A stretch of 64,000 bases of DNA from assembly GCF_034366625.1 (NCBI RefSeq), contig NZ_JAXMIH010000023.1, positions 1-64,000 on the forward strand, given 5' to 3'. Both the position numbers and the translations under genes were made by a program. Positions 1 to 64,000 of the stretch are shown one piece after another; the first letter of the stretch is position 1, and every line of letters starts with the position of its first letter. The notes under the pieces were generated by a model. It searched no databases and had not been told where the DNA came from. It saw only the letters and a program-made list of their open reading frames with translations. The stretch is from Prosthecobacter sp. (lineage in GTDB: Bacteria; Verrucomicrobiota; Verrucomicrobiia; Verrucomicrobiales; Verrucomicrobiaceae).

Positions 1-1
1 A

Positions 2-144
2 GCTCCCGAAGTGTAAGAGTTATGCATACCGCCGTGCGAAGGCGGAGGGTCGAGGTGCAGCGCTGTGCGCGATAACGCACGATCATGCGGTGCGGAGCAG
101 AAGATGCACAGCGGCAGGAGCCGCAACTCCTCGCGGGAGCACCA
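2..144 (+). tRNA. Divergent tRNA-like unit 1, anticodon GCG (Arg), with 66-nt T-loop insertion
   Basis: First unit visible; the array probably continues left of the window. The acceptor stem is GCTCCCG/CGGGAGC, discriminator A141, encoded CCA 142-144. Anticodon stem CCGCC/GGCGG encloses loop GTGCGAA, anticodon GCG at 36-38. The T stem is CGAGG (51-55) with CCTCG (129-133), and the T loop is 73 nt instead of 7. Removing 59-124 restores TGCAACT. The D loop has no GG. Functional aminoacylation is not established; the Arg identity is read from the anticodon only. Confidence 0.75.
59..124 (+). other. 66-nt structured T-loop insertion, copy 1
   Basis: Insertion inside the T loop of unit 1. It contains GTGCG/CGCAC, a GTGC/GCAC hairpin with conserved apical GGAGCAGAA, a GCT/AGC closing pair set, and hairpin GCGGC-AGGA-GCCGC. 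Related copies are at 1045-1110 and 1699-1764 with compensatory changes (GCT/AGC to GCC/GGC; GCGGC/GCCGC to GCCGC/GCGGC). Length is identical in all three. Whether it is removed from the RNA is unknown. Confidence 0.7.
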
Positions 145-150
145 CTTCAT

Positions 151-224
151 GCGGTCATCGTCCAGCAGCAGGACACGGCTATGCCAAGGCCGGAACGCCG
201 GTGCGACTCCGGCTGACCGCACCA
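151..224 (+). tRNA. Divergent tRNA-like unit 2, anticodon GCC (Gly)
   Basis: Acceptor GCGGTCA/TGACCGC is perfectly paired, discriminator A221, CCA 222-224. Anticodon loop ATGCCAA gives GCC. T arm GCCGG-TGCGACT-CCGGC has G at the position normally occupied by U55; D loop AGCAGCA lacks GG. The same two losses define the non-ribosomal peptidoglycan tRNA-Gly of staphylococci, which makes this unit a notable parallel, not proof of that role. Confidence 0.8.
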
Positions 225-233
225 TTTTCAAAT

Positions 234-309
234 TCCTCCGTGGCCGACACAGCAAGGCACCTGTCTCGTAAACAGGATCATGTGGGCGCGAACCCCACCG
301 GAGGATCCA
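234..309 (+). tRNA. Divergent tRNA-like unit 3, anticodon CGT (Thr)
   Basis: Acceptor TCCTCCG/CGGAGGA, discriminator T306, CCA 307-309. Anticodon arm CCTGT-CTCGTAA-ACAGG. T arm GTGGG-CGCGAAC-CCCAC: both 54 and 55 deviate from TT. The D stem GCCG/AGGC has one mismatch and a loop without GG. Confidence 0.78.
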
Positions 310-318
310 TTTCAACAC

Positions 319-393
319 TCCCTTCATAGTGTAACAGCAGCATTCTTCGTTGTGAACGAAGCGGCGCCGGGGCAGAACCGGCTGAGGGAACCA
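319..393 (+). tRNA. Divergent tRNA-like unit 4, anticodon GTG (His)
   Basis: Acceptor TCCCTTC pairs imperfectly with TGAGGGA (one mismatch, one G-U). Discriminator A390, CCA 391-393. Anticodon arm CTTCG-TTGTGAA-CGAAG. T arm GCCGG-GGCAGAA-CCGGC has GG at 54-55. D loop AACAGCA. No obvious G-1 needed by normal tRNA-His is visible. Confidence 0.72.
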
Positions 394-400
394 TTTCAAG

Positions 401-476
401 CGTGCGCACGGCGAAGTCGTCGAGCCAGTGGTTTGCAAGTCCATGCAACCCGGTGCGAGTCCGGGGCGCACGTCCA
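401..476 (+). tRNA. Divergent tRNA-like unit 5, anticodon GCA (Cys)
   Basis: Acceptor CGTGCGC/GCGCACG, discriminator T473, CCA 474-476. The anticodon stem (GTGGT/TCCAT) is weak, with loop TTGCAAG giving GCA. T arm CCCGG-TGCGAGT-CCGGG. The D loop is enlarged (GAAGTCGTCGA between GGC and GCC). Confidence 0.7.
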
Positions 477-484
477 CTTTTCAT

Positions 485-561
485 CGGATACGAGAGAGCC
501 AGCAGCACTCGCTTGCCTTGGAAGCAAGAGTAGCCCGGGGCAGCACCGGGGTATCCGACCA
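485..561 (+). tRNA. Divergent tRNA-like unit 6, anticodon TGG (Pro)
   Basis: Acceptor CGGATAC/GTATCCG perfectly paired, discriminator A558, CCA 559-561. Anticodon arm CTTGC-CTTGGAA-GCAAG. T arm CCCGG-GGCAGCA-CCGGG. D arm GAG/CTC with loop AGCCAGCAGCA, no GG. Confidence 0.75.
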
Positions 562-565
562 TTTT

Positions 566-640
566 TGGTCCGTAGCTCAACAGCAGAGCACCAGGCTCAT
601 AACCTGAAGGGTGCTGGTGCAACTCCAGCCGGACCGACCA
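566..640 (+). tRNA. Divergent tRNA-like unit 7, anticodon CAT (Met-type)
   Basis: Acceptor TGGTCCG/CGGACCG starts with a U-G pair; discriminator A637, CCA 638-640. D arm GCTC-AACAGCA-GAGC, anticodon arm CCAGG-CTCATAA-CCTGA, T arm GCTGG-TGCAACT-CCAGC. It lacks the three G-C pairs of an initiator anticodon stem, so elongator Met (or Ile after lysidine modification) is the likelier reading. Confidence 0.78.
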
Positions 641-649
641 TTTCAAAAC

Positions 650-725
650 AGCCTTGTAGCTCAATAGTGAGAGCATCCGCCTTTGAAGCGGAGGGTTGGT
701 GGTGCAAATCCACCCGAGGCTGCCA
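650..725 (+). tRNA. Divergent tRNA-like unit 8, anticodon TTG (Gln)
   Basis: Acceptor AGCCTTG/CGAGGCT with one G-U, discriminator G722, CCA 723-725. D arm GCTC-AATAGTGA-GAGC, anticodon arm TCCGC-CTTTGAA-GCGGA, T arm GGTGG-TGCAAAT-CCACC. Confidence 0.8.
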
Positions 726-732
726 GTTTCAT

Positions 733-808
733 GCCCGCGTAGTCCAACAGCAGAGACAACCGTCTCAGAAGCGGTCGAGTGCAGGTGCAACTCCTGCCGT
801 GGGCACCA
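733..808 (+). tRNA. Divergent tRNA-like unit 9, anticodon CAG (Leu), short variable loop
   Basis: Acceptor GCCCGCG/CGTGGGC, discriminator A805, CCA 806-808. Anticodon arm ACCGT-CTCAGAA-GCGGT. T arm GCAGG-TGCAACT-CCTGC; D loop AACAGCA. The variable region is only CGAGT, although bacterial tRNA-Leu is class II with a long variable arm. Confidence 0.76.
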
Positions 809-822
809 TTTCATCAAACAAT

Positions 823-898
823 GCTCTCGTAGCCCAACGCAGAGGCCGTCGCTTTAAACCCGGCGTCAGTGTGAGTGCGAGCCTCACCGGGAGCACGC
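823..898 (+). tRNA. Divergent tRNA-like unit 10, probable anticodon TAA (Leu), no encoded CCA
   Basis: Acceptor GCTCTCG/CGGGAGC, discriminator A895, but the next three bases are CGC instead of CCA. The anticodon stem GTCGC/CCGGC has a C-C mismatch next to loop TTTAAAC, the same mismatch as in unit 11, which favours reading TAA. T arm GTGAG-TGCGAGC-CTCAC. Short variable loop. A one-base shift of the loop would read TTA, so identity is uncertain. Confidence 0.65.
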
Positions 899-905
899 AC
901 TTCAA

Positions 906-981
906 GCCTGTGTAGTCCAATAGCAGAGACAGCCGCCTCAAAACCGGCTCAGTGTGAGTGCAACTCTCGCCGCAGGCACCA
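906..981 (+). tRNA. Divergent tRNA-like unit 11, anticodon CAA (Leu), short variable loop
   Basis: Acceptor GCCTGTG/CGCAGGC, discriminator A978, CCA 979-981. Anticodon stem GCCGC/CCGGC with C-C mismatch, loop CTCAAAA. T arm GTGAG-TGCAACT-CTCGC, D loop AATAGCA. Third consecutive Leu-type unit. Confidence 0.75.
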
Positions 982-990
982 TTTCAACAT

Positions 991-1131
991 GCTCCCGTAG
1001 CTCAATCATAGAGCACCGCGCTTCGAACGCGGAGGTTGAGGGTGAGCGCCGTGCGCGATAGCGCACATTCACGAGGTGCGGAGCAGAAGATGCACGGCCG
1101 CAGGAGCGGCAAATTCCTTCCGGGAGTGCCA
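991..1131 (+). tRNA. Divergent tRNA-like unit 12, anticodon TCG (Arg), with 66-nt T-loop insertion
   Basis: Acceptor GCTCCCG/CGGGAGT, discriminator G1128, CCA 1129-1131. D arm GCTC-AATCATA-GAGC, anticodon arm CCGCG-CTTCGAA-CGCGG. T stem GAGGG (1038-1042) with CCTTC (1116-1120). The T loop is 73 nt as in unit 1; removal of 1045-1110 leaves TGAAATT. The acceptor 5' strand equals that of unit 1, suggesting the two Arg units are related by duplication. Confidence 0.76.
1045..1110 (+). other. 66-nt structured T-loop insertion, copy 2
   Basis: Same length and layout as copies 1 and 3. Here the first hairpin is GTGCGC-GATA-GCGCAC, the closing pairs are GCC/GGC where the other copies have GCT/AGC, and the last hairpin is GCCGC-AGGA-GCGGC. 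These compensated differences support the drawn helices. Confidence 0.7.
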
Positions 1132-1135
1132 TTTC

Positions 1136-1188
1136 AAGGAGTGACGGCATCTTGCCGTCAGGCTGATGGCTAGAAGCCATCACTCCTT
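1136..1188 (+). repeat. REP-like palindromic element with three-way junction
   Basis: Between units 12 and 13. Outer helix AAGGAGTG (1136-1143) pairs with CACTCCTT (1181-1188); inside are GACGGC/GCCGTC and ATGGCT/AGCCAT hairpins. It is the only non-tRNA element in the array. Its palindromic form is typical of dispersed intergenic repeats; no second copy was noticed in this window. Confidence 0.5.
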
Positions 1189-1196
1189 GCTCCAAA

Positions 1197-1290
1197 GGAA
1201 CGTCAACCGGACCAGCGAACCGGGACTCGGTGCTAACGAGATCGTGCCGCCACCGCGCGGCATGAGGAGCATGTCCTCGGCGTTCCGCCA
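1197..1290 (+). tRNA. Divergent tRNA-like unit 13, anticodon GCT (Ser), class II
   Basis: Acceptor GGAACGT/GCGTTCC, discriminator G1287, CCA 1288-1290. Anticodon loop GTGCTAA on stem CTCG/CGAG. A long variable arm TGCCGC/GCGGCA is present, as expected for Ser. T arm TGAGG-AGCATGT-CCTCG. Retention of the Ser variable arm shows that class II structure is not generally lost in the array. Confidence 0.7.
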
Positions 1291-1299
1291 TTTTCACAA

Positions 1300-1376
1300 G
1301 CCCACGAATGCAAAGTCGTCGCGCAACAGGTCCTTCAAATCTGTCCTAGCGGGTGCGAGTCCCGCCGTGGGTGCCA
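1300..1376 (+). tRNA. Divergent tRNA-like unit 14, anticodon TTC (Glu)
   Basis: Acceptor GCCCACG/CGTGGGT, discriminator G1373, CCA 1374-1376. Anticodon stem ACAGGT/ATCTGT with loop CCTTCAA: position 33 is C, not the near-universal U. T arm GCGGG-TGCGAGT-CCCGC. D arm weak, no GG. Confidence 0.7.
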
Positions 1377-1385
1377 TTTTTCAAA

Positions 1386-1461
1386 GCTCATGTAGCCCAA
1401 CAGCAGAGGCACGACGTCGAGAGCGTCGCCAGTGCGGGTGCGATTCCTGCCGTGAGCACCA
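1386..1461 (+). tRNA. Divergent tRNA-like unit 15, anticodon GAG (Leu), short variable loop
   Basis: Acceptor GCTCATG/CGTGAGC, discriminator A1458, CCA 1459-1461. Anticodon arm CGACG-TCGAGAG-CGTCG, again C at position 33. T arm GCGGG-TGCGATT-CCTGC, D loop AACAGCA, variable loop CCAGT. Confidence 0.72.
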
Positions 1462-1464
1462 TTT

Positions 1465-1539
1465 CGGTCCAAAGCTTAGATAGCGAAGCAGCCGGCTTTT
1501 AACCGGCATAGCAGGGTGCATGTCCCTGTGGACCGACCA
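1465..1539 (+). tRNA. Divergent tRNA-like unit 16, anticodon TTT (Lys)
   Basis: Acceptor CGGTCCA/TGGACCG perfectly paired, discriminator A1536, CCA 1537-1539. D arm GCTT-AGATAGCG-AAGC, anticodon arm GCCGG-CTTTTAA-CCGGC, T arm CAGGG-TGCATGT-CCCTG. Confidence 0.78.
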
Positions 1540-1543
1540 TTTT

Positions 1544-1617
1544 CGCCCGTTGGTGAAACAGTATCACGTCTGGCCTACACCCAGAAATCGAGGGAGCAGC
1601 ACCTTCACGGGCGACCA
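1544..1617 (+). tRNA. Divergent tRNA-like unit 17, anticodon TAC (Val)
   Basis: Acceptor CGCCCGT/ACGGGCG, discriminator A1614, CCA 1615-1617. D arm GTGA-AACAGTA-TCAC, anticodon arm TCTGG-CCTACAC-CCAGA with C33, T arm GAGGG-AGCAGCA-CCTTC. Last free-standing unit; the Y-like RNA at 1625 follows after 7 nt. Confidence 0.74.
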
Positions 1618-1624
1618 AAAGCTT

Positions 1625-1830
1625 TGCGGCAGCGAGATCGGAGTTACTTCGTAGCTCATTAGTAGAGCGCTTGTTTTGCACAAGTGGCAGCGGGTGCGAG
1701 CGCTGTGCGCGTCAGCGCACAATCTTGTGGTGCGGAGCAGAAACTGCACAGCCGCAGGAGCGGCAGTCCCGCCAATGCGACCGGGAAACCGGGAGCATGT
1801 TCTCCGGTCACCTTTCTCCGCATTCTTTTT
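1625..1830 (+). ncRNA. Y-like RNA 1 enclosing a tRNA-like body
   Basis: Outer helix TGCGG/CCGCA (1625-1629, 1818-1822) and inner helix GATCGGAG/CTCCGGTC (1636-1643, 1802-1809) are separated by CAGCGA opposite ACCTTTCT. TACTTCG follows the inner helix. Within it lies a tRNA-like body in normal order: D arm GCTC-ATTAGTA-GAGC, an Ala(TGC)- or Gln(TTG)-like anticodon arm at about 1669-1685, and a T arm GCGGG/CCCGC with a 73-nt loop. It has no acceptor stem; instead a hairpin ATGC-GA-CCGG-GAAA-CCGG-GA-GCAT follows. A T run at 1826-1831 suggests 3' termination. The comparison to bacterial YrlA RNAs (Ro60 partners with tRNA-like domains) rests on architecture and proximity to the Ro60 gene. Confidence 0.7.
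1699..1764 (+). other. 66-nt structured T-loop insertion, copy 3
   Basis: Located in the T loop of the tRNA-like body in Y-like RNA 1; removal leaves TGCGAGT, the exact array consensus. First hairpin GTGCGC-GTCA-GCGCAC, closing pairs GCT/AGC, last hairpin GCCGC-AGGA-GCGGC. Confidence 0.7.
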
Positions 1831-1976
1831 TAACCACAACCCAATCCTATGAAAACGCATACCAGCTAGCCCGCGCATCTTCCCGCTGGCGTCACCTTGT
1901 TTGGAAGATCGCTGCCACATCCGTCCAGCGTGCCCGTGAGGGCAGAAAGCACGGATGATGTTTCGATCATTCCTAT

Positions 1977-2789
1977 ATGAAACTCGAACATCTCGAACGC
2001 GCGTTTGAATCCATCGGTGCGCGGCTTCGTGTGGAGGCTCCGGCTCGACGCTGGGGTACCAACACGGGTTACTCGCTCGATATCGGTCATGACCGCCATG
2101 GGCAGTTCTTTGCCCTGCGCGGAAATGATGCCAGCCTCGCTGCGGTGGAGTTCTCTCTGTTGAACAAACAGAAGGACGACCGTCACCTGCTTCTCCTCGT
2201 GAAAAACGAGGATGGCAGCCGCAAGGATCGTTTCCTCTGCGGTCACGACGAGCGTGAATGGTTTGTTGCCGCCGTCCCAAGCACTGCATCCACCGTGGTG
2301 CAGGCCAAGGAGGCGCTCAAACCTGCTCCCGTTCGTCAGGCGCAGGCTCGCAAGAGCCTGAATGCCCGGCAGGCCAACACCCGCCACAATGCGGCCTTCC
2401 GTCGCCAGGGAGAATGGTTCTTCGTGCCCGTGGACAAACCACTGGTCGTCGATTCCAAGCTCATCCTGCGCTGGGAGCCGATCTCTCGCGGAGGCGGCAG
2501 CAAGCCGCATCTCGTCGAGCAGATCTACCGCACGGGCGGCGAGGTCGTCTATGTCAGCCCAAAGCATCCCGGGGGTGTGACGGAAGCGCAGTACAAAAAA
2601 ATGCTCCGTAACAATCCCGAGGCCAAGCGGTGGTCCTGGCATCAGATGCGTCGCAATCCGGGCGTGTATGCACGCGGTTCGGTGCGTCATCCAGACCACG
2701 CCACCATCGTGCTTCACGACTGGTGCCATGTGCTGATGAACGAGGAGCATCGTGCTCCTTCGCGCCGCAACCTGGCCTTCCTCGATTGA
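1977..2789 (+). CDS. Conserved-looking protein of the RNA-repair module, function unknown
   Basis: 270 aa, soluble, no signal peptide or membrane segment. I do not recognise the family. The N-terminal third (residues 1-95) is mixed alpha/beta, a basic linker follows (about 105-140, rich in Arg, Gln, Ala), and the C-terminal part carries GEWFFVP, GGSKPH, GGEVVYV and a His/Asp-rich stretch near residues 235-255 (RHPDH, LHDWCH) that could bind metal or RNA. The ATG at 1977 opens 147 nt after Y-like RNA 1 and the gene lies between Y-like RNAs 1 and 2, so a role with Ro60 or tRNA-like RNA is likely by context. The basic linker fits RNA contact. Function is inference only. Confidence 0.8.
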   Translation: MKLEHLERAFESIGARLRVEAPARRWGTNTGYSLDIGHDRHGQFFALRGNDASLAAVEFSLLNKQKDDRHLLLLVKNEDGSRKDRFLCGHDEREWFVAAVPSTASTVVQAKEALKPAPVRQAQARKSLNARQANTRHNAAFRRQGEWFFVPVDKPLVVDSKLILRWEPISRGGGSKPHLVEQIYRTGGEVVYVSPKHPGGVTEAQYKKMLRNNPEAKRWSWHQMRRNPGVYARGSVRHPDHATIVLHDWCHVLMNEEHRAPSRRNLAFLD

Positions 2790-2815
2790 TTCAAGCCAAC
2801 GCGTTCACCCACTCG

Positions 2816-2863
2816 CGCGTACGGCATGCCTTTGGTGTGCCGCACGCGTCTTTCCATTTTCTT
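2816..2863 (+). terminator. Hairpin with T-rich tail after the unknown gene
   Basis: CGCGT-A-CGGCA (2816-2826) pairs with TGCCG-C-ACGCG (2838-2848), followed by a T-rich tract running into Y-like RNA 2. It could terminate the 1977-2789 transcript or be a processing signal ahead of the Y-like RNA. Confidence 0.45.
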
Positions 2864-2959
2864 TCTGAGGCAGCGAGGCCGGGGATACTTCGGAAACCAT
2901 GGGTTCAAATCCCATCATCCTGGCAACAGGATGAAGCCCCGACCGACTTCCTCCTCAGA
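2864..2959 (+). ncRNA. Y-like RNA 2, minimal tRNA mimic (T arm plus closed acceptor)
   Basis: Outer helix TCTGAGG/CCTCAGA (2864-2870, 2953-2959); inner helix GGCCGGGG/CCCCGACC with one mismatch; internal loop CAGCGA opposite GACTTCCT; TACTTCG after the inner helix. Inside are a T arm ATGGG-TTCAAAT-CCCAT and a closed stem CATCCTG-GCAA-CAGGATG equivalent to an acceptor helix capped by a GNRA loop. There is no D arm. The order, T arm then capped acceptor, is the circular permutation seen in YrlA-type Y RNAs. The 3' flank ATTCC is shared by several members. Confidence 0.75.
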
Positions 2960-2978
2960 TTCCATTTTCCAAATCCTT

Positions 2979-3120
2979 TCGCGGCAGTGAAGACAGGATT
3001 TCTTCGCATCCAAACGACACCAAACTGAAACGCGGTGCCCATGAGTTGGGGTTCGGCGCAAGCCGGACTCGGGTTCGATTCCCGGCTCCTCAGTTAGAGC
3101 CTGTCTGCTTTTCTCCGCGA
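2979..3120 (+). ncRNA. Y-like RNA 3 with T arm and GNRA hairpin
   Basis: Outer helix TCGCGG/CCGCGA (2979-2984, 3115-3120), inner helix GACAGG/CCTGTC (2992-2997, 3100-3105), internal loop CAGTGAA opposite TGCTTTTCT, then TTTCTTCG. Internal elements include a hairpin TTCGGC-GCAA-GCCGGA, a T arm with canonical TTCGATT loop on CGGG/CCCG, and a small CTC-AGTTA-GAG arm in D-arm position. Both flanking helices are perfectly paired while the sequence differs from the other members, which supports the fold. Confidence 0.72.
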
Positions 3121-3159
3121 TTCCTTTCATCCGCAGGCGCATTCAACCCGTGGTTCTCT

Positions 3160-3315
3160 TTTGGGGCAGTGAGATTGGAGTTACTTCGCTCTTAACGAAA
3201 AGGTCGCCGGTTCGAATCCGGCTTGGTCCTCGGACCAATAGCTCAGCGGTAGAGCATTTTGCAGCGACCGACAGAAATGCCGGTCCTGCTTTCTCCGGTC
3301 ACTTTTCTCCCCAAA
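3160..3315 (+). ncRNA. Y-like RNA 4, circularly permuted tRNA mimic
   Basis: Outer helix TTTGGGG/CCCCAAA (3160-3166, 3309-3315), inner helix GATTGGAG/CTCCGGTC (3173-3180, 3293-3300), internal loop CAGTGA opposite ACTTTTCT, TACTTCG next. The interior reads as a permuted tRNA: hairpin TTCG-CTCTTAA-CGAA (Lys-like loop), T arm GCCGG-TTCGAAT-CCGGC (3206-3222), acceptor TTGGTCC/GGACCAA joined directly through TC (3223-3238), then D arm GCTC-AGCGGTA-GAGC (3241-3255) with canonical GG. A further GACCG/CGGTC hairpin precedes the closing helices. This is the clearest tRNA mimic of the set. Confidence 0.82.
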
Positions 3316-3340
3316 TCCCTTTCCGAAAACGACAACACTC

Positions 3341-3440
3341 ATGCGGCAGCGATGCCGGGGGTTACTTCGGGATCTGACACGGTCCACAAGACCATCAGAG
3401 GCTCATCACGAGCCGTTTCCCTGGCAAACTTCCTCCGCAT
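3341..3440 (+). ncRNA. Y-like RNA 5, without T arm
   Basis: Outer helix ATGCGG/CCGCAT (3341-3346, 3435-3440), inner helix GCCGGGG/CCCTGGC with one extra C (3354-3360, 3419-3425), internal loop CAGCGAT opposite AAACTTCCT, then GTTACTTCG. The interior has TCTGA/TCAGA enclosing GGTC/GACC and a GGCTC/GAGCC hairpin instead of tRNA-like arms. It ends 17 nt before the Ro60 start codon, so it may also act as a 5' leader element through which Ro60 senses its own level. Confidence 0.68.
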
Positions 3441-3457
3441 TCCACCCAACCAACATC

Positions 3458-4885
3458 ATGAAATTCAACATCCTCAAGAAACGTCCTCGCGCCGACACGC
3501 TCAACCTCGCGGGTGGCGAGGCGTTCACCGAGACGCCGAAACTCGAGCTCGCCTCGATCATGCTCACGTCGATGCTCAAAGATGAGTTCTACCGCACGGC
3601 CGATGCCACCGCGCAACGCCTGCGCGAACTCATCACCGCGCAGAACGACAAGCGTTTCGTCGCCAAGGCCGCTCTGTATGCCCGCAAAGAAGCCGGCATG
3701 CGCAGCGTGAGCCACCTCACGGCCGCTGAACTGGCGAAAAGCGTGAAGGGCGAGGCGTGGACGGCGCGGTTTTACGATCGTGTCGTGCATCGTCCCGATG
3801 ACGCCATCGAGATTCTCGCGTGCTACCGTGGTGCGCATGGCAAAACGATTCCGAACTCGCTCAAAAAAGGCCTCGGCCGCGCCCTCGCGCGTTTCGACGA
3901 GTATCAGCTCGCGAAATACCGCAAGGATCGCGCCGACCTCTCGCTGGTCGATGTCGTGAACCTCGTTCACCCGCCTGCCACGGAAGCGCTTGGCAAACTC
4001 GTCAAAGGCACGCTCGCACCGGCTCAAACGTGGGAAACCAAACTCACGCAGGCCGGTGCTGCGGCGCAGAGCGAGGATGAACTGGCCGGTCTCAAACGCG
4101 AGGCATGGTCGGAACTCATCCGCATGCGCAAGCTCGGCTACTTCGCCCTGCTGCGAAACCTGCGCAACGTGCTCGAATCCGCTCCGGAGGCCGTGAACGA
4201 CGCCCTGGCGATGCTGCGCGATGAAAAACTCATCCGCAAATCGCTCGTGTTGCCATTCCGCTTCCAGACGGCGCTCGATGCCGTGCAGGCGAGTCATCTG
4301 CCACGTGCCGCCGATGCGCTCGCGGCCCTCAGTGATGCCGTGGACAGCTCGCTCGCGAACGTGCCATCCTTCCCAGGCCGCACGCTTGTCGCGCTTGATG
4401 GTTCCGGCTCCATGGTGGGTCGTCCGCTGCAAATCGGCTCGCTGTTTGCCGCCACGCTGCTCAAGGCGAACGACGCGGATGTCATTCTGTTCAGCGACGG
4501 CGCGAAATACGTCACGCTGAACAAGCGCGACAGCACGCTGTCGCTGGCGCAGTGGCTGCAAGGCCAGGCGCAGTCCGCCGGCACCAACTTCCACTCCATC
4601 TTTCAGTGCGCAGACCGGGCGTATGACCGTGTCATCATCCTCTCTGACATGCAGGGCTGGGTGGGACACCAGGCGCCCGTGGACACGTTCCGCCACTGGA
4701 AACAGCGCCACCGTTGCGATCCGAAAGTGTTCAGCTTCGACCTGAACGGTTACGGTTCCCTGCAGTTCCCAGAGCGCCAGGTTTGCTGCCTGGCTGGTTT
4801 CAGCGACAAAACGCTCGAAACCCTGAAACTGCTCGACACCGACCCAGGCGCACTGATCCGCGTGATCGAGGCTGTGGAGCTTTAG
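3458..4885 (+). CDS. rsr: Ro60-family ring protein (TROVE plus vWA domains)
   Basis: 475 aa. Residues about 1-330 match the bacterial TROVE/HEAT-repeat ring of Ro60; residues about 330-475 are a von Willebrand A domain with the MIDAS signature DGSGS and the downstream ILSDMQGW strand. Ro60 orthologs bind misfolded RNA through the ring hole and Y RNAs on the outer surface, and in Deinococcus a Y RNA links Ro60 to polynucleotide phosphorylase. The start ATG 3458 is chosen because the longer frame from 3341 overlaps Y-like RNA 5 and shows no TROVE similarity. No clear Shine-Dalgarno is visible. Five Y-like RNAs lie directly upstream, and a terminator follows at 4904. Family assignment is secure; partners in this organism are inferred. 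Confidence 0.95.
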   Translation: MKFNILKKRPRADTLNLAGGEAFTETPKLELASIMLTSMLKDEFYRTADATAQRLRELITAQNDKRFVAKAALYARKEAGMRSVSHLTAAELAKSVKGEAWTARFYDRVVHRPDDAIEILACYRGAHGKTIPNSLKKGLGRALARFDEYQLAKYRKDRADLSLVDVVNLVHPPATEALGKLVKGTLAPAQTWETKLTQAGAAAQSEDELAGLKREAWSELIRMRKLGYFALLRNLRNVLESAPEAVNDALAMLRDEKLIRKSLVLPFRFQTALDAVQASHLPRAADALAALSDAVDSSLANVPSFPGRTLVALDGSGSMVGRPLQIGSLFAATLLKANDADVILFSDGAKYVTLNKRDSTLSLAQWLQGQAQSAGTNFHSIFQCADRAYDRVIILSDMQGWVGHQAPVDTFRHWKQRHRCDPKVFSFDLNGYGSLQFPERQVCCLAGFSDKTLETLKLLDTDPGALIRVIEAVEL

Positions 4886-4903
4886 CGGAACTCAACTCAC
4901 ATG

Positions 4904-4938
4904 GCCCGCCGTCCATCATGGGCGGCGGGCTTTCTTTT
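4904..4938 (+). terminator. Rho-independent terminator after Ro60 gene
   Basis: GCCCGCCG (4904-4911) pairs with CGGCGGGC (4923-4930), followed by TTTCTTTT. It lies between the Ro60 stop codon and the Shine-Dalgarno of the next gene, so the nucleotidyltransferase and RtcB genes may be expressed separately or by read-through. Confidence 0.8.
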
Positions 4939-4963
4939 ACCATTGATAGAAAGGAGGTTCTCC

Positions 4964-5743
4964 ATGCAAAACAACGAAGTATTCCAGCGCGTCCGCAACG
5001 CGCTCGCTCGTCTCGAAACCGAGCGGAACGTGCGCGTGCTCTACGCGTGTGAAAGCGGCAGCCGTGCGTGGGGATTCGCCTCACATGACAGTGATTACGA
5101 CGTCCGGTTTCTTTATGTTCATCCAAGTGATTGGTATCTCTCAGTCGAAGATCGTCGAGACGTGATCGAGGAACCACTGACCGATGAACTGGATGTCAGC
5201 GGCTGGGAACTGCGCAAGGCGTTGCGACTGCTCCGCAAGAGCAATCCTCCGCTGCTCGAATGGCTGAAGTCGCCCGTTGTGTATCAGCACGACACTGTCT
5301 TCACCCGCGAGTTCGGTGAGCTCTCGGAGAGGTTCTATTCGCCTCGGCGATGCTTTGCGCACTACTTGCACATGGCGGCGGGCAACTGGCGTCATTACCT
5401 CGAAGGTCGCGAGCAGGTCAGCCTGAAGAAGTATCTCTACGTCTTCCGGCCTCTGCTCGCTTGCCGATGGATCGAGCGTTCGCTCGGTCAGGTGCCAATG
5501 CTCTTCAATGAGCTGGTCGAAAGTGTGCTCGAAGAACGCGAACCTCGCGACGCGCTCAACGCACTCGTGGCGCACAAGCAAGCTGGTGATGAACTCTCCG
5601 TCGCACCACCTGATGAAGCGCTTTCGCGCTTCGTTGTGCAGGAACTGCAGCGTCTGGAGGCTCTCAATGAGCCTGAGGATGTTGCAGGTGACGTGAGTGC
5701 CTTGAACAGCTTCTTCCGCCGCTATGCGCTGAACGGCGTCTAG
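4964..5743 (+). CDS. RlaP-type nucleotidyltransferase (DNA polymerase beta superfamily, COG3541)
   Basis: 259 aa. Start ATG 4964 has the best ribosome binding site in the module, AAGGAGG at 4951-4957. The polymerase-beta nucleotidyltransferase core is visible: GS at residues 32-33, DSDYD with D44 and D46 as metal ligands, and a likely third acid at D77. The rest is helical (about 85-259) with RKSNPPLLEWL, typical of the YcgL/RlaP family. RlaP is the RNA-repair-pathway nucleotidyltransferase family that comparative genomics places next to RtcB and TROVE genes; it may restore or protect RNA ends before ligation. Here it lies between Ro60 and RtcB. Substrate not shown by the sequence. Confidence 0.9.
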   Translation: MQNNEVFQRVRNALARLETERNVRVLYACESGSRAWGFASHDSDYDVRFLYVHPSDWYLSVEDRRDVIEEPLTDELDVSGWELRKALRLLRKSNPPLLEWLKSPVVYQHDTVFTREFGELSERFYSPRRCFAHYLHMAAGNWRHYLEGREQVSLKKYLYVFRPLLACRWIERSLGQVPMLFNELVESVLEEREPRDALNALVAHKQAGDELSVAPPDEALSRFVVQELQRLEALNEPEDVAGDVSALNSFFRRYALNGV

Positions 5744-5807
5744 TCGCCCGATTGCAAAATTGGCAGCTTGGAAGGGCCACAAACCCTTCCAAGCTGTATT
5801 CCGCGAC
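5743..5807 (+). other. Structured spacer before rtcB
   Basis: A perfect 12-bp hairpin AGCTTGGAAGGG/CCCTTCCAAGCT (5765-5776, 5784-5795, loop CCACAAA) sits within outer GTCGC/GCGAC. No T run follows, so a simple terminator is unlikely; a processing site, leader structure or small RNA are alternatives. The remaining bases up to 5903 hold the 15-mer at 5813-5827 repeated before the first HNH gene. Confidence 0.55.
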
Positions 5808-5903
5808 CACACAAGAACGAACACTGCTGTCGGGAACCTCGTGCCCATTTCCAATCCTCCATTTTTTCATCACTCCCGTTCTCCAAATCCAATCTCCATT
5901 CCC

Positions 5904-7322
5904 ATGAAAACTCAAGATCTCATCCGCCTCGGCGTGCCTCAGGGCGCGGCGCTCAAGTCTGGCATGGAATTCATCGCGAATTTCATCCGCCAGGGTGGTG
6001 AACCTGCGCGCCTCGAAGAAGAACTCGGCGCGATCATCGCCAAACCGGAATCGTTTCTCGGCGATCCGCTGCGCGAGGCGTTCGCGCGCGATCTTTATGC
6101 GCCTGCCTACAAGCAGCGCGATGTGCTCGCGCCTTGGGCGCAGTGGGGTTCGGGTCTTGATGCGGCTGCGGTGCAGCAGATGGCGAACGCGTGTGCGCTG
6201 CCGGTTGCGGTGGCGGGTGCGCTCATGCCGGATGCGCATGTCGGCTACGGACTGCCAATCGGCGGTGTGCTGGCCACGGAAAACTGCGTGATCCCTTACG
6301 CGGTCGGTGTGGACATCGCGTGCCGCATGCGTCTCACGGTTTACGACCGCAAGGCGAGCACCATCGCGGGCCAGAAGGACCGTCTCGCGAACATCCTGGA
6401 GGATGAAACGCGCTTTGGCATCGGTTCCACGTTCAAAGACCGTCGCAATCACGACGTGATGGACGAGGACTGGGATGTCTCGCCGATCACGCGACGTCAC
6501 AAGGACAAGGCGTGGTCGCAGCTCGGGACGAGCGGCTCGGGTAACCACTTTGTGGAGTTCGGTTCGTTCACTGTGTCTGCTGAAGAGGCCGTCGCGCTGA
6601 AGGAATCCGGTTTCGACATCAATGCGGGCGAGTACATCGCGCTGCTCTCGCACAGCGGTTCGCGCGGTGCAGGTGCGCAGGTGTGCCAGCATTACAGCCG
6701 CATCGCGATGGACCGCCGTTACGATCTGCCGAAGGAGCTGAAGCACCTCGCGTGGCTCACCTTTGAGGAAGAAGCCGGTCAGGAATACTGGGCGGCGATG
6801 AACCTCATGGGCCGCTACGCTGCGGCGAATCACGCGCTCATCCACAAGCACATCGCGAAGAAAGTCGGCGCGCATGTCATGCTCGACATCGAGAACCATC
6901 ACAACTTTGCCTGGAAGGAAACACACGTCGTGAACGGCGCGGAGCGCGAGGTCATCGTGCATCGCAAAGGCGCGACGCCGGCCGGCGAAGGTGTGCTTGG
7001 GGTGATCCCCGGCTCGATGGCGACGCCAGGCTATGTGGTGCGCGGCAAGGGGAAACCCGAGTCGCTCCACAGCGCCTCGCACGGTGCGGGCCGCGTGATG
7101 AGCCGCTCGAAGGCGAAGGAGAGCTTCACCTGGAGCGCGGTGAAGAAGCAGCTCGCCGCCGCCGGTGTGGAACTCCTCAGCGCAGGCATCGACGAGGTGC
7201 CTGGCGTTTACAAAGACATCCACGGCGTCATGGCCGCGCAAACCGACCTCGTCGAAGTCCTCGGCAAGTTCCAGCCCCGCATCGTGAAGATGTGCCCGGC
7301 GGGCGAGCAGGCGGAGGACTGA
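5904..7322 (+). CDS. rtcB: RNA-splicing ligase RtcB
   Basis: 472 aa, normal length for the long RtcB form. RtcB joins RNA 2',3'-cyclic-phosphate or 3'-phosphate ends to 5'-OH ends using GTP and Mn. Signature blocks in order: DAHVGYGLPIGG (about residue 111), VGVDIACRM with the metal-binding Asp and Cys, LGTSGSGNHFVEF, LSHSGSRGAG, and the C-terminal SASHGAGRVMSRSKA holding the guanylated His. ATG 5904 is used; the upstream extension from 5760 covers the spacer hairpin and is not RtcB-like. It follows RlaP by 160 nt and precedes the HNH genes. No RtcR activator or RtcA cyclase gene is visible in the window. Confidence 0.97.
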   Translation: MKTQDLIRLGVPQGAALKSGMEFIANFIRQGGEPARLEEELGAIIAKPESFLGDPLREAFARDLYAPAYKQRDVLAPWAQWGSGLDAAAVQQMANACALPVAVAGALMPDAHVGYGLPIGGVLATENCVIPYAVGVDIACRMRLTVYDRKASTIAGQKDRLANILEDETRFGIGSTFKDRRNHDVMDEDWDVSPITRRHKDKAWSQLGTSGSGNHFVEFGSFTVSAEEAVALKESGFDINAGEYIALLSHSGSRGAGAQVCQHYSRIAMDRRYDLPKELKHLAWLTFEEEAGQEYWAAMNLMGRYAAANHALIHKHIAKKVGAHVMLDIENHHNFAWKETHVVNGAEREVIVHRKGATPAGEGVLGVIPGSMATPGYVVRGKGKPESLHSASHGAGRVMSRSKAKESFTWSAVKKQLAAAGVELLSAGIDEVPGVYKDIHGVMAAQTDLVEVLGKFQPRIVKMCPAGEQAED

Positions 7323-7341
7323 AGAACGAACACCGCAGCAT

Positions 7342-7439
7342 GGAGCGCGAGTGTGTCGCAGACCACTCGCCTCTTTTGCGGCCCAGCGATCACGAATCAT
7401 CACTCAAGTGGCGAGTAGGCTTTGCCATACTCGCGCTCC
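7342..7439 (+). other. Structured 98-nt spacer between rtcB and first HNH gene
   Basis: GGAGCGCGAGT (7342-7352) is the exact complement of ACTCGCGCTCC (7429-7439), an 11-bp closing stem. Inside, GCGAGTG can pair with CACTCGC, and ACTCGCC with GGCGAGT, so alternative folds compete. It lacks the internal-loop signature of the five Y-like RNAs. It may be a leader, a processing element or a further small RNA. Confidence 0.55.
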
Positions 7440-7463
7440 GATAAATCGAACACAGAACCACTC

Positions 7464-8045
7464 ATGAACGACATCCTCACCAAATCCACCGTTCTCGTGC
7501 TCAACCGCAACTGGCAGGCCATCGGCGTCAAAACGCCCATGGAAGCCTTCAGCATGATCGCGAGCGGCGCAGCCACCGCGCTCGACATCGAAACAGGCGG
7601 ACACATTCGTCCTGTGACATGGACGGAATGGCTGACGCTGCCCGTGCGCGAAGGCGACAACGTGATCGGCACCGTGAAAGGGCCGGTGCGCGTGCCATCC
7701 GTGCTCGTGCTCGCCAAATTCGACAAGGTGCCCAAAAAGCGCCCGAAATTCGGCGTGCGCGGCATCTGGGAACGTGATGGTGGCGTGTGCCAGTACACGG
7801 GCCGCAAGCTGCGCCCGCACGAAGGCAACATCGACCACGTCGTGCCGCTTTCGCGTGGCGGACCCACGTCGTGGGACAACTGCGTCCTCGCGGACAAGCG
7901 CATCAACAGCCGCAAAGGCTCCAAACTGCCTGAAGAGGCCGGTTTGAAGCTGCTGCGCCGTCCTGCGGTGCCGCGTGAGCTACCCGTGACGCTCCTGATC
8001 CGCAACACGCATCAAATGCGCGACTGGGAGATGTTCCTTTCGTAA
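7464..8045 (+). CDS. HNH endonuclease family protein, copy 1
   Basis: 193 aa. N-terminal half (1-100) begins with TKSTVLVLNRNWQAI and is shared with copy 2; the C-terminal half has the HNH core CQYTGRKL, NIDHVVPLSRGG and a downstream Asn (about residues 110-150), followed by INSRKGSKLPEEAGLKLL. The metal-binding His and the strand-cutting HNH geometry appear intact, but the second half of the usual CxxC zinc pair is CQYTG. Start ATG 7464 is chosen because it aligns exactly with the start of copy 2. The family is widespread with poorly defined targets; being last genes of an RNA-repair block, RNA or damaged nucleic acid is a possible target (inference). Confidence 0.88.
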   Translation: MNDILTKSTVLVLNRNWQAIGVKTPMEAFSMIASGAATALDIETGGHIRPVTWTEWLTLPVREGDNVIGTVKGPVRVPSVLVLAKFDKVPKKRPKFGVRGIWERDGGVCQYTGRKLRPHEGNIDHVVPLSRGGPTSWDNCVLADKRINSRKGSKLPEEAGLKLLRRPAVPRELPVTLLIRNTHQMRDWEMFLS

Positions 8046-8052
8046 GCCGGGT

Positions 8053-8260
8053 CTTACTCTTCCTCCTACTCCTCCTCCCTTCGAGGAGCGCCATACCCCC
8101 GATTCAGGGAGGACGAGGAGGAGTAAGAGGCGGAGGAGGATTTCATGCAGTCGCGTCTGGCGAAACAATCTTGCCACTTGGCAAATCGCCAGGACTCGCC
8201 AGCATAAGCGTCCAACGTCAAGGACGCACACCGCCGGGTGGGATGTCCTTCGTGCCGAAA
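8053..8260 (+). other. Structured spacer between the two HNH genes
   Basis: Four hairpins in 208 nt: a long pyrimidine/purine stem (CTTACTC 8053-8059 to GAGTAAG 8121-8127 with CTCC/GGAGG blocks), CTGGCGA/TCGCCAG (8157-8163, 8186-8192) enclosing TTGCC/GGCAA, GCGTCC/GGACGC (8208-8213, 8222-8227) and AGGAC/GTCCT. This density is unusual for a spacer. The first stem may attenuate read-through; the others could form a small RNA. Confidence 0.5.
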
Positions 8261-8281
8261 TTCCAACCTTAGGAGCTGTGC

Positions 8282-8887
8282 ATGAATGAAGTGTTGACCA
8301 AAACGACCGTACTGGTGCTGAACCGGCACTGGCAGGCCATCGACTCGAAAACGCCCATCGAGGCTTTCAGCATGATGGCCGCAGGCAATGCCACGGCGCT
8401 GGACATTCTGGGCACTGGTGACATGCGACCCGTCACCTGGGAGGGCTGGCTGGAACTGGAAGTGCGTGATGGCGACAACCGCATAGGCACAGTGCATGGC
8501 CCGGTGCGGGTGCCTTCGGTGCTGGTGCTGGCCCGCTTCGACAAGGTGCCGAAGCGCCGCCCGAAATTCTGCGCGAAGGCAATCTGGGAACGTGATGGCG
8601 GTGTGTGTCAGTACACGGGTCGCAAGCTCAAGCCGAACGAAGGCAATATTGATCACATTGTGCCGGTGTCACGCGGTGGAGCGAGCAACTGGGAGAACTG
8701 CGTGCTGGCGGATCGCAAAATTAACAGCCGCAAAGGCAACAAGCTGCCCGAAGAGGCCGGTTTGAAGCTGTTGCGTCGTCCGGCGGTGCCGCGTGAGGTG
8801 CCGGTGACGCATCTCATCAAGAATCATCACAAGGTGCGTGATTGGGAGATGTTTCTGTCCGGCGGAACGGGTGTGTTTGAGGTTTGA
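8282..8887 (+). CDS. HNH endonuclease family protein, copy 2
   Basis: 201 aa with AGGAG about 7 nt before ATG 8282. It is a close paralog of the preceding HNH protein over its whole length (VLVLNRHWQAI, RPVTWEGWL, GPVRVPSVLVLARFDKVP, NIDHIVPVSRGG, KINSRKGNKLPEEAGLKLLRRPAVPRE), with a short extra tail GGTGVFEV. The HNH core DH...N is intact. Tandem duplication followed by divergence is the simplest origin. A strong terminator follows directly, ending the plus-strand module. Confidence 0.88.
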   Translation: MNEVLTKTTVLVLNRHWQAIDSKTPIEAFSMMAAGNATALDILGTGDMRPVTWEGWLELEVRDGDNRIGTVHGPVRVPSVLVLARFDKVPKRRPKFCAKAIWERDGGVCQYTGRKLKPNEGNIDHIVPVSRGGASNWENCVLADRKINSRKGNKLPEEAGLKLLRRPAVPREVPVTHLIKNHHKVRDWEMFLSGGTGVFEV

Positions 8888-8888
8888 A

Positions 8889-8950
8889 CAAGGAGAGGGG
8901 CCATCCTGGCCCCTTTTTTCCATACAGGGATCAGGATGATCCCTCTCCTT
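8889..8950 (+). terminator. Bidirectional terminator closing the RNA module
   Basis: Core hairpin GGGGCC-ATCCT-GGCCCC (8897-8913) is followed by six Ts. A wider inverted repeat AAGGAGAGGG (8889-8898) with CCCTCTCCTT (8941-8950) surrounds it. The genes on both sides converge here, so it can serve both strands. Confidence 0.88.
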
Positions 8951-8955
8951 GGGCA

Positions 8956-9873
8956 TCATCCCAGTTTCGCGCCCACACGCTTCAACATCGCTTCCAGCAT
9001 GCGGCCGTACTTGATGTAGCTGTCGTACTGCTCTTTCGCTTTCTGTTCGGGAGAGAGGTCGTCCGCGGCACCCGCGCCGTGGAAAACGACGGCGACATGC
9101 GGTTCGATGCTGATGTAGCCTTCGTAACCGGTCTCAACGAGATCCTGCATGATGCGCTCGGTCTGGCCTTCGCCTTCACCGGGGAAGGTATAGACAGCGT
9201 CATTCTTCGCCTTGTCCCAGATGCCGTCTTTGACGTGGACGTGGGCCATGAAGGGTTTCACGGCTTGATACATCTCCCACGAGTCCTGCTTGTGGCCGGG
9301 CTTGTCGCGGTCGTCGATGAAGACGGGGTTGCCGGTGTCAAAGACCCACTTCATGCCGGGCACGGCCTCGGCCATGCGTTTCACATAGGTCGGGCTCATG
9401 CCGCCCCAGTTCATGCAGTTTTCGTGAACGACGGTGAGGCCGGCGTCGGCGAAGCGTTTGTTCACTTCATTCATGCGCTTGATGCGCTCGGGAGCGAACT
9501 GCTCCTCCAGATCCTTGCCGCTTTCGTCTTTGCACACGGCGTAGCTCATCACGCGGATGAGTTTGGCTCCCAGACGCTGCATGCGCGGGATGGCGCGGCT
9601 GATTTCCGCTTCGGTGATGCTGAAGTCGTCGGTGATTTTTTTGGCCCAGTTGCCAATGAGCGAACCGAAGCCGCTGATCTTCATGTTTTTCTCGGCCAGA
9701 CGTGCCACGACTTTGTCGAACACGTCGTCGGGGATTTCATGCAGGTTGCCCTTCACGCCGTCGATTTCGACGCCACGTGATTCGATGCTGTCCCAGCCGA
9801 GTTCCTGGTGGGCCTGGATTTGCACATCAAGGGATGCGCCTGCTTCGTCTGCGATGCCGGTGAGTTTGATCAT
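8956..9873 (-). CDS. Sugar phosphate isomerase/epimerase-like TIM barrel
   Basis: 305 aa, AP-endonuclease-2/xylose-isomerase-like family. Visible metal-site elements: VVHENCMNWGG (about residue 155), VFDTGNP, AHVHVKD with His and Asp, and SIEPHVAV near the end. No signal peptide, so cytoplasmic. Start ATG 9873 is used because the upstream extension in the same frame is low-complexity intergenic sequence. It is transcribed toward the shared terminator. The substrate (a sugar or inositol derivative) cannot be read from sequence. Confidence 0.85.
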   Translation of the reverse strand: MIKLTGIADEAGASLDVQIQAHQELGWDSIESRGVEIDGVKGNLHEIPDDVFDKVVARLAEKNMKISGFGSLIGNWAKKITDDFSITEAEISRAIPRMQRLGAKLIRVMSYAVCKDESGKDLEEQFAPERIKRMNEVNKRFADAGLTVVHENCMNWGGMSPTYVKRMAEAVPGMKWVFDTGNPVFIDDRDKPGHKQDSWEMYQAVKPFMAHVHVKDGIWDKAKNDAVYTFPGEGEGQTERIMQDLVETGYEGYISIEPHVAVVFHGAGAADDLSPEQKAKEQYDSYIKYGRMLEAMLKRVGAKLG

Positions 9874-9977
9874 GGTTGGGGAAGGGGATTGGGTGGAGTG
9901 ATGGATTAGTGGATGGTTGGAGAAGTGTTGCAAGGTTCGGCTTTGACAAAACACCTGCTGCCAGCGGACGGTACCGG

Positions 9978-11228
9978 ATGCTTGAAGCGAAAACCACCAC
10001 CCGACGCCTCGAATTCCTGCTGCTGGGCGGCACGCTGCTGTTTTACATCGCCGTCACGCTGTTGTCGCATCGCCCCGATCTGATCTGGGATGAGGGGCGT
10101 TACCTGTGGTTCGCGAAAAACCTCACGCAGGGCAGCTACATCACGCCGGAAAAGCCGGATCTCATCAATGGACCGGGCTATCCGCTCGTACTCGCCGGTC
10201 TGCTGATGGTGAAGACACCGCTGCTGGGTTTGCGGATGTTCAATGCCGTGTTCATGGCGCTGGCGGCATGGTTCAGTTTCCGTTCAGTGCTGCCCTATGC
10301 GGGAAAACGCTGGGCATTGGGCGTGGCGTTGGTCACGGCGTTGCATCCGAGTCTCGTGCGCACCGCACCATTTCTCATGACCGAGGCACTGGCGGTGTGC
10401 TGCATCGCCGGTTTTGCCTGGGCCTTCACGGCGGCTTTGCGGGCGGAGAAATGGAACTGGCTCGTGATTCTGGCCGCCGCATTCGCCCTGGCGTGGTTAA
10501 CGTTGTCCCGCGTGTTCTTTGGCAATGTCATCATGGCGTCCATGGGCTTCCTCGTGCTGTTCCTGCCGTTTTGGAAAAGTCAGCGCACGGCATTGCTACG
10601 CGCTTTTGCCGTTCTGGCGCTGGCTTTCGCCATGTGCGCGCCGTGGCTGGCCTACACGAAAGCGAAGACCGGCGACACGCTCTGCTGGTCCACGAACGGC
10701 GGCGAGTTGCTCTACTGGGCCACCAGCACGCATGAGGGCGAAAACGGCCACTGGTTTTCCGAGGAGGATGCGCAGAACAAACCCGAACTCGTCGCCAACG
10801 GTCATCGCGACTTTTACAAAGCCAACTATTACCTGCCGGTGAAAGAACGTGAGGCCGCGTTGAAGAAGAAGGCGCTCGAAAACATCCGCGCCAACCCTAA
10901 AGGCGTGCTTAAAAACTGGCTGTGCAACTGGGGCCGCCTCATCTTCGGCTTTCCGCGTTCCTACCAGGCTGAGGAACTGATCATGCTTGTGCTCGTCGCC
11001 GTGAACGGCCCCCTGCTGCTCGTCGTGCTGGTGGCTGTGTTTGGCGGCTTAAAAAACTGGCACAGGATTCCTCCTGAACTCCTGTTGTTGACCCTCATGC
11101 TGTTTATCTACCTGGGCGGCACCAGCCTGCTCCCAGGATTGCCACGTTACACAGTGGTTGTCTGGCCGTGGATCGGGCTGGGTATGGCAGCGGTTTTGGC
11201 GCGTCATTTGAGATTGCGTTTGGAGTAG
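9978..11228 (+). CDS. GT39-like membrane glycosyltransferase
   Basis: 416 aa, GT-C fold. A first membrane segment at about residues 12-30 is followed by the periplasmic WDEGRY acidic motif that binds the lipid-phosphate sugar donor in GT39/ArnT-type enzymes, then about ten hydrophobic segments. It probably transfers a sugar from a polyprenyl donor to an extracytoplasmic acceptor. ATG 9978 begins a typical short cytoplasmic N terminus. It opens the polysaccharide cluster that runs to 20072. Confidence 0.8.
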   Translation: MLEAKTTTRRLEFLLLGGTLLFYIAVTLLSHRPDLIWDEGRYLWFAKNLTQGSYITPEKPDLINGPGYPLVLAGLLMVKTPLLGLRMFNAVFMALAAWFSFRSVLPYAGKRWALGVALVTALHPSLVRTAPFLMTEALAVCCIAGFAWAFTAALRAEKWNWLVILAAAFALAWLTLSRVFFGNVIMASMGFLVLFLPFWKSQRTALLRAFAVLALAFAMCAPWLAYTKAKTGDTLCWSTNGGELLYWATSTHEGENGHWFSEEDAQNKPELVANGHRDFYKANYYLPVKEREAALKKKALENIRANPKGVLKNWLCNWGRLIFGFPRSYQAEELIMLVLVAVNGPLLLVVLVAVFGGLKNWHRIPPELLLLTLMLFIYLGGTSLLPGLPRYTVVVWPWIGLGMAAVLARHLRLRLE

Positions 11229-11314
11229 AACCTAGACCAGTAAATCTCAAAAATGAGAGGGTGAGCAAAAATGGAGTGCATTTGAGATAATTATCATAAT
11301 TTGTCCTTGCCTGT

Positions 11315-11332
11315 GATAAATCTCGGTTTATC
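11315..11332 (+). promoter_or_regulatory. Inverted repeat upstream of the epimerase gene
   Basis: GATAAA-TCTCGG-TTTATC sits 9 nt before the ATG at 11342, in an AT-rich 113-bp gap (11229-11341) unlike the surrounding GC-rich DNA. The gap probably holds the promoter of the 11342-15771 genes; the repeat may be an operator or a start-site-proximal structure. No convincing -35/-10 pair with proper spacing was found. Confidence 0.35.
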
Positions 11333-11341
11333 ATAGTAATT

Positions 11342-12517
11342 ATGAAATTAGTCGCTCAATCCGACTCCAAGCCCTCTAAAGTGCTCGTCTGCCTCGGCAC
11401 ACGTCCGGAACTCATCAAATTTGCGCCGATGATCAAGGCGCTGGAAAACCGGGGTATTGATCTCGTTACAGTAAACACCGGTCAGCACACGGATCTGCTC
11501 CAGCCGTTGTTCGAGCTGTTTGGCATCCGTCCGCAGCACAATCTGGAGTCGATGGTGGCCGGGCAGAGTCTGAACGCACTTGGCAGTCGGCTGCTGGAGC
11601 GGCTGGATCCTGTTTTGGAGGCGGAAAAGCCCGATCTGGTTCTCGTCCAAGGTGACACCTCCTCCGCCGTCATGGGTTCCATGGCCGCCTTCAACCGCCG
11701 TATTCCGGTGGGGCATCTGGAGGCCGGTCTGCGCTCAGGCAATCCGCTCAGTCCTTTCCCAGAGGAGATGAATCGTCGGCTGGTCGGCCAGATCGCTGCG
11801 TATCACTTCGCCGCCACGGAGCGCAATCGCCGCACGCTGCTGGATGAGGGCGTCGTCGCCGATTCGATCCATCTCGTGGGCAACACTGTTGTCGATGCAT
11901 TGCGGCACACTTTGAAAACAACGCGCCCCGGCAAGGCGGTGGAACTGATGCAGCAGTGGGCGGCTGGTAAGCGCCTGGTGCTCGTGACCACGCACCGCCG
12001 CGAGAACTTCGGCGAGACGATGAACCAGCACCTGCGGGCGCTGCGTGAGTTCATCGAGAGCGAGCCGGATCTCTGCATGATTTTCCCGGTGCATCCGAAT
12101 CCAAACGTACGCGCCGCCGTCGCCGCCGAACTGGAGCACCATCCGCGCATCCGCCTGACCGACCCGATGGGCTACTGCGACTTTGTACATCTGCTGTCAC
12201 AAGCATGGCTCATCGTTTCCGATTCCGGCGGCATTCAGGAAGAAGCCACGGCGCTCGGCAAGCCGATGATCGTGCTGCGCGAAAACACCGAGCGCCCCGA
12301 AGCTGTGGAGTGCGGTGTGGCACGTCTGGTTGGCGAATCCCCCGAACGTTTGCGAGAAATGCTGCGCACCGCCTTGATCGACGAAGTCTGGCATGCCAGC
12401 GCGAACCGTTCCCGTGATGTGTTTGGCGACGGCCAGACCGGTGAGCGCATCTGCGACCTCCTTTTCGGAGCCAGAACGGCCAATACCGCCATCGAGTCGA
12501 TGCGTCTTGCCGCTTGA
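11342..12517 (+). CDS. wecB: UDP-N-acetylglucosamine 2-epimerase (non-hydrolysing)
   Basis: 391 aa, usual family length. It interconverts UDP-GlcNAc and UDP-ManNAc in the cytoplasm. Blocks: CLGTRPELIKFAPMI (N-terminal Rossmann), VQGDTSSAV, GHLEAGLRSGN, PEEMNRRLVGQIA, THRRENFG, SDSGGIQEEA and RENTERPEAVECG with the catalytic Glu/His residues. It supplies a ManNAc-type sugar for the polysaccharide cluster and is followed after 22 nt by the deacetylase gene. Confidence 0.95.
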   Translation: MKLVAQSDSKPSKVLVCLGTRPELIKFAPMIKALENRGIDLVTVNTGQHTDLLQPLFELFGIRPQHNLESMVAGQSLNALGSRLLERLDPVLEAEKPDLVLVQGDTSSAVMGSMAAFNRRIPVGHLEAGLRSGNPLSPFPEEMNRRLVGQIAAYHFAATERNRRTLLDEGVVADSIHLVGNTVVDALRHTLKTTRPGKAVELMQQWAAGKRLVLVTTHRRENFGETMNQHLRALREFIESEPDLCMIFPVHPNPNVRAAVAAELEHHPRIRLTDPMGYCDFVHLLSQAWLIVSDSGGIQEEATALGKPMIVLRENTERPEAVECGVARLVGESPERLREMLRTALIDEVWHASANRSRDVFGDGQTGERICDLLFGARTANTAIESMRLAA

Positions 12518-12539
12518 AGCAATCACCTCTTTTCATTTC

Positions 12540-13496
12540 ATGAAGCCTGCCGCCAGCATCTCGCTCGATCTCGACAATCTCTGGAGCTACCTGAAGACAC
12601 AGGGCGCTCCGGGCTGGGAGAGCTTTCCGAGCTATCTGGACATGGTCGTGCCACGCATCCTCGACTCGCTCGATCGCTGCGGCCAGCGCATCACCTTCTT
12701 CATTGTCGGGCAGGACGCCACAATCGAATCGAACCGTGCCGCGTTGAAAAAAATCGCCGAGGCCGGACACGAGATCGCGAATCATTCGTTCATGCACGAG
12801 CCGTGGCTGCATCTCTACAGTCGTGAGCAGTTGCATGAGGAGATCGGCGGTGCGGAAAACGCCATCGCTGCGGTTACTGGCAAGACAACGCGTGGATTTC
12901 GCGGCCCAGGCTTCAGTACCTCGCCGCTTGTGCGCGAAGTGCTTGCGGAACGTGGCTATGCCTATGACGCCACCATTTTCCCGAGTGCGCTCGGCCCTGT
13001 CTCACGCTTGTTCTTTTTCTTGAATTCCAAGCTCTCCACTGAGGAGAAGGCGCAGCGCAAAGGTCTGTACGGCAAGTTCAGCGACGCCTTCGGCACGCTG
13101 CGTCCCTTCGCGTGGGAAAACGGCCTCATCGAGCTGCCTGTGACGACCATGCCGCTGCTGCGACTGCCGATGCACACGACCTATCTGATGTTCCTGGCGC
13201 AGCAATCGGAATTCCTCGCGAAGCTCTACTGGAACACCGCTGTCACCCTCTGCCGTGTGCGTGGTGTCGCACCTTCTTTGCTGTTGCATCCCACGGATTT
13301 TCTCGATGTGCAGGACGTGCCTGAGATGAGCTTCTTTCCCGGCATGAACGTGCCTGTGGCGAGAAAAATCGCCCTCGTTGAACACACGATCCGCAGCCTT
13401 CAGCGGCATTGGCAGCCCGGCACGATGAGCGTTCACGCCGACACCTTTGCCGCTGCGAAAACCATGCCAGCACGTCTTTCCACCCAGACCGCCTAA
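12540..13496 (+). CDS. Polysaccharide deacetylase (NodB-like)
   Basis: 318 aa. NodB fold with the first motif SLDLD (Asp-Asp pair, residues about 7-11), ITFFIVG, and the metal-binding HEIANHSFMH (HxxxH type). GPGFSTS supplies the third motif. The length and the DUF3473-like C-terminal half suggest the exopolysaccharide type, which N-deacetylates a glycan or precursor. No signal peptide, so it may act at the inner face of the membrane. ATG 12540 fits gene spacing. Confidence 0.88.
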   Translation: MKPAASISLDLDNLWSYLKTQGAPGWESFPSYLDMVVPRILDSLDRCGQRITFFIVGQDATIESNRAALKKIAEAGHEIANHSFMHEPWLHLYSREQLHEEIGGAENAIAAVTGKTTRGFRGPGFSTSPLVREVLAERGYAYDATIFPSALGPVSRLFFFLNSKLSTEEKAQRKGLYGKFSDAFGTLRPFAWENGLIELPVTTMPLLRLPMHTTYLMFLAQQSEFLAKLYWNTAVTLCRVRGVAPSLLLHPTDFLDVQDVPEMSFFPGMNVPVARKIALVEHTIRSLQRHWQPGTMSVHADTFAAAKTMPARLSTQTA

Positions 13497-13519
13497 CTCA
13501 GACACACCCGCATATAGCC

Positions 13520-14335
13520 ATGAAGACACCGACCCAAGTCAACGAAGTCGCCATCGTTCTGCCCGCTTACAACGAGGAGAAAGATCTGCCCACGCTCCTC
13601 GAAAACATCCGCGCCACCGTGGGTGCTATGCCGTTCAAATACACCGTCGTTGTCGTCGATGATGGCTCCAAAGACCGCACGGCGGAGATCGCTCGTGAAT
13701 ATGCCCAAACGATGCCGCTCAAGCTCGTGCAGCATGAGGTGAACAAAGGTCTTGGCGAAGGAATTCAGACCGGCCTGCGGGAAGGCTGGCTCATCGGCGA
13801 TGCCGTGATCGTCATGGACTCCGACAACACGCACAACCCCAAGTACATCCAGGACATGGTGAAGATCATCGAAGCCGGTGATGCCGATGTCGTCATCGCC
13901 TCACGCTTCCAGGCCGGCAGCGTCGTGCAGGGCGTGCCGTTCTTCCGCCAGGTGCTCAGTTGGGGCTGCTTTGCCATGATGAAGACGCTGCTGCCCTACC
14001 GCAACGTGCGCGACTACTCCACCGGCTTCCGCGCTTACCGCAGTCTCACGCTCGGTCGCCTCATCAAGACCTCCGGCCCCAAATTCATCGAGGAATCCAG
14101 CTTCGCCTGCATGCTTGAGCTGCTGCTGAGCCTGCGCTGGGTCGGCGCGCGCGCCGTCGAGATTCCCTACACGCTGCGTTACGATCTCAAGGTCGGCGTC
14201 AGCAAGATGCGCATCCTGCGCACCATCCGCCGCTACTTCAACGTCATCGGCCGCTACTGGGCCAAGGACGTGCTGCCACAGGCTGAAGAACCGTCGCTCC
14301 ATGAGTTGCGTGCTCAGTTCCGTGCCAGCACGTAA
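13520..14335 (+). CDS. GT2 glycosyltransferase (dolichyl-phosphate mannose synthase-like)
   Basis: 271 aa. GT-A signature: VLPAYNEEKDL at the N terminus, VVDDGSKDRT, HEVNKGLGEGIQTG, MDSDNTHNP (DxD), ASRFQAGS and a C-terminal RYDLKVGVSKM. Probably moves a sugar from a nucleotide donor to polyprenyl phosphate, which could feed the GT39-like protein. Hydrophobicity at about 155-172 is modest. Starts 24 nt after the deacetylase stop. Confidence 0.9.
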   Translation: MKTPTQVNEVAIVLPAYNEEKDLPTLLENIRATVGAMPFKYTVVVVDDGSKDRTAEIAREYAQTMPLKLVQHEVNKGLGEGIQTGLREGWLIGDAVIVMDSDNTHNPKYIQDMVKIIEAGDADVVIASRFQAGSVVQGVPFFRQVLSWGCFAMMKTLLPYRNVRDYSTGFRAYRSLTLGRLIKTSGPKFIEESSFACMLELLLSLRWVGARAVEIPYTLRYDLKVGVSKMRILRTIRRYFNVIGRYWAKDVLPQAEEPSLHELRAQFRAST

Positions 14336-14355
14336 ACGCCACCTCGTCATCCGCC

Positions 14356-15771
14356 ATGTCCTCCTCACCCAAATCAGTCGCCGTACTCGGCGGCGGCATC
14401 TCCGGCCTCACCTGTGCGTTGCGAATCGCGCAGGAAGGTCATCGCGTCACGTTGATCGAGGGTTCGGAGCAGCTCGGCGGTCTCGGCACGTTTTTCGAGC
14501 ATGACGGCCGGACGTTTGAAAAATTCTACCACTGCATGCTGCCCAGCGACGGGCCGCTGCTGCGCGTGCTGGAGACGCTCGGCATTCGAGATGACGTGTA
14601 TTGGAAGCCCACGACCTTCGCCTACGCGCATCAGGGCCGGTTTTACCCGCTCAACACCGCGCTCGACCTGCTGAAGTTCGCGCCACTGCGTTTCATCGAC
14701 CGCATCCGCGTTGGCATCACCGGTTTGTATGGTCGTCTCGTCTCGGACAGGGGACTCGACAACGTCACTACCGTGAAATGGCTCTCCCGTCTCAGCGGTG
14801 CGCGTGCGTTCGCCAAATTCTGGCAGCCCATGCTCGAAGCCAAATTCGGTGACCGCTATCACGATGTTCCGGCTCTCTGGTTCTGGACGCGTTTCAACCG
14901 CGAGAAGGGCGAATCGAAAGGTGAGTGCAAAGGCTACATCAAAGGCGGCTACAAACACATCATCGACACTTTCGCCCGCGTTCTGCGCGCGCTTGGCTCC
15001 GAGATTCGCCTCAACACTGCCGTGCAGGGGATTGATCTCGATGCGGAAGGCCGCACGCTCGTCACCACCGCCACAGGTAGCGATTCTTTTGATCAAGTCG
15101 TCATCACACTGCCGACTCCGCAGGTTGAAAAGCTCATCGGTCCCGACTTGCGTCGTGAAATGCCTGCGCTCGACACCACCACGGACTACCAGGGCGTCAT
15201 CAACTGCCTCCTGTTCCTCAAGAAGCCGCTCACCACGCACTACTGGGTCGCCACACCGGAGAGTGATCATCCCTTCGACGGCGTCGTGGAAACCTCCACG
15301 CTTACCGACACCGCCGACCGTGGGGAACGCCACGTCGTCTATCTCACCAAATACCTGCACCGTAGCGATGAACGATTCGCCGTGAGCGATGACTGTATCC
15401 GCGCCTACTGGATTCCCGCGCTGAAAAATCTCTTCCCGCAGCTCCAGGAAGAAGACATCGAGGCCACGCACATCTTCCGTGCGCCATTTGTCGAGCCCAT
15501 TTACAAACTCGGCCAGATGAAGCTTCGTCCGCCGGAGGAGTTGATCCAAGGCAAAGTCTATCTCGCCAACACCGCGCAGGTCTATCCCGTCGTCACCTCC
15601 TGGAACGGCAGTGTCATTCAAGCTGAACGCACCCTGGCCACGATGGGCATCGGGCCGTCCCCTCGTCCGTCAGCTGAGTCCGCCAGCATCGCCGCCAGCA
15701 CCGCAGAACTGAAGCTCAGCAAGCCACGTGCTGCTGCCCTGCCCTTGCGACCAGCGGTGGCGAAGGTTTGA
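14356..15771 (+). CDS. FAD-dependent oxidoreductase (amine oxidase/UGM-like superfamily)
   Basis: 471 aa. N-terminal FAD-binding VLGGGISGLTCALRIAQEG and EGSEQLGGLGTFFE; substrate domain in the middle and a C-terminal YPVVTSWNGSVIQAERT closing the FAD site. The length and fold fit the protoporphyrinogen-oxidase/UDP-galactopyranose-mutase superfamily; the sugar-cluster context makes a sugar-nucleotide or lipid-sugar substrate plausible. The last about 40 residues are Ala/Ser/Pro rich. It ends the first transcription group; 15772-15875 holds only an AGTCCT/AGGACT inverted repeat. Confidence 0.85.
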   Translation: MSSSPKSVAVLGGGISGLTCALRIAQEGHRVTLIEGSEQLGGLGTFFEHDGRTFEKFYHCMLPSDGPLLRVLETLGIRDDVYWKPTTFAYAHQGRFYPLNTALDLLKFAPLRFIDRIRVGITGLYGRLVSDRGLDNVTTVKWLSRLSGARAFAKFWQPMLEAKFGDRYHDVPALWFWTRFNREKGESKGECKGYIKGGYKHIIDTFARVLRALGSEIRLNTAVQGIDLDAEGRTLVTTATGSDSFDQVVITLPTPQVEKLIGPDLRREMPALDTTTDYQGVINCLLFLKKPLTTHYWVATPESDHPFDGVVETSTLTDTADRGERHVVYLTKYLHRSDERFAVSDDCIRAYWIPALKNLFPQLQEEDIEATHIFRAPFVEPIYKLGQMKLRPPEELIQGKVYLANTAQVYPVVTSWNGSVIQAERTLATMGIGPSPRPSAESASIAASTAELKLSKPRAAALPLRPAVAKV

Positions 15772-15875
15772 ATCAGTCCTTAGAGTTCAGCATTCCAGGA
15801 CTGACATCTGCCGCAGAATTGTGATTGATGCAATGCATGCTCGATGGGCGGGCCGCATTTCAAGCCTTGCTGCGA

Positions 15876-17222
15876 TCATGGCTGCCGCTCAGCAAAGGAT
15901 TTCAGCGGGATCACTCTGCTTAATTTGCCGCTGTTGCTTTGGATCAGGTCGCTGGAGGCGCAGCGCATCACGTGCGTTTGCATTGACGGGCCGGTCAGTG
16001 TCATGGCATGCGCCTTTAGTTTTTCCTCCTCACGCACGTCGAATCCATCTCCTGGAACAACGCGGATGACCAGCCGGGTGGCCGACTCCTGCACGAACTG
16101 GATTTCACGGAAGCCGGTGACGTAATCCGGCAGGATGCACAGTGACGTGACGAAGCGCCCGTCCGGTGTGACGATGGTCTCCATCTGGCGACCATGGATG
16201 GCCTTGATGAGCGGGAAGGTGCGGCCGCATGGGCATGCCCGCGGCTCCGGGAACAACTCAAATGTGTCGTCGATCAAATAACGAATGAAGGGCATCACAC
16301 GATTGTACAACCCGGTTCCGATTCCTTCTGCCAGCAGCGTGGAACCGTCCGCCGACGGGCGCACATTGGTGAATTCGAGGATGCCATAATCGGTGTTCAC
16401 ATGGCGTCCGCCTTCCCTGCATTGAGAAATGGCCACGGTTCCCTCCATGTGGCCGTAGGAGTCGAGCACGCGGCAGCCAAACACCTTCTCGATCATTTCA
16501 CGCTGATGCGGCAGCAGGGCTTCGTCTGTGGAAATCACCGCGCGCAGAGGCGGCGGCCGGATGCCTGCCTCGTGCATGCTCAGCGCGAGGTGGTACGCTG
16601 CCGTTGCCCCTGCTTTGAGGAACTTGCACCGTTTACGTTCCATTGCCCGCGCCATGGCACCTGCCATGGAGGGGGAAATTTGATTGCAGTTGAGCAGCAG
16701 GCGCCGCAGGTGAGGCTGCCAGTGGGACGTGTCATCACCCGAAGGGCGCGTGAGGAAGTGTCGCCTGACCAGCATGGCAAATGAGTCTCCCAGCCGGTAG
16801 TCTGCCCAGCTCCAATGACGCCAGTAATAAACGAACTCGAGCGCGTTCGCATGCTTGTCGCGCAGCAGGCTGAAAGGCTCGCCGGAAGTCCCGCTGGTGT
16901 GGTGTTCCACGGTATGAAATCTTGCGCGGTCCTTCGCCCTTAGTTCGAGACCGGCCGCAAGCGCCTTTTTTTTGCTCAACACGGGCAGCCTGGGCAGATC
17001 GTCCAACGTTTGGATGTCCGCAGGCTTCAACCGTGCCTCGTCGAACAGCTTTCGGTAGTATGGCACTGCTTCATAAGCCCGGCTGATGATGCCTTGCAGG
17101 CGTGTTTCCTGCCGGCGTTGCAATTCATCCGGCGGGAGCCATGGGTTTTGTTTAAACTCCTGCCACAGGCGTCCGATCAGGATGGGGTGAAGATAGTCGC
17201 GGAGGCGGAATGCTAAGCCCAT
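15876..17222 (-). CDS. CapK/PaaK-like adenylate-forming enzyme
   Basis: 448 aa, phenylacetate-CoA ligase-like family of capsule clusters. P-loop-like TSGTSGEPFSLLRD (about residue 110), SYGHMEGTVAISQC (about 245), YLIDDTFELFP and the Cys pair ACPCGRTFP that marks the PaaK/CapK type. It likely activates a carboxylate that modifies the glycan. It lies between two plus-strand groups in opposite orientation and diverges from the gene at 17380. Confidence 0.85.
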   Translation of the reverse strand: MGLAFRLRDYLHPILIGRLWQEFKQNPWLPPDELQRRQETRLQGIISRAYEAVPYYRKLFDEARLKPADIQTLDDLPRLPVLSKKKALAAGLELRAKDRARFHTVEHHTSGTSGEPFSLLRDKHANALEFVYYWRHWSWADYRLGDSFAMLVRRHFLTRPSGDDTSHWQPHLRRLLLNCNQISPSMAGAMARAMERKRCKFLKAGATAAYHLALSMHEAGIRPPPLRAVISTDEALLPHQREMIEKVFGCRVLDSYGHMEGTVAISQCREGGRHVNTDYGILEFTNVRPSADGSTLLAEGIGTGLYNRVMPFIRYLIDDTFELFPEPRACPCGRTFPLIKAIHGRQMETIVTPDGRFVTSLCILPDYVTGFREIQFVQESATRLVIRVVPGDGFDVREEEKLKAHAMTLTGPSMQTHVMRCASSDLIQSNSGKLSRVIPLKSFAERQP

Positions 17223-17297
17223 AAAAACAGCTCGAAGGTGCCCGGCGGTTTAATCGGGCGTTGTGATTGTGCAAAGGTCTGCCGACATGGGGCAGAT

Positions 17298-17321
17298 CGT
17301 GCAATCTTTGAAGATTGCACG
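17298..17321. promoter_or_regulatory. 24-bp near-perfect palindrome between divergent genes
   Basis: CGTGCAATCTT (17298-17308), two central bases TG, AAGATTGCACG (17311-17321). Located in the 157-bp gap between the CapK-like gene and the FAD oxidoreductase gene, a classic position for an operator controlling both. In RNA it would form an 11-bp stem with a loop too small to be stable at full length. No regulator gene is adjacent. Confidence 0.5.
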
Positions 17322-17379
17322 AAGAAGATCAATTTAGAAGACGGAATGAAAAATCTTTCTTCCTTGATCAGACAGTTCG

Positions 17380-18786
17380 ATGCGTGACATACAGAAAATG
17401 TCTTTTGATCCCCCAAAAACGGTAAGCAATCCTTCCTCAAACGATACAGCATGTGAGCGCGAATTGATGATTCTCGGTGGCGGACCTGCCGGCCTTGCCT
17501 TCGGACATTTTGCTCGAAAAGCCGGTCTCGATTTTCAACTTTTAGAAGCCTCTCCTCGCGTTGGGGGCAATGCGGTGACCTTTGTCGAGGACGGGCTCCG
17601 GTTTGATTCCGGGGCGCATCGCTTCCACGATCGCGATCCCGCCATGACCCGCGAGGTGAAGGAACTGCTCGGTGCCGACTTGCTGGAGTGCGCGATTCCC
17701 AGCCAGATCTACCATCAGGGCAGATTTGTCGATTTCCCGCTCTCGCCGCTCAACCTGTTCCGCGTGCTGGGCCTGCGGGCCAGCTTGGGCGCGGGCCTGT
17801 CATTTCTGAAGGCGCATTTGACTCATCGTGGTGAGCAGGACTCCTTTGAGCACCACGCCGTGCGTGCCTATGGGCGGGACATCGCCAATCGCTTTCTGCT
17901 CGGCTATTCTGAGAAACTCTGGGGGTTGCCCGGGTCGCAATTGTGTCCGTCGATTTCCGGCAAGCGGCTGAAGGGCTTGAACCTGCGCACTTTTTTTCTG
18001 GAGACATTTCAAGGCGGGCAGGCCAAGTCGGCGCATCTGGATGGTCGTTTTTATTATCCGAGGCTCGGCTTCGGCATGATTGCGGAAAAACTTGCCGCGT
18101 CCTGCGGCGCGGACCGAGTCCGGGTCAACGCCCGCGTCACGGGTTTGCGCCATGATGGCAGGCGCATCCATGCCGTGGAGGTCAATGATTCCGAAGTTCT
18201 CCCGGTGGAGCGTGTCATTAGCACCCTGCCGCTGTCATTGACCGCCCGGCTGCTGGCTTCCTCCTTGCCAACGGAGGTTGCGGAGGACATCGCAAGCCTG
18301 AAGTTCCGCCACGTCGTGCTCGTCGCGCTTTTTCTGAACCGCACATCAGCCACCCGCGTCGGGTCAGTCTATTTTCCTGATCCAGGGTTTCCCATGACTC
18401 GCGTTTATGAGCCGCGCAACCGCAGCGCGGAAATGGCGCCGCCCGGACGCACCATGCTCGCGGTGGAAATCCCCTGTGATGCTGCCGATGCCGTGTGGCG
18501 GCAGGATGATGGCGAACTCGTGCGCTTCGTCGCAAAAAAACTCAAGAGCTGCGGCTGGTTCCGTGAAGACGAGCTGGCCGGCGGCTGTGTGAAACGCCTG
18601 CCTGCCGCCTATCCAGTGCTTGAGGCTGGTGTAAAAGCGCGCGTGAGGCGGATCATGGACGCGCTTTCCCAGTTTGAAAACCTCACCATCCTGGGCCGCA
18701 GCGGCGAATTTCGCTACACGCACATGCACGACATGTTGCGCGTCGGTCATGACACGGTGGCCTCCTTGTCTTCACAGCAACCATGA
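17380..18786 (+). CDS. FAD-dependent oxidoreductase, protoporphyrinogen oxidase-like
   Basis: 468 aa. FAD site ILGGGPAGLAFGHFARKAG (about residue 32) and EASPRVGGNAVTF; C-terminal GRSGEFRYTHMHDMLRVGHD completes the fold. Related in type to the enzyme at 14356 but clearly divergent. The start could be ATG 17380 or ATG 17398 (six codons later). It overlaps the next gene by 4 nt (ATGA), so the two are translationally coupled; a paired role in lipid-linked sugar chemistry is likely. Confidence 0.85.
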   Translation: MRDIQKMSFDPPKTVSNPSSNDTACERELMILGGGPAGLAFGHFARKAGLDFQLLEASPRVGGNAVTFVEDGLRFDSGAHRFHDRDPAMTREVKELLGADLLECAIPSQIYHQGRFVDFPLSPLNLFRVLGLRASLGAGLSFLKAHLTHRGEQDSFEHHAVRAYGRDIANRFLLGYSEKLWGLPGSQLCPSISGKRLKGLNLRTFFLETFQGGQAKSAHLDGRFYYPRLGFGMIAEKLAASCGADRVRVNARVTGLRHDGRRIHAVEVNDSEVLPVERVISTLPLSLTARLLASSLPTEVAEDIASLKFRHVVLVALFLNRTSATRVGSVYFPDPGFPMTRVYEPRNRSAEMAPPGRTMLAVEIPCDAADAVWRQDDGELVRFVAKKLKSCGWFREDELAGGCVKRLPAAYPVLEAGVKARVRRIMDALSQFENLTILGRSGEFRYTHMHDMLRVGHDTVASLSSQQP

Positions 18787-20072
18787 AACACGTCCACATG
18801 ACTGTGCTGCTGCGCATCATTCGCGTGGGAGCGGTGGTTTTTGCGGTCGCTTTCATGGGAATTGGGGTCTTTTTCGCCTTGGGGGAACCCAGAGGCTTCA
18901 GCGGCGGCATGCAAAATGTGCTGGCTGGTTCCCAGGATCTCTTCATGCGCCACAACGAAGTGAGCATGATTCTGCTGGGGGAGAATCCATATCAACTCGC
19001 ACGAGCTGGCATGTTGAAAGAGCGTGGTGCCGAGGTTCTGGGCCCGGGGCATCACATGGATCCGGATTATTTTCCCTCCACGCTGCTCCCGGTGCTGTTG
19101 ATGGCGAAATTGCCCTTCGAGACCATCAAACTGCTGTGGCTGCTCATCAATCTGGGGTCGCTCCTGCTGTTGGTCCACACATTACGCTGGTGCATGGGCG
19201 GTGACCGACCAGCACCCGCCAACCAGACTCTCATGATCTGCCTGTGGATCTGCGGCATCCCAGTATGGAGCTGCCTTGCCATGGGTCAGGCATCCATTTT
19301 CTCAGTCGCTTTCACTCTGGCGGCGTTCCGTCTGGACTTCAACGGGCGCCACTGGCTGGCAGGTCTGCTCCTCTCCCTGGGAGTGTTCAAGTACGCGTTG
19401 ATCTGGCCGCTGGTGTTGTTTTTGTTCGTATTGCAGCGGCGCTGGCGCTGTCTGCTCATCGGCGGCGGCATCCATCTGGTGGTGCATTTGTGGCTTTGTG
19501 ATCTGATCGACGCGAATCCAGTCGCCATATTCGCGGAGGTTCTGAGCTGCAATGCGAAGGTCTTCAACTTCAACAGCATGTTGACCTTCTGGATGCCGTT
19601 TCGCATGTGGAACCAGTTCTTCCTGGAATTTCCCGTGCCGGCGCAACTTCTAGGATCGCTGTTTTTCCTCATCGTGCTTGGCTGGTTGGGCCGGCTGTGG
19701 CTGCGCCGGGACAAGAATGACCGGGACAATCTGCTGGCCTGGATGGCAGCCTTGCTGCTGTTGGCCGTTTTGACAGTCAACTCCCGTATTTTCGCCCACT
19801 TGCATGTGCTGCCGGTGCTGCTGCTGGCATGTGCCCCTGCATTGTCCGCCTACACATGGTCCCAGCGTGCGCGCCTTATGGCTTGTGTACTCTATCTCTC
19901 TTACCTGCCAAGCGGCATGGAAGACATGGATCTGCAGGATGAGGTGCTTCTTTTGCTGCGAACCTTCTATAACACCGTTCTATTGCTTCTGGCGGTCGAT
20001 CTCGGTCGGCTGCTGGGCAAAACCGAGCATGCCAGATATCAGGCACACAAGACGGACGCGTTGCCAGCCTGA
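18783..20072 (+). CDS. GT87-like (DUF2029) membrane glycosyltransferase
   Basis: 429 aa, about ten membrane segments starting with residues 10-35. GT87/DUF2029 features: conserved WICGIPVWSCLAMGQASIF segment and alternating short loops. Such enzymes use polyprenyl-phosphate sugars (mannose type) outside the inner membrane. It couples to the FAD oxidoreductase by an ATGA overlap and its 3' end overlaps the convergent amidohydrolase gene by 34 nt. Confidence 0.78.
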   Translation: MKHVHMTVLLRIIRVGAVVFAVAFMGIGVFFALGEPRGFSGGMQNVLAGSQDLFMRHNEVSMILLGENPYQLARAGMLKERGAEVLGPGHHMDPDYFPSTLLPVLLMAKLPFETIKLLWLLINLGSLLLLVHTLRWCMGGDRPAPANQTLMICLWICGIPVWSCLAMGQASIFSVAFTLAAFRLDFNGRHWLAGLLLSLGVFKYALIWPLVLFLFVLQRRWRCLLIGGGIHLVVHLWLCDLIDANPVAIFAEVLSCNAKVFNFNSMLTFWMPFRMWNQFFLEFPVPAQLLGSLFFLIVLGWLGRLWLRRDKNDRDNLLAWMAALLLLAVLTVNSRIFAHLHVLPVLLLACAPALSAYTWSQRARLMACVLYLSYLPSGMEDMDLQDEVLLLLRTFYNTVLLLLAVDLGRLLGKTEHARYQAHKTDALPA

Positions 20073-20866
20073 AGCGCATTCCTCTGCTCTTCATCCAGCG
20101 CGGACTCCTGCATCTTCAGCTTGGCGGATTCCCAATAGAACACCGGGGCGAACGACCCGAACACGAGACGCTCCAACGGCCAGCTTTTCAGCAGGTTCTC
20201 GACACTGCCCACGCCTTCGATCATCGCGAAGTCGAGCCACACGTTCGGGCAGTCCTGCAAATGTTTGAGCACCATCGCGGCGTTGGCGTTGAGCAGCATG
20301 ACCCGCGCTTCCGGCATTTCCTTCATGATGCCTGGCAGCGGCTTCAGATCGACCGGAGCCACGCGTACCTGTGGGTGCTGGGTGCGTTCGTCCTCCATCT
20401 GAGCCACAAGCTGGATCAGCAGCCGGTGTTTCGTCGCGAGATCCAGCAGTTCACGAAAAGCGGGCGCTTCGAGCGCGTAGCCGTGATAGTTCGGGTGCAG
20501 GCGGATCACGCGCATGCCATGATCCTCGGTGCAGCGCTTCACATCATCTTGCCAGGCGGGCAATGCGAGGTTGATGGTGCCGCATGGGCGCAGGATCGAA
20601 TGATCACGGCAGTGCTGGACGATCTGGCGATTCACTTCCGCCACATCCCGGCGCAGCAGGCCTTCAAACGCACCGGCCCATGCTTCGGTGACGCCACGCT
20701 TCATCAGGCGTTGTGCGAATTCCTCCGCATTCTCGGCCTCAAGCTGGCGAAACGGGCTTGAGCCGAGATAGACGTGGCAGTCGGTCAGTTTCGTTTCCTC
20801 AGCCGCGTGCAGCGACGAGGCTGCCAGCATGGCACTGGAGCTCAGCAGGAAATTCCGGCGGTTCAT
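20039..20866 (-). CDS. Exported amidohydrolase-like protein
   Basis: 275 aa. N terminus MNRRNFLLSSSAMLAASSLHA resembles a Tat-type signal. The body is an amidohydrolase-2-like TIM barrel: TDCHVYLG, RLHPNYHGY (metal-type His), and a late VFGSFAPVF block where active members usually have GSD, here GSF. The changed residue and DCHVYL in place of the usual HxH suggest weak or altered metal binding. Start 20866 fits the signal sequence. Confidence 0.75.
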   Translation of the reverse strand: MNRRNFLLSSSAMLAASSLHAAEETKLTDCHVYLGSSPFRQLEAENAEEFAQRLMKRGVTEAWAGAFEGLLRRDVAEVNRQIVQHCRDHSILRPCGTINLALPAWQDDVKRCTEDHGMRVIRLHPNYHGYALEAPAFRELLDLATKHRLLIQLVAQMEDERTQHPQVRVAPVDLKPLPGIMKEMPEARVMLLNANAAMVLKHLQDCPNVWLDFAMIEGVGSVENLLKSWPLERLVFGSFAPVFYWESAKLKMQESALDEEQRNALQAGNASVLCA

Positions 20867-20959
20867 GCGGCTAGATTGAATGATCCGGCGGGCGGTGGAA
20901 AGCATTTCCTCACGCCTTGCGCAGTTCCGATGCACGCGTAGCCTTGTGCCCACTTCAAG

Positions 20960-21289
20960 ATGAACTGGTACTACAACAACGCTGGTGCTGCCGAGGGACC
21001 GATGGATGACCACGCCATGGCCGAACTGGTTCGTGCGAAGAAGCTGGCCATGGACTCGCTCGTCTGGCATGCCGGACTCGATGCCTGGCAGACGGTGGCC
21101 CAGCTTTCACCCTCCTGGTGGGCCGGGAAGGCCGCCACAGTCGCTGAAAAGAAACCGGCGAAGGGAAAGTCGGATTCAAGCATCCGCCGTTTGGCCGGAC
21201 CGAATGCGCCGACCGCCGAAGCCGCCGAGGGAAAAGCGGGTGGTGGCTTTCTCAAGCGCCTCTTTGGCTTTGGCAAAAAGAAGGACTGA
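20960..21289 (+). CDS. Small GYF_2-domain protein
   Basis: 109 aa. Residues 1-50 form a GYF_2 domain (NWYYNNAGAAEGPM, VWHAGLDAWQTV), a fold common at the N termini of bacterial membrane proteins and thought to bind peptides. The rest is a charged linker ending in a Gly/Phe/Lys-rich tail (GGGFLKRLFGFGKKKD). No membrane segment. Starts divergently from the amidohydrolase gene; function unknown. Confidence 0.8.
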   Translation: MNWYYNNAGAAEGPMDDHAMAELVRAKKLAMDSLVWHAGLDAWQTVAQLSPSWWAGKAATVAEKKPAKGKSDSSIRRLAGPNAPTAEAAEGKAGGGFLKRLFGFGKKKD

Positions 21290-21291
21290 AG

Positions 21292-22077
21292 TCACGCCTG
21301 GATGCCCTTCGCTTTCAAAATCGGCAGCATGAGACCGCGCAGGTTGTCGCAGAAAATCTTCTGCTTGTCGGCCTCGCTGATTTTTGCGCCGTGAACCTTC
21401 GCGAGCTGGCTGGCAAAGCTGCGCCCGCCGCAGTCGCTGCCGTAAATCACGCGTGACGCGCCGAGTTCGCGCACGGCCATCTCGGTGATGCCTGCGGTGG
21501 GATCCGAGCCGGCGAGATCGGCATACAGGTTGGTTTGAGCGCGAATCGCCCGGATGCCCGGCTCCCAGTTGCCACCGGTGTGGCCGCAGATGATCGGCAC
21601 CTCAGGAAAACGCTTCGCCAGGGTCACGAGTTCGTCGGGTGTCGATTCACCGGGGTAGTTGCCATTCGTTTTGAACCAGGTGTGCTGGAAGATAACAGCC
21701 TTCAGCTCTGCCGCACGCCGGATGATCGCGTCGATGGCCTGCACGCTGCATCTTTCCGCCACCCACAATTTCACTCCCACCATCGGGCCGTTGGCCACGC
21801 AGCGTTCGAGTTCAGCAAGACTTTCTTCAGGATGCTTCGCGCTGAGATAGACAAAGCCAAACGCACGATCCTGGAACTTCGCCAAGGCACGCAGCACCTC
21901 GCTGTTTTGCTGCACCAGATCGGCTGGAGACGGATCCTGTGACCATTTCATGCCCATGTAAACACACAGCCGCTCGATGCCCATGCGGTCGGCATAAACA
22001 AGGAGGGCCTTGAGGCGTTCCTCTGGCGTGAGGCCGGGGACGCCGGAGAGATGACAGTGCAGATCCCAGATACGCAT
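21292..22077 (-). CDS. Amidohydrolase (TIM-barrel metal-dependent hydrolase)
   Basis: 261 aa, cytoplasmic. WDLHCHL gives the N-terminal HxH metal site; FQHTWF, ICGHTGGNW and IYGSDCGGR supply later ligands, all in the usual order for the amidohydrolase-2 family. ATG 22077 places the HxH near the N terminus. It is divergent from the enolase-type gene at 22158 with an 80-bp gap. Confidence 0.88.
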   Translation of the reverse strand: MRIWDLHCHLSGVPGLTPEERLKALLVYADRMGIERLCVYMGMKWSQDPSPADLVQQNSEVLRALAKFQDRAFGFVYLSAKHPEESLAELERCVANGPMVGVKLWVAERCSVQAIDAIIRRAAELKAVIFQHTWFKTNGNYPGESTPDELVTLAKRFPEVPIICGHTGGNWEPGIRAIRAQTNLYADLAGSDPTAGITEMAVRELGASRVIYGSDCGGRSFASQLAKVHGAKISEADKQKIFCDNLRGLMLPILKAKGIQA

Positions 22078-22157
22078 GATCTTCCAAGTGAAGCGGGCAC
22101 TGCTGTCCGCCACAAGGTTTTCTTTGCGGGTATCAGCGTCCGCTTCATTTTGACTGC

Positions 22158-23558
22158 ATGCCCTCAACCAAACCCACCGATGTCCGTGTCACCGCCGCCG
22201 AAGTTTTTTTTCTGCCCGTGACGATGCGGGTGCCGCTCAAGTTCGGCCCGGAAACCGTGACCAGCGCCGTTTGTTTGCGTGTGCATGTGACGGTGGCCGA
22301 TCGTAGCGGCAAAACCGCACAAGGCTGGGGCGAGACGCCGCTCAGTGTCTCATGGGTCTGGCCCAGCAGCCTCGGCGTGGCCGTGCGCGCACAGCGCATG
22401 CAGGATTTTTCCACGCTGCTGGCGGAGCGCCTCGTCGCGAGCGGACTGACCGGCCATCCCATGGAGATCGGCCAGGATTTCATGCACGGCACGCTCGCCG
22501 CGGCGCTGCGTGAGGCGAATGCGCAGGCCGGTGGAGATGCCATGCCGTATCTCGGCTCTCTTGTGGCCTTCAGCGCCTTCGACATCGCGGTTCATGATGC
22601 CTACGGCGTGCTGCACAACCGCGACATCTATACGACTTACAACGCGGAGTTCATGAACCGCGATCTCTCCGCCTTCATCACGCCGGAAGATGGCAGCGGC
22701 ATTGATTTCAATGGCCGTTATCCACAGGATTATTTGGTGATGAACGCACCAAAGCAGCTTCCCGTCTGGCATCTCGTCGGCGGTGTGGACGCGCTCGAAG
22801 CCGCTGATCTGAACGGCACGGAGCCGAAGGATGCGCATCCGCTGCTGCTCGCCGACTGGATCAAGCGTGACGGCCTGAAGTGCCTCAAGGTCAAACTGCG
22901 CGGCACTGATGCCGCGTGGGATTTTGAGCGCATGCAGCGAGTGGGCCGCATTGGCCTCGCCGGTGGTGTGACGTGGTTCAGCGCCGACTTCAACTGCACC
23001 GTGAAGGAGCCGGCCTATGTGAATGCCATCCTTGACCGTTTGCTGGCCGAGGAACCGGAAATCTTTGCACGCACCCTTTATGTGGAGCAGCCTTTCCCAT
23101 ACGATCTTGAAGCGCATCAGATCGACGTGCGCAGTGTTTCGGCTCGCAAGCCGCTGTTCCTCGATGAAAGCGCCCACGACTGGGAATTCGTCCGCCTCGG
23201 CCGCCGTCTTGGCTGGTCCGGCGTGGCTTTGAAAACCTGCAAAACGCAAACCGGCGCGCTGCTGAGCCTCTGCTGGGCCAAGGCGCACGGCATGCCGCTC
23301 ATGGTGCAGGATTTGACGAACCCGATGCTTGCCATGATCCCGCACGTCCGTCTCGCCGCCCATGCTGGCACGATCCAGGGCGTGGAATGCAACGCGATGC
23401 AGTTCTATCCCGATGCATCATTGCCCGAGCAGGAAATTCATCCGGGTTTGTTCCAACGTCGCAATGGCATCGTGGATCTGAGCACGCTCGGCGGCCCTGG
23501 CTTCGGCTATCGCGCTGATGAGGTGAAGCGCGTGCTCACTGCAGTTCCTCAATCGTGA
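22158..23558 (+). CDS. Enolase-superfamily enzyme (mandelate racemase/muconate cycloisomerase-like)
   Basis: 466 aa, longer than the usual 370-400. N-terminal capping domain to about residue 150. Barrel motifs: KVKLRG (KxK general base), WFSADFNC (first metal Asp), YVEQPFPYD (Glu), LFLDESAHDW (Asp/Glu), then VQDLTNPML. Acid-sugar dehydratase or epimerase activity is likely. An insertion at about 165-215 lacks a family counterpart known to me. The 3' end overlaps the convergent gene by 23 nt. Confidence 0.83.
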   Translation: MPSTKPTDVRVTAAEVFFLPVTMRVPLKFGPETVTSAVCLRVHVTVADRSGKTAQGWGETPLSVSWVWPSSLGVAVRAQRMQDFSTLLAERLVASGLTGHPMEIGQDFMHGTLAAALREANAQAGGDAMPYLGSLVAFSAFDIAVHDAYGVLHNRDIYTTYNAEFMNRDLSAFITPEDGSGIDFNGRYPQDYLVMNAPKQLPVWHLVGGVDALEAADLNGTEPKDAHPLLLADWIKRDGLKCLKVKLRGTDAAWDFERMQRVGRIGLAGGVTWFSADFNCTVKEPAYVNAILDRLLAEEPEIFARTLYVEQPFPYDLEAHQIDVRSVSARKPLFLDESAHDWEFVRLGRRLGWSGVALKTCKTQTGALLSLCWAKAHGMPLMVQDLTNPMLAMIPHVRLAAHAGTIQGVECNAMQFYPDASLPEQEIHPGLFQRRNGIVDLSTLGGPGFGYRADEVKRVLTAVPQS

Positions 23559-24315
23559 TCGAGTAGCGGTGTGGGCTGTCGCCGTTGCCGAAGATGATCT
23601 TGTTTTCGCCGACTTTGAGCGGGGAGGTGATGCAGCCGGCATCGACGCCGATGTGATCACCGTTCACCCAGGAGCCGAGCTTGCTGCCGCGGTCACGCAG
23701 GATGAAGTGACCGTGCTCGAAGTCGATCTCGCAGTGGTTGCGGGAAAGCTGGTAGGGCGTGGGTTCCTCGATGGAGAGGTCGTTGCGCGCGAGGGCTGAC
23801 GTGGCGGTGTCAAAGTAGGACCGGCCGATGCGGAAGGGCAGTTTGGTGATGGTCTTTTCCACCGGTTCGAGGTCGAGGCCGGTTTCGTCATAGTGCGAGC
23901 GGAGCTTCACGCGGAAGACCGGTTCCTTGGCCGGTTTGGCCTTGGGCACCAGCGGCACCGTGGCGTTGGTGCTCGTGGTGAGCAGCAGGTCGGTCTTGCG
24001 GATGCGCTCGAACAAGGTGGAGAGATACACATGCAGGCGGTCGGGCCGCTGAATGATCTGCTGTTCGAATTCGGTCTCGGCAACGGTTTCCACCGTGGTG
24101 TTCTCCAACGCCGTGGCGGTGGCGGAACGCGGGCGGTCCATGATCATTCCCATCTCGCCGAAGATCTCACCGGGCCCGATCTTGGCGAGGGATTGCACAC
24201 CGTGCGAGGTGTTGATGGTGATTTCGACGAGTCCATTGACGATGAAGTAAGCCTCCTGTGACTTGTCGCCTTCACGGAAAATGACCTGTCCACGTTGAAA
24301 ATGTTCGGTAGCCAT
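23536..24315 (-). CDS. Cyclic-nucleotide-binding domain plus FHA domain protein
   Basis: 259 aa. Residues about 5-120 form a CAP-type cNMP-binding domain (FREGDKSQEAYFIVNGLVEI, GEIFGEMGMIMDRPRSATA). Residues about 160-255 form an FHA phosphothreonine-binding domain (FRIGRS, SRNHCEI, GSKLGSWVNG). There is no DNA-binding helix-turn-helix, so it is a signalling adaptor rather than a Crp-type regulator. ATG 24315 chosen because the upstream extension is intergenic. Confidence 0.88.
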   Translation of the reverse strand: MATEHFQRGQVIFREGDKSQEAYFIVNGLVEITINTSHGVQSLAKIGPGEIFGEMGMIMDRPRSATATALENTTVETVAETEFEQQIIQRPDRLHVYLSTLFERIRKTDLLLTTSTNATVPLVPKAKPAKEPVFRVKLRSHYDETGLDLEPVEKTITKLPFRIGRSYFDTATSALARNDLSIEEPTPYQLSRNHCEIDFEHGHFILRDRGSKLGSWVNGDHIGVDAGCITSPLKVGENKIIFGNGDSPHRYSITIEELQ

Positions 24316-24368
24316 GCGCCCGGAGAGTACCGGGTGGCATAGCCAGGTCAAGCCTCGCCTCGGACAGT

Positions 24369-25016
24369 TTAGAGCCGGCGTATGACCACGCTGCGGATGC
24401 GCGCCTGTGTGGCGAAGCTGGCAAAGCCGAATGGGGCGCATTTTTCGATGTCGCCAGGACGCAGACCGAGCTTGTGGCCCTTGGTGCTGACGTTGACGAA
24501 CAGCTTGTCATTGATCCAGGCGCGCAGTTCATCCTCCCGTACCTCGACGCGCACTTTGTGCCAGCGGTTGTTTTCAAAATAAGCGTTGCCGTGGGTGTTG
24601 TTCTCATTGGCATCCATGTCGTCGATGCTGGAGATGCCCACCAGCGTCCCGCCCCAGCCGCCGATGACGAGCGAGACGTGTGCCTCGTTCACGGGAAACG
24701 TCATGGTGCCGAAGAAGTCGTTTCCTTCGAGCCGCATGGCCTCGTACTCGATGGAGTAGCGCATGCGCGGTAAATCAGCGGATTTCCAGGGATCAAACCG
24801 CACCCCAGTCATCGGCTGGCCGGGATGCAGGGTGATTTCGCCGTCTTTGATGGAGACGCTGCCCTCTTCCGCAATGCCTGCGGCTTTCCATGAAGCGGTA
24901 AACTCATCGGCAAGGAGCTTCCACTCGCTGCGACGTGGCGGACCGCAGTGCGTGAGGACAAAAAAGAGGCAGAGCCATGCGGCCCTGCCTCCGAAGCGTG
25001 TGATGCTCTGGTTCAT
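24369..25016 (-). CDS. Lipoprotein with LamG/DUF1080-like beta-sandwich
   Basis: 215 aa. Signal peptide with lipobox LTHC near residue 24. The rest resembles the 3-keto-disaccharide hydrolase/DUF1080 beta-jelly-roll (EWKLLADEFTASWK, MRYSIEYEAMRLEGNDFFG, NNRWHKVRVEVREDELRAWIND). Probably binds or processes sugars at the cell envelope. Its start touches the stop of the PQQ-propeller gene, so the two are one transcription unit. Confidence 0.78.
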   Translation of the reverse strand: MNQSITRFGGRAAWLCLFFVLTHCGPPRRSEWKLLADEFTASWKAAGIAEEGSVSIKDGEITLHPGQPMTGVRFDPWKSADLPRMRYSIEYEAMRLEGNDFFGTMTFPVNEAHVSLVIGGWGGTLVGISSIDDMDANENNTHGNAYFENNRWHKVRVEVREDELRAWINDKLFVNVSTKGHKLGLRPGDIEKCAPFGFASFATQARIRSVVIRRL

Positions 25017-26431
25017 CAGCCTTTCACATCATAGCAGGAGATGAACTCCTGGTCGCGCAGGTAGAGCTTGCCGCCGGCGACGACGGGATGCGTCCAGATG
25101 CGGCCATCGGGAGAGCGCTGGGAGCTCTGCGCCTCCAGCTTGAAGCTGCTGACCAGTTTCCAGCCGCTTTTCGACACCTCCACCAGCGCGATGGTGCCAT
25201 CTCTCTCAGCCTGACAGTACAGCATGCCATCCGCGCTGGTCACCGCGCCTTTGCCGATGCCCTGATCCTGCCACACGACCTCGCCGGTCTTAAAATCCTG
25301 GCAGGTCCAGCCGCCGGGGCGGCCGTCGCTGTGGCCGTAGAGCAGTCCGTCGATCAGGATGACACCGCCGTGGTGATTGACCATGTTCTTGTTGGAATAA
25401 ACCTCCTCCACGCTGCCGGAGCCGAGTTTCACCGCCTTGCAGCCGACGCCGTAACCGGCGGCGACATAGATCTGCCCGTCATTGTAGATCGGTGTCGGAA
25501 TCACTGCGGTGGCGCCTGGAAAATCACTTTTCCACAGCACTTTGCCGTCCTTGGAAACACCCAGAATGGTCTTCATCAAGAGCTGCACATACTGGCGCTG
25601 GCCGCCGTGATCGATGGGGATGATGGAGGAGTACTGGGCGTTCTCTGTCACGTCGTTGGTCTGCCACTCGACCTTGCCAGTCTTCGTGCTCAGCGCGGCG
25701 ATGGCACCCTTCGACCCGCCGGGCGTGACGATCACAAGATCGCCGTCCACCAGCGGAGACTCGGTGTAGCCCCAGTTTTGCAGAGCGCCGCCGAGATCCT
25801 TCGTGAGGCTTTTCGTCCAGTCTTGCTTGCCCGTGGCGGCGTCGAGGCAGACGAGATCACCGTTGCCGCCGATGGCATACACCTTGCCGCCTGCCACGGT
25901 GGGCGTACAGCGCGGGCCGTCGCCCCACTTGTTCTTGTAAATCGCACCCACAGGAGAATCCCACACTTTTTTGCCCGTGGCGGCGTCGAGGCAGACGACC
26001 TTCTCCTCCGCGTCGTAAAGTCCCATCGTGTAAAGCTTGCCACCCGCGATGGCGAAGCCGGAATAGCCGAGGCCAGCATCCTCGTTTACCCACACACGCT
26101 TGGGGCCGTCTGAGGGCCATTTCTTGAGCAGGCCGGTTTCCTTTGAGACATCATCACGGTTCGGGCCGCGCCACTGCGGCCAGTCGCCTGCGGCAGCACC
26201 GCTTCCGCCTGATCCGCCGCCGAGCAGCGCTTGATCAGCCTTGCTGAGGCTGGTCACGGGCAGGGTGATGGTCGTGCCGTTCTCACGTTTCAGGGTGACC
26301 TTGCCGCCCTGCACACCGACGAGTTCGGCTTTGATCTCATGCGCGCCGGAGGCGTCCTTCCAGATGCGGATTTCCGCCTGCACGGCAAGCGTGAGGCACA
26401 GTGACAACAGGACGGTGGCGGTGGTCTTCAT
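25016..26431 (-). CDS. Exported SHD1 plus PQQ-like beta-propeller protein
   Basis: 471 aa. Signal peptide (MKTTATVLLSLCLTLAVQA), then an SHD1-like domain at about 20-65 (RIWKDASGAHEIKAEL) common in Planctomycetes and Verrucomicrobia, a Gly/Ser hinge, and a propeller of repeats such as VVCLDAATGKKVWD and LVCLDAATGKQDW. It lacks the residues of a true quinoprotein dehydrogenase and is more likely a scaffold or BamB-like protein. ATG 26431 gives the signal peptide. Confidence 0.85.
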   Translation of the reverse strand: MKTTATVLLSLCLTLAVQAEIRIWKDASGAHEIKAELVGVQGGKVTLKRENGTTITLPVTSLSKADQALLGGGSGGSGAAAGDWPQWRGPNRDDVSKETGLLKKWPSDGPKRVWVNEDAGLGYSGFAIAGGKLYTMGLYDAEEKVVCLDAATGKKVWDSPVGAIYKNKWGDGPRCTPTVAGGKVYAIGGNGDLVCLDAATGKQDWTKSLTKDLGGALQNWGYTESPLVDGDLVIVTPGGSKGAIAALSTKTGKVEWQTNDVTENAQYSSIIPIDHGGQRQYVQLLMKTILGVSKDGKVLWKSDFPGATAVIPTPIYNDGQIYVAAGYGVGCKAVKLGSGSVEEVYSNKNMVNHHGGVILIDGLLYGHSDGRPGGWTCQDFKTGEVVWQDQGIGKGAVTSADGMLYCQAERDGTIALVEVSKSGWKLVSSFKLEAQSSQRSPDGRIWTHPVVAGGKLYLRDQEFISCYDVKG

Positions 26432-26565
26432 GGTGGTGAGTGGAATGGTGCTCCGATCAAACGGGCAACAACCATCGGGTTTTAGCACGAACCGCCATTT
26501 TAGGGTACTCGCTATTTTGAACGGGTGGCATTGACTTGGTGGCGGGAGCTTGCTGGAATGGCCGG

Positions 26566-27501
26566 ATGAAGGCACGAACAGCTCTTGTCACCTTGGTATT
26601 GATCACGCAGGCCGCATGGGCGCAGCAGTCGAACACAGGCAAACCCATGGCGGTGCTGCCAAGTCTCACGGACCCGGCCATCCAGCAGTTCAACGGCCCG
26701 CATTCATGCATTGAGCCGACGGCCGCGCCGCGCGGCGAGCTGCTGCTGTTTCTGCCTGGAACGAACGCGGAGAGCGGCAGCGGTGCGACAGCCTTTCGTC
26801 AGACGGCGGCGGCCTGCGGCTACCATGTGATCTCACTGATGTACCCGTGTGACATCGCCGCGCAGCAGGTCTGTCGCAGTGATGAAGACCCGACGTCTTA
26901 TGGCAGGTTCCGCTTGGAAATCCTCACCGGCAGGGATTTGTCCCCGCATGTGCAGGTGTCGGTGACGGACTCCGTCTTCAACCGGCTGACGAAAGTGATT
27001 CAGCATCTGGCAAAGAAGCGCCCCCGGCAGGGCTGGGGCCAGTTTCTGGGTGGCGAGACGATTTTGTGGTCAAAGATCGCCGTTTCAGGGCAGTCGCAGG
27101 GCGGTGGGCATGCGGCGATGATTGCGAAGCAGCACCTCGTGGCGCGTGTGCTCATGTTTGGATCACCGAAGGATTTCAGCGCGAAGCTGCAAGGCCCGGC
27201 GAAGTTTTATGGACCGCCGCAGCAGACGCCGCTGGCGCGCTATTTCGCCTTCAACCATGCTCAGGACAAACAAGGGGCCTGCACGCCAGAGCAGCAGTGG
27301 GATATCCTGCGGCTGCTGGGTTTTGATGATTCGAAAAAAGCGCTGGTGGATGGTGCACAGCCTCCGTTCGGTGGTGCGCATGTGCTGCTGACGAACAAGC
27401 AGTTGCCGGACATGGCGATGCTTAAAATTCACAACGCGGCGCTGACACAGCGAGAGTTTGAGCCGGTGTGGAACTACCTGCTCACGGCTCCGGTGCCGTG
27501 A
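26566..27501 (+). CDS. Exported alpha/beta hydrolase
   Basis: 311 aa. Signal peptide (residues 1-19), then LLFLPGTNAESGSG (oxyanion strand), the nucleophile elbow GQSQGGGHA (about residue 180), FGSPKD and a late His in LKIHNAA. The GQSQGG elbow places it with the BPSS1187-like hydrolase family. ATG 26566 with GGGAG upstream is preferred to 26536. It is divergent from the PQQ gene. Confidence 0.8.
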   Translation: MKARTALVTLVLITQAAWAQQSNTGKPMAVLPSLTDPAIQQFNGPHSCIEPTAAPRGELLLFLPGTNAESGSGATAFRQTAAACGYHVISLMYPCDIAAQQVCRSDEDPTSYGRFRLEILTGRDLSPHVQVSVTDSVFNRLTKVIQHLAKKRPRQGWGQFLGGETILWSKIAVSGQSQGGGHAAMIAKQHLVARVLMFGSPKDFSAKLQGPAKFYGPPQQTPLARYFAFNHAQDKQGACTPEQQWDILRLLGFDDSKKALVDGAQPPFGGAHVLLTNKQLPDMAMLKIHNAALTQREFEPVWNYLLTAPVP

Positions 27502-27515
27502 AATGCCCCAACGCG

Positions 27516-29084
27516 TCACCCGCCCATGTCCTGCAGCAGGGCCTCGGCGGCGGCACGGGCGGGCTGGTCTTTGAAGGAGCTTTCTTTGAGCATCATGCGC
27601 AGCAGTTGGCGGGCGGCGTCGGCTTTTTCGCTGCGGCGGAGCATTTCGGCCCGGTACAAACGCAGTCGCAGCAGGTCGGCGGGATTCTTGGTGGTGGATT
27701 CGGCATGTTCGAGGAGGTCGATGGCCTCGATGTGTTTCGATTGGAGCGAGGAAAGAAGGGCGGTGAGTTCGAGGAGACGGAAACTTTGGCGTTTTCCGGC
27801 GAGTTCGGTGATGGCCGTCTTGATGCGTGCATCAGTGTCGGCACCCATACGCTGGACCATGCCTTGGTAGAGCGCGTAATCGCGATCTGCACCGTCGCCG
27901 AGCTTGGCTCCGATGCCTTTGCCGAAGGGACGATACAATGGATCGCCGAGGACGACGTTCATCCAGGAAAGCGCTGGCGTGGCATTCCACGCAGCCTCGC
28001 CGACGGTGAAGCCTTCGAGGAGGCGCTTGTTGAAGATGTCGAAGTGCAGTGTGAGCGAGAGATAGGGCTCAAACACATTGCCAAAAGTGACGGCGGCTCC
28101 TTTGGAGAGCAGCGGACCGGCCCAGGCCTTGTCATGAGAGCGAATGATGCTGGCACTGAACGAATGCAGGTGGCAGGCGATGGCACCGCGCTTGAATTGA
28201 AACGAAGGTGAACTTAACGCACCGGTGATGTGGTCGGTGTACCAGCCGAAGTAAAGAATGGTGTCGGGCAGCGGCCATGCATCGCGCAACACAGGTTCGG
28301 AGCGGTCGATGAACACAGGAATGCCGGCCCGGCGGAAGGAATCAGTGCTGCTTTTGAGCCATTCTTCGCCTTCCTGATACGCGCCGGTTTTTTGGGCGAG
28401 ATCAACGACCGCACGGCCGAGCAGGCCGGTTTGCTCGGCGTGGATCGCATCGTCGATCATGCGCTTCACGGTTTTGTCATCAGGACCATCGAGTCTGCCG
28501 ACGATCAGCAGGCCGGGCGAACCTTGAAAATGCGGAAAGCGCGCCTGCTGGTCGAAGTAAGGATTGCGCAGACCGCCTTTGACGGGCGGATGGCTGAGAC
28601 CGAGCACGGTGAGTTCGGAATCGACGCTGGCCTCGTCTTCTTCGGATTGTTTGGGGTTGGGTGGGCCGCGTCGGATTTGAAACGGCACGCCGCGCATGAG
28701 CACGAGCACGCGAACATGCGAGGACAGGGCCATGGGTGAACGAATGCCGTCGCCCGTGAGCGGTTTGCCGGGCACAGGCGGCTCGGCGATCCACCAGTGC
28801 CTGGATTCGAAGAGTTTGATCAACGGCTGGCGCAGCAGCGAGTCGAACTCACCTCGTGACATGGAATCCTCCTGCGGGCAGCGCAGGCCGATGACGCGCT
28901 CCTTTGGGATGTGGCGCTTTTCGGCGTAGTAGGCGGCGAGTTCGGCGGAACCAGGAAAGTCGGGGTTGAAAACGACGGCGGTTTCAGCGGCGGCATCCCA
29001 GTCGGTCATGATCTGGCCATGCGTGGAGGCACTGAAGGTCATCAGTACGAGCATGCGGCATGCTGACAGCCAGGTTGTTCTCAT
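27516..29084 (-). CDS. TIGR03790-family exported protein
   Basis: 522 aa. Signal peptide at the N terminus. It matches the TIGR03790 family: VVFNPDFPGSAELAAYYAEKRHIPKERVIGL, VLVLMRGVPFQI, ILYFGWYTDHITGAL and VLGDPLYRPFG. The C-terminal about 110 residues look like TPR-like helices. Function of the family is unknown. The start at 29084 overlaps the upstream stop by ATGA; ATG 29090 is an alternative two codons earlier. Confidence 0.85.
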   Translation of the reverse strand: MRTTWLSACRMLVLMTFSASTHGQIMTDWDAAAETAVVFNPDFPGSAELAAYYAEKRHIPKERVIGLRCPQEDSMSRGEFDSLLRQPLIKLFESRHWWIAEPPVPGKPLTGDGIRSPMALSSHVRVLVLMRGVPFQIRRGPPNPKQSEEDEASVDSELTVLGLSHPPVKGGLRNPYFDQQARFPHFQGSPGLLIVGRLDGPDDKTVKRMIDDAIHAEQTGLLGRAVVDLAQKTGAYQEGEEWLKSSTDSFRRAGIPVFIDRSEPVLRDAWPLPDTILYFGWYTDHITGALSSPSFQFKRGAIACHLHSFSASIIRSHDKAWAGPLLSKGAAVTFGNVFEPYLSLTLHFDIFNKRLLEGFTVGEAAWNATPALSWMNVVLGDPLYRPFGKGIGAKLGDGADRDYALYQGMVQRMGADTDARIKTAITELAGKRQSFRLLELTALLSSLQSKHIEAIDLLEHAESTTKNPADLLRLRLYRAEMLRRSEKADAARQLLRMMLKESSFKDQPARAAAEALLQDMGG

Positions 29085-29863
29085 GCCCATTCGAGTTTGA
29101 GGCCGTCGTAGGCGATGTTCACGCCGGGCGGCAGTTTGGGATCTTCGACCGCGTGCATGATCTCGCACTGGATGTGTGTGAACCAGGTCTGCCGCGGCTG
29201 AAGTTCACGCTGCACGGCCAGCGTTTCCTCAAAGTTCATGTGCGTGGAGTGCGGCGTGTGACGCAGGGCGTCGATGATGAGCGTATCGACACCACGCAGC
29301 GCTTCGAGCGACTGCGGCAGCAGCGTTTTGCAGTCTGGAATGTAAGCACAAAGCTTTTTCCCGCCGCGTGAGAAGAGGAAGCCGATGGTCTCGACCTTGC
29401 CGTGCTGGACGGGCAGGGGAGTGATGGTGGTCTCGCCAATATGAAACGGGCCGTGAATCTGCTTCGGAAACGGCTTCAAATAACCACGGTAGCGATTCTC
29501 GCCATTGAAGGCATAGATGAACATGCGTTCCAGCACGGCGAGGCATTCCGCTGTGCCGTAGATCGGCATGAAGTGATCACTTTCGACGGTGAAACGCCGC
29601 AGATCATCGAAGCCGGTAAGATGATCCATGTGCGGATGCGTGAAGATCGCAGCATCGAGCTGACGGATGTTTTCGCGCAGGCACTGCATGCGGAAATCAG
29701 GCGCCGTATCGACAACCCACGCGGCCTCAGGGGTCTGGATGTAAACCGAGCAGCGCAGCCGCTTGTCATGCGGATCGGTGCTGCGACACACGGCGCAATC
29801 ACAACCGATCACCGGAATGCCGACAGAGGTGCCGGTGCCGAGGAAGGTGAGCTGCATGGACAT
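29081..29863 (-). CDS. PhnP-like metallo-beta-lactamase phosphodiesterase
   Basis: 260 aa, cytoplasmic. CDCAVCRS near the N terminus is the zinc-site Cys set of the PhnP type; FTHPHMDHLTG is the HxHxDH motif, followed by IPDCKTL and RHTPHSTHM. PhnP hydrolyses cyclic ribose phosphates; related members act on other cyclic phosphates. No phn genes are nearby, so a specific role is not assigned. Confidence 0.87.
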   Translation of the reverse strand: MSMQLTFLGTGTSVGIPVIGCDCAVCRSTDPHDKRLRCSVYIQTPEAAWVVDTAPDFRMQCLRENIRQLDAAIFTHPHMDHLTGFDDLRRFTVESDHFMPIYGTAECLAVLERMFIYAFNGENRYRGYLKPFPKQIHGPFHIGETTITPLPVQHGKVETIGFLFSRGGKKLCAYIPDCKTLLPQSLEALRGVDTLIIDALRHTPHSTHMNFEETLAVQRELQPRQTWFTHIQCEIMHAVEDPKLPPGVNIAYDGLKLEWA

Positions 29864-29972
29864 GGGTTGGTGATGATGAATCCGGCAGGATTAGCCACGA
29901 TTTGAAATTGTCACAGGGGTTCTGCAACAAAGGCCGAACCTCGTCTTCAAATTCAGCCGCCGCTGACGGCTT

Positions 29973-30662
29973 TCACGCGGCGATGGCCGTGTTCGGAAAT
30001 TCGACGTGCCCATCTTTCCTGCTGACGAACAACGTGGCCTCATGCCGCAGAGTGGCATTGTTTTTCAGGCCCAGTTTTTCCTTCATCCGCGCCTCATTGG
30101 ATTCCACGGTCTTGACCGAGATGCCCAGGCGGGCGGCCATTTCCTTCACCGAATGGCCCCGGCCCAGCAGATGATAAATCTGCAGTTCCCGTTCTGACAG
30201 CACCCGCTCCGGGTCTTGCATGTCGTGATCTCCAGTCTGGGTCAGGCTGCCGGTCATGGCCTCCGTGACACAAGGGGAGATGTGCTTGCGGCCTTCTGCC
30301 ACGGCGATCAATGCGGTCAGAACCGACGCCTGGGAATCCAGATGAGAGATGACAGCCCGAGCACCGCTTTGAAGCGCGCGTTGAATGGCGGTCATGCTCA
30401 AGGAACGGCTGAAGATCACGGCCCTGGCGCATGTGCTGCTCACTTCTTTGAGGAAGGCGAACCCCTCGCCATCCTCCATCTCGACGTCCACCATCACCAC
30501 TTCAGGTTGCAGACGTGGCAGCAGTATTCGCGCCCTGGCCAGCGTGGTTGCCTCCGCGCAGACCTTCATTTCAGACCCCAGATCAATCATGAATTTCAAG
30601 CCCGCCCGCACCACCGGCAGGGGCTGGACCAGCAGGATTTGCTTGCGCGTGAGTTCTTGCAT
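29973..30662 (-). CDS. LuxR/NarL-type response regulator with atypical receiver
   Basis: 229 aa. C-terminal LuxR helix-turn-helix (LSERELQIYHLLGRGHSVKEMAARLGIS, TVESNEARM) is intact. The receiver keeps the phosphorylation Asp (VVMVDVEMEDG), but the usual acidic pair after the first strand is QP (ILLVQPLPVVRAGL) and the conserved Lys of the fifth strand is missing (AVISHLDS). It may therefore act without phosphorylation. No histidine kinase gene is adjacent. Confidence 0.87.
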   Translation of the reverse strand: MQELTRKQILLVQPLPVVRAGLKFMIDLGSEMKVCAEATTLARARILLPRLQPEVVMVDVEMEDGEGFAFLKEVSSTCARAVIFSRSLSMTAIQRALQSGARAVISHLDSQASVLTALIAVAEGRKHISPCVTEAMTGSLTQTGDHDMQDPERVLSERELQIYHLLGRGHSVKEMAARLGISVKTVESNEARMKEKLGLKNNATLRHEATLFVSRKDGHVEFPNTAIAA

Positions 30663-30961
30663 AAGGAGGTTTTAGTTAAGAACGGCAGGCAGAGTCAAGA
30701 CCAGGAATGATTTTGTTCCATGTGGGGGATTACCCCACAAAAAATCAGGGATTTGCCTGTCATGACAAAACCTCCGAAAGCGGGCTGAATCGCCGCGTTG
30801 TGAAAACGCCGCTGATTATTTTGCTCACCGCTTCTGCTGCCTCAGCAGTTGATTCGCGCTGCACGGGGCGCTTCACGACGCTCGTGAGGAAGCAGCCGGA
30901 AGTTTCAAGCGGCATGCGCCAGGACCGTGGTCGGGCCGTCATGTCTTCCCGCGTTTCAGGA

Positions 30962-31231
30962 GATGAATTTGGCGCCGCTGGAGTTGATTTTGGTGCCACG
31001 CCAGCGCGTTTTGGCCGTCTGCCAAAAGCCTTTGGCGCTGCCGGGGATGCATCTCCAAGTCTGCGGCATGATTTTGGCGGAGCTGCAGATGGCTCTCCTG
31101 CGGCTCCGCAAGACTTTGCGGCTGCTTCAGCGGCATCTCCCAACGCCCCAAAAACATCTCCATTGCCGCCGAATGAGTTTGGCGCTGTGCCAGAGGCTTC
31201 CCGCAGCGCGCCAACAGCATCTCCTGTCTTA
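30962..31231 (+). repeat. 21-bp tandem repeat encoding heptapeptides
   Basis: Twelve full 21-bp units and one partial. In the frame that opens at ATG 30707, units read as heptapeptides of the type x-(D/A)-(F/S)-(G/P)-x-x-P (DEFGAAG, VDFGATP, KAFGAAG and so on). All reading frames of the tract stay open for long distances on one or both strands, so the coding frame is uncertain. The rest of 30663-31230 shows a possible short signal-like segment near 30800 but no other gene I can support. Confidence 0.65.
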
Positions 31232-32118
31232 TGCGAGCACTTCACTGGGATGAAATCAATCCCCTCACCGGCACAGCCTACACGTGGGACGATTCCAACC
31301 TTTTTTTCGGGGCCGACGGCCTCGGCTACGCCCGTGAGCCGGGGGATCCAGATTTTGTGCCTTACCCGACGCCTGCCACTCCGCTGAATCCACCCTCTGC
31401 CAAATCGAAGAAGATGAAACACCAGGCCTACTACCCAACGAATGCCGCCACGCAGATTGTGTGGCTGGAAAACTTCCGCAACAAGCTCACCGCCCACGCT
31501 CCCACGCTCGGCATCAGCGGGGCGGACAGCACCGCTGCCATCGCGGACGCGCGCTGGCTGATTTATGTGCTCGGCACCTGGCTGCCCGCCGTGCGGGCCT
31601 GGCAGAAGAGCTGCACGGATGCGGCGAAGCAGGCCCAGCTCGGCAGCATGGGGGTGGTGATGGTGCTGCCGGTGTTCGTCGCACCAGCCCTGCCTGCGGG
31701 TGTGGTGGCAGTGAACGACGGGGCGTTGAACCGCATCTTTGGCATCATTCAGCTCATGAAGGGATCGGCCGCCTACACGGAGGCCATCGGCACCGATCTT
31801 GGCGTGATTGGCAGCCAGCAGACTGCGCCGGACTTTGCTCTGCTCCAGCCCTCGATCAGTGCGACGCTCGCCGGACCGAACAAGGTGGACATCGACTGGG
31901 GCTGGGAGGGCTACGCCGCCTTTCTGGATGCCTGCGAAATCCAGGTCGATCGCGGCAGCGGCTGGATGCTGCTGACCATCGACACCACGCCTGGCTACAC
32001 CGACACCGCGCCCCATCCCGCCGTCCTCACCAAGTGGAAATACCGCGCCATCTACCATGTGGACGACGCCCAAGTCGGCCTCTGGAGCGCGGAGGTCAGC
32101 GTGACGGTGGGTGGGTGA
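31231..32118 (+). CDS. Conserved-type protein with C-terminal fibronectin-like part, function unknown
   Basis: 295 aa, no signal peptide in this frame. N-terminal MRALHWDEINP and GTAYTWDDSNLFFGADG, then YYPTNAATQIVWLENFRNKL, a helical region (about 70-185), and a C-terminal beta-rich segment (DWGWEGYAAFLDACEIQVDRGSG, YTDTAPHP) like a fibronectin-type module. I recognise this only as a Verrucomicrobia-type hypothetical protein. It directly follows the 21-bp repeat tract; a frameshift-linked or overlapping upstream ORF from 30707 cannot be excluded. Confidence 0.75.
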   Translation: MRALHWDEINPLTGTAYTWDDSNLFFGADGLGYAREPGDPDFVPYPTPATPLNPPSAKSKKMKHQAYYPTNAATQIVWLENFRNKLTAHAPTLGISGADSTAAIADARWLIYVLGTWLPAVRAWQKSCTDAAKQAQLGSMGVVMVLPVFVAPALPAGVVAVNDGALNRIFGIIQLMKGSAAYTEAIGTDLGVIGSQQTAPDFALLQPSISATLAGPNKVDIDWGWEGYAAFLDACEIQVDRGSGWMLLTIDTTPGYTDTAPHPAVLTKWKYRAIYHVDDAQVGLWSAEVSVTVGG

Positions 32119-32180
32119 AGCCAGCCGAGGGTGTTTTTTTCAATCAAGATAACAAACAACCAAACCAACCAGCCAGAACC

Positions 32181-34370
32181 ATGAACACCGCTGCATCAAC
32201 CCGCCCCGGCTCGCCAGTGCTGGGCATTCTCCGCCGCTTCGCCCGTCAGGCGTGGCTTCTGCACGGCTGCATGATCGCCACGCTCATTCTTCTTCCCGCG
32301 CAGCCCCGGCTGCTGCGCGCGGATGAGGGAACTCCACCCGAGGAGACTTGGAGTGATCCGGTGACGCAGACCGCCCTGATGGCCCAGATGTCCGCATCCG
32401 GCGGCACCGCTTACAACCCCGGTGACACCAAGCAGGTCGATGTCCTCCTGGAACGCCACATCTGGCAGGTGAGCACGAGCAACCTGGGCAATACCGTCAT
32501 CTCCGGTTACACCATCGAACCGGTGAGCGGCGGCCAGGTGAGTTTTTCGATCACCTCGCTCACCGGGAATGGTTTTAGCAACATGTTCTCGGCGTCCTCC
32601 ACCACCGGCTACGACGGGAAATGCAGCGCGTCCGTGCCTGTGGATGACGCGCCGGAGGTGGTCGTCCAGGCTGCGGTGACGCTGCCCAACGGCGCTGAAA
32701 GCACCACGAGTTCCCTCAACCTCACGAAAATCGCGCCGGAAATCTGGTCCTGGTCGCACAGCGAGGCGCTGCTTTCCGCTTGGCTCTCCACACCTGACGG
32801 CACGGTGAGCTCCTCCTCCACCCAGCGTACGGTCACCGTGAACGCGACGTACGAAAGCTGGGACGTGTTCACCAGTTCTTTCGGCAACACCGAAACACGC
32901 AATCGTTACTCTGTTCCCGCCGCTGGCGCGAATATGAGCTGGACGGTGACGGGCGGGGACGGCACCTTTGCCAGTTCCTCCTGGGGGCAGTTGGACGGGT
33001 CCGGATCGGGCACCATCGACTTCACCATGGGAGCGGTCGATTCCACCGTGCGCGCGGAGATCGGCTACATCAACAGCACGGCGGCGGCGGCCACGCTCGA
33101 CTTCACCCAGCCCGTCAGCACGGAGACTTGGACCCTGGATCACACGGAGGGCAGCATTGCCACCGCGCTGAGAGTCGAGGGCGACACCACCGCCGGACTC
33201 GGCTCCGGCACCACCCGCCAGGTCAGCGCGGATGTGACGTTCACCACCTGGGAAATCTGGACGAGCAGCCTTGGAAACACCGAGACGCGGAACACCACCA
33301 TCGGACCCGCCCTTTACGCCCCGGTCAGCTTCACGGTCATCAGCGGCGACGGTCGCTGGGACTCCCCCGCCGGCGCGCAGACGGTCACGCTTGCCACCGA
33401 TGGCAACGGGCGCGCCAGCGTGACCTTTTGCATGGGCGGCGAGAACGCCGAGATCGAAGCCTCTGCCAGCTATGCGGTCTCCACCTCGTCCGCGACGGCG
33501 TCCTTCACCCGCCCGGCGGACCCTGTGTGGAGCCAGCAGGGAACCTTCCAGGAGCTGCTCGTGAACGTCTCCGCCACCAGCACCACGGGGGCCACGGTGC
33601 CGGTCACTGCCACAGTCAACTATCATGTGTGGGAGGTCTGGGGCAACGACCAGGACAGCACCACCGAAATCCGCAACGAAACCACCAGCGCGGCGCTCAA
33701 CGCCCCGGCCAGCGCAAGCGTCACCTCCGGCAACGGCACGGTGACATCGACGGCGACAGCCACCGATGGCGCGGGAGGCTTTGAAGCGACCTACACCGCC
33801 GCCTCCCAGGCATCCGTGGTGACCGTGTCGGCCAGCTTTACCACCGATAACGGTACTGTTTATGGCAGTGGTTCGGTGACGATTGCAAACCTCGACACGG
33901 ACGGGGATACCTACAGCGATGAGGATGAAACCGCAGATGGGACGGACCCGAATAATGCCAATTCTAAACCTGGCACCACCCCACCACCTTGCTCATCTTG
34001 CGGAGGAGTTGGCTGCACCGTTTGCTTCGACCCGCCTGTAGTTGTTGATGGTGAATACGAGTATGAGGTAATTGATATAGTGACAATAATGAAGCGTGAT
34101 GAGGAGGGATTTCAGCGTGGCTTGGACGTGCTTGTCGCACGCTATAGCTACACAACAATTCCCGAAGAAGAAATGGAACAACTACGTTCTGAATTCCCAT
34201 ACGCTGAAGATTCATCTGAGCAATCCAGAAGGCAGAGGGGGGCATTCTCGCTTATTACAACCTCTGCTAAGGTTTCTATTACCGTGAGCACGTTTATACT
34301 TGGAGTTGGGGCACAGCTTGGCAAAGAAGTACAGTTAATCTCCCAATTTATTCGTGTTTTGGTAGAATGA
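32181..34370 (+). CDS. Large secreted Ig-like repeat protein with divergent AT-rich C terminus
   Basis: 729 aa. A signal or anchor segment at about 20-50 (RQAWLLHGCMIATLILLP). At least four beta-rich repeats of about 110-120 residues share W-(E/D)-(I/V)-(W/F)-(T/S)-(S/T)-S-x-G-N-T-E-T-R-N. A Ca-binding thrombospondin-3-like hinge DTDGDTYSDEDETADGTDP, a four-Cys cluster CSSCGGVGCTVC and a final about 110 residues follow. DNA for the last part (from about 34010) is much more AT-rich than the rest, suggesting a separately acquired tip. The layout resembles polymorphic surface proteins with exchangeable C termini; no toxin fold is recognised. Confidence 0.82.
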   Translation: MNTAASTRPGSPVLGILRRFARQAWLLHGCMIATLILLPAQPRLLRADEGTPPEETWSDPVTQTALMAQMSASGGTAYNPGDTKQVDVLLERHIWQVSTSNLGNTVISGYTIEPVSGGQVSFSITSLTGNGFSNMFSASSTTGYDGKCSASVPVDDAPEVVVQAAVTLPNGAESTTSSLNLTKIAPEIWSWSHSEALLSAWLSTPDGTVSSSSTQRTVTVNATYESWDVFTSSFGNTETRNRYSVPAAGANMSWTVTGGDGTFASSSWGQLDGSGSGTIDFTMGAVDSTVRAEIGYINSTAAAATLDFTQPVSTETWTLDHTEGSIATALRVEGDTTAGLGSGTTRQVSADVTFTTWEIWTSSLGNTETRNTTIGPALYAPVSFTVISGDGRWDSPAGAQTVTLATDGNGRASVTFCMGGENAEIEASASYAVSTSSATASFTRPADPVWSQQGTFQELLVNVSATSTTGATVPVTATVNYHVWEVWGNDQDSTTEIRNETTSAALNAPASASVTSGNGTVTSTATATDGAGGFEATYTAASQASVVTVSASFTTDNGTVYGSGSVTIANLDTDGDTYSDEDETADGTDPNNANSKPGTTPPPCSSCGGVGCTVCFDPPVVVDGEYEYEVIDIVTIMKRDEEGFQRGLDVLVARYSYTTIPEEEMEQLRSEFPYAEDSSEQSRRQRGAFSLITTSAKVSITVSTFILGVGAQLGKEVQLISQFIRVLVE

Positions 34371-34429
34371 CAACTTCCCTTGTATTGCCTCTTCCTCAGC
34401 GGTATTTTCAACATACTAACCTAACCACC

Positions 34430-35029
34430 ATGCACTTTATTCAATTGCTACAACTAAGAGTTCTCCGGAAAATCTTCATCGGGACTATTTTTTCCCTCGG
34501 CCTGGGCAGTTTTTTAGTTGGTTGTCGTCCCAAAGATAACCCTGATTCGTCAGCGACAGACCATGCTAAAAAGGCGTCGATTACCAAGGCACCTCGAAAT
34601 GATGCAAGGGAAAACTTACTTGCTAAAGCAGTTGGTGCAGTTCCCATCTTGTCTTCCAAGGAGAAATCAGCTCTGAAACGCTTCGCGGATGGCAATCGAA
34701 AGTTCATCGTGAAAAAAGACATCATCGGAATAGAGCCAGAAGGAAAAATAATTTGGGCGAGTTTCGACAAACACGAGTTGCCAGAGATACTCAAGGAGAC
34801 ATCGCCATCCAATCAGGTAGAAGTGGAAAAAATCGCACGAACTACGCTACAGGCGGTTTTATACGCTTACAAGATCCATCGGAAAGAGATCAAACACGAA
34901 GCGTGGAAAGAAGACCCCATTCTTCATGCGCTCTTGCGCTTTGAGCCCGGTATTGCAAGTCAGCATACACCATTCATTCTCGAACACATGCTGATGGTGA
35001 TCGACGACTTGGACGAGATTTGTCGCTGA
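34430..35029 (+). CDS. Small AT-rich lipoprotein, possible partner of the upstream surface protein
   Basis: 199 aa. Hydrophobic signal and lipobox LVGC near residue 30; the mature part is helical and ends with LLRFEPGIASQHTPF and DDLDEICR. It follows the surface-protein stop by 59 nt and shares its low GC, so both were probably acquired together. A truncated copy of its 3' end follows at 35086. Family not recognised; an immunity-like or chaperone role is only a hypothesis from layout. Confidence 0.72.
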   Translation: MHFIQLLQLRVLRKIFIGTIFSLGLGSFLVGCRPKDNPDSSATDHAKKASITKAPRNDARENLLAKAVGAVPILSSKEKSALKRFADGNRKFIVKKDIIGIEPEGKIIWASFDKHELPEILKETSPSNQVEVEKIARTTLQAVLYAYKIHRKEIKHEAWKEDPILHALLRFEPGIASQHTPFILEHMLMVIDDLDEICR

Positions 35030-35085
35030 ATTCACTCAAACAGACGCCTGGCATTCTATGCACGGCACCGGGGGCAGGCCAGGAG

Positions 35086-35202
35086 GATCCCGCGCTGCAT
35101 GAACTGCTCCGGTTTCAACCGGGACATGCAAGCAAGCACACTCAGTTCATCCTTGATCACATGCTGTTTGTTCTCGATGATCTAGACGAGATTTGTCGCT
35201 GA
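35086..35202 (+). pseudogene. Truncated second copy of the lipoprotein 3' end
   Basis: The reading frame DPALHELLRFQPGHASKH...DDLDEICR aligns over about 38 residues with the end of the preceding gene and stops at the same position, with the shared final bases GACGAGATTTGTCGCTGAA. Upstream of the match there is no signal peptide or lipobox. Codon use here is GC-rich, unlike the intact copy, so the two diverged before being placed side by side. Confidence 0.7.
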
Positions 35203-35417
35203 ACCCGGCGACAAAAGCACGCGCCGCTGCAGGGGCAAGATGCCCGCATTATGTACCCCGCGTTGTGGCTGCATGCTGCCGGTGTGGTGCTGGACGGTGA
35301 TGCAGTGGACCAGCCTGCTGTTTGAACTGGATGCTCCGATGCTGTTCTGCGTGCGGAAGCTGCGGCCCATCGCCTTTGTAGTGTGAAGTATGAATTCTTT
35401 TGGATGCATTCCTTTGA
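35203..35417. other. Intergenic stretch without a supported gene
   Basis: Between the truncated copy and metX. Contains short frames in several phases but none with family features; no tRNA, terminator or repeat recognised with confidence. Confidence 0.5.
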
Positions 35418-36623
35418 TCACTCCACCTCAGGCACCGGCCGATCGACGGAGCTTTTGTTCCAGCGGCCGTCGAGGGTGAAGGAGAGATGGGGGGTGTAGA
35501 GCTGGGGTTCGAGCAGGAAGGAGTCGTGGCCTTTGTCGGAGTGCACGGTGATGTGCATGTTCGAGACCTCGGCTTTCTCGAGATGGCTGACGAGCTCCGC
35601 CTGCTCCTCGGGGTAGAAGCAGAAGTCGCTGTCGATGCTGAAGACGAGGTAGTGCTGCCCAGCGGCGGCGCTGCGCTCGAAGAGCGCGGCATACGATGAC
35701 ACCCCGGCATCGCGCAACGGGTCGAAGCGCAGCCACATGTCGGCGATGCGCAGGTAGGTGTTGGCATCGAAGCGCTTCACGAATTTTTTGCCCTGATGCA
35801 GCATGTAGCTCTCGACGTTGTGCTGCACGCGATACCACGAGAGCGTGTCGCCGCCATGCTTCAAATCCTGCCGCGCCCGGCGCTCGATGGTGTCGAGGTG
35901 GACAAAGGTCTTGTGGCTGATCATGCGGGCGAGGGCGAGGCCGTATTCCGGTGCTTCGCCTTGATAATAATCGCCGCCTTTGAAGTGCGGATCGTTTTCG
36001 ATGGCGAGCACCTGCTCGAACAACGTGAGACGTGTGAGCACCGTGGTGCGGCAGCCGCTGGCAATGGGAACAACCAGCTTCACACGCTCCGGGTACAGTG
36101 TGGCGAGATTGATGGCGAGCAGACCGCCGACGGAGGAACCCATGACGGCGTGCAGCGTCTGGATGCCGAGATGATCGAGCAGGGCGAGGTGTGAGTTCAC
36201 GACATCACTGGTGCGCACCGCCGGGAAACTGCTGCCGTAGGGCTTACCGGTGGCGGGATTGAGCGACGCCGGGCCGCTGGTGCCGTAGCAGCCGCCGAGG
36301 TAGTTCGCGCAGATGATGAAGTAACGGTTGGTGTCGAGCGCCTTGTCGGGGCCGATGAAGAGATCCCACCAGCCGGTGTGGCAGTCCTCCGTCCAGCGTT
36401 CATCCGTGCCGGCGACTTCCTTCGTGATGCCCGCGGCGTGCTGGCTGCCGGAGAGCGCGTGGAACAGCAGGATGGCGTTTGATTTGGCGGCGTTCAGCTT
36501 CCCGTAGGTCTCGTAAGCCACCGTGATGCCGGGCAGTTGGTCGCCGGAGGCGAACACGAACGGTTCTTTCGCGCTTCCGGTGTGGAAAAACTTGGTTTCT
36601 TCTGATTTGGCGGCCTTCGACAT
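35418..36623 (-). CDS. metX: Homoserine O-acetyltransferase
   Basis: 401 aa, alpha/beta hydrolase fold. Acetylates homoserine with acetyl-CoA in methionine synthesis. LLFHALSGSQHAAG (about residue 55), CHTGWWDLFIGPDKALDT, the nucleophile elbow VMGSSVGGLLA, VFSIDSDFCFYP with the catalytic Asp, and SDKGHDSFLLE with the His are all present. ATG 36623 is used; the in-frame extension upstream is low-complexity TGGATGG-rich spacer. No metY neighbour in the window. Confidence 0.93.
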   Translation of the reverse strand: MSKAAKSEETKFFHTGSAKEPFVFASGDQLPGITVAYETYGKLNAAKSNAILLFHALSGSQHAAGITKEVAGTDERWTEDCHTGWWDLFIGPDKALDTNRYFIICANYLGGCYGTSGPASLNPATGKPYGSSFPAVRTSDVVNSHLALLDHLGIQTLHAVMGSSVGGLLAINLATLYPERVKLVVPIASGCRTTVLTRLTLFEQVLAIENDPHFKGGDYYQGEAPEYGLALARMISHKTFVHLDTIERRARQDLKHGGDTLSWYRVQHNVESYMLHQGKKFVKRFDANTYLRIADMWLRFDPLRDAGVSSYAALFERSAAAGQHYLVFSIDSDFCFYPEEQAELVSHLEKAEVSNMHITVHSDKGHDSFLLEPQLYTPHLSFTLDGRWNKSSVDRPVPEVE

Positions 36624-36830
36624 GTGGAGCGGAAGAAACAGGGTTTTGGAGATGCGGCAAGGGCGATCACCGGATGGCTGGATGAATGGAGTGGCGGAGG
36701 CGTGGAGGCGTGAAGTGAAGGAGTATTGGATGGATGGAGAAATGGATGGTTGGGCCTCGCCGCGAATGTGCTTTGGTACGACCAACCCAGCCCATCAGTA
36801 CTCCATCTCTTCAGTTCCGCCCCCCACCCG

Positions 36831-37769
36831 ATGCTCGATCCTTTCGTCACTCTCGAAGAAGCTGGTTTCTCGCTGCGGCAGAGCGGCGGCGTGGACCGGC
36901 TGGGCGGGTGGTCGCCAGAACTGCTCGCGAGCCTGGACTGGGCGCGTCTGTCCGAACTGGCGCGCGCGATTGCGGCGGAGGCGGGCTGTGAGCTGGCCAG
37001 ATCATGTGTTATGCCGGACGGGGCGGTGCTGTTTGGCATGATCGAGCAGCCAAAGTCATCGAAACCACGGCGGGCGATGGTCAAGATCGCTCCGTGGAAC
37101 GAGTGGGGCGCCACGCCGGAGACGGTGCAGCGTTTTGCGCAGGAGGTGCGCACCGCGCGCGACACCCGTGGTGTTTTGATCGCACCGGCAGGCTTCAGCC
37201 CTGCCGCGCTGCGCATGGCGCAGGAACTTCGCATCGAGGCGGTGGATGCGGCGGGATTGGAGGCTGCAGTGCGTGCGCTGCCGGGGAACAAGAGCGATTT
37301 TCTCTTCGTCGTCACCACAGCGGGTGACTTTTCCACGCCATCGTGTCCGGTCTGCACGAAAAAACTCCGCCGCATCGAGCAGGAGACCCTGGAACTGCCC
37401 TCACGCACGATCGACATGGACGGGCTCATCGCTGATTTCGTGGTCTGTGACCGCCTTGAAGTGGCCGCAGGTTGTGAGGTCACATTTTTGCAGGAGGTGC
37501 GGGCGCGCACGATCACGATTTCCGGCCATGCCTCGGGTGATTTTGTGTGCGAAGGGCCGGTGATGTTGGAGGCCGGCGGCACGCTCTCAGGCACAGTGGC
37601 GGCACGTTCGCTGGTGGTGCGTGATGGTGGAGAACTGCTGGGGCAGTTTCGTATTCTGGAGGGCAAGCTTGGCTCCTTTGTGAAACCTTCGGTGCGCTGG
37701 CACTGGCGTTGTGCGGGCACGGAGGGCAGGCACGAGTGCGCCGGGGTGATCTTTGAGCCGCATCAGTGA
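36831..37769 (+). CDS. Mrr-like nuclease fold fused to zinc-ribbon and bactofilin-like segment
   Basis: 312 aa. Residues about 15-165 resemble an Mrr-type restriction endonuclease-like domain (DWARLSELARAIAAEAGCEL, AMVKIAPWN where the catalytic QxK is MVK, and GVLIAPAGFSPAALRMAQELRIEAVDAAGL). Next is one CPVCTKK pair and DFVVCDR, then a beta-helical segment of hydrophobic-turn repeats (about 210-300) as in polymer-forming bactofilins. The catalytic residues look degenerate, so it may bind nucleic acid or simply scaffold. Divergent from metX. Confidence 0.68.
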   Translation: MLDPFVTLEEAGFSLRQSGGVDRLGGWSPELLASLDWARLSELARAIAAEAGCELARSCVMPDGAVLFGMIEQPKSSKPRRAMVKIAPWNEWGATPETVQRFAQEVRTARDTRGVLIAPAGFSPAALRMAQELRIEAVDAAGLEAAVRALPGNKSDFLFVVTTAGDFSTPSCPVCTKKLRRIEQETLELPSRTIDMDGLIADFVVCDRLEVAAGCEVTFLQEVRARTITISGHASGDFVCEGPVMLEAGGTLSGTVAARSLVVRDGGELLGQFRILEGKLGSFVKPSVRWHWRCAGTEGRHECAGVIFEPHQ

Positions 37770-37820
37770 GGCATGAGATCGTTCTTGGCACGCAGGCTCT
37801 GACTGTGGAATGTAGCCGCC

Positions 37821-39596
37821 ATGTCTCCCAATTCCTCCGGCCCCGGCGCGCTGCTTCGACTGGTATTTTATGCCGCCGCCCTCGTCATGGCGCTGCTGCA
37901 TGTGTTTGTGACGTTTCGCGGCCTGAGCAGCGCGGAGGGCATGAACCAGGCGCAGCTCGCACGGCAGATCGCTCGCACGGGCTCGTATCAGACGCATGTC
38001 GTGCAGCCGTACGCCTGGGCGCAGATGGAGTCGGCACAGAAGAAGCCGCTGCCGCTCGCGATGCCGGAGACCGTGCAGACACCGCTGCAGCCGCTGCTCT
38101 GGTCAGTGGCGTTTCGCTTCATGAAGCCATGGCAGGTTTATGATCCGGTCGAAGGCGGGGCGGTTTTTCTGCTGGACCGCGTGATCGCCTGCTTCGGCGT
38201 CACATGGTATCTCCTGACGATTTTTTTCACGCATGGAGCGGCACGGCGGTTGTTTGACGAGCAAGTCGCGGCCATCACCGCCATTGCCCTGCTGGTATGC
38301 GAGCCCGCGTGGGAGCTGATGGTCAGCGGATCGCCACGGGCGATGCTGGTCCCGCTGTTTGCGCTCGCCTTCCGCCTGTATGCCTCGGCGGCGGGTCGTG
38401 CGGCGGAGAATCGCGGCACGCTGCTGATCCAGGCACTGCTCGGCATGGTATGCGCACTCATGGTGCTCACGCATTGGATGGCACTGTGGATCGTGCTGGG
38501 CATACTGATCGGTGTGGCGGCGTTTTTGCCGCGTGGTCGTGCGGGTGTGATCGTGGTGGCGCTGTTCCCGGCACTGGTGCTCGTGGCCTGGGGCTGGTGG
38601 AATGCACAGCTCTGTGGCGATCCGTTGGGAGGCATCAAGGCCTTGTTTCAGGCGCAATCATCTGCCGTGGCGCATGATTCACTGCTGCGTGATTTCTCGC
38701 CCTCAGTGCCGCTGCTTCAGGTGGATGACCTGCTGCGTCGCGTTGGTCTCGGCTGGCAGGATCAGTTTGCGCTGCTCATCGCGCACCTCGGCTATGTCGT
38801 GCCTGCGTTGATGTTTTTCCTCGCGCTCTTGCATCGCTTCCGCAAGGCGGACGCCGCCTCGGCGCGCTGGATGCTGGCGGTTGTTTTTGTCCTGGTGGCG
38901 CTCGGCATGGGCCTCCTCGGCCTGGTTGACAAGGAGAAGGACGACAACGCCCTCTACATCGTGCTCATGCCTGCGATGAGCACCTTTGGCGCGGCGATGC
39001 TGGTGGTGCTGTGGTCGCGTTTTCAAATCAGTGGCGAATTCATGGCGCGCTGGGGCGCCCCGATGGTCGCGTTGATCATCACGGCGCTGCCGATGGCGGT
39101 GAACCTGCCCGTGCTGATGAAGTTTGGCCTCACCATGGGCGGCAAGATCCCGCCGCACTGGCCGCCGTTCCTGCCGGAACGCGCCTACATCCTGCGCCTG
39201 CTCATGGAAAAGGATGAGTTCGTCATTTCCGACTCGCCCGCCTTCGTCGCCTGGTATGGCGATGTGCCCTGCGTGAACCTCTCCACCCAGCGTGCGGACT
39301 ACGAACTCATGAAGACGAAGGCCGAGGAACGGGGCGTGAAGCTCGCAGGTTTCGTCATGACGCCTGTTTCCGCCAAGGTCGAGCGCATCACCGATGTCTA
39401 TACCGGTCCGTATTCCGAATGGCGCGATCTCGTCATCCGTGGCCCCATGCTCGCCTTCGATCGCGATTTCTCCCCCAGCCCGGAGTTTCCCTTCAAAATT
39501 CCGATCCCGCTCGTTGGTCTGCCGGTTGGTGAAAAAGAGCACCTGAGCCTGCCGATGGTCTTCTACACCGACAAGGCGCGGACGATTCGGAAATAG
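37821..39596 (+). CDS. Polytopic membrane protein, GT39-like
   Basis: 591 aa with about eleven predicted membrane segments from residue 10 to 440 and a soluble C-terminal domain. The N-terminal loop AEGMNQAQLARQIARTGSYQTH lies where GT39-type enzymes have their acidic DE motif, here AE-containing, and PLLWSVAFRF follows. It resembles GT-C glycosyltransferases but lacks a convincing catalytic acid pair, so activity is uncertain. Starts 51 nt after the preceding gene. Confidence 0.72.
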   Translation: MSPNSSGPGALLRLVFYAAALVMALLHVFVTFRGLSSAEGMNQAQLARQIARTGSYQTHVVQPYAWAQMESAQKKPLPLAMPETVQTPLQPLLWSVAFRFMKPWQVYDPVEGGAVFLLDRVIACFGVTWYLLTIFFTHGAARRLFDEQVAAITAIALLVCEPAWELMVSGSPRAMLVPLFALAFRLYASAAGRAAENRGTLLIQALLGMVCALMVLTHWMALWIVLGILIGVAAFLPRGRAGVIVVALFPALVLVAWGWWNAQLCGDPLGGIKALFQAQSSAVAHDSLLRDFSPSVPLLQVDDLLRRVGLGWQDQFALLIAHLGYVVPALMFFLALLHRFRKADAASARWMLAVVFVLVALGMGLLGLVDKEKDDNALYIVLMPAMSTFGAAMLVVLWSRFQISGEFMARWGAPMVALIITALPMAVNLPVLMKFGLTMGGKIPPHWPPFLPERAYILRLLMEKDEFVISDSPAFVAWYGDVPCVNLSTQRADYELMKTKAEERGVKLAGFVMTPVSAKVERITDVYTGPYSEWRDLVIRGPMLAFDRDFSPSPEFPFKIPIPLVGLPVGEKEHLSLPMVFYTDKARTIRK

Positions 39597-39600
39597 CGCG

Positions 39601-40395
39601 TCAGACCTTCAGACACGCCCTGAAAAACCGCAGCGTGTCCGCGAGATGCGCATGCCAGTAGTCCCAGGTGTGGCCGCCGGGAAACTCCTCATACACATGC
39701 GGAATGCCCGCCGCCTCCAAATCGCGATGCAGCGTGCGGTTGTGCTCGATCAAGGCATCCTCGGTGCCACAGTCGAAGCGGAGATGCGGCAGGCGCTGGC
39801 TCAGTTTCGCGCAATCAATCACGGCAAGCGGCTCAATGTCGGTTAGATCGAACTCGGTCATCGTTTCCTCCACGAACCCCTGCATCTGCGTCACATTCGT
39901 GATGCTGCTGTGCGCGCTGATGCCGGCGAATTTCTTCGGATGCAGCACGCCGAGCCGCAATGCTCCGTAACCACCCATCGACAGCCCGCTGATGAAGCGT
40001 GGTGTGTCCTTGCACCTCGTATCGACCGCCGCCGCCGCTTCCGGCACTTCATCCACGATCCAGCTCGCATAATCGGCATCACGATGCCGCAAGTAGCCCG
40101 ATCCATCGCCCCACAAACCGTCCGATGGCATCGCCAGCATCATCGGCGGCAGGTTTTCCTCCTTGATGAGGCGGTCCAGCACGCGATGCGCGCCGCCCTT
40201 GAACAACCAGGCCCAGTGACTGCCATACACACCGTGCAGCAGGACCACCAGTGGCAGCTTCCCTGCTTTCACATCCGGCGGCACATAGAAACTGATGTCC
40301 ACACGCCGCCGCAATGCCGCTGACTTCACGGTGACGTGAAGCATGCCGCCGCCGAACAAAGCTGTGTCGGAAATCTCAATGGTGCGGAAACTCAT
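39601..40395 (-). CDS. Esterase-D/PHB-depolymerase-type alpha/beta hydrolase
   Basis: 264 aa, no clear signal peptide. VVLLHGVYGSHWAW (oxyanion), elbow GLSMGGYGALRLG (about residue 140), FDCGTEDALIEHN with Asp and EFPGGHTWDYW with His complete the triad of the putative-esterase family. Its start overlaps the stop of the DUF1501 gene upstream by ATGA, so it belongs to the long minus-strand operon. Confidence 0.88.
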   Translation of the reverse strand: MSFRTIEISDTALFGGGMLHVTVKSAALRRRVDISFYVPPDVKAGKLPLVVLLHGVYGSHWAWLFKGGAHRVLDRLIKEENLPPMMLAMPSDGLWGDGSGYLRHRDADYASWIVDEVPEAAAAVDTRCKDTPRFISGLSMGGYGALRLGVLHPKKFAGISAHSSITNVTQMQGFVEETMTEFDLTDIEPLAVIDCAKLSQRLPHLRFDCGTEDALIEHNRTLHRDLEAAGIPHVYEEFPGGHTWDYWHAHLADTLRFFRACLKV

Positions 40396-41798
40396 GCGAG
40401 GATGTCCTTGATCACCTTCGCGCCTTCCACGCCGCTCAGCCTCGCATCCAAGCCCTGGAATTTGAAGCTGAAGGCGTCGTGCTTGATGCCCATCTGATGC
40501 AGCATGGTCGCGTGCAGGTCATGCACGGTGGTGATCTTCTCCACCGCCGCGTAGCCGAGGTCGTCGGTGGCGCCGTGGACGATGCCACCCTGGATGCCAG
40601 CGCCCGCCATCCACACGGACATCGCTTTGTTGTGATGATCGCGCCCGCTGCCGCCTTGCGACATCGGGGTGCGGCCGAATTCGCCGGCCCAGACGATAAG
40701 CGTCTCGTCCAACATGCCGCGTTGTTTGAGATCGGTGATGAGCGCCATGCACGCGCGGTCGATTTCCTTCGCCTTGAGCGCCACGCCGTCCTTCACGCCG
40801 CCGTGGTGGTCCCAGTCTTTGTGGTAGAGCTGGATGAAGCGCGTGCCGCGCTCGGCGAGACGACGTGCGAGCAGGCAGTTTGAGGCGAAGGAGCCGTCTC
40901 CAGGCTGGCAGCCGTAGAGTTCGAGTGTTTTGGCACCTTCAGCGCTCACATCCATCAAATCCGGCACACTGGCCTGCATCTGGAAGGCCATCTCATACTG
41001 CGCGATGCGTGTGGCGATCTCGGGATCATCGACGAGCGCGTCGTGCTGCTTGTTGAGTGCGTTGATCGCCGCCACATCGGCTCCTTGGCGATCACGCGTG
41101 ACGCCGCCGGGATTCGTGAGATACAACACGGGATCACCTTTGGCGCGAAGCTGCACGCCTTGATACTTCGAAGGCAAAAAGCCGCTGCTCCACTGCCGCG
41201 CGGCGATGGGCTGGTTCTGTCCGCCTTGGCCCAGCGAGGTCAGCACGACGAAGCCCGGCAGATCGGCTGCCTCGGTGCCGAGTCCATAGGTGATCCACGA
41301 ACCCATGCTCGGCCTGCCCGCGATTTGCGAACCGGTGTTCATGAACATGTGCGCGGGATCATGATTGATCGCGTCGGTGGTCATGCTGCGGATGAGGCAG
41401 ATGTCGTCGATCACGCTGCCGATCTGCGGAAACAGCTCGCAGATCTCGACTTGGTTCTTCCCGAACTTCGCGAACTTGTGCTGCGGCCCGAAGCAGTTCA
41501 GCGGCTTGCCTTGAAGCTGCGCGAGCTGCTGCCCCTTCGTGAACGACTCCGGCATCGGCTTGCCATCCATCTCCGCGAGCTTCGGCTTCGGATCAAACGT
41601 CTCCAAATGCGATGGTCCTCCCGCCATCGTGAGCCAGATCACACGTTTCGCCTTCTGTGGCAGCGGTAGTGTGCCGAGAACACCACGCATCGGTGCTGCC
41701 ATGGCTGGCTTCATCAACGAAGCGAGCGCGACGGCTCCGAGCCCCTGGGATGCTCTGCCGAGAAAAGCGCGACGATGGAGTGGTGTGAGTGTGTTCAT
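40392..41798 (-). CDS. DUF1501 twin-arginine protein, copy 1
   Basis: 468 aa. Tat-type N terminus (LHRRAFLGRASQGLG). DUF1501 is a sulfatase/alkaline-phosphatase-like fold abundant in Planctomycetes and Verrucomicrobia: IWLTMAGGPSHLETFDPKP, NHDPAHMFMNTGSQIAGRPSMGSW, GEFGRTPMSQGGSGRDHHN and THE late HATMLHQMGI. Usually paired with DUF1549/1553 cytochromes for degradation of complex substrates. ATG 41798 overlaps the heme protein stop. Very similar to copy 2 at 45357. Confidence 0.92.
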   Translation of the reverse strand: MNTLTPLHRRAFLGRASQGLGAVALASLMKPAMAAPMRGVLGTLPLPQKAKRVIWLTMAGGPSHLETFDPKPKLAEMDGKPMPESFTKGQQLAQLQGKPLNCFGPQHKFAKFGKNQVEICELFPQIGSVIDDICLIRSMTTDAINHDPAHMFMNTGSQIAGRPSMGSWITYGLGTEAADLPGFVVLTSLGQGGQNQPIAARQWSSGFLPSKYQGVQLRAKGDPVLYLTNPGGVTRDRQGADVAAINALNKQHDALVDDPEIATRIAQYEMAFQMQASVPDLMDVSAEGAKTLELYGCQPGDGSFASNCLLARRLAERGTRFIQLYHKDWDHHGGVKDGVALKAKEIDRACMALITDLKQRGMLDETLIVWAGEFGRTPMSQGGSGRDHHNKAMSVWMAGAGIQGGIVHGATDDLGYAAVEKITTVHDLHATMLHQMGIKHDAFSFKFQGLDARLSGVEGAKVIKDILA

Positions 41799-44320
41799 GG
41801 CTTCTTGGAACTCGGTTTCTTGCCGAGATTTTTCAGTTCTTCTTCGGTCCACATCATCATGCGGCCTTTGTTGGCCTCGCGGATGTCGGTGACGGCTTTC
41901 GTTTCGACGGGCGAGCCGTTATGTTCCCACTCACGGCGGAGGTAGGTGAGCACGCCGGCGATGTCTTCGTCTGTGAGCTGCGGCAGCGGCGGCATGGCGA
42001 GGTTGTAGGTGCGGCCGCTGACCTTTACGGGACCGGCGAGTCCATGCATGACGATGCGGGCGAGGATGTCGGGCTTGCCGAGCACCCATTCGCTATCGAC
42101 GAGCGGCGGGGCAAGGCCGTCGAGGCCAAAACCATGCGGCTGATGGCAGGCGGCGCAGAGGGTGGCGTAAACGGTTTTGCCTTTCTCAAACAGAGCCGTC
42201 TGCGCCTCGGTGAGCGGCACGATGACGGGTGGTTTGGGTGCTCCAGGTTTGCCGGGCCAGGCGAGGCTGGCCTCGACGCTGGCGAAGAGTTTTGCGCTCG
42301 TCTTGTCGCTCATCGCGGACTTGAGTGTCTTCAGTGATGCAGGCGCGGCATCGAGCCAGAGGAGCTTTGGAGGCGTCTTGGATTTGGGATCACCGCTGGT
42401 GGCGAGACCTTTGATGGCGGCGACTTGCATCGCTCCGGCCTGCGGCTGCGCGGCGGCGAGATCGAGCAGCTCTTCAAACGGCCCAGCCTTGCCCGCCTGC
42501 GCGACGAGCGCGGCCAGCGACTCGATCACGGGCATGATTTGCGCGCCGTTGTCTTTCGAGAGCTGCGCTGCGAGCACTTTGACAAACGCTGCCTCTTTGC
42601 CGCGTAATCCGGTGAGCGCGCCTTCGCGGATGAGGGCGTTTTTGCCGTTGCTGGCGAGCAGTTTCGCCACGGCGGCATCGGCGTCGGGAAGATTGAGCGA
42701 GGTGAGCTTGATGGAGAGATGCGCGAGCACGAGCGGTTGTTTCTCCGTCGTCATGGCGAACAAATCAGGCGCCATGTCACGCGGGGCGATGCGCACGGCG
42801 GCGGCGCGCACTTGGGTGTCTTTGTCGGTTAAAATGGGGCGCAGCAGGTCCGGTGTGATTGCAGCGAGGCCATCGAGCGTCCACAGCGCGTGCAGTCGGG
42901 CGAGTGCGTGCTCATGTTTCAGCATCTCTTTGAGTGCGGGCACTGCGGAGGCATCGCCAGACTCGACGATGAGGCGCTGCGCGGTGTCGCGCACCCAGCC
43001 GTTCTCGTGGGTTAGCATTTTCACTTCTTTGCTGACCTTCACGACTGGCGGGCGCTCTTTCGTGTCCGGCACGATGCGCCAGATGCGGCCTTGATTGAAG
43101 GGCTGATGGAGTTTCCGCGCCTCGATGTTCGCGATGAGGTAATGCGTGAGGAAGCTCTGGTGCTGGATGATGCCGCGATACATGTCCACGAGGTAGAGCG
43201 CGCCGTCGGGGCCGTTCGCGGCCTGCACGGGGCGGAAGCGCTCGTCGGTGGAGGTGAGGAATTCTTTGGCCTTCGCGGTGTTCGTGGCCTTCGGGATGCC
43301 ATCGGTCTCGCTCATGGTGAAGCGCTTCACCAAGTTCGCGCAAGGCTCGGGCACGAAGGCGTTGCCGCGATACGCGGCGGGGAAGGCATCGCCACGATAA
43401 ATGAGCGCACCGCAGGTGCCGGTGGGCCTCGTCAGCTTGCCGTCGGCGCTCAATGTTTTCGCGTCATAACCACGATTCACGCCGGGCGTGGGATGCGATG
43501 GATACAGCGTCTGATCGGCGGCAAGCTTCGCATTGATGCTGGCAGCGGTGCGCAGCAGCGGATTCTTCGTGAAAGCCTCCGTGGGCAGCAAATCGGCGCG
43601 CAGCATGTCGGAGTTGTAGTTGAAGTAGAGCCTGCCGAAGTCGTCCTGGCAAAGCCCCCACTGACCGCGACCGAGGCCGGTGTCCTTCATCCACACGCCG
43701 CCGCGAAGCTTGAAGCGCGTGGCGTAGCCCGCGCTCCAGATCGCGTTGTCCATCGCCCACACGGGCGTGTTCGCCATGTGCTCGGGCTGACCACCGAGCG
43801 TGCCGTAGTCGGTGGCGACAATGTCCTTCACGTCCGCCTTGCCATCGCCATCCGTGTCTTTGCAGAAGAACAAGTTCGGCGGCACGGCGATCAAGGCACC
43901 GCCGTTCACAGCCAGCACCGCACGCGGCATCACGACGTTGTCGAGGAACGCCGTCGCCTTGTCCATGCGCCCGTCGCCATCGGTGTCTTCGAGCAGCGAA
44001 ACACGGCCTGTCGGCTGCTTTTCATCCGTTCCCGGAAGATCGCGCATGTAGCCGCGCATCTCGACGACGTAGAGCCTGCCCTGGTCATCAAAGCTCATCG
44101 CCACCGGAGCCTCGATCATCGGCTCAGCAGCCACCAACTCGACACGGAAGCCTTTTTCGACCGCGAAAGTCTTCATCTCCTCCTCCGGCGAAAGCGGGGC
44201 CGGCGGTGGTAGCTTGAACTTCAACTCCACCTTCTCCGGCCCGGCGTTCTTTTGGTGAACAGCGATGACAGGCAAGGCGAGGGCAAAAAGCGAGAGGCAG
44301 GTGAGGAATGTGGCGCGCAT
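41795..44320 (-). CDS. PVC-type membrane-bound dehydrogenase-like protein with HEAT and heme domains
   Basis: 841 aa. Signal peptide; residues about 45-400 form a beta-propeller glucose/sorbosone-dehydrogenase-like region with Ca sites (EDTDGDGRMDK, DTDGDGKADVKD); about 410-640 are HEAT-like repeats; the C-terminal c-type cytochrome has CAACHQPHG heme attachment and a late Met in YNLAMPPL. The combination defines the PVC-type heme-binding proteins. It probably oxidises sugars or alcohols in the periplasm. Confidence 0.9.
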   Translation of the reverse strand: MRATFLTCLSLFALALPVIAVHQKNAGPEKVELKFKLPPPAPLSPEEEMKTFAVEKGFRVELVAAEPMIEAPVAMSFDDQGRLYVVEMRGYMRDLPGTDEKQPTGRVSLLEDTDGDGRMDKATAFLDNVVMPRAVLAVNGGALIAVPPNLFFCKDTDGDGKADVKDIVATDYGTLGGQPEHMANTPVWAMDNAIWSAGYATRFKLRGGVWMKDTGLGRGQWGLCQDDFGRLYFNYNSDMLRADLLPTEAFTKNPLLRTAASINAKLAADQTLYPSHPTPGVNRGYDAKTLSADGKLTRPTGTCGALIYRGDAFPAAYRGNAFVPEPCANLVKRFTMSETDGIPKATNTAKAKEFLTSTDERFRPVQAANGPDGALYLVDMYRGIIQHQSFLTHYLIANIEARKLHQPFNQGRIWRIVPDTKERPPVVKVSKEVKMLTHENGWVRDTAQRLIVESGDASAVPALKEMLKHEHALARLHALWTLDGLAAITPDLLRPILTDKDTQVRAAAVRIAPRDMAPDLFAMTTEKQPLVLAHLSIKLTSLNLPDADAAVAKLLASNGKNALIREGALTGLRGKEAAFVKVLAAQLSKDNGAQIMPVIESLAALVAQAGKAGPFEELLDLAAAQPQAGAMQVAAIKGLATSGDPKSKTPPKLLWLDAAPASLKTLKSAMSDKTSAKLFASVEASLAWPGKPGAPKPPVIVPLTEAQTALFEKGKTVYATLCAACHQPHGFGLDGLAPPLVDSEWVLGKPDILARIVMHGLAGPVKVSGRTYNLAMPPLPQLTDEDIAGVLTYLRREWEHNGSPVETKAVTDIREANKGRMMMWTEEELKNLGKKPSSKKP

Positions 44321-44424
44321 GGGGGGAGGGAAATGGTCAAGGCTATGCCGGTCAAGGAGTCAAGAGGTCAAGAAGGTCGCTGGCACGATACTTGACCCCG
44401 CCTTGACCATCTTGACCAGAATCG

Positions 44425-45360
44425 TCATTTCTTCGGCTTCGCCGCTTTGCGCTCGGAAGCATTGATGGTGATCGCCGGTGTCGGATCGCTTTTGCCAGCG
44501 AAAGTGTTCCAAGCTTGCTGAAACACCGCCGCATCACGCACATCGCCTTCTGCGATCAGCCATTGGTAGCGGAGCTTGAACGGAGCCTCGGCGGTGGCTT
44601 TGCCCTTTGGGAACATGCCAAAGCGTCCGTAGTCGCGGTAGGCGGAGGTGGCGGTGTCTTTCGGGTTGTCGGGATGATTCAGGATGACGACGGTGAAGGT
44701 CTTGCCCTCGATGGTAAAGACCTCGGCGGCCCAGGGCAGGTCTTTGACTTTGTGCGCGTCGATTTTCTCGCCTGGGAAGATGTAGGTCGTGCTTTGCGTG
44801 TCCACGAGTTCGCTCGGGCGAAACTGCGCACCGGCGTGCTCGGGGTCGCCACTGATGTCCGCCTCGCCGCTGACGGTTTTGATGGCGCTGTTCATCTCGA
44901 TGCCGAGGTAGAAGGGCTTTGCGGGCGTGGTGAAGGTGAAGCGGCGTTCTTCGGTGAGGAAGGGCGCGGTGGTGTCGCCCTGCCAGTCGATGTGCGCGGT
45001 GAAGGCGTTGTCGCCGGGCGTGACCTTCGTCACGACCTGATCGCCACCCTTCATGTGCCAGCGGTCATACGATTTGCCGCCGTAGGCGATCTTGCTGAAG
45101 CCGAGGAAGATGCCGCGATGATGCGTGTAAGCGAAGCCGGGACCTTTCGTCAAGCGCGTGGCGCCGCTGGCATCAAAGACGTGCAGATACGGCTTGTAGG
45201 TGTCGTGGTGCTTCTCCGGCGTGCTGAGATCATTCGCCATCATGAGCTTGGCGACGACTTTGTCGCCGTTGGCGACAGCGACGTGGTCTTTGTCCGCAAC
45301 AGTTATGTCGAAGGCTTGTGCGTGAAACGCGAGGGCGAGGAATAGCAGGGTGTTTTTCAT
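44425..45360 (-). CDS. DUF6807 (PmoA-like) exported protein
   Basis: 311 aa. Signal peptide (MKNTLLFLALAFHAQA). DUF6807 features: HHDTYKPYLHVFDASG, GPGFAYTHHRGIFLGFSKI, RWHMKGGDQ, ILNHPDNP. The family occurs in catabolic operons with DUF1501 and sulfatases; despite the PmoA name in some databases it is not a methane monooxygenase. The start overlaps the stop of DUF1501 copy 2. The 104 nt upstream of 44321 carry GTCAAG/CTTGAC repeats. Confidence 0.86.
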   Translation of the reverse strand: MKNTLLFLALAFHAQAFDITVADKDHVAVANGDKVVAKLMMANDLSTPEKHHDTYKPYLHVFDASGATRLTKGPGFAYTHHRGIFLGFSKIAYGGKSYDRWHMKGGDQVVTKVTPGDNAFTAHIDWQGDTTAPFLTEERRFTFTTPAKPFYLGIEMNSAIKTVSGEADISGDPEHAGAQFRPSELVDTQSTTYIFPGEKIDAHKVKDLPWAAEVFTIEGKTFTVVILNHPDNPKDTATSAYRDYGRFGMFPKGKATAEAPFKLRYQWLIAEGDVRDAAVFQQAWNTFAGKSDPTPAITINASERKAAKPKK

Positions 45361-46775
45361 GAGAGGATGGTCTTGATGACTTTTGCTCCTTCGACGCCCG
45401 TCAGCTTTGCATCAAGGCCTTGAAACTTGAAACTGAAGGCGTCGTGCTGGATGCCGAGCTGGTGCAGCATCGTGGCGTGGAGGTCGTGGACGGTGGTGAT
45501 GTTTTCCTGGGCGGCGTAGCCGAGATCATCGGTGCTGCCGTAAGTGATGCCGCGCTGCACTCCGGCGCCAGCGAGCCACATGGACATGGCTTTGTTGTGG
45601 TGATCGCGGCCGATGGGGCCTTTGTTGCCTTGCGCCATCGGGGTGCGGCCAAATTCGCCACTGAAGACGATGAGCGTGTCGTCAAACATGCCGCGCTGCT
45701 TCAGATCAGTGATGAGCGCCATGCAGGCGCGATCAACTTCTTTGGCGCGGAGCGGCAATTCTTCGCGGAGCAGGCTGTGGTGGTCCCAATCGCGATGGTA
45801 GAGCTGGATGAAGCGTGTGCCGCGTTCGGCCAAACGGCGGGCGAGCAAGCAATTCGACGCGAAGGAGCCGTCGCCGGGTTGGCAGCCGTAGAGTTCGAGT
45901 GTTTTGGTGCCTTCGGCGCTCACGTCCATCAAATCGGGCACGCTGGCCTGCATCTGGAAGGCCATCTCATACTGCGCGATGCGTGTGGCGATCTCAGGAT
46001 CATCGCAAAGCGAGGCGTGTTGTTTGTTCAGCGCATTGATTGCGGCCACGTCCGCGCCTTGTCGATCACGCGTGATGCCGTTCGGGCTGGTGAGATACAA
46101 AACAGGATCGCCCTGCGAGCGAAGCTGCACGCCTTGGAACTTCGACGGCAAGAAGCCGCTGCTCCACTGTCGCGCGGAGATGGGCTGCGGGTTGCGGCCT
46201 TTGCCGGTGGAGTTTAGCACGACGAAGCCAGGCAGATCTTCCGCCTCGCTGCCGAGTCCATAGGTCACCCATGAGCCCATGCTGGGCCGTCCGGCGATCT
46301 GCGTGCCGGTGTTCATGAACATGTGCGCCGGATCGTGATTGATCGCGTCCGTGGTCATCGAGCGCACGAGGCAGATGTCATCGGCGACGCTGCCAATGTG
46401 CGGCAGCAACTCGGAAAGTTCCATCTGGCACTTTCCATACTTCTGGAAGCGAAACATCGGTCCCTTGCACACGAGTTTCTGCCCCTGAAGCTGCGCGAGC
46501 TGCTGTCCCTTCGTAAACGACCCTGGCATCGGCTTGCCGTCCATCTCCGCGAGCTTCGGTTTGTAGTCGAACAACTCCAATTGCGACGGTCCACCTGCCA
46601 TTGTGAGCCAGATGACGCGTTTCGCCTTCTGTGGAAAAGGGAAGGTGCCGAGCACGCCCCGTGAGGCTGCGCGAAGAAGCCCCGGGCTCATCAACGATGC
46701 CAGTGCCACTCCGCCGAGTCCTTGAGTCGCGCGGCCAAGAAAGGCGCGGCGAGTTTGAGCAGTGATCGAATTCAT
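45357..46775 (-). CDS. DUF1501 twin-arginine protein, copy 2
   Basis: 472 aa. Tat-type start (TRRAFLGRATQGLGG). Long blocks are identical to copy 1, including CSGEFGRTPMAQG-type and NCLLARRLAERGTRFIQLYH regions, so the two are recent paralogs. It starts 4 nt after the stop of the DUF1549/1553 gene, the usual operonic partner. Confidence 0.92.
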   Translation of the reverse strand: MNSITAQTRRAFLGRATQGLGGVALASLMSPGLLRAASRGVLGTFPFPQKAKRVIWLTMAGGPSQLELFDYKPKLAEMDGKPMPGSFTKGQQLAQLQGQKLVCKGPMFRFQKYGKCQMELSELLPHIGSVADDICLVRSMTTDAINHDPAHMFMNTGTQIAGRPSMGSWVTYGLGSEAEDLPGFVVLNSTGKGRNPQPISARQWSSGFLPSKFQGVQLRSQGDPVLYLTSPNGITRDRQGADVAAINALNKQHASLCDDPEIATRIAQYEMAFQMQASVPDLMDVSAEGTKTLELYGCQPGDGSFASNCLLARRLAERGTRFIQLYHRDWDHHSLLREELPLRAKEVDRACMALITDLKQRGMFDDTLIVFSGEFGRTPMAQGNKGPIGRDHHNKAMSMWLAGAGVQRGITYGSTDDLGYAAQENITTVHDLHATMLHQLGIQHDAFSFKFQGLDAKLTGVEGAKVIKTILS

Positions 46776-46778
46776 GGC

Positions 46779-49700
46779 TCAGCTCCGCGTGATTGTTTCG
46801 TGCAGATTGATCAGCACACGCGCGACGTGCGTCCAGGCGGCGAGTTCGCTCTTGTTCAGATTTACAGGTGTGGGAGCCGCGCCGGTTTTGAGCAGAGCTT
46901 CGGCAGCGGCGGGGTCTTGGGTGTAGTCGGCGAGGTGTTTCTCAAACAAGGCGGAGATCGTTTTCATCTCGTCAACGCTCGGTTGGCGCTGCAATGCTTG
47001 CTGGCAGGCCCAATTGATGCGTTTCGTGGCATCGCCGTTGCATTCGGTGAGGATGCGGGCGGCGAAGGCGCGGGCGGCTTCGACATACGTTGGATCATTC
47101 AACAGCACCAAGGCTTGCTGCGGGATGTTGGAGCGATTGCGCTCGGCGGTGCATTCTTCGCGGCTGGGGGCGTCGAAGGCGACCAGCGACGGATGCAGGA
47201 AGCTACGCTGCCACCAGGTGTACATGCCGCGGCGATACAAGCTTTCGCCGCTGTCGTTCTGCCACTCGCGCACTGGGAAGTTCAGGTTCTCCCAGTATTT
47301 GGCAGGCTGGTAGGGCTTCACGCTGGGGCCGCCGATTTTTGGCACGAGCAGGCCGGAGATGGCGAGGGCGTTGTCGCGCACGATTTCGGCATCAAGGCGG
47401 AAGGTGCTCTGGCGCGCGCATTCGCGGTTGTAAGGATCGGCGGCGGTGAGTTCCTTCGTGGAGGTGCTGACTTGCTTGTAAGTGTCACTGCTCACGATGA
47501 CGCGCACCATGTGCTGGAAGTCCCAGCCGCTGTCCATGAACTCGCAGGCGAGCCAGTCGAGCAGCGCAGGATTCACCGGCGGCTCGCCTTGCGCGCCGAG
47601 ATCATCGAGCACCTTGCTCAAACCGGTGCCGAAGAATTGCTTCCACAGGCGATTCATCACGGTGCGGGCGGTGAGCGGGTTTTCTTTGGAAACGAGCCAT
47701 TGTGCTAGATCGAGGCGCGTGAGGTCGCGGCCGTCGATTTTTGGTTTCGGCAAATAGCCGGGTAGCGATGCCTTCACGACTTCGCCGCTTTCATTCATCC
47801 AATCACCACGCGGCAGAATGCGCACGGTGCGTTTCGCTGTGTCGCTGATGGAGACGATGCACTTCGGCGCGTTGACCTCGAAGTCGGCCTTCTCTTTCTC
47901 GACGGTGGCGAGTTTGGTGCGCAGGTCGCTGAGTTCAGGAGCGATCTGCTTGAAGGCGGCTTCGAGTTTTTGTTTCTGCACAGGCGCACGTTTCTCCGGC
48001 GTGACTTTGAGGATGTCGGCGATCTCTTTGGCGGGCAGCGAAGTGGCTGGAGCGCGGAGAGGCTTCGGCGAATTGGTGGTGTTGAGGCGGAGATTGGCGA
48101 TCTCATGATTCTCGCCATAGGCAAAGGTGAGCGCGATGGTCACCGTCGTGTCCGCATCGGCAATCGGCTCGGCGAGTTCGAGGTAGAGCGATTGATCCGC
48201 GCCCGTGGCTCCGAGCACACCCCAGCCATTGTCTTTCTTGTCCGCGATGCCGTCGATGACGCTCGCAGCGGCAAGTTTTGGCTGTTCAAACGTGGCGCTG
48301 GCATGCGAGACGGCGAGCTTCGCCGGTTTGTTCTTCCTACCAGCGGAAAGGGCGACTTCGCTCAGCACGAAGTTGCCATTCGAGGCGAGGCCGATGCCGG
48401 GCGATTTGTCTTTCAACGCGTCAATGCGGATGCCGGTGATGCCCTGAGGAACCTTCGCCGTGATCGTGTAGGTTTCGGTGCCGTCGTTCTGCTGCCGCTC
48501 CACGCGCTTCTTATCAATGCTGCCGCGCACGATGCCGTCCTTGTCGGCCTTGAGCGCAACGTTTTTCTTCGCTGACGCGGAGGTGAGCGGCTTCAAAGGC
48601 TGCCACGAACCGCTGGTGATGACGGCTTCCAGCGCCTGCTTTTCCCAAGCAGCCTGCGCTGCCGCGAGATCGGGGCGCGGCTTGGCAAACTCTGCCTGCA
48701 AGGCGGCGAGACGCTTGGCGATGTCCGCCTGCTTCTTTTCGGCTTCGGCATCAAGCACCATCATGCCGGTCTCACGGCGGCCGATGAGCGGCTCTTTGAT
48801 GTCGGCGAAGAAGGCGCCGAGTGCATAGAAGTCGCGCTGATTGAAGGGATCAAACTTGTGATCGTGACACTGCGCGCAACCCGTCGTCTGTCCCATCCAG
48901 GCGTTGCCGATAGCGCGAACGCGGTCGGTGAGCATGCGCTGCTCGTAGTCCTTTGCCTGTGCACCGCCTTCCTCGGTGCTGAGGATGAGCCGGTTGAAGG
49001 CGGAGCCGACTTTGGTCTCCTGATTCGTATCGGGCATCAGGTCGCCCGCGATCTGCTCGATCGTGAAGCGGTCGAAGCGCTTGTTCGTGTTGAAGGCTTT
49101 GATGACGTAATCGCGGTAAGGCCAGACGTTGTGCGAATTGTCGCTGTGGTAGCCGATGGTGTCCGCAAAGCGCACCACATCGAGCCAGCCGATGGCCATG
49201 CGCTCACCGTAGTGCGGGTTCTTGAGCACGCGATCCACCATCTGCGCGTAGGCGTCGGGCGTGGTGTCCTTTTCAAACGCCGCCACTTCCTCCGGCGTCG
49301 GTGGCAGGCCGAGCAGATCGAAATACACACGGCGGATCAACGTGCGCTTGTCCGCCTGCGGCGACGGCTTGAGTCCGATCTCCGCGAGACGCTTCTGCAC
49401 CAGCACATCCACGCCGTTCTTGCCCGCCGGGATCGCCGCCTTCACCGGTTTTTCATAAGCCCAGTGCTGCTGATAGCCCGCGCCCTGCTCGATCCACTTC
49501 TTGAGAATGTCCTTCTGCCGCTGCGTGAGCTTCTTGTGCGTGTCCGGCGGGGGCATGAGATCGTCTTCGTCATCGGTGAGAATGCGGGCGACGAGTTCGC
49601 TGTCCTTCACCTCGCCCGGCACAAAAGCCTTCGCCGTGATGGCCTCCGCACGGATGTCGAGCCGCAGATCGGCCTCGCGATGCTTCGGATCATTGCCGTG

Positions 49701-49829
49701 GCAGTAGAAGCAGTTGTCCGACAAAATCGGTCGCACATCACGGTTGAACTCGATCTTTGCCGGCACCGGCGGTTCGGCGGCGCTGACGCTGATAGTGGCG
49801 AAAGCGGTGAAGAGGAGGGTTTTGTTCAT
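46779..49829 (-). CDS. DUF1549/DUF1553 planctomycete-type cytochrome protein
   Basis: 1016 aa. Signal peptide, then a planctomycete cytochrome-C domain (RPILSDNCFYCHGND, CxxCH), DUF1549 (YFDLLGLPPTPEEV, GERMAIGWLDVVRFADTIG), a second heme-type CAQCHDHKFDP, a middle beta-domain, and C-terminal DUF1553 (NRLWKQFFGTGLSKVLDDLG). Works with DUF1501 proteins in periplasmic degradation of complex substrates; mechanism unknown. ATG 49829 gives a proper signal peptide. Confidence 0.94.
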   Translation of the reverse strand: MNKTLLFTAFATISVSAAEPPVPAKIEFNRDVRPILSDNCFYCHGNDPKHREADLRLDIRAEAITAKAFVPGEVKDSELVARILTDDEDDLMPPPDTHKKLTQRQKDILKKWIEQGAGYQQHWAYEKPVKAAIPAGKNGVDVLVQKRLAEIGLKPSPQADKRTLIRRVYFDLLGLPPTPEEVAAFEKDTTPDAYAQMVDRVLKNPHYGERMAIGWLDVVRFADTIGYHSDNSHNVWPYRDYVIKAFNTNKRFDRFTIEQIAGDLMPDTNQETKVGSAFNRLILSTEEGGAQAKDYEQRMLTDRVRAIGNAWMGQTTGCAQCHDHKFDPFNQRDFYALGAFFADIKEPLIGRRETGMMVLDAEAEKKQADIAKRLAALQAEFAKPRPDLAAAQAAWEKQALEAVITSGSWQPLKPLTSASAKKNVALKADKDGIVRGSIDKKRVERQQNDGTETYTITAKVPQGITGIRIDALKDKSPGIGLASNGNFVLSEVALSAGRKNKPAKLAVSHASATFEQPKLAAASVIDGIADKKDNGWGVLGATGADQSLYLELAEPIADADTTVTIALTFAYGENHEIANLRLNTTNSPKPLRAPATSLPAKEIADILKVTPEKRAPVQKQKLEAAFKQIAPELSDLRTKLATVEKEKADFEVNAPKCIVSISDTAKRTVRILPRGDWMNESGEVVKASLPGYLPKPKIDGRDLTRLDLAQWLVSKENPLTARTVMNRLWKQFFGTGLSKVLDDLGAQGEPPVNPALLDWLACEFMDSGWDFQHMVRVIVSSDTYKQVSTSTKELTAADPYNRECARQSTFRLDAEIVRDNALAISGLLVPKIGGPSVKPYQPAKYWENLNFPVREWQNDSGESLYRRGMYTWWQRSFLHPSLVAFDAPSREECTAERNRSNIPQQALVLLNDPTYVEAARAFAARILTECNGDATKRINWACQQALQRQPSVDEMKTISALFEKHLADYTQDPAAAEALLKTGAAPTPVNLNKSELAAWTHVARVLINLHETITRS

Positions 49830-49903
49830 AAAATTAGGGGCCAAGAATACGAAGGAACAGCCTGTGATATTCTCACAATGGACATGGCATATCCAGCATT
49901 GGC

Positions 49904-50989
49904 TTAACTGGCCGAAACAACATCCGCGACCGGATGCAGGATCGTGTCACCTGAAACGCGCGATGGCAATGAAGTCAGAATGACGCAGGTCGTGTCCGTC
50001 TCAGGATCGGCCCAGGCAAGCGTCCCCGTCGATCCACTGTGACCGAAGGACTTTTGCGAGCAACCTTTGCCAAAACCCTCCGGTCCGAGTGCGAAGCCGA
50101 CGCCGCGTCGTGACTCAAGACCGGACGTGTGGTTTTGAATCATGAGCCGTGCTGTTTCTTCGCGCAGCACTTTGCCCGTGGGGTGTATGAAGCTGTCGAG
50201 AAACCGCGCGACATCCGCTGCGGAGCCGTGTGCGCCGCCCCACGGCGCGGCGAGGTTTCGCCAATACGCACTGTTCCAGTCCCACGAGGCTGCTTTGGAA
50301 TCACCTGCGCCGGATTCGGGCGCGGCGTGTTCGGTTTGGCAGCGGATGGTGTCTTCGAATTTGAAGGAGCCGAGCCCGAGAGCTGTGCGACTCATGCCCA
50401 GCGGCGCGAAGACCTCCTTCGTTAGAAAATCCGGAAGCTTCGTCTTCGCGATGCGCTCCACGATCTCCGCCGCGAGCAGGATGCCCATGCTTTGATAATG
50501 GTATTTCGTTCCCGGCGCGAACAGGAGCGGCGTGCGGATGGCTCCGCGCACGAACTCGGACAGCGGCGCGTGTTGGGAACGCAGTTCGGTATTGTTTTCG
50601 AGCTGGTCGGGCAAACCGGAGGTGTGCGTGAGCAGTTGCTCGATGGTGATGTCCTTCCGAGCGCCTTCGCTGAACTCGGGGATGAATTTCATCGCCTTGT
50701 CGCTCAATCGCAGTTCGCCACGATCCGCCAGCACCATGACTCCAGCAGCGGTCATTGTCTTCGTGATCGAGGCGAGGAGGAAGATGGCGTCCGCATCCTT
50801 CGCACGACCAAAGGCCTGCTGAAACGTGTCTTTCCCGTATCGCACATGCATCACGGCGGAATGGAGCGTTCCGTTGTCGATTTGCTTCTGGATGATTTGG
50901 ATGGCGTTTTGCATGGCGGTGGCTCCGTGGCTTCTTGAAGAGGCAAGGCTGCCGAGCAAGGTGTAGAGGGATTGGCGGCGATTCATCAT
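49904..50989 (-). CDS. Beta-lactamase-fold serine hydrolase
   Basis: 361 aa. Probable Tat-like N terminus (MNRRQSLYTLLGS). Class C fold motifs: SITK (active Ser, about residue 75), YQS (Tyr-x-Ser) and GHSGSTG (the KTG-equivalent). A secreted esterase or peptidase is likely. Its start overlaps the stop of the next upstream gene by ATGA. Confidence 0.88.
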   Translation of the reverse strand: MMNRRQSLYTLLGSLASSRSHGATAMQNAIQIIQKQIDNGTLHSAVMHVRYGKDTFQQAFGRAKDADAIFLLASITKTMTAAGVMVLADRGELRLSDKAMKFIPEFSEGARKDITIEQLLTHTSGLPDQLENNTELRSQHAPLSEFVRGAIRTPLLFAPGTKYHYQSMGILLAAEIVERIAKTKLPDFLTKEVFAPLGMSRTALGLGSFKFEDTIRCQTEHAAPESGAGDSKAASWDWNSAYWRNLAAPWGGAHGSAADVARFLDSFIHPTGKVLREETARLMIQNHTSGLESRRGVGFALGPEGFGKGCSQKSFGHSGSTGTLAWADPETDTTCVILTSLPSRVSGDTILHPVADVVSAS

Positions 50990-52905
50990 TTCGTGGCTGG
51001 CTTCTCGGGTTCTTTGGCCTGGATGATGAAATCGAAGAGCTGGCCGTGGCGCTTCCCGTCGAGTGTAATGTCCATGGGCACCATCTGCACGCCAGCGGGC
51101 AGTATCGCTGGATCGGTGCTGAGTTTGATCTTGAAACTCTGGCGCGATTTGGGGCCGACGGTGCCTTCGAGCACGGCGGGTTCGGCTTTCACGCCGGGCG
51201 GAAGTTGGAGTGCCACGCGATGCTGCTGCAAGGTGTCGCGGAAGTTGCGCACGGTGATGCTCACCTCGGCTTCCTTCACCACATCGACGCGATACGGATA
51301 GGCGCTGACCCAGTAGGGATCGTAGCCGTATTCATAATTCGAATCGGGCAGCAGATCCTTGTATTTGCGGATCGCGCGCAGCGCCCAGTCATGGAAGCGG
51401 TCCACAAAGGCCGCAGGCTCGGTCATGAGCACGCCGTGCGCACCCATGATGATGTCGGGCTTGAGATGTTGCAGATATTTGGCGGCGACGAGGTAGCCTT
51501 CCTCAATGATGGCACTGTTGCGAGCATTGACGCACTCGTGACCGTTTTGCGCGGGGTCGGCGGGATCGCCGAAGAGGTTGTCGCCGGTGAAGACGGTCTT
51601 TTTGCCGTCGAGTTCGAGCCACAGCGCGTTGCCAAACTCCGTCTGGCCAGGCATCCAGTCGATGTGCAGCTTGTAGCCTTCCCATTCGATCACGTCGCCC
51701 GCTTTGAGGATGCGGTCGATCTTCGCCTTCTCAAATCCGGCGTTGTAAGCGCCGATCATCGCCGGGTAGTCGTAGAAGCGCGGGTTCTCGCATTTGTCGG
51801 CGATGGTATCCATCGTCCAGAACTTCACGCCGTGCTCCTGAAGCGCGGGGAAGAGCGTGAAGTGGTCGCCATGCGAGTGGGAGATCCAGCAGGCGTCGAT
51901 CTGTTTTAGCCCGAGGTGCTCCTTCATGTCGCTGATGATGCGTTCCAGCACGAGCTTCGGGAACAGGCCGCAGTCTAGCAGCAAGGCGTGGCCGCTGTCG
52001 GCGATGAGGATGGCGAAGTTCTTCCCCGCCATCTCCGGCCCGAACATGTAGAGGTGAGGCGTCACCTGGACAATGTAATTCGCCTTGGTCGGCTTCGTGG
52101 CCGGATGCGGGCCGCGTTTGGAATTGTTCACCGGATAGCCACGGATGTAATCGGGCCGGAAATCGACGAGCTTCTTCTCATAGGCCTCGAACTGCTTCGT
52201 CGCTTCACGAATGACCGGCCCTTGCGATGGAAAGGCCGTCTCAATGCCCAGCGCGGCAAGTTTTTGCACTGCTGCGGTGAGCGCATCAAGGCCCTTGGCA
52301 AAGCCGTAGTCCCACTCGGTGTCGAACCAGTTCGTCATCTTCGCGCCGTCATGCATCGCGCCGCCAGTGAAGGCCAGCGTGCGGCCGTCGCGCTTGATCA
52401 CGAAGCTCATGCCGCCCGGCGAATGTCCGGGTGTGCTCACGCAGGTGAGTTCAAAGCCGTTCCAGGTGAACACCTCGCCATCCGCGAGCACGCGGTCGAT
52501 CTTCACCGGCGCGGCGGGCGGGCGCACGTAGCTCGCACCATGCACGCTGTATTTGTCACCGAGCCTTGGGTGCCATTTGCGGAACGAGAGCGGTTTTTCT
52601 AGGATCTCTTTCTCTGCCTCCGAAGCCGCGACTTTCGTGACCGCACGATCCAGTTTCGGGGCACCCTGGCACAGCTCGCGATGGTGATCCGTGAGCAGCA
52701 CCCACTCGACCTGCTTCACACCGATCTCGTCCAGATGCTCTAACACGCTGCCATCGCCAACATTGATGACCAGCGCGGCGTCCGCGTGCTTCAGTACATA
52801 GACGTTGCAGGTGTCCTGCCAGAGCTGCACACCGGGCGCTGGTTGCTGGAACTCGGCAAGCGCGAGACTTTGCAGGACGAATAGCGCGGAAAGGATGCGT
52901 TTCAT
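50986..52905 (-). CDS. Exported tandem metallo-beta-lactamase protein
   Basis: 639 aa. Signal peptide, then two metallo-beta-lactamase folds. The first (about 25-240) has LLTDHHRELCQ where the HxHxDH motif should be, plus TPGHSPGG; the second (about 260-520) has a complete ISHSHGDHF and later FTGDNLFGDP and GAHGVLMTE. A C-terminal beta-sandwich ends the protein. The first domain probably lost or changed its metal site. Substrate unknown. Confidence 0.83.
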   Translation of the reverse strand: MKRILSALFVLQSLALAEFQQPAPGVQLWQDTCNVYVLKHADAALVINVGDGSVLEHLDEIGVKQVEWVLLTDHHRELCQGAPKLDRAVTKVAASEAEKEILEKPLSFRKWHPRLGDKYSVHGASYVRPPAAPVKIDRVLADGEVFTWNGFELTCVSTPGHSPGGMSFVIKRDGRTLAFTGGAMHDGAKMTNWFDTEWDYGFAKGLDALTAAVQKLAALGIETAFPSQGPVIREATKQFEAYEKKLVDFRPDYIRGYPVNNSKRGPHPATKPTKANYIVQVTPHLYMFGPEMAGKNFAILIADSGHALLLDCGLFPKLVLERIISDMKEHLGLKQIDACWISHSHGDHFTLFPALQEHGVKFWTMDTIADKCENPRFYDYPAMIGAYNAGFEKAKIDRILKAGDVIEWEGYKLHIDWMPGQTEFGNALWLELDGKKTVFTGDNLFGDPADPAQNGHECVNARNSAIIEEGYLVAAKYLQHLKPDIIMGAHGVLMTEPAAFVDRFHDWALRAIRKYKDLLPDSNYEYGYDPYWVSAYPYRVDVVKEAEVSITVRNFRDTLQQHRVALQLPPGVKAEPAVLEGTVGPKSRQSFKIKLSTDPAILPAGVQMVPMDITLDGKRHGQLFDFIIQAKEPEKPATK

Positions 52906-52964
52906 GCAGCTACCAACGTCGCGACGGGGCGATTCGCTTCAATCTCACTCCATCACCGCGAACT

Positions 52965-54266
52965 TCAGCGATTGAGTTCGCTCATCACCGCGAGCATCAT
53001 CGCTTTGACGCCAAAGGTGATGGAAGACGCTGGTTCGGGTCGATAGAACGGTGAGTGCAGGCTGGGCAGGATTTCGCCCGTCGTTTTGGCCTTCTCCACC
53101 TTCTCAGGAGCGACGGTGCCGAGCCAGACGAGGAAGACGGGAATCTTGTCGGCGGTCATCGTGTAGCGGGAGAAGTCCTCGCCGGCCATCGTGGTCTTGC
53201 GTTCGATGATGCTGGCCTTGCCAAAGGCATCAGACCAGACCTGGCTGACGCGTTCGGTGAGCGCCGGATCATTGAACAAGGACGGTGTGCCGGGGCCGGT
53301 CAGTTTGATCTCTGGCAGCAAGTCATCCGGCAGTCCGGCGGCGATGCCGAGCCCGCGACAGATGCGCTTGATCGACGCCAGCACCTTCTCCCGCGTCGCG
53401 GCGCTGGTCGTGCGCACGGTGAGACCGAGTTCGACCTTGTCCGGGATGATGTTGTGCTTGGTGCCGCCGTTGAACTTGCCGACGGTGACCACGACCGGCT
53501 CCACGGGTGGCAGTTCGCGGCTGTCGATGGTTTGCAGCGCCAGCACGATCTGCGAGGCGAGCACGATGGGGTCCTTGGTCGTGTCCGGCATCGCGCCATG
53601 GCCGCCGACGCCTTTGACGAGGATGTCCACCGTGTCCGTGCTCGCAGTGGCCGGGCCGGTGGTGACACCGAACGTGCCGACGGCAAGTCCCGCATCACAA
53701 TGCAGCGCCAGGCACACGTCGGGCTTCGGGAAGCGTTCGAACAAACCGTCCTTGATCATGGCCAGCGCACCCATGCCGCGTTCCTCCGCCGGTTGCGCGA
53801 TGAAGACCAGCGTGCCTTTCCATTGGTCCTTCGACGCCGCAAGAGCCCGTGCCGCACCGACCCAGCAGGTCATGTGCATGTCGTGGCCGCAGGCGTGCAT
53901 GACGGACACATCATTGCCCGCGTCTTCCTTCGTGGTGACCTTGCTGACGTATGGCACGGAGCCAATCTCGCGCACCGGCAGTCCGTCAAGATCCGTGCGC
54001 ACGAGCACTGTCCTGCCCGGTCCGTTTTTCAACACGGCGACGACGCCGAAGCCGCCGACTTTCTCCGTGACATCAAATCCCGCTGCTCTGATTTCCTCTG
54101 CCATGCGGGCGCTGGTCTTCTCCTCATGAAACGACAGCTCGGGGTTCGCATGGAGGTGCTCGTAGAGTTTGATCAACGCTGGCCGTTGCTCTTCGATGAA
54201 GGTGTCGATGGAGTCTGCGGCATGCAGGCTGGCGGTGGCGAGGAGGGCAAGGAGGATGGTTCTCAT
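52965..54266 (-). CDS. Exported M20-family amidohydrolase/peptidase
   Basis: 433 aa. Signal peptide (residues 1-16). M20D features: HANPELSFHEEKTS, ACGHDMHMTCWVG (metal Cys/His), PAEERGMGA (catalytic Glu pair), GHGAMPDTTKDPI in the dimerisation domain. Related enzymes hydrolyse N-acyl amino acids. Starts 59 nt after the upstream gene. Confidence 0.9.
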   Translation of the reverse strand: MRTILLALLATASLHAADSIDTFIEEQRPALIKLYEHLHANPELSFHEEKTSARMAEEIRAAGFDVTEKVGGFGVVAVLKNGPGRTVLVRTDLDGLPVREIGSVPYVSKVTTKEDAGNDVSVMHACGHDMHMTCWVGAARALAASKDQWKGTLVFIAQPAEERGMGALAMIKDGLFERFPKPDVCLALHCDAGLAVGTFGVTTGPATASTDTVDILVKGVGGHGAMPDTTKDPIVLASQIVLALQTIDSRELPPVEPVVVTVGKFNGGTKHNIIPDKVELGLTVRTTSAATREKVLASIKRICRGLGIAAGLPDDLLPEIKLTGPGTPSLFNDPALTERVSQVWSDAFGKASIIERKTTMAGEDFSRYTMTADKIPVFLVWLGTVAPEKVEKAKTTGEILPSLHSPFYRPEPASSITFGVKAMMLAVMSELNR

Positions 54267-54280
54267 GAGCGGACGGCGGT

Positions 54281-55141
54281 TTATTTCCCCTGTTGTTCCG
54301 GGAAATCCTTCGCGTATCGCGCCATCAAAGCGTCCACGTCATTCGGAACAATGTAAATCTTGCCCTTCACCTGCTTCGTCTCGCCAGGCTTGAGGCCGCC
54401 GATGCGGAAGTCGGAGTGGAGGCAGCGGGCGACGCCTTGGAACAGTTCTTGATACGGTTCGAAGGCGGCGGCGAAGATGAGTTTGTCGTCGATGCTGAAA
54501 CAGCCGATGAGGCCGTTGCTGGGGACGAGCGGACTGAGCGGACGCGGGTTCACGTCGGTGCGTGGGACATTCTTCGGACACCAAACTTGGCCGGGAATGT
54601 AACGCGCTTCTTTGGCCCATGGCTGGATGGCGTTCATGCGCGTGAGCTTGCTGTCGAGGAAGATGAAGCACTTCGGCAGGTAATCTTCCGGTGCCTGGCC
54701 TTTGGCGGTGAAGCCGGTGAAATCGCCGAGGCGGATGCAGGGCTGCGCCCAGTGCGCCTCGGAAGGTGTTACCGTCGGATTGTGCGCCGTGATGGCAAAG
54801 GTGATCTCGTCGTCCGTGGCGGTGATCGTGTGCTCGACGATGACGCCATCGGCGACGGTGTCGCGCAGTTTGAGCGTCTGCTTGTCGTCGCTGAGCGAGA
54901 TGACTGCGGCGGTGTGTGGGATGACGGTGTGCGCTCTCCAATCCGTGTCGGTGGAGCCGGGGCGGCAGTAGGCTTCGAGGTAGTTGATGCGGATGTCCTT
55001 GCCGGGGAAGTGCTCGCCATGAATGACGAGCCAATGCGGTGCCTCATAGGCGAGGGTGAGAGTGGGTTTGTCCGAAGCGTGGAGACCGATGGCGGCGCTT
55101 AGCCATGTGAGCACGGAGAGGACGGCAGGTTGAAATTTCAT
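54281..55141 (-). CDS. Exported protein of unknown function
   Basis: 286 aa with a signal peptide (LSVLTWLSAAIGLHA). All-beta, with a PHWLVIHGEHFPGKDIRINYLEAYCRPG motif near the N terminus and GETKQVKGKIYIV near the end. It resembles envelope proteins of catabolic operons in this phylum but I do not recognise a family. ATG 55141 chosen for the signal peptide. Confidence 0.75.
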   Translation of the reverse strand: MKFQPAVLSVLTWLSAAIGLHASDKPTLTLAYEAPHWLVIHGEHFPGKDIRINYLEAYCRPGSTDTDWRAHTVIPHTAAVISLSDDKQTLKLRDTVADGVIVEHTITATDDEITFAITAHNPTVTPSEAHWAQPCIRLGDFTGFTAKGQAPEDYLPKCFIFLDSKLTRMNAIQPWAKEARYIPGQVWCPKNVPRTDVNPRPLSPLVPSNGLIGCFSIDDKLIFAAAFEPYQELFQGVARCLHSDFRIGGLKPGETKQVKGKIYIVPNDVDALMARYAKDFPEQQGK

Positions 55142-55233
55142 CCGGGTTAAAACGCCGCGCACAGCGGCGGTTATGCGCGGTTGAGGTCCAAATGCCCGCA
55201 ATCTGCGCGCCGCCGGAACCGTTTTAGCACACA

Positions 55234-56280
55234 ATGAAAACATCACTCGTATCCGCCGCAGCGCTGGTCTTGTTCGCCACTGGCATGGCTTTCGGACAGA
55301 CCGCTAGGCCGAAGAACAAGGCTCCCGCAATCATCCAGGCGACGAACATCAAGGCTGTAGCCACTGCGGGCGAGGGCGAGCATTGCGGCTTTCCGGTGAT
55401 GAAGCGCTGGAAGGATCAGATCTGGCTCGGGTATCGCCGTGCCACGGGCCATACCGGCAAGGGCGATACTTTCATCCTGCGTTCGAAGGATGGAGAGACG
55501 TGGACGCAGGCGCACAAGATCGACATCGGGTCGGACGACCGGAACTGCCAGTTTCTCGCCACATCGAGACGTCTGTTCGTCTATACCGGCATGGTTACCA
55601 AGCCGCAGGCCAGCGACTTTCAAACTTACGTGACCTACACCGATGACGGCGAGATATGGAGCACGCCGCAGCCGTGTCTGGAGCCGCATTTCAATCTATG
55701 GAAGCCGTTTGAGCATAACGGCACACTCTGGGCGAATTCGCACCTCAAAGCCGACAGCGGGAGCGATGGGCCGAAACGCATGTCGCGTCTCATGCGCTCC
55801 AGTGCCGGCGTGAAGTGGGAGCAGGTCAGCATCGTGCGCCAAGGCAATTGGGAAAGCGAGACCACCTTCATCTTCGGCGAAAACGAGCATCTCTACGCTC
55901 TGCTGCGGCAGAAATATGGTAGCAGCACCGGCTTCATCCTGGAGAGCGATCCGCCGTATCAAACCTGGACGGAGCGCAAGACGGGGGTGCATTTCTCCGG
56001 CCACAGCACGGTGGAGTTTCACGGCGTGCGCTACGTCTTCTCACGCCACTACGGCCAGCAGAGCCGCCCGAGCACGATGGTTTACATCTGGAATGACGGC
56101 CAACTCACGCCGTATGCGCAAACGCCGCTGAACCCGACGAAAGGCGACTGCTCCTACTGCGAAGCCGTGGACATGGGCGCGGACATGCTCATCACGTTTT
56201 ATTCCTCGCACGAAGGCAAAACGAACATCTACACGGCACGCTTGCCATTTTACCAGAAGCCGGCGACGCAGCCCAAATGA
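55234..56280 (+). CDS. Exported sialidase/neuraminidase-like beta-propeller
   Basis: 348 aa. Signal peptide (VSAAALVLFATGMAFG). Asp-box-type repeats (SKDGETW, TDDGEIW) and a six-bladed propeller pattern. The catalytic Arg triad and Tyr of true sialidases cannot be confirmed by eye, so it may act on other sugars. The ATGA overlap with the sulfatase gene indicates joint expression. Confidence 0.8.
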   Translation: MKTSLVSAAALVLFATGMAFGQTARPKNKAPAIIQATNIKAVATAGEGEHCGFPVMKRWKDQIWLGYRRATGHTGKGDTFILRSKDGETWTQAHKIDIGSDDRNCQFLATSRRLFVYTGMVTKPQASDFQTYVTYTDDGEIWSTPQPCLEPHFNLWKPFEHNGTLWANSHLKADSGSDGPKRMSRLMRSSAGVKWEQVSIVRQGNWESETTFIFGENEHLYALLRQKYGSSTGFILESDPPYQTWTERKTGVHFSGHSTVEFHGVRYVFSRHYGQQSRPSTMVYIWNDGQLTPYAQTPLNPTKGDCSYCEAVDMGADMLITFYSSHEGKTNIYTARLPFYQKPATQPK

Positions 56281-57710
56281 TCCTCATGATTCGCCTCTTT
56301 CCACTTTTGCTGTGCTTCTGCGCTTTGAATGTGTCTGCTGCTGACGTTGAGCGACCCAACATCGTCGTCATCCTGCTCGACAATGTCGGCAAGGAATGGT
56401 TCGGCTGCTATGGCAGCGAGGAAAATTGCACGCCGAACATCGACCGGCTGGCCGCGGGTGGTGTGCGCTTTGCAAACTGCTACACCACGACCGTTTGCGG
56501 CCCCAGCCGCGTGCAGATGCTCACGGGGCGCTATCCCTTCCGCACCGGCTGGTATCTGCATCACGACGCGGCGCTTTACAGCGGCGGCGGCTTCGATCCG
56601 CAGCGTGAAGTGACCTATGCGCGCGTGCTGCGCGATGCGGGATACACCACCGGCATCGCAGGCAAGTGGCAGGTGAACAATCTCTACGACGAGCCGGACG
56701 CGATCACACGCCACGGTTTCCAGGAGCAGCTCGTGTGGCCCGGCAGCATCGACCGCGACAAGGCAGACGCGGATTTCATGGCTGCGTTTCAGAAGGCTAT
56801 CGCGAACAACGACGCCGAATTCCTCACCGAAGCCACGCGGAAGATCGAAAGCCGCTACTGGGACCCGGTTTTGTTGCGCAATGGCAAACGCGAGAGCGCA
56901 CAGGGCAAGTTCGGCCCCGATGTGTTTCTCGACTTCGCCTTCGACTTCTACCGCAGGCACCAAAAAGAGCCGTTTCTGTTCTACCATGCCATGGTGCTGA
57001 CCCACGGGCAGAACGTGAAGCAGCAGGTCGTCACCACGCCGGACAATCGCGCGAATCCGCCGAAGGAGGAGCATGAACTCTTCGCCGACATGCTGCGCTA
57101 TGCCGACAAACAGGTCGCCGCGATCATCGCCGAGCTGGAGCGGCTCGACCTCTTGAAGCGCACCATCGTCATCATCGCTTCCGACAACGGCACCGAGAAA
57201 TCACTTTCCGCACGCGCGAATGGTCGCGTCGTGAACGGCGGGCTGTATCAAATCAACGAGGCGGGCGGCAACGTGCCGCTCATCGTCCATAGCCCGCAGC
57301 TCTTGAAAGGCGGGCGCACCGCGCCATTGGCGGATTTCACCGACATTTACCCGACGATTTGCGACATCGCCGGAGCCAAGCCACCCGCTTCGCTGAAGCT
57401 CGACGGCCAGTCCTTCGCTCCGTTCCTCCTGGGGAAAGCTCCCCCGCCGCGAAAATGGATATTCAACCACTACGCCGACGAGCGTGTCGTGCGTGACGAA
57501 CACTTCAAACTCAGAAACAACGGCGATCTCTTCGATCTCGACGCTGATCCGGCTGAGCAGCAACCGCTGCCAAAAGACGCCGAAACAGCCGTGCGGGCCA
57601 AATTGCAAGCCGTGCTCGATTCCATGCCGGAATCGACCCCGCTGCCGTTTCCGCATCGCAGCCTGTCCGCGTTCAAGAAACGCGCAGAAGCGGCGAAGGC
57701 GGTGAAGTGA
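56277..57710 (+). CDS. Exported sulfatase, copy 1
   Basis: 477 aa. Signal peptide; sulfatase core ILLDNVG, the formylglycine motif CGPSR (Cys converted), GTRYPFRTG-type helix, and late ASDNGTEK for the metal site. A formylglycine-generating enzyme is required but not encoded here. It follows the sialidase-like gene, consistent with removal of sulfate esters before glycan hydrolysis. Confidence 0.92.
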   Translation: MILMIRLFPLLLCFCALNVSAADVERPNIVVILLDNVGKEWFGCYGSEENCTPNIDRLAAGGVRFANCYTTTVCGPSRVQMLTGRYPFRTGWYLHHDAALYSGGGFDPQREVTYARVLRDAGYTTGIAGKWQVNNLYDEPDAITRHGFQEQLVWPGSIDRDKADADFMAAFQKAIANNDAEFLTEATRKIESRYWDPVLLRNGKRESAQGKFGPDVFLDFAFDFYRRHQKEPFLFYHAMVLTHGQNVKQQVVTTPDNRANPPKEEHELFADMLRYADKQVAAIIAELERLDLLKRTIVIIASDNGTEKSLSARANGRVVNGGLYQINEAGGNVPLIVHSPQLLKGGRTAPLADFTDIYPTICDIAGAKPPASLKLDGQSFAPFLLGKAPPPRKWIFNHYADERVVRDEHFKLRNNGDLFDLDADPAEQQPLPKDAETAVRAKLQAVLDSMPESTPLPFPHRSLSAFKKRAEAAKAVK

Positions 57711-59168
57711 TCACTCCGCCTTCTTTCTCTTCTTCGTGCCGCGGTCGGCTGGCTTGTATTCCCAGCGCTTCTGCCATTCGGCGAGGTAGGGGACGTAGCT
57801 TGGATGCTCGGTCCATGGGATCGACTTCGGATCAGGCGGCGTGACTTTGCCTTCAGGGTAGTCTTTGCCATCGAAGCTGGCGCTCACGCTGTCATTCCAG
57901 GCGAGCAGTTCCTTTTTCATCTGCTCAAACACCTGCGGCTCCTTCGTGCTGAGGTCGGTGGTCTCGTTCGGATCGGCGATGATGTCGTAGAGCTGGAAGC
58001 TGGCTTTTTCGATGTTGTCGGTGAGGATTTTGAAGCGCGGGCCGGTGAGCGCGAGCTTGCTGCCGAAGCGGAAGCCGAGGGGTTTGGTGCGTTCGCCGAT
58101 TTCTCCGGCGAAGAGCGGCTTCAGGCTGATGCCGTCGATGGGTTTGATCATCACGTCGTCCGGCAGGCCGAGGATGTCCGCGACGGTGGGGAAGAGGTCC
58201 ACCGTGCAGGCGGGATGACTCGTGATTCGCGGTTTGATCACGCCCGGCCACTCGATGATGCCGGGCACGCGCAGGCCGCCTTCAAAGACGCTGCCTTTGT
58301 TGCCACGCAGACCGCCCACGGTTTCCGGGGTGATGCCGGGCAGACCGCCGTTGTCGCTGTTGAAGACGAGCATCGTGTTGTCGGCGAGTCCGGTGTCGCG
58401 CAGCTTTTGTCGTAGCGTTCCCACGGCGCGATCCAGCGCCACCAGTTCGCCGTAATGCTGCTGGGAAAGGTTGTCGAGATCTGCGAAGGCGGTCTTGTCC
58501 GCTTCCTGCGCCTTGAACGGGCTGTGTGGACTGCCGAACCAGATGATGGCAAACAGCGGCTTCTCCCCGGTGCGATGTTTATCGATGAACTTCACCGCCT
58601 CGCCCACCGCGATGTCGGAGGAGTCGCCCGTGAACTCCACAATCTCGCCCATGCGGCTCATGAGCGGGTCTTTGTCGAAGAAGTTCGTCACTGACACCCA
58701 TTCATCGAAGCCGAACGCGCCCGGGCTACGCGGATCGTCCTTCAAAACCGGCGCACCCGGCCCTTTGAAGCCATTCAGATGCCACTTGCCGAAATGCCCG
58801 GTCACATAACCCGCGCCCTTCAGCGCCTTCGCGATGGTCTTCTCCTGCAAACGCAGCGCATAGCCATGCGTGAGCACACCCGCGCGGTCGTTCGTGCGTC
58901 CCGTGAGCACCGTGGCCCGTGTGGGCGAGCACACTGGATTCCCCGCGTAAAAACGCTCAAAGCGCAGCCCGTTCGCCGCCATCGCGTCGAGGTTCGGCGT
59001 CTTCAACACCGGATGCCCGCGATACCCCGTCTGCCCCCAGCCCATGTCATCTGCCATGACGAAGATGATGTTCGGCCGCGCCGCGCCCTCCTTCGCCAAG
59101 GCTTCGGAGGGCAAGAAGAGCGAAGGGCCGAGGGCGAAGAGGAGGAGGCAGAGCAGCGAGGTTTTCAT
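57711..59168 (-). CDS. Exported sulfatase, copy 2
   Basis: 485 aa. Signal peptide; FVMADDMGWGQTGYRGHP (metal Asp pair), the formylglycine motif CSPTR and FNSDNGG. Convergent with copy 1, stops 1 nt apart. It is only distantly related to copy 1. ATG 59168 is preferred because the upstream extension is charged and unlike a signal peptide. Confidence 0.92.
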   Translation of the reverse strand: MKTSLLCLLLFALGPSLFLPSEALAKEGAARPNIIFVMADDMGWGQTGYRGHPVLKTPNLDAMAANGLRFERFYAGNPVCSPTRATVLTGRTNDRAGVLTHGYALRLQEKTIAKALKGAGYVTGHFGKWHLNGFKGPGAPVLKDDPRSPGAFGFDEWVSVTNFFDKDPLMSRMGEIVEFTGDSSDIAVGEAVKFIDKHRTGEKPLFAIIWFGSPHSPFKAQEADKTAFADLDNLSQQHYGELVALDRAVGTLRQKLRDTGLADNTMLVFNSDNGGLPGITPETVGGLRGNKGSVFEGGLRVPGIIEWPGVIKPRITSHPACTVDLFPTVADILGLPDDVMIKPIDGISLKPLFAGEIGERTKPLGFRFGSKLALTGPRFKILTDNIEKASFQLYDIIADPNETTDLSTKEPQVFEQMKKELLAWNDSVSASFDGKDYPEGKVTPPDPKSIPWTEHPSYVPYLAEWQKRWEYKPADRGTKKRKKAE

Positions 59169-59247
59169 GGTGCGCTGGGAACGTGGGAGAGGCGGGGATG
59201 TGTCAGAGACTTCAGAACAAAGCAGCTCCGATAGCACGGAGTCATTA

Positions 59248-59796
59248 TCATGACTCGATGGTGATGGCCCGCTCCCCGAAGACTGACAAAATTGTCGTCT
59301 GACCACGAATGGTCGATGCATCAATGTGCTGGTGCCCGTGAATGAATAGTTGAGGCTGAGTTCGATCAATGTATTCGCCGAATGCCTTGAATCCTTGATG
59401 GACGTGGATGTCCCTTTCGTGAATGCCTGCTGGAGAGTTGTGGGCAACGAAAACGTCAACGGGTCGAAAACCGTTCAAGGCATTAGCAACGTCCCACTGC
59501 TCGTAGAGATGATGCCCAACAAGTTTGTAACGCCATGACCCTGCGAAACCGCCAAAAGTGATACCCTCAATTGCTACGGTCTTGAGATGCAAGTCGATGA
59601 TTGGATCAGGAAATGGAGCGGCAGAATCGTGGTTCCCACGAACAGCAAGGATGTGACGAGCTCCGTAGTAGCGGGCCATCCGCAGGATTGCTCCTTCGTG
59701 CATGTCTCCACATGAAATGAGAAAATCAGGATTCTGGCAATCGAGTTCACCAATTCGTGAGTCATCATCCGAAATGGCGAGAATCTTGAGTGGCAT
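59248..59796 (-). CDS. Metallophosphoesterase (calcineurin-like)
   Basis: 182 aa, cytoplasmic. SDDD at the N terminus replaces the usual DxH but keeps acids, followed by SCGDMH, RGNHDS and IHGHQHID, the family motifs. Base composition is lower in GC than the flanking genes. Substrate unknown. Confidence 0.85.
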   Translation of the reverse strand: MPLKILAISDDDSRIGELDCQNPDFLISCGDMHEGAILRMARYYGARHILAVRGNHDSAAPFPDPIIDLHLKTVAIEGITFGGFAGSWRYKLVGHHLYEQWDVANALNGFRPVDVFVAHNSPAGIHERDIHVHQGFKAFGEYIDRTQPQLFIHGHQHIDASTIRGQTTILSVFGERAITIES

Positions 59797-59866
59797 ATCT
59801 TGCTTTGTTGGTTCGAGAACGAATAACCTGGATCATGTACAAACTCACCAATCTGTCAGCCTCAAT

Positions 59867-60706
59867 CTACTTCACAAACCCCTGCGCCTTCAGCCAGAAG
59901 AGTAAATCCGCGAACCACGGGTGCTCGGTGCCGATGAGGCCGGTGCCGTGGTCGCCGTGCTGGTAAAGATGGAGTTCGTGGGGGACGTTGTTTTGATGCA
60001 AGGCGGCGGCGTAGAGCTGGGCGTGATCGACGGGAACCAGTTTGTCCTCCGTCGTGTGCCAGAGGAAGACGGGCGGCAGGCCGGGCTTCACTTGCAGCTC
60101 GCTGGAGGTCTGGCGGACGAGTTTTTCATCCGGTTGATCGCCGATGAGCATCTTGCGCGAGGTGGCGTGGGGCTTGGTGATCATGCTGATGACGGGATAG
60201 CAAAGGATGGCGAGATCAGGGCGAGGGCTGACTGTGCGATCACTGCCGAGGATCATGCCATCCTCGGGCCGGTTGATGAGTGTGGAGACGAGATGGCCGC
60301 CAGCAGAGAAACCCATCACGCCGATGCGTTGCGGGTCGATCTTCCACTTCGCGGCATTGCCACGGATCTGAAACATGGCCTCCACGGCGTCCTGAAGCTG
60401 CGCGGGATAACGATAGCCCGCGCTGCCGAGCCGGTAGCGCAGCACGAAGACGGTGATACCCTGCTCATTCAACCACAGCGCAAACGGCTCGGCCTGCCCT
60501 TCATAAATGCCGCTATAGCTGCCGCCGGGAATCAAGAGCATAGCCGCGTTGTTTGGCTTTGCCGGGAGATAGGGCGTGAGCGTCGGGATGTCCTTCGCGG
60601 CTGTGCCGAGTGCGCCGGGAGCGCCATTCGGCCATAGGACGAGGGGTTTCTCTGCGGCGAGAACGGATGCTGCGCCAAGGAGAAGGGCGAGGAGGGCGAA
60701 TTTCAT
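59867..60706 (-). CDS. Exported alpha/beta hydrolase (acetyl esterase/lipase type)
   Basis: 279 aa. Signal peptide (residues 1-18), LLIPGGSYSG oxyanion region, nucleophile elbow GFSAGGHL (about residue 150), Asp in TTEDKLVP and His in HGDHGTG. Probably removes acetyl groups from a polysaccharide. It starts 9 nt before the next upstream stop and is likely coupled with the FAD protein gene. Confidence 0.88.
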   Translation of the reverse strand: MKFALLALLLGAASVLAAEKPLVLWPNGAPGALGTAAKDIPTLTPYLPAKPNNAAMLLIPGGSYSGIYEGQAEPFALWLNEQGITVFVLRYRLGSAGYRYPAQLQDAVEAMFQIRGNAAKWKIDPQRIGVMGFSAGGHLVSTLINRPEDGMILGSDRTVSPRPDLAILCYPVISMITKPHATSRKMLIGDQPDEKLVRQTSSELQVKPGLPPVFLWHTTEDKLVPVDHAQLYAAALHQNNVPHELHLYQHGDHGTGLIGTEHPWFADLLFWLKAQGFVK

Positions 60707-60715
60707 GAAGGCAGC

Positions 60716-62809
60716 TCAATAAACGCTGAAAGGCTGCGCATCATCCAAATCGGCTACGCCATCCCCATCGGCATCATCTGGTCTCAGGCGTTTCCATGCG
60801 GGTGCGGGTTGGTTTTTGATCACATTCCAGAGCGTGTTGGCGAATTCACCACGCGTGAGCTTGTCGCCAGAGAGCAGATTGAAGTCGTGGCTGGCGCAGC
60901 GCTTCAGCACTTCCGCCTGCCATTCCTTTGTGGCGGGCGCATCGGGTTGGAAATCGACTTCACCGCGCGACACTGGCAGCAGCCCGCGAGTGGAGAGCCG
61001 GTTGATCGCGACAAAGGCGGCATGATCCGCAGGAAGATCACGCCAGGGCCAGAGCAGCATCGGCACGCCTTCAGTGCCGCCACAGAGGGCGTGCTGGATG
61101 GCTTCGAGATGGTCGCGGCCCCAGGCGAGCTCACGCGGCTGCGTTTGATGTTTCAAAGCCAGTACTGCAAGCGCTGCTGCTGCCTGGCCGATATGGATGC
61201 GATGATCATGCAGGCGGATCGCGCTGCTGACGATGCTGCTGAAGCCCACATTGCCCTGCGCGCCGATGAGGCCGTCCATCTTTACCGGGATGAGGCTACG
61301 CAGCGGGAAGACGCTACGGTCGCTGAGATTGTGAACGCCGCGCCCGGGCTTCTCGTAGTGCGTCCACGGCCCGGAGTCGCCCTCCGCCTTCAGGTAAGTG
61401 CGACCGGTGTCGTGGAAGTCGTAATGAAACTGCCACGCGAAGACACCGTCAGGATACATCACCTTCGCGAAGGATTCCTTGGCGTCGCTTTTGCCGTTGC
61501 CGCCGATGACGAGACTGTCCTGCTCGCGCATCATGTGGAGCGCCTTCAGCCGCAGGCTCTCGCGGATGTAGGGCTTCATCGGCAGATTGTCCGGCGTGCC
61601 GAACTCGGTGCTGAGGTGGTAATGACGCAGGCTGTTCACGGTGTCTTTGGCGCGGTCATGCACGGTGGTTTGCAAATGATGCAGCAGACCGAGCGAGTGC
61701 GCTTTGCAGTCCTCGAACACGATCTGGCGCTGCTCGCGCGTCATCAAAACGAGGTTCTTCATCGCCGCGCCACGCTCCGTGGCCTCCAGCGCATCACACA
61801 CATGCTTCGGCAGTCGCTCCAGCGGATAGTCCTGGCCGTTCGAGTAGCAGATGAGCGCGGAGGTGATGCCATCGGTGCTCGTGGTGCCCTCCACGATGCG
61901 GCGCATGGAGAGGATGGTGCCCTGCCGCGCGGACTCGCGACCTTTCGGCGGCCACGGAGCCATGTTGCTCGGGCGAATCGGACGCTCCCATTTCAGCTTG
62001 GATGCCTCCTTCTTGCCAAACTGCGTGGCGCCCCAGTAACGCCGCTCATCGTAATGCGGCGGCGGGATCGGCGTGTCGGTTTTGCCTTCCTCGACGATGA
62101 GCGTCCAGGTGATCGGGTTCATCTCGTTAGGCGGATTCACGGAGACATCTTCTTGTGCGCTCGGCTCGCCGTAGCGTGACTTTGGATCAGGGCCGACCTC
62201 AAACTCAGTGCCGCTGAACTGCACGACATCGCCCCAGTCCGACGCGTCGATGGTGAGCGCTGCTTTCACCTCCAGCGTCTCGCCTTTGTCCGAGCGAAAC
62301 GTCATGCCGGTGACTTTGCTGTCCGTCTTCAGCGCCGCGACGGGGATGTGATTCAGCTTCAGCACCACCTGCCCGCTGGCGATGTAAGGGTGGAGCATCT
62401 CGCGGAAAATCGCCTCCGCTTCGGCGGGTCGAAATGTCGTCGGGCCATGCATCGGCTTCCCCGGCATGGGCGAGCCGTATTTCTTTGTGTTGAAGGCCTC
62501 GATGCGATCCATCAGCTCCTTGAAGAGGCCGAAGCGATGAAACGAGCGCTTCATCGGATGCCAGTCTGGTCCCCAGCCGACTTTGCCAGCGCCTTTGTTT
62601 TCATCCACACACACGAGCCCCTGCTCCGTGTACTGCCCGCCGAGCCACGGCCCGTCATGCACGACGGTGATCGACTTGCATCCCATCCGCGCCGCCTGGA
62701 TCGCTGCCGCCCAGCCTGACTCCGTGCCGCCAACGATGAGCAGATCGGTTTGAAGGGTTTCAGCGGCCGCTAGACTGGAGAGGAGGAGTGTCAGCAGGAA
62801 TGGTTTCAT
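60716..62809 (-). CDS. Exported FAD-dependent oxidoreductase
   Basis: 697 aa. Signal peptide, FAD site LLIVGGTESGWAAAIQAARMG, and a family-typical WLGGQYTEQGL, IDASDWGDV and GAQGNVGFS. This matches the FAD-dependent oxidoreductase family abundant in Planctomycetes and Verrucomicrobia. The C terminus ends with a Ca-binding DDADGDGVADLDDAQPF tail. ATG 62809 gives the signal peptide. Confidence 0.88.
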   Translation of the reverse strand: MKPFLLTLLLSSLAAAETLQTDLLIVGGTESGWAAAIQAARMGCKSITVVHDGPWLGGQYTEQGLVCVDENKGAGKVGWGPDWHPMKRSFHRFGLFKELMDRIEAFNTKKYGSPMPGKPMHGPTTFRPAEAEAIFREMLHPYIASGQVVLKLNHIPVAALKTDSKVTGMTFRSDKGETLEVKAALTIDASDWGDVVQFSGTEFEVGPDPKSRYGEPSAQEDVSVNPPNEMNPITWTLIVEEGKTDTPIPPPHYDERRYWGATQFGKKEASKLKWERPIRPSNMAPWPPKGRESARQGTILSMRRIVEGTTSTDGITSALICYSNGQDYPLERLPKHVCDALEATERGAAMKNLVLMTREQRQIVFEDCKAHSLGLLHHLQTTVHDRAKDTVNSLRHYHLSTEFGTPDNLPMKPYIRESLRLKALHMMREQDSLVIGGNGKSDAKESFAKVMYPDGVFAWQFHYDFHDTGRTYLKAEGDSGPWTHYEKPGRGVHNLSDRSVFPLRSLIPVKMDGLIGAQGNVGFSSIVSSAIRLHDHRIHIGQAAAALAVLALKHQTQPRELAWGRDHLEAIQHALCGGTEGVPMLLWPWRDLPADHAAFVAINRLSTRGLLPVSRGEVDFQPDAPATKEWQAEVLKRCASHDFNLLSGDKLTRGEFANTLWNVIKNQPAPAWKRLRPDDADGDGVADLDDAQPFSVY

Positions 62810-62894
62810 GGGGAACGGTGCAAGAACGATGCTGGAAGCCGTCTCCATCGTCTTTCTTGCTGGCATTTCAGCGCATTGTGAGGGAGAGCACAGC

Positions 62895-64000
62895 ATGTCG
62901 CACCCATTTGCAGAACTCGGAATCCCAGAGGACATGATCCGTGGCCTGGAGGAACTGGGCATCACCACGCCGACGGAGGTGCAGAAAAAGGTGATCCCGT
63001 TTCTCCTTACCGACGGCAGTGATCTCATCGCGCAAGCGCAGACTGGCACCGGCAAGACGGCGGCTTTTGGCCTGCCGCTGCTGTCGAAGATGAACCCCAA
63101 GCACCGGGACATCCAGGGGCTTGTGCTCGCCCCAACGCGTGAGCTGGCGAAGCAGATCGGCAAGCAGCTCTTTCGCTTCACCAAGTACACGGAGAAGATT
63201 TTCATCGAGGTTCTCAGCGGCGGCGACAACATCGACCGGCAGACGGAGGCGCTGAAGCGTCCCACTCACATTGTCGTCGCCACGCCGGGGCGGCTGCTCG
63301 ATTTGATTGAGCGTGATGCGCTCACCCTCGAATTCGTTCGCTATGTGGTGCTGGATGAGGCGGATGAGATGTTGAGCATGGGCTTCAAGAAGCAACTGAC
63401 GGAAATCCTCAAGCTGGCGGCGATGAGGCGCAGCACCTGGCTGTTTTCCGCGACTTTCCCGGAGGCGATCCAGGTTCTCATCAAAGGCAGCATGTCGCCC
63501 GACGCGCATTCGATTCAGATTGATCAGGCGAACGTCGTCAATCGTGACATCGACCACCGCTTTGCGATCTGCAAACGTGAGGACAAGACCGAGTTCATTG
63601 CCAATTTTCTCAAGCGCCAGAAGGAGGGCCGGGGGCTGATCTTTTGCCGCACCAAGGCTGGCGCGAACGAACTGCACCAGGAACTTGTCGCGCTCGGACT
63701 GCCGGTCGGTGTCTTGCAGGGCGATCTCATGCAAAAGGAGCGCGACAAGGTGATGCGCGCCTTCAAAAAGCAACGCGTGCAGTTTGTCGTGGCCACCGAT
63801 GTCGCTGCACGCGGACTTGATGTCGAAGGGCTGACGTTTGTGATCCATCACCAGCTTCCCGACCAGCGCGAATACTACACCCATCGCAGCGGCCGAACGG
63901 CCCGTGCCGGGAAGAAGGGCATGTCACTCGCCTTGATCAACTCGAAGGAAAAATGGCAGCTCACCGAGCTTGAAACGAAACTGCGGGTCAAGTTCAGCGA
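62895..64000 (+). CDS. DEAD-box RNA helicase, 3' end outside window
   Basis: At least 368 codons, cut by the window end. Motifs in order: Q motif GITTPTEVQ, Walker A AQTGTGKT, PTRELAKQ, GG, TPGRL, DEAD in VLDEADEM, SAT in FSATFPE, ATDVAARGLDV and HRSGRTARAG. An RNA unwinding role in ribosome assembly or RNA decay is expected. It starts 85 nt from the FAD protein gene, transcribed divergently, with no direct link to the Ro60 module. Confidence 0.95.
   Translation, partial: MSHPFAELGIPEDMIRGLEELGITTPTEVQKKVIPFLLTDGSDLIAQAQTGTGKTAAFGLPLLSKMNPKHRDIQGLVLAPTRELAKQIGKQLFRFTKYTEKIFIEVLSGGDNIDRQTEALKRPTHIVVATPGRLLDLIERDALTLEFVRYVVLDEADEMLSMGFKKQLTEILKLAAMRRSTWLFSATFPEAIQVLIKGSMSPDAHSIQIDQANVVNRDIDHRFAICKREDKTEFIANFLKRQKEGRGLIFCRTKAGANELHQELVALGLPVGVLQGDLMQKERDKVMRAFKKQRVQFVVATDVAARGLDVEGLTFVIHHQLPDQREYYTHRSGRTARAGKKGMSLALINSKEKWQLTELETKLRVKFS

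What the first reader, a model, noticed from the sequence alone, without database searches (positions are those of the whole stretch)
1..8919. Candidate self-contained RNA-repair system: tRNA-like array, Y-like RNAs, Ro60, RlaP, RtcB and two HNH proteins
Seen: all elements are on the plus strand in about 8.9 kb ending at a strong terminator. Known: Ro60 with Y RNAs and RtcB with RlaP are recurrent RNA-repair or quality-control combinations, and YrlA-type Y RNAs contain tRNA-like domains. Inferred: the large array of abnormal tRNAs beside them points to a system that makes its own tRNA-like substrates, decoys or replacement tRNAs for use when cellular tRNAs are cut. I know of no description of this full combination.
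Basis: partly seen in the sequence, partly recalled or inferred. Interest (0 to 1): 0.92.

Follow-up and report, generated by a model that had tools for sequence, protein, structure and literature searches.

The report
Second tRNA set with rewired elbow
Beside RNA-repair genes, this bacterium carries a second set of transfer RNAs in which a contact that holds ordinary tRNAs in shape is consistently swapped for another, perhaps so that protein synthesis can go on when normal tRNAs are attacked.

Summary
The genes are as reported: Ro60, RlaP, RtcB, two HNH proteins, Y RNAs and a tRNA array cut by the contig start (the rest is on contig C14). The array is not tRNA-like debris. Own copies have anticodons for all 20 amino acids; G55 elements pooled over related loci keep many amino-acid identity signals (Ala G3:U70 39 of 39), though Leu, His, Phe and Thr signals are looser. 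T-loop position 55, pseudouridine in ordinary tRNAs, is G in 315 of 353 array cloverleaves of this genome and 20 relatives, but T in 40 of 40 ordinary tRNAs fetched from this genome. D-loop position 18 changes with it (1338 of 1548 distinct elements fit one of the two pairings, 79 the reverse). Some phages carry the same class. Nearby Y RNAs keep the ordinary elbow (9 of 9 examined). In the bacterial loci checked, Y RNA goes with Ro60; Ro60, RtcB and RlaP are optional. Best reading: a reserve tRNA set insensitive to something that reads the ordinary elbow, with repair modules beside it. Expression, charging and attacker are untested. tRNA arrays with HNH, and Ro60-RtcB operons, are known; I found no description of the A18-G55 class.

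The parts
2..1617 (+). tRNA array (part on this contig): 15 plain cloverleaves plus two with T-loop inserts; anticodons for Arg, Gly, Thr, His, Cys, Pro, Met, Gln, Leu (4), Arg, Ser, Glu, Leu, Lys, Val as read below; continues on contig C14
   Evidence: structure scans; Rfam tRNA; C14 part
2..144 (+). tRNA-Arg(GCG) with about 65-nt insert in the T loop
   Evidence: (score 62)
151..224 (+). tRNA-Gly(GCC), T loop TGCGACT
234..309 (+). tRNA-Thr(CGT), T loop CGCGAAC
320..393 (+). tRNA-His(GTG)-like, T loop GGCAGAA
401..476 (+). tRNA-Cys(GCA), T loop TGCGAGT
485..561 (+). tRNA-Pro(TGG), T loop GGCAGCA
566..640 (+). tRNA-Met(CAT), T loop TGCAACT
650..725 (+). tRNA-Gln(TTG), T loop TGCAAAT
733..981 (+). 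tRNA-Leu(CAG) 733-808, Leu(TAA) 823-895, Leu(CAA) 906-981, all with short variable loops
991..1131 (+). tRNA-Arg(TCG) with T-loop insert
   Evidence: (score 63)
1197..1290 (+). tRNA-Ser(GCT)-like with long variable arm, T loop AGCATGT (weaker, score 49)
1300..1617 (+). tRNA-Glu(TTC) 1300-1376, Leu(GAG) 1386-1461, Lys(TTT) 1465-1539, Val(TAC) 1544-1617
1623..1812 (+). Y-RNA-type outer stem that appears to hold a Gln-like tRNA with a T-loop insert (read by eye)
   Evidence: repeat family D7 and D5, fold, insert copy 1700-1764
1977..2789 (+). 270-aa protein of unknown family, present in 8 of 20 relatives' loci (one a fragment)
2866..2945 (+). Y-RNA-like element with a T arm only
   Evidence: repeat family D7, fold; no Rfam YrlA hit here
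3172..3289 (+). YrlA-type Y RNA; its tRNA-like part has an ordinary elbow (TTCGAAT, GG)
3345..3432 (+). possible further Y-RNA-like element
   Evidence: sequence read by eye and fold
3458..4885 (+). Ro60 (TROVE domain)
4958..5743 (+). RlaP nucleotidyltransferase
5904..7322 (+). RtcB RNA ligase
7467..8045 (+). HNH protein 1
8282..8887 (+). HNH protein 2
8896..8919 (+). terminator-like hairpin and T run
   Evidence: read; minus-strand listing

Best explanation
The array encodes a second set of tRNAs held in reserve for protein synthesis. Shown by sequence: complete cloverleaves with anticodons for all 20 amino acids in this genome, largely kept amino-acid identity signals, mostly encoded CCA, and a coordinated change of the D-loop/T-loop contact (G18 with U55 replaced by A18 with G55, with C56 kept). 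Inferred: the set is made when ordinary tRNAs are cut or disabled by a factor that recognises the ordinary elbow or its U54 and pseudouridine 55; the rewired elbow hides the reserve set from that factor, and also from enzymes such as TruB that act on U55. Y RNAs keep the ordinary elbow and are either bait for that factor or the grip by which Ro60 handles damaged ordinary tRNAs. RlaP would restore lost nucleotides and RtcB reseal. HNH proteins most likely serve the spread or rearrangement of the array DNA.
For: Own array: 21 of 21 cloverleaves at score 52 or more have G55, 25 of 25 with weaker ones, against T55 in 40 of the 40 ordinary tRNAs fetched (41 found). Pairing: 702 AG/G55 and 636 GG/T55 against 72 GG/G55 and 7 AG/T55 of 1548 distinct elements, 131 other; in 55 loci holding both classes 560 and 336 against 57 and 3. 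Pair 54-58 also varies in step. Identity in G55 elements: Ala G3:U70 39 of 39 (non-Ala 10 of 813), Asp G73 33 of 33, Asn G73 27 of 27, Cys U73 38 of 38, Trp G73 23 of 23, Ser and Tyr long arms 19 of 19 and 15 of 15. CCA encoded in 714 of 852. Different isotypes in the array are no more alike outside the elbow than ordinary ones (0.42 against 0.46), so this is not one tRNA multiplied. The elbow is kept in arrays without Ro60. Anabaena precedent: a silent 26-tRNA operon shares a repressor with rtcB and an HNH gene (PMC10272220, passages). A T-loop-cutting toxin is known for one tRNA-Arg (PMC9086364, passage).
Against: No expression, charging or attacker is shown. Identity signals are not uniformly kept in G55 elements: Leu has the usual long variable arm in only 22 of 95 (T55 class 22 of 47), His C73 20 of 41, Phe A73 22 of 32, Thr end pairs 22 of 49 (T55 class 44 of 44). 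U8 is kept in 632, A14 in 709 and U33 in 750 of 852. Some array tRNAs carry inserts in the T or anticodon loop. The known T-loop toxin acts on one tRNA, not all. A phage with a G55 array has a tmRNA with an ordinary T loop. Phage Ro60 loci scanned have no YrlA hit. Non-G55 exceptions cluster in Arg, Met and Glu without an explanation.
Confidence: 0.45

Rival explanations
1. Decoys or substrates: the array RNAs are made to be bound or cut by anticodon nucleases, or bound by Ro60, and so spare ordinary tRNAs.
For: Anticodon loops of many isotypes are offered together with repair genes. YrlA was proposed elsewhere as a competitive inhibitor of a nuclease (PMC7790460, passage).
Against: A decoy for the anticodon loop needs no G3:U70, G73, U73 or CCA, yet these are kept. 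Arrays without Ro60 keep the elbow. The better bait, with an ordinary elbow, is the Y RNA.
Confidence: 0.12
2. A mobile, phage-type tRNA array: it spreads with its HNH gene, helped a phage or plasmid to translate, and is now next to repair genes only because such regions collect translation and RNA genes.
For: HNH relatives lie in or beside arrays of plasmids and phages; HNH in arrays is known (PMC5966550, PMC12803027, passages). G55 arrays occur in phages with portal, head or tail genes.
Against: Ro60 plus array recurs in many Verrucomicrobiota: 34 of 41 loci of that phylum have at least 3 G55 cloverleaves near Ro60. It does not account for the paired elbow change. This rival and the best reading can both be true.
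Confidence: 0.2
3. The altered elbow marks tRNAs that are charged but kept out of ordinary translation, for use in other aminoacyl-tRNA reactions.
For: Identity signals are kept while the elbow is changed. Some staphylococcal tRNA-Gly used for the cell wall have changed D loops (recalled, no call).
Against: A near-complete set of amino acids is hard to explain that way; no gene for such a reaction was recognised among the conserved neighbours (read by eye).
Confidence: 0.08
4. Decaying tRNA genes without function.
For: Inserts, looser identity signals and low tRNA-model scores for some elements.
Against: Paired changes at 18/55 and 54/58 and fixed isotype-specific signals across many loci; 19 of 20 relatives' Ro60 loci still hold several cloverleaves.
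Confidence: 0.03

Closest known systems
Long tRNA arrays (Anabaena trn operon; tRNA array units of mycobacterial plasmids and phages)
   Same: Dozens of tRNAs redundant with the ordinary set, an HNH gene close by, and in Anabaena common control with rtcB (passages of PMC10272220, PMC12803027, PMC5966550)
   Different: The four control arrays have ordinary elbows in nearly all tRNAs (100 of 106 GG/T55; two AG/G55); no Ro60 or Y RNA is mentioned in the passages seen
Ro60-Y RNA-RtcB (rsr-yrlBA-rtcBA) operons
   Same: Ro60, YrlA-type RNA and RtcB side by side (PMC7790460, passages)
   Different: A large tRNA array, RlaP and HNH genes lie with them; RtcA and RtcR were not looked for
RNA-repair genes of jumbo phages
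   Same: RtcB, RlaP, TROVE protein and many tRNAs in one phage world (PMC7824862, passages)
   Different: The passages seen do not speak of a changed elbow; the two huge-phage stretches read here have none (0 G55 of 76), whereas other phages do
tRNAs without the G18-pseudouridine-55 contact (tRNA-Pyl, many mitochondrial tRNAs)
   Same: The contact can be lost (PMC7609411, passages)
   Different: There it is lost or replaced case by case; here one specific replacement runs through anticodons of all 20 amino acids

Membership tests
Long tRNA array | many close-packed tRNA genes that repeat the anticodons of the ordinary set | tested here: met
   25 plain cloverleaves on C14 and C23 besides 41 other tRNA hits
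Long tRNA array | HNH gene in or next to the array | tested here: met
   two HNH genes downstream; 18 of 20 relatives
Long tRNA array | silent normally, induced by translation stress | not testable with these tools
   needs RNA data
Ordinary elongator tRNA | G18 with U55 (pseudouridine) | tested here: not met
   own array G55 in 25 of 25; D-loop AG in most G55 elements
Ordinary elongator tRNA | cloverleaf and amino-acid identity signals | tested here: inconclusive
   met for Ala, Asp, Asn, Cys, Trp, Ser, Tyr; partial for His, Phe, Thr; most Leu lack the long arm
Ro60-Y RNA | TROVE-domain protein | tested here: met
   72.9 bits, cut-off 23
Ro60-Y RNA | YrlA-type RNA with tRNA-like domain beside the gene | tested here: met
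   E 2.4e-8 but 46.1 bits, under the curated 69; same model in 7 of 7 further Ro60 loci; D and T arms seen
Ro60-Y RNA | binding of the RNA by Ro60 | not testable with these tools
   needs pull-down
RtcB-RlaP repair pair | both genes adjacent | tested here: met
RtcB-RlaP repair pair | constant partner of the array | tested here: not met
   RlaP in 7 and RtcB in 6 of 20 relatives' loci
RtcR-controlled rtcBA operon | rtcA and rtcR genes | not tested
   no search was made

The most novel reading that the evidence does not exclude
There is a second standard for the tRNA elbow: an A18-G55 contact carried by tRNA sets for all 20 amino acids, shared by phages and Verrucomicrobiota, that works in translation but is invisible to whatever reads the ordinary G18-pseudouridine-55 elbow, so that a cell or phage can switch to it when ordinary tRNAs are destroyed, while Y RNAs with ordinary elbows bait the attacker.
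Probability: 0.35. Interest if true: 0.95.

Novelty: new variant of a known kind. Interest (0 to 1): 0.87.

Why it matters
A review of the tRNA elbow calls pseudouridine 55, the partner of G18, universally conserved (PMC4810234, passage). Whole sets of tRNAs that break this rule in a paired way, beside repair genes, would show that the contact can be rewritten across the amino acids, would point to an unknown attack on the ordinary elbow, and would give a natural test of what the elbow and pseudouridine 55 are needed for. It would also give tRNA arrays, whose role is mostly unknown, a testable purpose.

Tried and rejected
Rejected: one tRNA multiplied with changed anticodons. Array tRNAs of different isotypes are no more alike outside the elbow than ordinary ones (0.42 against 0.46). 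But only 6 of 20 match their own isotype best among the host's ordinary tRNAs, so a recent origin from host tRNAs is not supported either.

Rejected: the elbow as a mark for Ro60, RtcB or HNH. Arrays without Ro60 keep it; G55 phage loci such as L185 and L274 have no RtcB or RlaP hit in the fetched stretch, and HNH also goes with T55 arrays.

T-loop inserts: about 65 nt, after C56, in different tRNAs of the genus. Nine distinct copies of one family. An insert-aware scan of the arrays gave 10 in the T loop, 3 in the anticodon loop, 4 in the D-loop model and 0 in the variable loop, three shuffled arrays 0; the D-loop calls look like a tRNA joined to upstream sequence. A DNA query hit 16 of 56 genomes, own included, some weakly. 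Of nine loci fetched, all hold 3 to 20 cloverleaves, nearly all G55, and six show the insert family in a T loop. The anticodon-loop copies in C14 and L038 are in reverse orientation. Small mobile palindrome or removable intron: undecided.

Led nowhere: structure of the 270-aa protein (mean pLDDT 71, no PDB match at E 0.001 or better); promoter scan at chance level (2 found, 1.8 expected); PADLOC and NCBIfam give for the HNH proteins only similarity of the HNH domain.

Selections: of 40 genomes of the order with a TROVE-profile match, own included (141 searched), 20 relatives were fetched; the 19 left out matched at E 3.2e-6 or weaker and only in the second half of the profile. One of 41 non-array tRNAs (34.8 bits) was not fetched. 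Cloverleaf counts use score 52 or more unless stated; this misses the long-arm Ser and Tyr of this genome. The scanner gives no bonus for the base at 55 but rewards T54, C56, R57 and A58. The D-loop class is a string test (GG, else AG), not an alignment. The 1548 pooled elements include the four control arrays and repeat genomes between L033-L052 and L101-L163; only identical elements were removed, so related sequences are counted many times and the Fisher p is not a true probability.
Full report
What is there. The window is the first 64 kb of contig C23 of a 6.65-Mb genome in 30 contigs. The nearest named Ro60 relative in the genome collection is from a Prosthecobacter MAG (94% identical). 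Ro60, RlaP, RtcB and two HNH genes are on the plus strand as reported and are followed by a hairpin and T run at 8896-8919. Upstream lie Y RNAs and a tRNA array that the contig edge cuts; the rest of the array is at the start of contig C14, minus strand. Together the two parts hold 25 plain cloverleaves scoring 48 or more (calls at 34-45 were set aside), three insert-bearing ones and, read by eye, one nested in a Y-type stem at 1623-1812. By anticodon all 20 amino acids are represented, Ser and Tyr by weaker calls (49-50 points).

The elbow. Every one of these 25 has G at T-loop position 55; at score 52 or more it is 21 of 21. Of 41 other tRNA hits in the genome, 40 were fetched: all 40 have T55-C56 and a GG D loop. 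In the own array and 20 relatives, 315 of 353 cloverleaves have G55 and 38 have T55. Four arrays taken as controls (Nostoc, Mycobacterium and Variovorax plasmids, cyanophage S-CBWM1) have T55 in 103 of 106; 100 are GG/T55 and two are AG/G55, both of the latter in the Nostoc plasmid. The D loop moves with position 55: of 1548 distinct elements 702 are AG with G55, 636 GG with T55, 72 GG with G55, 7 AG with T55, and 131 other. In the 55 loci that hold both classes the numbers are 560, 336, 57 and 3. C56 is kept in 806 of 852 G55 elements. Pair 54-58 is T-A in 659 of 674 T55 elements; in G55 elements it is T-A 479, G-G 136, A-T 121, C-A 70. Paired changes of this kind are what a different but conserved tertiary contact would give. 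Loci are bimodal, mostly G55 or mostly T55.

Real tRNAs. G55 elements keep isotype-specific signals: Ala G3:U70 39 of 39 against 10 of 813 non-Ala; Asp G73 33 of 33; Asn G73 27 of 27; Cys U73 38 of 38; Trp G73 23 of 23; Pro C1:G72 47 of 48; long variable arms in Ser 19 of 19 and Tyr 15 of 15. Against this, Leu has a long arm in only 22 of 95 (T55 class 22 of 47) though A73 in 93 of 95; His C73 is 20 of 41 (T55 17 of 20), Phe A73 22 of 32 (10 of 11), and the Thr end pairs 22 of 49 (44 of 44). A Glu G1:C72 test was met by neither class (3 of 37 and 8 of 43), so it was a poor test. Which signals matter to which synthetase is recalled knowledge. CCA is encoded in 714 of 852. Within the 44 G55-type loci, elements that are not G55 gather in Arg (25), Met (21) and Glu (15); I cannot explain this.

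Y RNAs. The YrlA model matches at 3172-3289 (46.1 bits, E 2.4e-8, below the curated cut-off), in all 7 further bacterial Ro60 loci scanned, in none of three bacterial loci with array but no Ro60, and in none of three viral Ro60 loci. The tRNA-like part of the 9 Y RNAs examined has the ordinary elbow in all 9, the opposite of the tRNAs beside them.

Modularity. Of 20 relatives' Ro60 loci, 19 hold at least 3 cloverleaves (the exception is a 4.3-kb contig), 18 an HNH gene, 7 RlaP, 6 RtcB and 8 the 270-aa protein, one of these a fragment. Stretches were at most 19.5 kb and some are cut, so absence is uncertain. In the genus 11 of 48 genomes, own included, have this Ro60. Three genomes without it carry array, RlaP, RtcB and two HNH genes in one stretch. 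Of 63 Ro60-related loci in the named genome collection, 41 are Verrucomicrobiota by their titles and 34 of these hold at least 3 G55 cloverleaves; the other 22 (Saprospiraceae, Chitinophagales, Rhodothermales, Thermoanaerobaculia, SAR202, Chryseobacterium and others, 31-53% identical) hold none, and those with tRNAs have T55.

Phages. Seven IMG/VR loci, after removing identical elements, are mostly G55. Two of them, L185 and L274, carry portal and tail or head genes. L185 has Ro60 and HNH relatives, 35 cloverleaves of which 31 are G55, a tmRNA with an ordinary T loop, and an RNase P RNA-like hit below the curated cut-off. L217 and L219 resemble the bacterial locus (RtcB 73-74%, HNH 69%, RlaP 81% in L217) and may be bacterial. 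In stretches of two huge phages with a Ro60 or HNH relative, 0 of 76 cloverleaves are G55. So both classes occur in phages, and the direction of transfer is open.

Mechanism. I take the array to be a reserve set of working tRNAs with repair modules beside it. Shown: gene content, paired changes, largely kept identity signals, the Y RNA-Ro60 link in the bacterial loci checked. Inferred: induction under stress, from Anabaena, where a silent 26-tRNA operon shares the repressor TrcR with rtcB and an HNH gene (PMC10272220, passages); use in translation; and escape from an elbow-directed attack. One toxin that cuts a tRNA-Arg in the T loop beside the pseudouridine is known (PMC9086364, passage). Expression, charging and attacker are not shown.

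Known and new. From passages read: HNH genes in tRNA arrays and the antidefence idea (PMC5966550, PMC12803027); TROVE, RtcB, RlaP and tRNAs in jumbo phages (PMC7824862); Ro60, Y RNA and RtcB in one operon, with YrlA as a possible competitive inhibitor of a nuclease (PMC7790460). Passages found in a review of non-canonical tRNAs (PMC7609411) and in elbow and T-loop reviews (PMC4810234, PMC7912444) show no A18-G55 class. Ten literature searches, of which I saw capped listings, showed no paper that joins tRNA arrays with Ro60 and Y RNAs or describes this elbow. The library lacks most subscription papers; the Anabaena array study (not held) and the 2016 survey of RNA repair systems are known to me only by recall or through citing papers.

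Noticed in passing
window 60-124, 1046-1110, 1700-1764; L298-L299, L302-L305: About 65-nt structured inserts sit after C56 in the T loop of different array tRNAs; reversed copies sit in an anticodon loop in C14 and L038. Introns or small mobile palindromes.
   Followed up: partly
L185 1191-1545 and 7473-7686: A phage with a mostly G55 array also has a tmRNA (95 bits) and an RNase P RNA-like hit (46.9 bits, cut-off 100).
   Followed up: partly
L120 1-371: A GOLLD RNA hit (97.7 bits, cut-off 150, cut at the contig end) stands upstream of a G55 array.
   Followed up: no
window 1977-2789: A conserved 270-aa protein of no known family lies between array and Ro60 or near them; Pfam, NCBIfam and PADLOC give nothing and the model matches no solved fold.
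   Followed up: partly
L142 11556-12663 and 11 other loci: A conserved membrane protein that looks like a slipin (read by eye, no family search) recurs near Ro60 and the array; a slipin gene is in the Anabaena TrcR list.
   Followed up: no
window 4903-4931: A terminator-like hairpin (13 pairs, T-rich tail) lies between Ro60 and RlaP, so the genes may not form one simple transcript.
   Followed up: no
L154-L163: Chryseobacterium and related Bacteroidota have a more distant Ro60 (31-35%) with RlaP and RtcB relatives nearby in 8 of 10 loci, without any cloverleaf in the stretch.
   Followed up: no
G55-type loci: Elements that keep T55 or another base in G55 arrays gather in Arg, Met and Glu anticodons.
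   Followed up: partly
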